DNA of 21,323 nucleotides from the IMG/VR virus record IMGVR_UViG_3300028569_000197, positions 1 through 21,323 of that record; one strand, 5' to 3'. The notes below the pieces were generated by a model. It was given only the letters and a program-made list of their open reading frames with translations. It did no database searches and was not told the DNA's origin. This stretch comes from a virus. Numbering within the stretch: the first letter of the stretch is position 1; each line of letters opens with the position of its first letter. This document shows positions 1 through 21,323 of this stretch, piece after piece. A program made the translations under genes and the position numbers.

Positions 1-700
1 CCACGCCCATGGGGCTGCGCAGATAGTCCAGCACGCACAATGCCCAGTTGGTGGTGTAGCCCACGCTGGTGGCGCCGCGCGGGTCGAGTATGTCGTTCTT
101 GCCGCGGACAAGCGCGGCCACGTTCTGCAGGCCGGCCGCGAATGCTTCCCGCGAATATTCCAGCCGGACATAGATGTAGGTGCGGCCGAGCAGCTTGTGA
201 TCCGCGCTCCAGCCATCCGGGCTTTCGGCGATCAGGTCCGCGTCGGCCGTGGTCTGGGTGCCGAGATACCGCTTGACGCGCACCCGCCCGGCCATCGGCC
301 CCGCGGTGACCATGCCATTGCCGCCGATCTGGGCTGCGGTGATCTCGACATCGTTGACGAACACGCTGTCGATGGCGTGGCAGGGGTGGCAGGCCAGCTC
401 GGCGACCAGGTGCAGGTATCGCTGATCCGCGCCGCTGCTGCCCACATACACCAGCGTGCCGCCCACCTTGGCGGCGCCATAGATGATACGGCGCGGCGCC
501 ACCGGCTGGCGCACCATCTGCTTCCGGTCCTGGGCGGTGAAATTCAGGTTCGGCTTCGGCACCGGGAAGATGGCGTCGAGAAGCATGGATGTGCCGACAG
601 CCAAGACGGCGCCGATGATGCTGCCCAAAATGGGGCCGAAGACGGCCACGGCCACCGCTGCCACCACTACCGGCAAAACGGCCTTCAAGACATCCGGCAT
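1..700 (-). CDS. Tail tip attachment protein (TipJ/host-specificity J-like), N-terminal part, cut by window edge
   Basis: The first 233 codons are inside the window and the gene continues past the left edge. Residues about 3-45 form a long Gly/Ala/Val-rich hydrophobic stretch ending in a MLLDAIFPVPKP segment. This is followed by RQPVAPRRIIYGAAKVGGTL, the hallmark of the large tip proteins of siphoviruses and gene transfer agents (TipJ / phage-tail_3 type). The known role is to close the tail tip and carry receptor-binding modules. The ATG overlaps the upstream stop codon in a TGATG junction, which fixes the start. It follows an NlpC-like gene and two tail-tip genes, as expected for the distal end of a tail operon. 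The receptor-binding part is not visible. Confidence 0.85.
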   Translation of the reverse strand, partial: MPDVLKAVLPVVVAAVAVAVFGPILGSIIGAVLAVGTSMLLDAIFPVPKPNLNFTAQDRKQMVRQPVAPRRIIYGAAKVGGTLVYVGSSGADQRYLHLVAELACHPCHAIDSVFVNDVEITAAQIGGNGMVTAGPMAGRVRVKRYLGTQTTADADLIAESPDGWSADHKLLGRTYIYVRLEYSREAFAAGLQNVAALVRGKNDILDPRGATSVGYTTNWALCVLDYLRSPMGV

Positions 701-1131
701 CAGACGGCCCAGCCCATGGTGGCGGTGCCGGCCGGCACGAATGCCAGCCCATCGGTGCCCGGCGCGGCCACCAGGTCGCCCAGCACCACGCCCAGCAGCG
801 GCGTATTGCCCACCGTCACCAGCGCCAGGTCGCCGCGCTGCGCCTGGGATGGGTGCGGCAGTTGCGGCAGGCCGGCCGCCGCCGCCTGCTGGGCCAGGAA
901 GCCTGGCAGCCCGCCCGGCCCGATCAGCGCCTCGGCCTCGGCCTCGGTGGCGTAGGCCCCGCGATAGCCGGCCGCCGGATCGTGGCCAGTCAGCGCCGCC
1001 ACCACGGCCGCGGCGAACAGGCAGCAATCATGGGTGCCCCAGGCGAATGGCGTGTCGCGGTGCGCGTCGATGATGTCGGCCAGCCGTTCCGGCCAGCCGG
1101 GCAGGCGGCGGCGCGCCGGGGGGGGGCGCAT
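700..1131 (-). CDS. NlpC/P60-like tail protein (DUF6950 type)
   Basis: A protein of 143 residues. An N-terminal segment reads TPFAWGTHDCCLFAA (about residues 27-41). It places a Cys pair after a His-Asp in the way NlpC/P60-type papain folds place their nucleophile. QRGDLALV (98-105) matches the GD-x-hydrophobic strand of that fold. The usual catalytic His after this strand is not seen: the segment reads TPLLGVVLGD. The protein may therefore be structural or use other residues. It lies between the hub-like protein and the TipJ-like gene, the position held by the cell-wall peptidase of gene transfer agents and siphoviruses. The start is the ATG that shares its A with the upstream TGA. The DUF6950 assignment is by recall of the motif pattern. 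Confidence 0.75.
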   Translation of the reverse strand: MRPPPARRRLPGWPERLADIIDAHRDTPFAWGTHDCCLFAAAVVAALTGHDPAAGYRGAYATEAEAEALIGPGGLPGFLAQQAAAAGLPQLPHPSQAQRGDLALVTVGNTPLLGVVLGDLVAAPGTDGLAFVPAGTATMGWAV

Positions 1132-1703
1132 CAGCCCCTCCATGATGCCGCCGGCCAGACGATTTCCTTCTCGACCGTGGCCGACAAGAATTGCAGGCCA
1201 AGGTCGCCCGGATAGTCGCGCTGCTGATCCTCGTCGGTGGATCGCGCCAGGTTCGGCCGGTCCATGTCGGTCAGCCGGTCTTCCAGCGTTACCTCCACCA
1301 CATTCTGCGCGCCCAGCAGCACGTTCATCTGATCCATGCGCCCGCGGAAGACGATGGCGGGGTCGCTGACCAGCTGGCCCGTCACGCGGTCCAGCCACAC
1401 TTCCCACACCGTGCCGCGCCGATCCTGGTAGGGTTCCGCCAGGGCCAGCGCCACGGCGTCGGACGGGATGCCGGACAGGGAAAGCGTGATGCCGGCCGAT
1501 TGCAGCCCGGCTTCCTCGGCGATTTCGGAAATCGAGCCGAGCGTGCCCACGCCCAGGAATTCCTGGCCGCCGATCGTGATGGAGATGGGCGAGCCGTTGA
1601 CCCGCACCGGCCCGCTGTCGAACAGCAGCTCCACCGCCACCGTCCGCATCACCACTTCCTGCTGCGCGGCGGTGGCGGCCGCGTTGGTCAGGCCGCGCGT
1701 CAT
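1131..1703 (-). CDS. Tail-tip hub-like protein
   Basis: A protein of 190 residues starting MTRGLTNAAA, whose ATG overlaps the upstream stop as ATGA. The sequence has a repeating beta-strand character (VAVELLFDSGPVRVNG, ISITIGGQEFLGVGTLG). It also has RMDQMNVLLG (about 122-131) and a conserved-looking RSTDEDQQRDYPGDLGL block (155-170), which I recall from tail proteins of alphaproteobacterial phages and prophages. The place between the distal-tail-like gene and the NlpC-like gene is that of the hub protein (gp13 / DUF2163) in gene transfer agents. The role as a tail-tip hub is inferred mostly from this order. No enzyme motif is visible. Confidence 0.65.
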   Translation of the reverse strand: MTRGLTNAAATAAQQEVVMRTVAVELLFDSGPVRVNGSPISITIGGQEFLGVGTLGSISEIAEEAGLQSAGITLSLSGIPSDAVALALAEPYQDRRGTVWEVWLDRVTGQLVSDPAIVFRGRMDQMNVLLGAQNVVEVTLEDRLTDMDRPNLARSTDEDQQRDYPGDLGLQFLSATVEKEIVWPAASWRG

Positions 1704-2311
1704 ACCAGCACCTCCTCGATGTCGATCGACCCGCCGGCAATCAGCGCGCTGGCGATATCCAGCCCGGCATCGTCGGTGGCCAGGGCCCAGATCGCCTCGG
1801 GCTGCGCCAGCGTGACGGCGGCGTTGTTGTTCGGGCTGCGCCGGATCGGCGGGGTCAGCGGCACGGCAACCAGGCCATTCGCGCCGGCGGTGACATCGGC
1901 CGTCGCCATGTGCAGCGCCAGGCGCCCGGCCGGGTCGGCGAAGCCGAACAGGTCGCCGGCAAGGAAGGCCTGGCCGGCGGCAAAGCCCTTCAGGCTGATG
2001 CTGGCGCCAAGCTGGTTCGCGCCGTCCACCTGGCAGTTGCTGGCGGTGCCGGTGGCACGGCGCGGCAGGGGCGGCCACCAGCGGAAGCGGCCGGCGCGGC
2101 CGCGCAGCTGCGCCAGGAAGGCCAGCAGCGGCCGGCTTTCCGCCTGGGTCAGCCCTTCCCAGGACAGGGTGGCGGCCCAGCGCGCGCCGGGCAGTTCCAG
2201 CCGCTGTTCCGTGCCGTCGAACGGGCTGCGCCCGCCCGATTGGGTGTTGCCCACCAGGCGCAGCCGGAAACTGCCGGGCACGAAGGCGGCGGGGGGCACC
2301 AGGATGGTCAT
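1700..2311 (-). CDS. Distal tail-like structural protein
   Basis: A protein of 203 residues directly after the tape measure gene, overlapping it by an ATGA junction. It starts MTILVPPAAFVPGSFRLRLV and contains a tryptophan-rich segment, FRWWPPLPRR (about 76-85). It continues with Gly/Ala-rich beta-type sequence. No named domain can be assigned with confidence. Being the first gene after the tape measure, and upstream of hub-, peptidase- and TipJ-like genes, it occupies the slot of the distal tail protein (Dit, or gp12 in gene transfer agents) that starts the tail tip. That function is an inference from synteny. Confidence 0.6.
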   Translation of the reverse strand: MTILVPPAAFVPGSFRLRLVGNTQSGGRSPFDGTEQRLELPGARWAATLSWEGLTQAESRPLLAFLAQLRGRAGRFRWWPPLPRRATGTASNCQVDGANQLGASISLKGFAAGQAFLAGDLFGFADPAGRLALHMATADVTAGANGLVAVPLTPPIRRSPNNNAAVTLAQPEAIWALATDDAGLDIASALIAGGSIDIEEVLV

Positions 2312-4605
2312 GATGTGGCGGCCCCTAGCGCGCGATCGACGCCCACGCGGTGGACGTCGCTGATCAGGCTGCGCTTGGCGGCCCCGATGATGGCGGGCGC
2401 GGCGCCGGCGATGTCCTGCCGCCAGGCCGCGCGCATTTCGGCCAACAGCGCGGCGCGGTCGGCTTCGGACCCGGCATCGCCGTGGAAGTGGATGACGGGC
2501 GCGAAGGTTTGATCGCCGCCGCCGGCCGGGCCAAGGCGCGCCATCTGCGCTTGCGTGAACACGCCTTCGCCGCGCTGGAGGATCGCGGGCACTTCATCAG
2601 GCCCGATCATCCCGCCGCCATGCAGGCGCGGCGCGGTGGCGAACAGGCGCGCGGCCACCTGGCGGCCGGGGACGGCGTCGCCGCCGACGATCCCGCCGGT
2701 GTGGAACAGGAAGCCGCCGCCGCTGGCGCCCGCCGTCGAAGGGCCGCTGCCATAGAACGGCCCCGTGCTGGCCGCGAATGATGAGCCCAGCAGGTCGAAC
2801 ACGCCGCTGAGCGTGGTGCGGCTTCCACCGGTGGCCGCGTTCAGGATGGGGTTGATGATCGCCAGCTGGGCAAAAGCTTGCGTCAGCTCCGACGCCACCG
2901 CCAGGCCGATGCGGCCCATCGACCGGAAGTCCAGCTGCCCCTGTGTCAGCGCCTGGGTAATGGATTGGCCGACACGGTCGAAGGCGCGTTCGCCAATCCG
3001 CCCCACCTCGCGCAGTGTCTCGGCGCTTTTCGCCGCCGCCTCATCCAGCGGCAGCGCGCGGCGATAGGCTTCACCGGCGCGTGCCACCGCGCGGTTATAG
3101 GTTTCCTGGGTGATCGTGCCGGCGCCGAGAAGGGCCTGGTACCGGGCCAGCTCCTCATTCAGTGTTTCAAGCGGCGTGCGCAGCGATCGGGCGAGTTCGG
3201 CGCCTTCCTGCTGCTGCTGGCGCAACGCCTGAAGGTTCGCATCAAGGCCCTCGCGGCCGCCCCGGGGCTGGGGCCCACCCAGCTTGCCCAGCTCCTCATC
3301 GCGCAGCCGGTTGCTGGCGGCGCGGTCCGTGGCAGCCTGGCCGGGCGTGATGGCGCCCGCCGCCAGCGCGCGGTCGATCACCGCCTCCCGCTCGGCCGCT
3401 TCCCGCCGGATGCGCAGCCGGCGGTCCAGGCTTTCGCGCAGCTCGCCCAGCGCCACTTCCGCCTGCCGGCGCTCATTCGCCGTCCGGCGCTCGCCCGCCA
3501 CGCGCGCATCGTCAAAAGTCCGCTGGTCGGCGTCGCGCTGGATGGCAATGCGGCGCAACTCCGCTTGCTCCAGCTGCTGCAACGCCTCGTCAATGGCCTG
3601 CTGCCGCCGCGCCGTGGCGGCAGCGGACGGCGCGCCCAGGCCGAATTCATCATCTGTCTCGGGCAGCGCCCGGGCCGCATCCAGCGCCCCACGCGCGGCC
3701 GCCACATCATCGTCAGCGATCTGCTGGCCGGAGCGAAATAGCCGGCCGCGCGCCCTGTCCAGCCCCTGGCCGGCCGCCGTCAGGAAGCCGGCCACCCGCT
3801 GCGACAGGCCCGCCGCCTGATCCAGGTCCGCCAGAAAGCGCGACATGGCCGAGCCCAGGATATCGACCGACCGCGACAGGGATGGCGGCAGTTCCGCGAA
3901 TTGGCGGGCCATGTCGCCGCTGGCGCGGGTCAGGGCGGGGATGACAACATCCGCCGTCAGCTTCCCTTCTTCGCCCATCTTGCGCAGTTCGCCCAGGCCC
4001 ACGCCCAACTCGCGCGCCAGGGCCTGCGCGAGGTTCGGCATGGCTTCCAGGATCGACCGCAGCTCATCGCCCTGCAGCTTGCCGCTGGCCAGCGCCTGCC
4101 CCAGCTGAAGCGTGGCGGAGGCGGTTTCCTGGGTGGACGCGCCAGCCAGCGTGCCGGCCTGCTGCAGCAGCTGCACGATCGACAGGATTTCCGACTGCGT
4201 CGCGCCCACTTCCTGGGCCGCGATCGCGAACCGGCTGAAGGCACCCGCGGCCTCGTTGGTCGCGATCCCGGTGCGCTGGCTCAGCTGGTACAGCCGCTCA
4301 TAGACATCCGCCGCCGCCCCGGCGGAGCCGGCGGCCTGCGCCAACCGGCCGAGCGACGCATTCATCTCATCGCCCGCGCGCGCGGTGGCGCGCAGCGCGC
4401 CGGCGATGCTGACCACGCCCGCCAGCGCGCTGGCCGCGCGGGTCGCGCTGGCGACCATGGCGTTCAGCCCGCCGGCCGCATCAGCGCCCGCGCGCTGCCC
4501 CGTAGCCCCCAGGCCGGCCAAATCCTGCCTGGCGCCGACGATCTCGGCCTTCAGGTTGCTGGCGTCGCCCGTGATGCGCAGCGTGAGCCGGAGGTCGCCC
4601 GCCAT
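2308..4605 (-). CDS. Tape measure protein
   Basis: A protein of 765 residues that would fix tail length and form the core of the tail tube. Residues about 60-230 carry the typical TMP_2-type region, including QLGQALASGKLQGDELRSIL (about 167-186) and LGELRKMGEEGKLTADV (204-220). The middle (about 290-540) is rich in Arg, Glu and Ala and looks alpha-helical or coiled-coil. The C-terminus is glycine-rich and contains HGGGMIGPDEVPAILQRGEG, a common end motif of these proteins. By the usual rule of about 1.5 angstrom per residue, the tail would be roughly 115 nm. The gene starts one base after the stop of the G-T chaperone frame, and its end overlaps the next gene. Confidence 0.95.
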   Translation of the reverse strand: MAGDLRLTLRITGDASNLKAEIVGARQDLAGLGATGQRAGADAAGGLNAMVASATRAASALAGVVSIAGALRATARAGDEMNASLGRLAQAAGSAGAAADVYERLYQLSQRTGIATNEAAGAFSRFAIAAQEVGATQSEILSIVQLLQQAGTLAGASTQETASATLQLGQALASGKLQGDELRSILEAMPNLAQALARELGVGLGELRKMGEEGKLTADVVIPALTRASGDMARQFAELPPSLSRSVDILGSAMSRFLADLDQAAGLSQRVAGFLTAAGQGLDRARGRLFRSGQQIADDDVAAARGALDAARALPETDDEFGLGAPSAAATARRQQAIDEALQQLEQAELRRIAIQRDADQRTFDDARVAGERRTANERRQAEVALGELRESLDRRLRIRREAAEREAVIDRALAAGAITPGQAATDRAASNRLRDEELGKLGGPQPRGGREGLDANLQALRQQQQEGAELARSLRTPLETLNEELARYQALLGAGTITQETYNRAVARAGEAYRRALPLDEAAAKSAETLREVGRIGERAFDRVGQSITQALTQGQLDFRSMGRIGLAVASELTQAFAQLAIINPILNAATGGSRTTLSGVFDLLGSSFAASTGPFYGSGPSTAGASGGGFLFHTGGIVGGDAVPGRQVAARLFATAPRLHGGGMIGPDEVPAILQRGEGVFTQAQMARLGPAGGGDQTFAPVIHFHGDAGSEADRAALLAEMRAAWRQDIAGAAPAIIGAAKRSLISDVHRVGVDRALGAATS

Positions 4606-4606
4606 G

Positions 4607-4981
4607 TCAGCGACGCTCCGCCATGATGGTCAGCGCGGCGCCCTCGATCACGCGCAGCCGGGCCAGCAGGTCGGCATCGGCCGCCACGCCCAGCATGCCG
4701 CACACGATCGGGATCGCGGTGTAGTCCAGGCCGGTCGCCACGCCCGCCATGCCGCCGCGCCGCCACTGGGTTTCCATCCCCAGGAACACGCGCAGCGCCC
4801 CCCAATTCTCGGGCATGATCTCCAAATCCCGGGCATCCGGCGGGCTGGCGTCGGCCGCCAGCAGCGCGGCGCTTGTCTCAGGCGAAAGGCCAAGCGCGCG
4901 CGCCTGCGCGTGCAGCGCCTCATCATCCCCCTGGTCGTCGCCGCGGCGCGCCCGGGCCCAGACCCGCGCCGCGGCCTTCAG
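4607..4981 (-). CDS. Tail assembly chaperone T part (DUF1799-like), made as a -1 frameshift extension of G
   Basis: This open frame lies -1 to the upstream chaperone gene. It has no ATG, GTG or TTG near its beginning: the first usable codons are a TTG and an ATG deep inside the conserved part. Translated from the CTG after the slip site it gives 124 residues. The conserved block is MPENWGALRVFLGMETQWRR followed by GLDYTAI, as in DUF1799 proteins found between the major tail protein and the tape measure. The fusion with the upstream frame would be about 238 residues. As in lambda gpG/gpGT, the long form is expected to bring the tape measure to the tube protein during assembly. Its stop lies one base before the tape measure start. 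Confidence 0.85.
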   Translation of the reverse strand: MKAAARVWARARRGDDQGDDEALHAQARALGLSPETSAALLAADASPPDARDLEIMPENWGALRVFLGMETQWRRGGMAGVATGLDYTAIPIVCGMLGVAADADLLARLRVIEGAALTIMAERR

Positions 4982-4987
4982 TTTCCC
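4941..4987 (-). promoter_or_regulatory. Programmed -1 ribosomal frameshift signal
   Basis: On the minus strand the heptamer GGGAAAC (4987 to 4981) is read GGA AAC in the G frame, directly before the TGA stop, and as GGG AAA after a one-base backward slip. It fits the X XXY YYZ rule and is close to the lambda GGGAAAG site. Six bases later begins a perfect 10-bp stem, CCGCGGCGCG (4974-4965) paired with CGCGCCGCGG (4950-4941), around a 14-base loop. A slip site, short spacer and strong stem together are the classic stimulator layout. Confidence 0.9.
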
Positions 4988-5322
4988 GCCGCGGCCGGCG
5001 CCGGCGGCGCGCCGCTGATCGCCGCCAGATAGGCCTGGATCAGCGCCGAGCGGGTCCAGGGGTTGGCCAGCAGCGCATCCAGCAGCGCGGGCGAATGCGG
5101 CAGGGGGGCGCCGCCCTCCTCCGCCACGTCCAGCACTTCCAGCACCGCGTCGCGCAGCACATCGCTGGTGCCGGTCAGGGTTTCGCCAAAGGCCGCCAGC
5201 CGATCGATCGACACCAGCCGGAAGCGCGCGCGAAAGCGCTGCGGCGTGTAGCCGCCATCCTCGTTCGGGACCCGCACGGTGACAGGCCAGATCCATTGCG
5301 GCTGCTTCTGTAGGACGAACAT
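4978..5322 (-). CDS. Tail assembly chaperone (G-like)
   Basis: A protein of 114 residues if it starts at the ATG reading MFVLQKQPQWIWPVTV. An AGGTGA ribosome-binding site ends five bases upstream of this ATG. A GTG three codons earlier would overlap the tail tube stop as GTGA and is an alternative. The sequence has a beta-rich N-terminus (VTVRVPNEDGGYTPQRFRAR) and a helical C-terminus, and ends PAPAAAGN just after the slippery sequence. Its place between the tail tube and tape measure genes and the -1 frameshift at its end identify it as the short chaperone. It is known in this class to bind the tape measure before tube polymerisation and to be absent from the virion. Confidence 0.85.
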   Translation of the reverse strand: MFVLQKQPQWIWPVTVRVPNEDGGYTPQRFRARFRLVSIDRLAAFGETLTGTSDVLRDAVLEVLDVAEEGGAPLPHSPALLDALLANPWTRSALIQAYLAAISGAPPAPAAAGN

Positions 5323-5327
5323 GGGTC

Positions 5328-6248
5328 TCACCTGATGCGGAGGTTGAATTCGTCGTTGCCGGCCGTTGTCGGCTCGGGCCGCAGGTCGAAGGTCAGCATG
5401 CGGACATTGTCATCGTCGCTGTAGCGCGGGTTCAGCACCCGGGCTTGGCCGAGCGTGACTTCCACGATGTTCCCAGCCGTTGTGCCATGCACCAGGTTGA
5501 AGGCCACGTTCGTGCCGATGGCGCTGAAAAAGTTGGGCGTCAGCGCGTCCGGGTCCTCGATGGTGATCGTGGCGGAAGGCGCGCGGCTGGCGATGCGGAT
5601 GGCGCGGGCGCCGGGCAGGTCCCGCACCTGCATGCTGTTGCCATGGGTATAGGTGAAGCTGCGCAGGATGACGGCCTGGCCATCCAAGGTGCAGGTCGGC
5701 GTGTTGGCCTGGTTCACCGGGATGGCGGTGTTGTAGCCATTGGTCCCCGCAGACGGCAGCGCCACCGCGGTGGGGGCCACATACAGGCCCGTCAGGTCGA
5801 AGGTGGCGCGGGGCATCTGCCCGCCCTGGATGTCCAGACCGAAGGTGCCGCGCGTGCCCAGCAACGCGTGCAGCTTGCCGTCCGGATAGATATAGCAGGT
5901 CACCGCATCCTCGGCGACGGACACGGGCGCGAAGTCGACGCGCGTGCTGGCCGTGAGGGTCTGCGACAGGCCGCAGGCGCGCAGTAGCGGGCCGAAACCC
6001 GGGACGTTGCCCGCGGCGCCGCCGCCGCCCAGGTTGATGGCGCATTGCAGCCGCGCGCGCTGCGATACCAGCGTGACGGGCCGGTTGCCCAGCCAGGGCA
6101 GAACCATGCTGCGCTCGACCTGGTCGGCTTCCTGCGGGATCAGGTCCACGCTGTTCATCAGCACCGCATTCGTGCCGCTCGGCACGCTGTCGGTGCCATA
6201 GGTCGTCTCGATCTTCACGAGCGCGACCATGCGGGAATATCGCGCCAT
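5328..6248 (-). CDS. Major tail tube protein
   Basis: A protein of 306 residues starting MARYSRMVALVKIETTYGTD, a typical opening of siphovirus-type tail tube proteins of Mu-like phages. It is beta-rich throughout. There is a central YIYPDGKLHALLGTRGTF segment (about 119-136) and a C-terminal ITIEDPDALTPNFF (about 228-241), followed by LNPRYSDDDNVRMLTFDLR. It would form the hexameric rings of the non-contractile tube. No sheath gene is present nearby, so the tail is siphovirus-like and not myovirus-like as in Mu itself. It is preceded by the best ribosome-binding site seen in the module, which suits a protein made in many copies. Confidence 0.9.
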   Translation of the reverse strand: MARYSRMVALVKIETTYGTDSVPSGTNAVLMNSVDLIPQEADQVERSMVLPWLGNRPVTLVSQRARLQCAINLGGGGAAGNVPGFGPLLRACGLSQTLTASTRVDFAPVSVAEDAVTCYIYPDGKLHALLGTRGTFGLDIQGGQMPRATFDLTGLYVAPTAVALPSAGTNGYNTAIPVNQANTPTCTLDGQAVILRSFTYTHGNSMQVRDLPGARAIRIASRAPSATITIEDPDALTPNFFSAIGTNVAFNLVHGTTAGNIVEVTLGQARVLNPRYSDDDNVRMLTFDLRPEPTTAGNDEFNLRIR

Positions 6249-6249
6249 G

Positions 6250-6420
6250 TCAGTCCTCCTGCTCGGTGGGGGGCGGCGGGGCGGGCGGCAGGATCACGCT
6301 GCCATCGGCCGCGCGCGGCGCTTCGCATTCCGGGTGCGGCGCCGTGCCGCCTTCCCGCACGAGGGCGCCGTCTGGCCCGATGATGTAGCTGCCGCCGCGC
6401 TCCATGCTGGTCTCCGTCAT
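6250..6420 (-). CDS. Small protein between tail terminator and tail tube genes
   Basis: A protein of 56 residues, MTETSMERGGSYIIGPDGAL at the start and a proline-rich, acidic end (PPAPPPPTEQED). Its ATG overlaps the upstream stop as ATGA, and its stop lies one base before the tail tube start. The position matches the small gene 38 (DUF2635) of Mu. The sequence itself is not clearly recognisable as that family. Translation is supported by the tight junctions on both sides and the absence of any other frame here. Function unknown. Confidence 0.65.
   Translation of the reverse strand: MTETSMERGGSYIIGPDGALVREGGTAPHPECEAPRAADGSVILPPAPPPPTEQED
6255..6260 (-). promoter_or_regulatory. Strong ribosome-binding site of the tail tube gene
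   Basis: A complete AGGAGG on the minus strand, six bases upstream of the tail tube ATG. It lies inside the end of the preceding small gene. It supports the chosen start and high expression. Confidence 0.85.
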
Positions 6421-6845
6421 GCCCGGTAGTGGGTGGTGGTGGTGTAGTCGTCGCGCCACGCCAGAACGCCGTCCTCGCTGTCGATCAGGCGGCCGAGCCG
6501 GATTTCGACCGGGTCCCAATCAGCGGAGGGGCGCCAAGCGATCAGGGCGCGTCGCACCGCGGGGATCAGGTCCCGCGTCAGGTCGGCGGAGGCCGCTGCG
6601 CCGCGCGCATCCCGGCGGTTGCGATGCAGGATGATCACGCTGAAGGGCTCCTCCAGCCGCTGGAGGAAGCCGGTGGCCAGGCTGTTTGCGCCGGCCTGGG
6701 TGACGCCGGGCAGCACATAGGCCGCCGGCAGGCGCGCATCGGGCGGCGGGGCGATCAGCGCATCGAATTCGGCCAGCCCCTCGACCAGACGCAGCGGGGG
6801 CATGGCCTCGGCGGACAGCCGGGCGATCACGTCCTGGATGATCAT
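6417..6845 (-). CDS. Tail terminator / tail completion protein (Mu gp37-like)
   Basis: A protein of 142 residues starting MIIQDVIARLSAEAMPPLRL. The pattern LPAAYVLPG (about 39-47), FSVIILHRN (68-76), then DLIPAVRRALIAWRP (91-105), is that of the Mu gp37 / tail terminator family, which ends tube polymerisation and joins the tail to the head. It overlaps both neighbours by four bases. It lies between the gpG-like morphogenesis gene and the tail tube gene, as in Mu-like siphoviruses. Confidence 0.8.
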   Translation of the reverse strand: MIIQDVIARLSAEAMPPLRLVEGLAEFDALIAPPPDARLPAAYVLPGVTQAGANSLATGFLQRLEEPFSVIILHRNRRDARGAAASADLTRDLIPAVRRALIAWRPSADWDPVEIRLGRLIDSEDGVLAWRDDYTTTTHYRA

Positions 6846-7408
6846 GCGCCCGCCCGCGTGATGCGCGCGATATGCCGCGCGACCACATCCTGGATTTCGT
6901 CGCGATCCTCATCATCGGCGGCCAGGAAGGGGCGCGCCGGGAGGCGCAGCAGGCGCTCGCCATAGGTGACCGGGCGCAGCGTGACCCGCTTGTGCGCGGC
7001 CTTGCCGCGCGACCGCGCGAACAGCGATCGCCCGCCCGCGGATCGGAACGCCACCTTGCGGCTATAGGCGTATTGCCGGATTTCCCCGCCAAATTCGTGG
7101 ATGGCGGCATAGGGCAGGTCGGTGCCGATCAGCAGCGCGTTGCCCTCGACCGCCACGGCCAGGCTGTCGCGCAGACGGCCACTGACCACCAGCGGCAGGC
7201 CCTTGCCATCGCGCCGCCGCTGCTTCGGCAGCCAGGGCACGCGGTTCGGCCCCTGGCTGCGAATGAAGCGCGCGCGGCGCAGCTCGACCAGGTTCTGGCC
7301 GATCTCGCGCAGCGTCGGCGCCGGGTCGGACCCGAGCGCGATCAGGCGGCGGAAGGCGGCCTGGGTGGCGGCGTCGTCCAGCCGCGTCTCGATGCGCGCG
7401 CCGGTCAC
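6842..7408 (-). CDS. Phage virion morphogenesis protein (Mu gpG-like)
   Basis: A protein of 188 residues with a GTG start that overlaps the upstream stop (GTGA). The core reads LRDSLAVAVEGNALLIGTDL, then PYAAIHEFGGEIR (about 99-111) and RPFLAADDEDRDEI near the end. The family (phage virion morphogenesis, Mu gpG) is recognised by these blocks. The family is tied to head completion or tail attachment. In Mu the gene stands before gene I; here it has moved to the other side of the capsid genes, next to the tail terminator. Confidence 0.88.
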   Translation of the reverse strand: MTGARIETRLDDAATQAAFRRLIALGSDPAPTLREIGQNLVELRRARFIRSQGPNRVPWLPKQRRRDGKGLPLVVSGRLRDSLAVAVEGNALLIGTDLPYAAIHEFGGEIRQYAYSRKVAFRSAGGRSLFARSRGKAAHKRVTLRPVTYGERLLRLPARPFLAADDEDRDEIQDVVARHIARITRAGA

Positions 7409-7845
7409 GCCAGGTAGTCCGCCAGGGACGTGCTGTCGAAGCGCCGCGCGGGCGCCGCCACCTGCACGCGCCCGGCGCCGCCGGCGGCCGGCGTGGCGCC
7501 CGGGGCGGCGGCAGCCGCGCCCGGCAAGGCGGCGCGCCCAGCCGACAGGTCGCGCAGCTGGGCCAGAGCTTCCTCATAGGCCGACCGGACGGCCTGGCTG
7601 GCGGCTTCGCCGCGCAGCAGGAACCGGGTGATGTCGCAGGCCAGGCGGCGCAGCAGGGGCGGGGTGGGCACCACCGGCACGGCGTAGCGCTGCGCCAGGT
7701 ACCCATCGATCACCGCATCCGCATCGGCCAGCGCGGCATTGACCGGTGCGCTGTCGATCGCGTCCACATTGGCGCGGTCGGTCAGCTGGGTCAGCTCCTC
7801 CGCGCCGAAGCGGGTCGCCATGTCCTGGAGGGTGGCGTAGGGCAT
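7405..7845 (-). CDS. DUF1320 head-tail connector protein (Mu gp36-like)
   Basis: A protein of 146 residues. MPYATLQDMATRFGAEELTQ followed by LADADAVIDGYLAQRYAVPV and the segment PPLLRRLACDITRFLL is the signature of DUF1320 (Mu gp36, head-tail joining). The last 50 residues are Ala/Gly/Pro-rich and look disordered before ending FDSTSLADYLA. It lies one base from the upstream small gene and overlaps the gpG-like gene by four bases. The role as a head-tail connector is family knowledge. Confidence 0.88.
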   Translation of the reverse strand: MPYATLQDMATRFGAEELTQLTDRANVDAIDSAPVNAALADADAVIDGYLAQRYAVPVVPTPPLLRRLACDITRFLLRGEAASQAVRSAYEEALAQLRDLSAGRAALPGAAAAAPGATPAAGGAGRVQVAAPARRFDSTSLADYLA

Positions 7846-7846
7846 C

Positions 7847-8065
7847 TCAGGCCGCGACCGCCACGCCGAGACCGACCAGCACCGCCGCCTCGGCGGGCGT
7901 CACCACCAGCGTCTCGCCGATATCGTAGCGGCGATCAGCGTGGATGGGCGACAGCGCCCGCACTTCGACCATGATCGGCGGGCGGTCTTCGCCACCCGCC
8001 GCATCCACGGCATCGGCGGCCAGGTCGGCCATGACAGCGCCTGCCGCGCGAGGGTTGCGCGGCAT
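7847..8065 (-). CDS. Small DUF7210-like protein of the head module
   Basis: A protein of 72 residues whose ATG overlaps the major capsid stop (TGATG). The second half, RRYDIGETLVVTPAEAAVLV with GLGVA, follows the pattern of small phage proteins (DUF7210) in which a short beta-rich region precedes a helix ending in LxxLGxA. It sits between the capsid and DUF1320 genes, like Mu gp35. Function unknown; a role at the head-tail interface is only suggested by place. Confidence 0.7.
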   Translation of the reverse strand: MPRNPRAAGAVMADLAADAVDAAGGEDRPPIMVEVRALSPIHADRRYDIGETLVVTPAEAAVLVGLGVAVAA

Positions 8066-8997
8066 CAGGCGACCGCGTTCTGCCAGAAATAGCCCAGGTC
8101 GTTGGCGGAGATGACCTCCTTGACGCTCTCGCCCGCGCGCACGCGCACGCCGCCGCGCAGGCCGGCCTTGGGTTCGGGCATCGAGCCCGCGATGCGCGTG
8201 CCGAACTGCGCGGTCCAGCAGAAGGTCGGCATCCGGTTCGGCCCCGCCGGGCTGGTGTCGCGGCGGATCAGTGCGGCGTGCTTGCCCCAGACCGGGGCGT
8301 AGGTCGCTTCCCGGCCCAGGCGCGCCGTGTTGCGCAGCCCGCGGCCGACCAGGACCTCGTCCAGCTCCAGCGCCGCGGCCAGCTGTTCGCGCGTGATGAT
8401 GCCGGCCGTCTGGGCCGTGCCGTAAACGGCCTGCACCACGCGCGTGTGCTGGCGCATCGCCGTCCAGGTAGCCTGGCCCAGCACCAGCACATTGCCCGGC
8501 ATCACCATGGCGTCGCGCGCCTTCATGATGACGTCCAGCGGGTTGCTGACCGAATAGTCGGACCACTGCGCAGTCCCGCTCAGCGTGGCGCGGTTGGCCG
8601 CGGCATAGGTGTTCAGGCCGAACACCAGGTCCGCGACGCGCTGTTCGCGGTCGAGCAGAAGCAGGTTCATCACGCCCTCGGTCGCCCGGGCCAGCGGGTC
8701 ATAGTTGGCCGGGGCATTGTCGATGTCGCGCTGCGGGATCACGTCATCCAGACCGTAATCCTCGGTGGATGCCGCCACTTCCTCGGCGGTGAATTCCACC
8801 TCGCGCGGCTGGCTCTTGCGGCCGACGCGCGTATCGGGAACCGTGAAGCCTTCCGCCACGGTGTGCCGCAGATACTCGAATTCCTGCGCGAAGACCGGCA
8901 CGCGCGGCGCGACCTGGTCTGCGATCATGTCGCGATTGCTGTAGCGGATCGCGACCGCGGTCAGCGTCGGCTGGATCGGAAAGGGGGCGTTTGCCAT
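8065..8997 (-). CDS. Major capsid protein
   Basis: A protein of 310 residues starting MANAPFPIQPTLTAVAIRYS, with a GGGAG-type ribosome-binding site about ten bases upstream. The ALV-type opening is followed by IADQVAPRVPV (25-35), an acidic helix region DYGLDDVIPQRDIDNA (80-95), VLVLGQATWTAMRQH (170-184) and a C-terminal GYFWQNAV. This matches major capsid proteins of Mu-like siphoviruses of the HK97-fold group. It follows the protease/scaffold and decoration genes, the usual order protease - decoration - capsid. Its longer upstream open frame runs over the decoration gene and is not used. Confidence 0.9.
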   Translation of the reverse strand: MANAPFPIQPTLTAVAIRYSNRDMIADQVAPRVPVFAQEFEYLRHTVAEGFTVPDTRVGRKSQPREVEFTAEEVAASTEDYGLDDVIPQRDIDNAPANYDPLARATEGVMNLLLLDREQRVADLVFGLNTYAAANRATLSGTAQWSDYSVSNPLDVIMKARDAMVMPGNVLVLGQATWTAMRQHTRVVQAVYGTAQTAGIITREQLAAALELDEVLVGRGLRNTARLGREATYAPVWGKHAALIRRDTSPAGPNRMPTFCWTAQFGTRIAGSMPEPKAGLRGGVRVRAGESVKEVISANDLGYFWQNAVA

Positions 8998-9002
8998 GGT
9001 TA

Positions 9003-9737
9003 TCAGGCTCCCTGGATCGAGCCGGGCTCGATGGTGATGGTGACGGGATCGTTGGCGGCGGCGGCGCTGCTCAGCGCCAGGCCGATCACGCGGTTGTTGG
9101 CGCCGGCGGACGGCGCCGCCGCGACCACACGGCCCGTGCTGTCCACGGTCAGCAGCGCGCCTTCGGTGATGGCGGCCCCGGCAGTGGCCAGCGCCACCCC
9201 GTGATGCTGCACGAAGATGGTCGTCCCCGCGGCGCCGCCATTCAGCGCCACGCCGATCGACGCCTCGGTCGCGCCCGCCGCATGGACCACCTGGCCCGCC
9301 GTGGTGTGGAATTTGACGACACGGCTTGCCGTCACCGTGCCGCCCGCCGGGAATTGCGAAGACTGGCCGGTGATCGCGCCACGCATCAGCGCCACATCGA
9401 CGATATCGCCGGCCGCCCCCGCATCGAACAGCGCCATACCCAAAATCTGCTGGGTGGCGCCCGCCAGCGGCGCGGCGGCGATGGCGCGGCCGTCCGCGCC
9501 GGCGGTCAGCAGCGCGCCGACCGGGAAGGCACCGCCGGCCTCGACCGGCGCCACGCCCAGCACCTGGATGTCCACGCGCATTTGGCCCGCGGCGCCGCCG
9601 GGCTGCACGCACACCCCCATCAGCGCGCCGCCAGAGCCGGTGGCCTCCCGCACCGCGTTGGTGTTGACGTATTCGACCACATGCCGCTCAGCGATCGCGC
9701 CGCTGGCCTGGACGTTGCGCGTCAAGATATTGTTCAC
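9003..9737 (-). CDS. Capsid decoration (cement) protein, DUF2190-like, internally duplicated
   Basis: A protein of 244 residues rich in Gly, Ala and Val. The GTG start overlaps the upstream stop (GTGA) and has a GGAGG site six bases upstream. It is built of two similar halves. The clearest match is GALLTAGADGRAIAAAP (about 74-90) against GALLTVDSTGRVVAAAP (193-209). Both are followed by a copy of AGA-(T/N)-x-x-(I/V)-(L/I)-G-(M/L)-AL. Upstream of these, ALMGVCVQPGGAAG in half one resembles ASIGVALNGGAAG in half two. DUF2190 capsid cement proteins are normally about one such unit long. It would stabilise the capsid outer surface. Confidence 0.82.
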   Translation of the reverse strand: MNNILTRNVQASGAIAERHVVEYVNTNAVREATGSGGALMGVCVQPGGAAGQMRVDIQVLGVAPVEAGGAFPVGALLTAGADGRAIAAAPLAGATQQILGMALFDAGAAGDIVDVALMRGAITGQSSQFPAGGTVTASRVVKFHTTAGQVVHAAGATEASIGVALNGGAAGTTIFVQHHGVALATAGAAITEGALLTVDSTGRVVAAAPSAGANNRVIGLALSSAAAANDPVTITIEPGSIQGA

Positions 9738-10858
9738 GACTGACCTCCGGTCACGGCCCGCACGGCCTCGATGGTGGAAACCAGATTGCCCCGCGCCTTC
9801 TGGGCTTCCTGGAACGACGCGGCCGCGGCCGCGATTTCCTCGCCGCTGGCGCCCGCCGGCAGCGCGAACACGCCGCCCGCGCCCGCCACCTCGCCATAGG
9901 TCACCACGGTCGGGGCGGCGGCCAGCAGGGCGCGCAGCGCATCTCGCTGCGTCTCGGCGGGGCGGCCCTCAGCGAAGGCCACCGCATCACCGGCATCAAG
10001 GCGGGCCAGCAGCCCCGCCGCCAGCGGCGCATTGGCGGGCAGCAGCCGGCCTTCGGCCAGCAGACGCTCCAGGAAGGCGGCATCCTCGGCCGCGCGGGCA
10101 TGCGCCTCGCGCTCAGCAAAGGCAGCGGCCTGCCCGCGCAGCCGCGCCAGCTCAGCCTCCATCCCGGCGACCCGGGCTTCCTCCTGCTCTCGCCGCGCGC
10201 GCGCGGCATCGTCTTCGGTGGTGGCCACCCGGGGCATCTCCTGCGGTTCGGTGTAGGCGGGGCTGGGGGCGGGCGCTTCGCGCACGCGGTCCATGGCGGC
10301 CTGTTCGGCCAGCATCTCGATCTGATCGGCGGGCAGCGCCGCATCCGCGCGTTCCTGCCCGACCTGGCCGATCATCAGGTCGCGCAAGCCGCGGAACAGG
10401 CGCGCCACCAGGCTGAGCGACAGCCCATCCGCGAATTCCACCACACCGTCATCGGCGGCGGCGAATTGCACGGGCCGAAGCCCCTTCACGGCCGGCGGCT
10501 GCGCGCCGAGGAAGCCCACATGCCGCAGGTACCAGACGCCGGGTTTCGGGTTGGTGGCGGCATCGGGCCGATAGAAACTGGCGCTGACCTTCTGGTAGCG
10601 GCCTTCGCGAACCAGCTCGGCGAATGCGACATCCACCTGCCGCGCGCTGGCGCGCAGCCGCCCATCCACCACGTCCAGGCCGGACACCCAGCCATAGGCC
10701 GGCCCATCCGTTGCCGGATGGCCCACCACGATCGGCGCCTCATGCAGCGCCGGGTCATAGGCCGCGGCCATCGCTGCCAGATCGGCGTCGGTGAAGGCGA
10801 TGGTCGCGCCACCCATGTCGGTGTGGCGGCCGGGCCGGAAGATCTCGATCGGCTGCAC
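9734..10858 (-). CDS. Head maturation protease and scaffold (Mu gpI-like)
   Basis: A protein of 374 residues. The start is set at the GTG giving M-QPIEIFRPGRHTDMGG, because AGGAGA lies nine bases upstream; an earlier in-frame GTG 11 codons upstream lacks such a site and would include it. Protease-type blocks are IVVGHP (43-48), YQKVSASFY (88-96, with a candidate catalytic Ser) and LRHVGFLGAQPPAVKGL (111-127). These are characteristic of Mu I proteins (phage protease). Residues about 205-270 are Arg/Glu/Ala-rich and probably coiled-coil. This is the scaffold part that Mu makes separately as Z. Its C-terminal end overlaps the decoration gene. No convincing internal Z-type start was found. Confidence 0.88.
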   Translation of the reverse strand: MQPIEIFRPGRHTDMGGATIAFTDADLAAMAAAYDPALHEAPIVVGHPATDGPAYGWVSGLDVVDGRLRASARQVDVAFAELVREGRYQKVSASFYRPDAATNPKPGVWYLRHVGFLGAQPPAVKGLRPVQFAAADDGVVEFADGLSLSLVARLFRGLRDLMIGQVGQERADAALPADQIEMLAEQAAMDRVREAPAPSPAYTEPQEMPRVATTEDDAARARREQEEARVAGMEAELARLRGQAAAFAEREAHARAAEDAAFLERLLAEGRLLPANAPLAAGLLARLDAGDAVAFAEGRPAETQRDALRALLAAAPTVVTYGEVAGAGGVFALPAGASGEEIAAAAASFQEAQKARGNLVSTIEAVRAVTGGQS

Positions 10859-10867
10859 CAGAGGCTT

Positions 10868-10873
10868 TCTCCT
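10868..10873 (-). promoter_or_regulatory. Ribosome-binding site deciding the gene I start
   Basis: AGGAGA on the minus strand, nine bases before the GTG at 10858. It lies within the reading frame that would be used if the upstream GTG at 10891 were the start, so it favours the shorter protein. Confidence 0.7.
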
Positions 10874-10932
10874 GGACGCTTGCGGTCGCACGTCCTGGGG
10901 GGCACACTATGCAGGCGGCGGGGTGGCCATCA

Positions 10933-10950
10933 GGCTGACAGCGTTCAGCC
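10933..10950 (-). promoter_or_regulatory. Inverted repeat GGCTGA-N6-TCAGCC, candidate late-activator site upstream of gene I
   Basis: A perfect 6-bp dyad with a 6-base centre. On the minus strand it is flanked by bases also shared with a second copy before lys at 18092-18109: GGGCTGAAC, three variable bases, GTCAGCCTG. It lies 75 bases before the gene I start and 21 bases upstream of a CATAGT -10-like box. That fits an activator overlapping a missing -35. Mu C binds a dyad in the equivalent place of late promoters. Confidence 0.65.
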
Positions 10951-11030
10951 CTACCCCCGGCGGAAACCGCGCCAGAAGCCCGCACAGGCCGCCCGGCCCG
11001 CCGCAGCCCCACCGCATCGGAAAGCCCGCC

Positions 11031-11064
11031 TTAGCCTGCTCTTAGTGTGCTCTTATCGCTCTTA
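11031..11064 (-). repeat. Four helically phased TAAG repeats
   Basis: On the minus strand, TAAGAGC occurs three times (at 11064-11058, 11055-11049 and 11044-11038). It is followed by a fourth, weaker TAAGGCG (11033-11027). The TAA elements start 9, 11 and 11 bases apart, about one helical turn, so they would face the same side of the DNA. The stretch is visibly richer in A+T than its surroundings. Role unknown: operator, upstream promoter element or gyrase/IHF-type site are possible. Confidence 0.5.
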
Positions 11065-11133
11065 TTCGCGTGCTGCGGGGACACGCGGTGCGCGGCGCTC
11101 GCACGGCGGCAGAGGCCGTGCTATCTCGGGCCC

Positions 11134-11172
11134 GCTGAGCGACTGCGGACGCCTGCATGGAATGCGCTCAGC
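11134..11172. repeat. 8-bp inverted repeat with 23-base centre
   Basis: GCTGAGCG (11134-11141) is exactly complementary to CGCTCAGC (11165-11172). It lies 32 bases after the stop of the minor head gene, so it could form a hairpin in the late transcript or be a binding site. There is no U-tract after it, so it is a poor intrinsic terminator. Confidence 0.4.
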
Positions 11173-11203
11173 CGGGGCGCGGTGGCGATCGCCGCCCCCC
11201 AAT

Positions 11204-12532
11204 CTACTCGCCTCGCCGATAGATCAGGATGCCCTGGCGCCTGCGCTCCAGTGCCCGGTCCATCGGCTCCTGGCTCGCCCGGTCGGCGCTGGGCTCATAG
11301 GCGGTCAGGCCCTCCCAGGCGCCGCCCACCAGCCGAAAAACCGCAAAGCCGCTGCGCAGCCGGTCGGCCGAGACGAAGCGGGCGATGTAGTGGCGAACCA
11401 GCCGCACGCGCGGCTTGCCGTCCCGGTCTTCGGTGGCCTCCAGCATCGCCCAAATCTCATCAGGGTCGCGGATCGCATCCGCTGCCAGCAGGATGGTCGG
11501 CGCGCGCCCGCTCTTGGTCACCTTCAGCGGTCCGCCGGGGAACGCCTCGAACAGCGACAGGCCGATCGCCAAGCTGCTGCCGACCACGTCGCGGAAGCCG
11601 GCCGGCTGTTCGGGTGTCGCGCCGAATTCGGCCAGGAACCGCCGGGCATACTCGGCCGGCGGCAGGTCGGGCGGCAGGATGCGGCCCGGGGCGACCGGCC
11701 TGGCATCGGGCAGCGGCGGCTTCGGCGAGGTGCCGCCCAGGATGCGCGGCCGGGCCAGATCATCGCCCCCGGTCATGTCCCGCAGCGTCACCAGCGGATG
11801 CTCACCCGCCGGGCGCGGCACCACCCCGTCCAGCGGACGCTGGCCCGGATTGTGGCCGAAGCCGGTGTCGATGCCCTGCGGCACGCGCACGGTCTGCGGC
11901 CCGCTGGCGGTGTTCACCTGGCGGTTCTCGAACGCCACCTCCGGCGCCTGGTCGGACACTGTCCAGCCTTCCCGCCGCAGCAGCCCGGGCGAGACCAGCA
12001 GCACCGTGCAGCGGCAGCCCCACCCGTTCTTCGGCGCATGGGTCCGCCACCAGCGATCGCTGGCGCGCAGCGTCACGCCGTTCCACGCCGCATGCTGGGG
12101 GCGCGTTGCCGCATCCATCGTGGCGACATAGCGCACCCAGAAATCGCGCCCGTCCCGCTCAGCCTCGGCGATCTGCCGCCATTTCCCGGCTTCCCGCGAT
12201 TGGCCGAGGTTGGTCTCGAAGATCACGCGGGCGCGCCAGCCGATCGGGCCGCGATAAGTCCAGCCCTCACGCGCCACGATGGCGGCGAACTGGCGCTGGA
12301 AGTGCCGCGCATCCCGGCCATCGGCCTGCGTCTCCAGCAGCGCCTGCCCCAGGGATTGCAACAGGCTTTCTTTCTTGGCCCCGGCGACCGCGAAGCCCCA
12401 ATTGTTGATCTCGCCCAGCGTGTCGGTCCAGCGATCGGACGGCAGCAGGGTGCCGATGCGCTGGCGCAGCGCTTCGGCCTGCTCGGTGAACGGCACGCCA
12501 CCATTCACGGCGCCGGCGATGCTGCCCGACAC
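11204..12532 (-). CDS. Minor head protein (Mu gpF / SPP1 gp7-like) with C-terminal PBECR2 nuclease-like domain
   Basis: A protein of 442 residues with a GTG start two bases after the portal stop. Residues about 70-180 form the gpF-like head morphogenesis domain: FQRQFAAIVAREGWTYRGP, RARVIFETNL, and HAPKNGWGCRCTVLLVS, which carries the typical CxC (173, 175). A proline-rich linker (about 265-290) leads to a second domain, 290-442, with RVRLVRHYIARF, FAVFRLVGGAWEGLTAYEP and a terminal RRRQGILIYR. This second domain matches the PBECR2 type (phage Barnase-EndoU-ColicinE5/D-RelE-like nuclease) as I recall it. The N-terminal part is known to sit near the portal and to be injected or cofactor-like. 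The nuclease role is an inference from fold family. Confidence 0.85.
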   Translation of the reverse strand: MSGSIAGAVNGGVPFTEQAEALRQRIGTLLPSDRWTDTLGEINNWGFAVAGAKKESLLQSLGQALLETQADGRDARHFQRQFAAIVAREGWTYRGPIGWRARVIFETNLGQSREAGKWRQIAEAERDGRDFWVRYVATMDAATRPQHAAWNGVTLRASDRWWRTHAPKNGWGCRCTVLLVSPGLLRREGWTVSDQAPEVAFENRQVNTASGPQTVRVPQGIDTGFGHNPGQRPLDGVVPRPAGEHPLVTLRDMTGGDDLARPRILGGTSPKPPLPDARPVAPGRILPPDLPPAEYARRFLAEFGATPEQPAGFRDVVGSSLAIGLSLFEAFPGGPLKVTKSGRAPTILLAADAIRDPDEIWAMLEATEDRDGKPRVRLVRHYIARFVSADRLRSGFAVFRLVGGAWEGLTAYEPSADRASQEPMDRALERRRQGILIYRRGE

Positions 12533-12534
12533 GG

Positions 12535-14073
12535 CTAGCGAAGCCCGTCTGCGATTTCCGCGCGCCCGGTCAGGTGCGCCACCACCAGCGCCTGCGCCAT
12601 CACTTCAGCCAGCCCATCCGTGGCCAGCGCGGGATAGAGGCGCAGCATGGCGTCCGCCACCTCCTGCAGGCTGCCGCCACGGTCGGCCACCTCATCCACC
12701 GCGCGCTTCAGCTGATCCAGCCAGGCCTCGGTGTGGCGCGCGGCGGCGGGGCCCAGCTGCTCGGCCAGCGCCACCTCGGGCACCATGGCGGCCTGGGCCG
12801 CCCGGCTGCGCCGCCCGGCTTCGGCGAACAGCGCGGGCAGGTCGGTTGGCGGCGGCGCGGCGGCACGCGGCTCGGCCTCCCAGCCCTCGCCATAGGTGTC
12901 GCGGATATACTCCTCGGTCGGGCGGTAGCCGAGCCGGCGCACCTTCTCGTCCCGGCCCGCGCGGGCCACCAGGTCCTCGGGCTCGCTCACGTCCCACCAG
13001 ATGCGCGGATAGGCCAGGCCGGACGCGGCATAGCCCGGCACGTTCAGATCGACGATCCATTGGACCAGGCCGCTGTTCAGCGTGTCCGACAGCAGGTCAG
13101 CATCGCCCTTGGTGATCTCCAGCCGGACCTCATTGTGGACCTGCCCCAGCGCGCGGCTGCCGGCGGCCCCGGCGCTGGTGGTCAGCGTCTGGCCCAGGAT
13201 CACCTTGCTGATGTCCTCATCCATGTAGCGGGCCAGGCTTTCATAGGCATCGAAGGTGCCGGCGCGCTTCGCCTCCACCAGCTCCACCACCATGCCGTCC
13301 GGCACGATCACGCCGGCCTCGCTGGCGATCGCCTGCAGGGCCGCCAGCAGCTTGTCCTGCTCGGCCTCCGAGGCGCCGGCGGGATAGCGGCCCAGCGCGG
13401 TGGGCTGGCCGAATTTCTCCAGCGCCGACAGCCAGAAGCCAATGCCCTGCCGCTTGAAATAGACCGGCCAGAACAGCCGGCTTCCCAGGCCGAGACCCCA
13501 CGGGTCCTCATACTTGGCGCCGAAGCGGTGCACCACGAACTTGCGGGGCGGCACCGGGTCGCCATCGGTGGGGCGCGCGCGGGACAGCAGCCGCAGCTCC
13601 GGCTCGCCCTCGGCCGGCACATGCCACGCGAAGCGCCGCGGGTCGCGGCCGCGCAGGTCGAACGGCATGATCTCGGCGCCGCGGCGTCGCCACATTACCT
13701 CCACCACCGCCAGACCCTTTAGCAGCGCATCCAGCAGCTTTTCGACGCCCTGGTTGAAGCGCGCACCGTCCAGCGCGCGCCTGACAAGGTCTCGCGCGGC
13801 TTCGGCGCGCGGGTCCTCGGCGCCGGCATCGACGGACCATTCGCGGCCGAGTAGCGCCATGCGACGCTTGCCCAACTCGCACCCCACCTGCGGGTCGCGC
13901 TCCAGCTCATCATACAGGGCCAGCCCCTTGCCGGCGCCGCGCGTGGTGAGGATGGGGTCCGAAAGCGGGAAGCGGTCCCCGTAGAACCAGCGGTTCGGGT
14001 CGCTGGCGATGCTGGCGATTTCGCGCGGCGGCGGGGCGGCGGGGCGGCGCTCCGGCTCGATGCTGTCGGACAT
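12535..14073 (-). CDS. Portal protein (DUF935, Mu gp29-like)
   Basis: A protein of 512 residues. The blocks DPILTTRGAGKGLALYDELE, DPQVGCELGKRRMALLGREW, then FNQGVEKLLDALLKGLAVVE and VILGQTLTTSAGAAGSRALG are typical of DUF935, the Mu portal family. The portal forms the dodecameric ring at the head vertex through which DNA is pumped by the terminase. A C-terminal helical tail (about 400-512) is variable in the family. The ATG lies three bases after the terminase stop. The gene order TerL - portal - gpF is that of Mu. Confidence 0.93.
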   Translation of the reverse strand: MSDSIEPERRPAAPPPREIASIASDPNRWFYGDRFPLSDPILTTRGAGKGLALYDELERDPQVGCELGKRRMALLGREWSVDAGAEDPRAEAARDLVRRALDGARFNQGVEKLLDALLKGLAVVEVMWRRRGAEIMPFDLRGRDPRRFAWHVPAEGEPELRLLSRARPTDGDPVPPRKFVVHRFGAKYEDPWGLGLGSRLFWPVYFKRQGIGFWLSALEKFGQPTALGRYPAGASEAEQDKLLAALQAIASEAGVIVPDGMVVELVEAKRAGTFDAYESLARYMDEDISKVILGQTLTTSAGAAGSRALGQVHNEVRLEITKGDADLLSDTLNSGLVQWIVDLNVPGYAASGLAYPRIWWDVSEPEDLVARAGRDEKVRRLGYRPTEEYIRDTYGEGWEAEPRAAAPPPTDLPALFAEAGRRSRAAQAAMVPEVALAEQLGPAAARHTEAWLDQLKRAVDEVADRGGSLQEVADAMLRLYPALATDGLAEVMAQALVVAHLTGRAEIADGLR

Positions 14074-14076
14074 GGG

Positions 14077-15645
14077 TCAGCCCTCCAGGGCGGCGCGAAA
14101 GCCGGCTGCCGCGCGGACGGCGGCGCGCGGCTGGCCGAGTGATCGGAATGCGATGTCGGCGGGGGCGGTCAGGGTTGCGCGGTGCGCCAGCAGCAGCGCC
14201 ACCAGGCTGTCGCCATGCCGCTGTTCGCCGTCGCTGCCATTGTAGCGGGCATCGCCCATGGTGGGCAGGCCATTGACCAGGACGGCGGCGCGGTGGTCGG
14301 CGATGATGTCCTCATCCGCCGGCAGGATCAGCGACCGATCTTCCAGCGCGGCGCGATATTCCGGGAACGCCGCCGCGTACCAGGCCACCGTCGCCTTGAC
14401 GCATTCCACGCGCGCCGCGCCGAAGCGCTGCTGCGCGGCCTCAGCGTGGGACTGGCCATTGCCGCGCGCATCCAGCGCGCCGCGCCAGCGCGTCAGGCCC
14501 TCCAGCAGCTCGAACAGCACGAATTGCTGCACGTCGAAGGGGATGCGCCGCAGCTCCAGCACGAAGGCGGTGCGCCAGGTGGCGGGTCCGGTTTCCTCCA
14601 GCACCGCGATGTCCGACAGGTCGCCATCGCGGCCGAAATCCTGGCCGAATGTGTGCCGGCGGCTGGGGTCGAGGCCGCGCAGAAGGGGGCGCACGTGTAT
14701 ATCGAACCACACCCGCGCCTGCGCCATGCGCGTATCGTCCAGGTACCAGCCCTCGCCCTGCGACCAGCGCACCACCGGGATGCCGGGCTCGGCCGCGCGG
14801 CGGGCCAGGGCGGTCGGGATATAGGCGCCGGAGGAGCGGCGCGGGATCGCCTCCAGCTCCTCATCGCGGGCTTCGTGGCGCGGGCCATAGGCGCGGTGGA
14901 TGCGGTCCAGCCATTCGGCCTTGGCGGCCGGCGTGGGCTGCCAGCCGCGCATCAGGCAGACGCGCTCATAAAGGCCGTTCGCCACGGCGGCGCTGAAGGG
15001 GATGGTGTGGATGCTGTAGTCATACAGGCCCTTGGCCGTATCCAGGATCATCGAATTAAACGGGTTGTCCTGGCCATTGTGGGTGCTGATCACGCGGATG
15101 CGGCCGCCCCAGATCAGCAGCGCGTTCACCGCATCCAGCACCAGGCCCACATCCTTGTGGAATGCTGCCTCGTCGATCACCACCACGCCCTGGAGACCGC
15201 GGATATTGGCCGGCCGGCTGGACAGCGCGACCACCTGGAAGCCGCTGGCAAAGCGCACCCGGTAGGCCGCGATGTGCTTGCTGTCCCCGTCTTCGCGCTG
15301 ATCCTCGAACAGGAATTCCTCGACCGCCAGCAGCTCCTTCGCCACCACGCGCGCGAAATGGGCCACGTAGCGGATGAACTCCAGGCCCTTTTCCTTGGTG
15401 TCGCCGATGTAGAACACATTGTCGCCGCCGCCGCTGCGCGATGTGCTGGCGATGATCGTGTCGTCCAGCGCCTCGGCATAGGTGATGCCGGTGCGGCGCC
15501 CCTTGGCGCACAGCTTCATGGGCGAGGCATCTTCCAGCCAGGCGCGCTGATGCGCCATCAGGATGCCCTCGGCCAGCGGATCATGCGCGGCGGGCAGGGC
15601 CGATGGGGCAAGCAGCCCATCAAGCTCGGCGGATGACGCGCCCAC
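14077..15645 (-). CDS. Terminase large subunit (Mu gp28-like)
   Basis: A protein of 522 residues starting at a GTG three bases after the small terminase stop. ATPase signals are visible: a Walker A variant KGRRTGIT (48-55), Walker B VVVIDEAAF (154-162, D158/E159), and a coupling-type motif STHNG (187-191). The nuclease part begins at TFGQDFGRDGDLSDIAVLEE (about 332-351) with acidic residues D336, D340 and D342 as candidates for metal binding. Further conserved sequence is WYAAAFPEYRAALEDRSLIL. It packages DNA by the Mu headful mechanism together with the DUF3486 protein. Confidence 0.94.
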   Translation of the reverse strand: MGASSAELDGLLAPSALPAAHDPLAEGILMAHQRAWLEDASPMKLCAKGRRTGITYAEALDDTIIASTSRSGGGDNVFYIGDTKEKGLEFIRYVAHFARVVAKELLAVEEFLFEDQREDGDSKHIAAYRVRFASGFQVVALSSRPANIRGLQGVVVIDEAAFHKDVGLVLDAVNALLIWGGRIRVISTHNGQDNPFNSMILDTAKGLYDYSIHTIPFSAAVANGLYERVCLMRGWQPTPAAKAEWLDRIHRAYGPRHEARDEELEAIPRRSSGAYIPTALARRAAEPGIPVVRWSQGEGWYLDDTRMAQARVWFDIHVRPLLRGLDPSRRHTFGQDFGRDGDLSDIAVLEETGPATWRTAFVLELRRIPFDVQQFVLFELLEGLTRWRGALDARGNGQSHAEAAQQRFGAARVECVKATVAWYAAAFPEYRAALEDRSLILPADEDIIADHRAAVLVNGLPTMGDARYNGSDGEQRHGDSLVALLLAHRATLTAPADIAFRSLGQPRAAVRAAAGFRAALEG

Positions 15646-15648
15646 CGA

Positions 15649-16197
15649 TCAGGCCTGGGGCAAGGGGGCGGCCGGGCGGAGCCCCAGCACGTCGCGGCGG
15701 ATTTGGGCGGCGCGCTCGGCCGACAGGCCGGCTTCGGTCGCGCTGCGTTCGGCCTGGTCGGCGGCATCGGCCAGCGCGGCATCGCGGGCCTTTTTCTCCA
15801 GCTCCATCTTCAGCTTGTCGGTGCGGGCCAGGTCGCCGATGGCGCGCGCCAGCATGGCGATTTCCTTGGCGTCGGCGCCGGTGTCCAGCATTTCCATCTG
15901 GGTGCGGTGGGCGATCACCTTGAGTAGCTCGCCCAGCATGCGGCCGATATCGCCATCCGGGTCGGCCTTCAGCTGCTTCATCCAGTCGCCAGCAATGGCC
16001 TGGCTTTCGCGGAATTCTTCCAGCCGCTGCTCCATCGACTTCTTGTAGCGGCCGATTGCGCTGCGGCTGACATCGCCGCCCAGGCCACGGACCATCTGCA
16101 CGATATCGTCGATCGTGGCGCGGCCTTCCGTGATGGCGGCGTCGATCGCCGCCTTCAGGCGCGGGTCGATGATGGCGATGGAGGATTTGCGCGGCAT
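15649..16197 (-). CDS. DUF3486 small terminase (Mu gp27-like)
   Basis: A protein of 182 residues. MPRKSSIAIIDPRLKAAIDA, then GLGGDVSRSAIGRYKKSMEQ (about 39-58) with a helix-turn-helix-like segment, and a long charged helix RTDKLKMELEKKARDAALAD are typical of DUF3486, the DNA-recognition subunit of Mu-like terminases. The C-terminus AAQIRRDVLGL also fits. It lies one base after the winged-helix gene and is followed by the large subunit. The assignment as small terminase is established family knowledge. Confidence 0.9.
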   Translation of the reverse strand: MPRKSSIAIIDPRLKAAIDAAITEGRATIDDIVQMVRGLGGDVSRSAIGRYKKSMEQRLEEFRESQAIAGDWMKQLKADPDGDIGRMLGELLKVIAHRTQMEMLDTGADAKEIAMLARAIGDLARTDKLKMELEKKARDAALADAADQAERSATEAGLSAERAAQIRRDVLGLRPAAPLPQA

Positions 16198-16198
16198 G

Positions 16199-16495
16199 TC
16201 AGCCGCCCGGCCGCGGGCGCTTCACGCCGGGCACCACGGCGCGGCCCTCCGCCGCATCCTGGCCGCGGCTGGTGAGCGTGGCCACCACCAGGCCGTGCGT
16301 CTCCCGCGTGGCCAGCAGCCCCTGTTCCGCCAGCCAGGCCAGGTCCACCCGGATCTGGTCGCTGCTGGGGCTGTGGCCGAAATCGGGCAACGCCGCGTGC
16401 AGCAGCGCTTCATTGCCGGCGCCCGCCGGGGATGCCAGCAGCAGCAGCAGGATGGACAGCCGCCGGTCCTGCGCCAGCAGATCGGAATAGGCCAT
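16199..16495 (-). CDS. Small winged-helix phage protein (Mu gp26-like, VpaChn25_0724 type)
   Basis: A protein of 98 residues. MAYSDLLAQDRRLSILLLLL, then GNEALLHAALPDFGHSPSSD and VDLAWLAEQGLLATRE (about 50-65), have the helix-turn-helix plus wing layout of the small phage family placed just before DUF3486 in Mu-like phages. It ends with a basic, Gly/Pro-rich tail (VPGVKRPRPGG). The ATG overlaps the DUF2730 stop as TGATG. A DNA-binding role, possibly with the terminase, is inferred. Confidence 0.8.
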   Translation of the reverse strand: MAYSDLLAQDRRLSILLLLLASPAGAGNEALLHAALPDFGHSPSSDQIRVDLAWLAEQGLLATRETHGLVVATLTSRGQDAAEGRAVVPGVKRPRPGG

Positions 16496-16869
16496 CAGCC
16501 ACCCCGCTTCAGATGTTCGTCGATCAATTCCAGTCGGCGGCCGGTGGCGTTCACGGTTTTCTCCACCCCCGTCAGCGCGACGCCAAGCGCCCGCACTTCC
16601 CCGCGCAGATCGGCCACGACCAGTGTCAGGCTGTGCATCTGGTCGGCGGTGGGCAGGTGCCGCATGGCTGTCTCGATGCTGGCGATCCGCGCTTCATGCG
16701 TGTCCACCCGCTCATCCAGGGCCCGCAGCCCGGGCGCGGAGGACAGGGCGCTGATGCGCTGTTCGACCGTGGCCAGGATGTGCGCGCGCAGCGCGGCACC
16801 CAGCACGGCGAACAGCAAGCCCAGGCCGAACACGACCAGGACCTGATATTGGGTCAGGTCGATGCTCAT
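16495..16869 (-). CDS. DUF2730 membrane-anchored coiled-coil protein (Mu gp25-like)
   Basis: A protein of 124 residues. One membrane segment, about residues 8-29 (YQVLVVFGLGLLFAVLGAAL), is followed by a heptad-rich region (ALDERVDTHEARIASIETAM and later LRGEVRALGVALTGVEKTVN). This layout and the position before the winged-helix and DUF3486 genes fit DUF2730. In Mu the equivalent region encodes lysis accessory (spanin-like) functions, so a part in lysis is possible but not shown. The ATG overlaps the upstream stop by four bases. Confidence 0.82.
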   Translation of the reverse strand: MSIDLTQYQVLVVFGLGLLFAVLGAALRAHILATVEQRISALSSAPGLRALDERVDTHEARIASIETAMRHLPTADQMHSLTLVVADLRGEVRALGVALTGVEKTVNATGRRLELIDEHLKRGG

Positions 16870-17027
16870 CGCTCGGCATCGTCGCGCTTTGCGGCCGGCG
16901 GCGCGGCATCGAACACCGCGCCGCGGCGCGTGGGGGCCGGCGGCGGCAGGACGGCGCGGGCGCGCGCGATCAGCGCCTGGCGTTCGCGCTCGGCCATGTC
17001 GGCCGCCCAGTCACCGCTGTCGGCCAT
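16866..17027 (-). CDS. 53-residue protein, possibly a TraR/DksA-like relic without zinc finger
   Basis: MADSGDWAADMAERERQALI followed by ARARAVLPPPAP and a charged end (KRDDAER). The first 25 residues resemble the N-terminal helix of the small TraR/DksA-type proteins coded at this place in many Mu-like phages. The C4 zinc finger that should follow is absent: there is no cysteine in the protein. It starts three bases after the holin-like stop and overlaps DUF2730 by an ATGA junction, which argues that it is translated. The relationship is tentative. Confidence 0.6.
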   Translation of the reverse strand: MADSGDWAADMAERERQALIARARAVLPPPAPTRRGAVFDAAPPAAKRDDAER

Positions 17028-17030
17028 GGC

Positions 17031-17378
17031 TCAGCCGCCCACGATCGGCGGGCGCGGCAGGCGCGCGCGGATCAGCTGGTCCAGGCCCGCCGTGTCGATC
17101 CCCAGCCGCGCCAGCGCGTCCGGCACGCGGGTCTGCACATAGTCGCGGGCGATCTCGGCCACGATGGACCCACCGGTGGGCAGCGCGCTGCGCGGCTGGC
17201 GCGCGGCCTCGGCGCGGGCATATTCCACCGCGCGATCCAGCGCGGCGGTCAGATATTGCCGCACCTCGCTGTCGGCGCGGAGCTTCAGCCAATCCGCCAG
17301 CCGGCGGATGGCCAGCCCGGCCAGGCTGAGCACCAGGGTGGCGGCGAATTCCAGCATCGCGCCGGTGATGATTTCCAT
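17031..17378 (-). CDS. Holin-like membrane protein
   Basis: A protein of 115 residues. Residues about 5-25 (TGAMLEFAATLVLSLAGLAI) form one membrane segment, followed by an amphipathic, charged region and a C-terminal YVQTRVPDALARLGIDTAGL. The layout is that of LLH-type phage holins: one N-terminal membrane helix and a long cytoplasmic helix ending in a VPDAL-x-x-LG motif. It lies directly after the endolysin gene, 12 bases downstream. An AGAGGG ribosome-binding site lies upstream of its ATG. The role in releasing the endolysin is inferred from place and topology. Confidence 0.65.
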   Translation of the reverse strand: MEIITGAMLEFAATLVLSLAGLAIRRLADWLKLRADSEVRQYLTAALDRAVEYARAEAARQPRSALPTGGSIVAEIARDYVQTRVPDALARLGIDTAGLDQLIRARLPRPPIVGG

Positions 17379-17390
17379 CTCAGGGGCCCT

Positions 17391-18056
17391 CTAGGCTTGG
17401 GTGAGAAGCGTGAAAGCGCGGTCATAGAGGCCCGCCACCGGCGCCAGCCCGACCAGCCCGCCATTGACGCGCTGGCGCACCGCCTGGATGTCGGCGGTCT
17501 CGGCAATCTCGGTGCAGCCGGCCCAGCGCCACCAGGCGGCGGCGGATTGCGCGGCCATGTCGGGCAGCGCCAGATTTTCCGGGTGGTCCAGCAGCGGCTG
17601 GCCGGTGATCATGGCCAGCCGCGCGTAATTGTCGCGGCCGGTCACCTGGAGCAGGCCGCGGCCGATATAGCGCCACGCATCGCCGGGGTGGATATTGCCC
17701 ATGCGCCCGCCATAGACGCGCTCGGCCAGCGCCTCGGGGTTCCAGGCGACGCCCTCGGTGCTGGGCAGGTCGGGGAAGCGCCGCGGCCACACCTGCATCA
17801 GGCGGCGGGGCGAATAGCGCAGGCTCTCGACCAGCCGCACATAGCCGGCGGTTTCATGCAGCGTGTTGGCCAGGAACGCGGCCAGGGCGCGCGGGGTGGT
17901 GATGCCGTATTCAGCGCAGAGGGGGGCCAGCCGGGCGGCCCAGGCGGCGGGCTCGGTTGCGCCCAGGCGGCGCAGCAGGTCGGCGGTGATGGTGGGGCCG
18001 GAGACGGGCGCCGCCGGCGACGATTGGGGATTGCGCGGATCGAGGGGCAGCGACAT
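17391..18056 (-). CDS. Endolysin, glycoside hydrolase family 19 (chitinase-like)
   Basis: A protein of 221 residues. The GH19 core is clear: FLANTLHETAGYVRLVESLR (catalytic Glu expected in the HET motif), then AERVYGGRMGN, and RYIGRGLLQVTGRDNYARLA, the conserved glycan-binding GRG-x-x-Q-x-TGR-x-NY block. The enzyme would cleave peptidoglycan at the end of infection. No signal peptide is seen, so it needs the holin to reach the wall. The ATG chosen (MSLPLDPRNP) has no visible Shine-Dalgarno sequence. The upstream in-frame TTG lies inside the terminator stem and is rejected. The gene opens the late operon, like Mu lys. Confidence 0.92.
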   Translation of the reverse strand: MSLPLDPRNPQSSPAAPVSGPTITADLLRRLGATEPAAWAARLAPLCAEYGITTPRALAAFLANTLHETAGYVRLVESLRYSPRRLMQVWPRRFPDLPSTEGVAWNPEALAERVYGGRMGNIHPGDAWRYIGRGLLQVTGRDNYARLAMITGQPLLDHPENLALPDMAAQSAAAWWRWAGCTEIAETADIQAVRQRVNGGLVGLAPVAGLYDRAFTLLTQA

Positions 18057-18091
18057 GCTGCGACGGTGCCGCAGCGGGCCAGCAATCGGCA

Positions 18092-18109
18092 GGCTGACGC
18101 GGTTCAGCC
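18092..18109 (-). promoter_or_regulatory. Inverted repeat GGCTGA-N6-TCAGCC, candidate late-activator site upstream of lys
   Basis: A second copy of the dyad found before gene I; only the three central bases differ over 21 positions. It lies 36 bases before the endolysin ATG and just after a terminator, the place of the Mu late promoter Plys. No good -10 box is visible after it, so exact promoter architecture is open. Confidence 0.65.
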
Positions 18110-18117
18110 CGGGCGCC

Positions 18118-18141
18118 GAAGGGGGCCCGAAGGCCCCCTTC
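18118..18141 (-). terminator. Strong hairpin terminator with TTCG tetraloop
   Basis: On the minus strand GAAGGGGGCC, loop TTCG, GGCCCCCTTC: a perfect 10-bp stem starting eight bases after the stop of the 74-residue gene. UUCG loops are unusually stable. There is no U-run on the minus strand, so termination may be incomplete or Rho-aided. It separates the regulatory cassette from the late operon. Confidence 0.7.
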
Positions 18142-18149
18142 AATCAGGT

Positions 18150-18374
18150 TTAAGCGGGGGCTGTGGCCTTCGCGCCCCGGGTTTCGGCTTCCAGCGCGTC
18201 GGTGATGTCTTCCACCTGATGCGCCAGGTCCGTCAACAGGAAGCCCAGGCCATCGACCGACACCACGTTGATGTCCTGGCACGCGCCAACCAGCGCGGCC
18301 AGCGTCTCCAGCTTCGCGGCCACCTCCTGAAGCGCATCCAGCGGCAAGGGGGCGTAGCGCGGGCGGTCAGGCAT
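18150..18374 (-). CDS. Small hypothetical protein, 74 residues
   Basis: MPDRPRYAPLPLDALQEVAA followed by KLETLAALVGACQDINVVSV and LLTDLAHQVEDITDALEAET: two or three predicted helices with no membrane segment. I do not recognise the family. Its ATG overlaps by eight bases the TGA that ends the frame continuing past the amber stop of the upstream antirepressor-like gene. It is the last gene before the hairpin terminator, so it belongs to the regulatory cassette and not to the late operon. Confidence 0.65.
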   Translation of the reverse strand: MPDRPRYAPLPLDALQEVAAKLETLAALVGACQDINVVSVDGLGFLLTDLAHQVEDITDALEAETRGAKATAPA

Positions 18375-18492
18375 CGAGCGGCAGGGTGGCTTGTGCGCCG
18401 AGAGAGGGGATGCTGGCCAGGATGCGCTCCAGATCCCGCAGCTTGCGCAACTCGGCCAGGGACATGCCGTTCAACCGGGCGAGCCGCCCGAT
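18367..18492 (-). other. In-frame continuation after the amber stop (41 codons)
   Basis: The frame of the antirepressor-like gene continues IGRLARLNGMSLAELRKLRD and further to a TGA at 18369-18367. It has the helix-forming look of a small DNA-binding tail. The TGA overlaps the ATG of the 74-residue gene by eight bases, the kind of junction used throughout this region. That suggests the ancestral gene ended here. An internal ATG (18465) could start a 32-residue peptide but has no ribosome-binding site. Confidence 0.55.
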
Positions 18493-18978
18493 CTACGACC
18501 GGATGCGGCCCTGCGACTGCTGGTGCCGGCTGTCGGCGGCATCCAGCGCATCGAGCCGGGCGATGGCATCGCGGATGGCCGGCTGGGCCAGCACCGCCCG
18601 CGCATCCGGCAGGCGGGCCAGTGCATCCGGCGCGGGGTGCGACACCGGCGCCCGACCCTCCAACAGGTCAAGCACCCAGCGGCGGAAGCGCGCCGCCGGC
18701 TCGGTCTTCGCAAAGAAGCAGAGCATCCGGCATCCCCGGAGCGAGAAAACTCGCACCTGCTGCGAGCCCCCCGCCGTCTGCTCGACCATCAGGCGCGTTT
18801 CGTCGGAGGTGAAATCCTCGGCGTGACGGCTGATGATGTTGTGCAAACCACGCTCGCTGGCGAAACCAAGGGGGGCCACAATCTGTGTGACCCTCAGCCA
18901 GATTTGCCCGTCCATCTGGATGCCATCCAGCCGCGTGCCGCCGTAGTTCAGGGCGGTGCTAATCATGTCATTCGGCAT
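18493..18978 (-). CDS. Antirepressor-like protein (BRO-N / P22_AR_N type), ending at an in-frame amber codon
   Basis: A protein of 161 residues with an AGGAG site nine bases before its ATG. The N-terminal domain, about 15-110, reads GIQMDGQIWLRVTQIVAPLG, then LHNIISRHAEDFTSDETRLM and VFSLRGCRMLCFFAKTEPAA with RFRRWVLDLLEG. This is the pattern of phage antirepressor or BRO N-terminal domains, which bind DNA or repressors and act in induction. The C-terminal part is helical (DALARLPDARAVLAQPAIRD). Translation stops at TAG (18495-18493), but the same frame stays open for 41 more codons to a TGA that overlaps the next gene. The protein may therefore be truncated or made longer by readthrough. Confidence 0.7.
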   Translation of the reverse strand: MPNDMISTALNYGGTRLDGIQMDGQIWLRVTQIVAPLGFASERGLHNIISRHAEDFTSDETRLMVEQTAGGSQQVRVFSLRGCRMLCFFAKTEPAARFRRWVLDLLEGRAPVSHPAPDALARLPDARAVLAQPAIRDAIARLDALDAADSRHQQSQGRIRS

Positions 18979-19226
18979 CTGCCGACACTCCTGCGGTTCG
19001 GGCGCACCTGGCGCCCTGGTTGGTAGAAGGCTGCCGCAGGACAGCTGCGCTTATTCGTGCCGGGGCCGAGGCCCCAGCCTTATCTCGCGCCAACCAGGAC
19101 ATAGGGTTCACCCCCGCGCGGGGGCGTTGGCGCCTGCGGACAACGCATGCATCTCGGGCTTCTACCCCCTCGACGCGCGGCCGGGTTGCCCCGGCCGCGC
19201 TAAACTGCGCTGGCACCGACGTAAAA
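18979..19226 (-). ncRNA. Hairpin-rich intergenic stretch, candidate structured RNA or leader
   Basis: About 250 bases between the HNH and antirepressor-like genes. Read on the minus strand it holds, in order, several stems. (1) An 11-bp perfect stem with a GCAA tetraloop (19200-19175). (2) An 8-bp stem GCGCCAAC/GTTGGCGC (19133-19126 with 19094-19087) that encloses CCCCC-GCGC-GGGGG. (3) A stem of eight pairs with one G-U around CTCG (19078-19059). (4) A 5-bp CGCAG/CTGCG stem. (5) A 6-bp stem GGGCGC/GCGCCC with a five-base loop (19016-19000), eight bases before the AGGAG site. An 88-codon open frame (19234-18968) spans it, but its third codon positions are not G/C-biased like those of real neighbours. 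A regulatory RNA is therefore the better reading. Confidence 0.4.
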
Positions 19227-19811
19227 TCAAGCATGGTGCGGCGCGCCCAGGGCACGCCGGCCGACATGGCAATCCACGCAAAGTATCCGCAGGTTGGATA
19301 GGTCGAACGCCTTAGCGGGCGCCACCAGCCGGCTGACGATATGCGTTGCGGTCAGGCGCGCCTCATCCTCCGGCACGGCGCCGCACGAGCAGCAGCGCCG
19401 CCCATACAGATGCAGCGCCTCCCACCGCGTGCGCCGCCATTCAGGCGTTCGGAAAAACCTGTCGGCAGGCAGGTTGGCCAGGACCATGAGATGCTCGGCG
19501 CGCCCTGCGGTGCGGGAAACCGGCTTGGAAAGTGAAGCCAGCACATCGCACTCGATCTTCTTGGCCAGCTTCTTCGCTTGGCTGCGTTGCTCATGGCGTC
19601 GCTGCGCTGCCAGTCCTCGCTCGACCCTTTGCTGCGCGTATACCAGGGCGTGCATGATGCTTGCCTGGAACTGCTTCTGATCCACACGCGCCATGCGGCG
19701 CAGCCGTTCCATGATGATGCGCTTTTCACGGGCGCGGATGCCTGTGGCGTCGGGGTAGCCGAACTGCCTAGCGAGCGCGTCGAAGTCGCCAATGAGGTCG
19801 TCTTCTTCCAT
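19227..19811 (-). CDS. HNH endonuclease
   Basis: A protein of 194 residues from the ATG (MEEDDLIGDF); a GTG one codon earlier is possible. A GGAG site lies eight bases upstream of the ATG. The first 110 residues are basic and helical with no recognised domain. The C-terminal HNH module has a CxxC (140/143) in GRRCCSCGAVPEDE. It continues with the catalytic-type His157 in ATHIVSRL, Asn173 in DLSNLRILC, the second CxxC (178/181) and H182 in CVDCHVG. Such nucleases nick DNA, and in phages serve homing or packaging. Here it lies in the regulatory cassette, not beside the terminase, so homing or an accessory role seems more likely. Confidence 0.8.
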   Translation of the reverse strand: MEEDDLIGDFDALARQFGYPDATGIRAREKRIIMERLRRMARVDQKQFQASIMHALVYAQQRVERGLAAQRRHEQRSQAKKLAKKIECDVLASLSKPVSRTAGRAEHLMVLANLPADRFFRTPEWRRTRWEALHLYGRRCCSCGAVPEDEARLTATHIVSRLVAPAKAFDLSNLRILCVDCHVGRRALGAPHHA

Positions 19812-19876
19812 CACAGTCGCTCCGCCATCCGGCCGTGCCGGGTCAAGGGGGTTGTTTTCGGGGCGGCGGTTGTGCA

Positions 19877-19891
19877 GCGTTCGCGGAACGC
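19877..19891. promoter_or_regulatory. Palindrome GCGTTC-GCG-GAACGC, candidate operator
   Basis: A perfect 6+3+6 dyad in the only divergent intergenic region of the window, between the HNH gene and the plus-strand secreted-protein gene. Its centre lies 26 bases before the plus-strand ATG. No clear -35/-10 pair is visible on either strand, though TTGTTT (plus) and TTGACC (minus) occur nearby. A regulator-binding site is inferred from symmetry and place. Confidence 0.45.
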
Positions 19892-19909
19892 ATCAACCGG
19901 AGACTGTCC

Positions 19910-20284
19910 ATGCGCCGCCTCATTCCTCTGCTGTGCCTGCTGGCGGGCGCCTGCGCTGCCGCGCCCGGCATGCTGCCAACCACCCTGACCACGCCGGGGG
20001 GCGAGGGGCTGCCGGCCATGCTCATGACGCGCACGGTGGTTGTGCCTGGGCCTGCGGGAAACCGCTGGGAACTGGCGGCCGGCACCACCTTTGTACAGGA
20101 TCGGGTGCGCGCGGCTGATGGGGCGCCCCTGTGGTGCGGGGCGCTGAACAGCGAAGAATTTACGGGGTTCCGCACATGCATGACCCGCGAAGGCAGCGAG
20201 ATTTCGATCAACGCCAATAGTGCGCTGGGATCGTGGCGCCGCACACTTCCGCCCGACAGCTTTCGGGAATTCCGCCTGCGCTAA
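19910..20284 (+). CDS. Small secreted protein or lipoprotein, probable moron
   Basis: This is the only plus-strand gene in the window, 124 residues. A GGAG site lies eight bases before its ATG; the longer upstream frame lacks one. MRRLIPLLCLLAGACAAAPG is a signal peptide. Cys15 lies in AGAC, a slightly non-canonical lipobox, and a signal peptidase I cut after ACA is also possible. The mature part has two further cysteines, in LWCGALNSEEF and FRTCMTREGS, that could form a disulfide. No family is recognised. Orientation, own start region and export signal fit a lysogenic-conversion or superinfection-exclusion gene expressed from the prophage. It ends two bases from the stop of the opposing activator gene. 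Confidence 0.75.
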   Translation: MRRLIPLLCLLAGACAAAPGMLPTTLTTPGGEGLPAMLMTRTVVVPGPAGNRWELAAGTTFVQDRVRAADGAPLWCGALNSEEFTGFRTCMTREGSEISINANSALGSWRRTLPPDSFREFRLR

Positions 20285-20286
20285 CC

Positions 20287-20694
20287 TCACGCCGCATCCC
20301 CCCGCCGAAACAGGTCGGTCTGGCGCGCGGCTTCCTCCGCCCGCAGGCGCGCCTTCCACGCATGCACCGTCCGCACATGCAGCCCCGTTGCAGCGGCGAT
20401 CTGGTCGGCGGTGCGATGCTCGGCGGTCAGCCCGCGGATCAGCGCCGCCATCTGCGCGCGGTCCCGGCTGGGCCCCTTGGGCACGGTAATCCGTTCCATC
20501 CTGTCGTGCCGATCCACCAGCCACGCCAGAACGGCCACGCCCATGACCTCCGCCACCGGATGCTCCGGCTGCGCCGAAACCGGCAGCCGCAAATAGCGCC
20601 CCCCGAACTGCTCAGCGAACCGCAGCGCGGTGCGCAGGTCGAACCTCTCCGACATTTCGCGCAGCAGGTTCGGCAGCCAGGGGCGCGGTTCCAT
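20287..20694 (-). CDS. Mor/C-family transcription activator
   Basis: A protein of 135 residues. TALRFAEQFGGRYLRLP (22-38) with the GG turn, HPVAEVMG (45-52) and MERITVPKG (66-74) match the dimerisation half of Mor/C proteins. The helix-turn-helix follows at about 94-118 (RTADQIAAATGLHVRTVHAW). In Mu, Mor activates the middle promoter and C activates the late promoters, by binding a dyad that overlaps the -35 region. This gene lies upstream of lys in transcription order, so it is the natural candidate for the two dyads in this window. Its ATG overlaps the upstream stop (TGATG). It is tail-to-tail with the plus-strand gene with only two bases between the stops. Confidence 0.82.
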   Translation of the reverse strand: MEPRPWLPNLLREMSERFDLRTALRFAEQFGGRYLRLPVSAQPEHPVAEVMGVAVLAWLVDRHDRMERITVPKGPSRDRAQMAALIRGLTAEHRTADQIAAATGLHVRTVHAWKARLRAEEAARQTDLFRRGDAA

Positions 20695-21056
20695 CACCCG
20701 GCCGCCCGCATGCGGGCCATCTCGGCCTCGGCATTGTCCGCGATCATCGCCGTCTCGACGATGCCGCGCGCATACTCCACCTGCATCCGTACCTGCGCGG
20801 CGGTCGGCCGCTGCGCCAGGCCGGCGCGCATCGCACCCTCCACCGCGCGGTGCAGCGCCTCGCGCGCCCGCGGGCCCAGCTGCGGCGCGGCTGCGGGCGC
20901 GTGCGCCGCATCCTCCAGCGCCGTGGCGGCGGCGCGCAGCGCGGCGGCCCATTTGTCCCGGCAGACCACCACCGTGTCCGGCGTGCAGATGTGGATCATC
21001 TGCGCCACATGGCGCACCGCGTCGGCCGGATCGCGGCCCAGCATTTGGTCACTCAT
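20694..21056 (-). CDS. Hypothetical early/middle phage protein, 120 residues
   Basis: Starts MSDQMLGRDPADAVRHVAQM, has two cysteines near the N-terminus (HICTPDTVVVCRD, about 23-35) and then long Ala-rich helices ending EMARMRAAG. No family is recognised. The ATG overlaps the upstream stop by eight bases and the end overlaps the Mor/C-like start, so it is part of the same operon. Genes at this place in Mu-like phages are often small early proteins of unknown function. Translation is supported by G/C-rich third codon positions and the coupled junctions. Confidence 0.65.
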   Translation of the reverse strand: MSDQMLGRDPADAVRHVAQMIHICTPDTVVVCRDKWAAALRAAATALEDAAHAPAAAPQLGPRAREALHRAVEGAMRAGLAQRPTAAQVRMQVEYARGIVETAMIADNAEAEMARMRAAG

Positions 21057-21267
21057 CGTCCGACGCCTCCTCGACCAGGAATGACAAGCGCAGGCGGCGG
21101 CCATCGCGCGCGTGGAACATCGCCTCGCGCCAGGCGAACGGCTCGCCCTCGATCAGCACCGCATGCTGCGCGGTGCTGGCCAGCGCGGCGGCCAGGTCCT
21201 GCATGGCGGCCGTAAGTGTCGCGGCCTCACGCTCGGCGGCGATCAGCAGCTGCTCGCGCACGCTCAT
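21049..21267 (-). CDS. Hypothetical small phage protein, 72 residues
   Basis: MSVREQLLIAAEREAATLTA begins a helical N-terminal half. The second half, HAVLIEGEPFAWREAMFHAR followed by LRLSFLVEEASDDE, looks beta-rich and ends acidic. No family recognised. The start is the ATG overlapping the upstream stop (ATGA); the longer upstream frame is a shadow of the preceding gene. It overlaps the next gene by eight bases. Confidence 0.6.
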   Translation of the reverse strand: MSVREQLLIAAEREAATLTAAMQDLAAALASTAQHAVLIEGEPFAWREAMFHARDGRRLRLSFLVEEASDDE

Positions 21268-21323
21268 GGCGTCCCCGCCTTGGCGCGCACGCGCGCCAGC
21301 CATGCCTTCATGCCCTCGACCAC
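21264..21323 (-). CDS. C-terminal end of an upstream phage gene, cut by window edge
   Basis: The last 19 codons only, ending KAWLARVRAKAGTP before a TGA that overlaps the next ATG. In Mu-like phages the gene before the Mor region is often GemA (gp16), but 19 residues are too few to say so here. Confidence 0.5.
   Translation of the reverse strand: MVEGMKAWLARVRAKAGTP

Follow-up and report, generated by a model that had tools for sequence, protein, structure and literature searches.

Paired dyads before lys and gene I as candidate operators of a Mor/C-like late activator

The window, that is, the whole stretch of DNA analysed here, comprises 21,323 nucleotides of a Mu-like phage and corresponds to positions 1 to 21,323 of the IMG/VR virus record IMGVR_UViG_3300028569_000197. 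Three genes on its minus strand are central to this analysis. A Mor/C-like late activator of 135 amino acids is encoded at 20287..20694 and matches phrog_836 ('late transcriptional activator', E=1.2e-17); the match spans residues 89-215 of the activator's longer frame. The endolysin gene, lys, occupies 17391..18056 (phrog_181; its longer frame gives E=1.6e-63), and gene I, which encodes the head maturation protease, lies at 9734..10858 (phrog_976, E=7.6e-111). The start of gene I is likely the GTG at 10858, behind an AGGAG, with the GTG at 10891 as the alternative; this choice draws on the sequence and on the protease of the related phage L004. Two further genes lie between the activator gene and lys: an antirepressor-like (Ant/Bro-N) gene at 18493-18978 and an HNH endonuclease gene at 19227-19814. 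L004 carries homologues of both. A GC-rich hairpin with a 10-bp stem and a TTCG loop (18118..18141, minus strand, from the sequence) is found at the end of the operon that precedes lys, just upstream of the lys operator described below. It has no T run. The hairpin is kept upstream of the lys operator in L003 and L130, with different stem bases.

Both late genes are preceded by the same dyad, here treated as a predicted operator. On the minus strand, the site before lys (18092..18109) is GGCTGA-ACCGCG-TCAGCC, lying in GGGCTGAAC-CGC-GTCAGCCTG, and the site before gene I (10933..10950) is GGCTGA-ACGCTG-TCAGCC, lying in GGGCTGAAC-GCT-GTCAGCCTG. An earlier sequence-only reading of this DNA had reported two minus-strand sites, identical at 18 of 21 positions, before the endolysin and gene I, and had assigned the gene at 20287-20694 to the Mor/C family. 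Both sites were re-read at the same coordinates, the phrog_181 and phrog_976 genes follow the dyads, and the activator gene is real by its phrog_836 match. That reading had also proposed a scan for the dyad. The 21,323-base record contains exactly two copies of the core GGCTGA-N6-TCAGCC and no further site at one mismatch or fewer. Dinucleotide shuffles searched at the same tolerance held a mean of 0.10 copies, and two copies were present in 0 of 100. With up to three mismatches, the window gives 32 matches against 19 expected, mostly chance.

Portal, protease and activator served as queries to collect relatives. Even where protein identity is only 55-65%, relatives have the dyad immediately in front of lys and of gene I. 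Both genes are preceded by it in L003 and L005, whose portal identity is 90% and 55%, respectively, as well as in L160, L210, L212 and L217; the L125/L130 phage has it before lys and, with one mismatch, before the protease gene. It is also found before the protease gene in L051, L062, L136 and L141, and a half-degenerate dyad marks both places in L004. The L125 and L127/L130 contigs are filed under an Opitutaceae (Verrucomicrobiota) metagenome-assembled genome and are possibly mis-binned; their phage is close to that of the window. Among sites the arms are constant and the six central bases variable, so that the alignment of relatives suggested in the earlier reading finds the arms kept, the centre not, and the two places the same.

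The statement that no third copy exists holds within the record, but three relatives do have one. Each of L144, L210 and L160 has it in the tail region, at a distance of roughly 13-15 kb downstream of gene I, and a frame starts shortly after it. The window record extends only about 10.9 kb beyond gene I in this direction, which would put a third copy at such a distance out of sight; judged from the relatives, the regulon probably includes a third operator outside the record. Two other copies of the dyad were dismissed as chance: that at G047:8597 overlaps the start of Mor, and that at G051:30158 lies inside a frame, without promoter-like context.

The arrangement extends well beyond the window's own clade. 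A set of 65 phages, each with a Mor-like gene, was searched with a pair caller whose sole criteria were dyad symmetry and the similarity of the two regions. It called a strong lys/I pair (score of 3 or less) in 49% of them, against 8.8% with partners swapped from phage to phage, a null that is raised by those phages whose arms are genuinely shared; roughly half of the 65 gave no strong pair. Distant transposable phages have a matched lys/I pair with other arms in a constant register, NNN-X-GA-N6-TC-X'-NNN. By lineage, the arms are GGCTGA, AGCCGA/GGCCGA, GGGTGA, CCCTGA, AGCGGA, CCCGGA and AGGGGA. In a control over all 16 dinucleotides at the inner arm position, GA was found in 28/28 strong pairs. 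Isolates with known hosts (RcapMu, RcWaterboi and B23) follow the NNNXGA plan. The claim of a new specificity is refined in its scope: the pattern is family-wide, with at least six types of arms, and the window has one of them. Some operators escaped the caller and were read by eye; these phages stand outside the half-site count given below. They comprise L272/L274 and L275/L278, missed by a search for N6 only because their spacers have 5 or 7 bases; L144, whose lys site is far from the activator gene; and L004, L139 and L189/L191/L142, whose sites are asymmetric. The 5- and 7-base spacers in L272, L274, L275 and L278 belong to late operators before lys and/or before the protease gene and possibly reflect an altered dimer geometry. 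Where the activator gene directly precedes the protease gene (L317, L325, L326, L342), both regions contain the same site, and these phages were therefore excluded as pairs. KS10 yielded no clear operator, only a weak pair of score 6.

A chance repeat in a GC-rich genome would be one account of the two dyads. The bare 16-base pattern is not rare in IMG/VR, with at least 119 matches, many of them in unrelated contigs. Because the pattern is common in a large database, part of the evidence rests on position. It is the same positions that are occupied in diverged relatives, with GA in every strong pair, and none of the shuffles yielded two copies, which makes coincidence extremely unlikely.

Promoter geometry was examined by aligning 62 sites from 31 phages on the dyad centre. 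An A occurs at +33.5 in 45/62 sites and a T at +37.5 likewise in 45/62, which defines a TAnnnT -10-like box from +32.5 to +37.5. If transcription is assumed to start seven bases past the last T, the dyad centre falls near -44. In the window the box of the I promoter is TAGTGT (10904..10909, minus strand; TAATTT in L003). That of the lys promoter, placed by the register of the 62 sites, is CACCGT (18063..18068, minus strand), a weak box in which the key A and T fit and nothing else does. Counted from the dyad start, the first ATG with an open frame of at least 35 codons has an index of 52-55 in 23/62 sites, which places it at the predicted transcription start. Just one first ATG falls at index 56-67, and most others lie further on, with room for a ribosome-binding site in a leader. 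Many lys and I start codons thus coincide with the predicted start, and the messages concerned are probably leaderless. The window's lys ATG at 18056 has index 53, and by this geometry the lys message probably begins at its AUG. Leaderless late messages, if real, constitute a testable prediction about translation.

The same geometry bears on whether the dyads act as RNA hairpins, either terminators or leader structures, rather than as protein-binding DNA. Arms of 6 bp around a 6-base spacer can pair in RNA, and in the RcapMu group a TTTT follows the dyad, as in an intrinsic terminator. No T run follows it in the window or its clade, however, the lys gap yields no terminator call, and no Rfam family was matched. 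A dyad upstream of the -10-like box would not be transcribed from its own promoter, and a hairpin leaves unexplained why arm bases covary with a residue of the activator's recognition helix, as described below. Hairpin function is accordingly judged highly improbable. In RcapMu (L129) the operators lie in the gaps 13945-14017, before lys, and 22171-22439, before the protease gene, with TTTT after both; given this run, the element there may combine a terminator of the upstream operon with an activator site.

The candidate activator is the only one found in the window phage, which shows no Mor/C pair. Its AlphaFold2 model (pLDDT 90) has helices at 96-103 and 107-134, giving a helix-turn-helix at 96-134, and the predicted recognition helix (107-134) carries R108 and H111. 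The window protein has no match to the Pfam Mor family (PF08765), which 17/20 relatives match; two clade members score 22.3 and 23.4, the cut-off being 24.9. By hhalign, window residues 53-118 align with Mu Mor with a probability of 80, and the value for Mu C is 54. Structural comparison with VIA-align gives a Z of 6.8 to Mu C (9l0x) over residues 73-127 only, and other helix-turn-helix proteins do equally well, so that a fold search of the model by itself does not single out Mor/C. When the window Mor sequence was queried directly against IMG/VR no match was returned; a query with an alignment found relatives.

Residue 111 was compared with the arm base X in 31 phages with strong or clear pairs. 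The score-4 pairs of L169, L147 and L180 were retained in this count as their runner-up was clearly worse. The residue fits the base in 123/124 half-sites. T is found at X with His (28/28), Tyr (8/8), Trp (12/12) and Phe (4/4), C with Glu (12/12), and G with Arg (55/56) and Lys (4/4). Among the 135 columns, X is explained fully by residue 111 alone, and the runner-up reaches 69%; the grouping of aromatic residues with His in this test was picked after the pattern had been seen, and ungrouped, each residue goes with one base. Near single-residue contrasts point the same way. Over helix residues 105-118, the sole difference between L212 and L204/L216 is at 111 (His/Glu), and their operators carry T and C; B23 and L157 differ within residues 105-113 only at 111 (Trp/Arg), and theirs carry T and G. 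L144, with Glu, has exactly two copies of GGCCGA-N6-TCGGCC, of which one precedes a gene lying downstream of the activator and the other a tail-fibre-like frame, as well as a one-mismatch copy before gene I. R108, near 111 on the predicted helix, is conserved in these activators, and 0/6 phages without this Arg gave a GA pair (Fisher p=0.027, uncorrected for ancestry). The exception is L317, with Phe and a CGGA dyad situated about 80 bases ahead of the protease start (3910). L175/L150, with Tyr, have C in one half-site. With the helix columns left out of the tree, at least five changes of X and six of the residue class are counted; these changes are too few for a phylogenetically corrected test, and sign tests on independent pairs fall short of significance, the resolved pairs having the same direction in nearly every draw. 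The pattern suggests that one amino acid of Mor-like activators decides one operator base. That residue 111 sets X throughout the Arg-bearing Mor/C branch, with the invariant Arg reading GA and many late messages leaderless, is a reading we consider likely.

This covariation ties the dyad to the Mor-like activator, a point that matters because another protein might bind there (a phage repressor, the antirepressor module or a host factor) while the Mor-like protein acts elsewhere. The dyads are generic operators in form, and the Bro-N/Ant-like protein encoded at 18493-18978 is at hand in the window. Against this, only the recognition-helix residue 111 among the 135 activator columns accounts fully for the arm base, the lys site starts no more than about 75 bases past the activator gene in L137, L204, L212, L216, RcapMu and several others, and the placement of the sites agrees with class II activation as in Mu. 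Binding of the dyads by a different protein is thus very unlikely.

The dyads are, in all likelihood, operators of a single Mor/C-like activator that would drive the lys and gene I promoters. The late regulon put forward in the sequence-only reading gains support from the conservation of the sites, the spacing of the -10-like box and the covariation at residue 111, all of them read from sequence. From these we infer that an activator dimer, with one subunit on each arm, would bind at about -44, substituting for a -35 element, and host RNA polymerase would be activated at both late promoters, with transcription starting at the predicted positions. The first promoter would serve lys together with packaging and head genes, and the second gene I together with capsid and tail genes. 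As for individual contacts, the G in the arm's GA, which never varies, is probably read by the equally invariant Arg108, and the adjacent base probably by residue 111, a helical turn further along (in the window, His with T). To our knowledge, experimentally known Mor/C operators seem to be limited to Mu. No Mor/C operators outside Mu are described in the literature searched, which left subscription journals mostly uncovered, and a prior description is possible. If the interpretation holds, sequence suffices to identify the late operators of many transposable phages, and an activator of previously unknown targets gains a defined regulon. If the code at residue 111 is true, such operators would be predictable from the activator sequence, and nature would provide a residue-to-base series, including near single-residue contrasts, for testing DNA recognition.

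The closest characterized paradigm is Mu. Mu Mor recognizes two 5-bp arms that flank a 6-bp spacer; the site is centred at -43.5 and replaces a -35 element, and the middle promoter Pm has a -10 hexamer and no -35 (PMC4390567, PMC4287176). The window resembles this system in its two short arms, its 6-bp spacer, a dyad centre near -44 and a homologous activator (phrog_836). It differs in its arms, GGCTGA/TCAGCC, in that Mu Mor has Asn at the position of Arg108, and in showing one activator rather than a Mor/C pair. Mu C has activator sites before lys and gene I (PMC4287176, PMC4461284), and the window dyads, like sites of the Plys, PI, PP and Pmom group, likewise stand before lys and gene I. Solved complexes of Mu C are available in the PDB (9l0x, 9vw8); it has Pro at the position of Arg108, and a dyad finder detected no shared GA-type dyad pair in the lys and I gaps of Mu. 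The Rhodobacter phages RcapMu and RcWaterboi have matched dyads, CCCGGA-N6-TCCGGG, before lys and the protease gene, in the same register and on the same NNNXGA plan. They differ from the window in having Arg at 111, G at X and TTTT after the dyad, and the Rhodobacter phage record has no operators annotated. Alteromonadaceae phage B23 carries CCCTGA-N6-TCAGGC before the first gene of its lysis region and before I. Its residue 111 is Trp and its arms begin with CCC, where those of the window have GGC; both of its start codons lie at the predicted transcription start.
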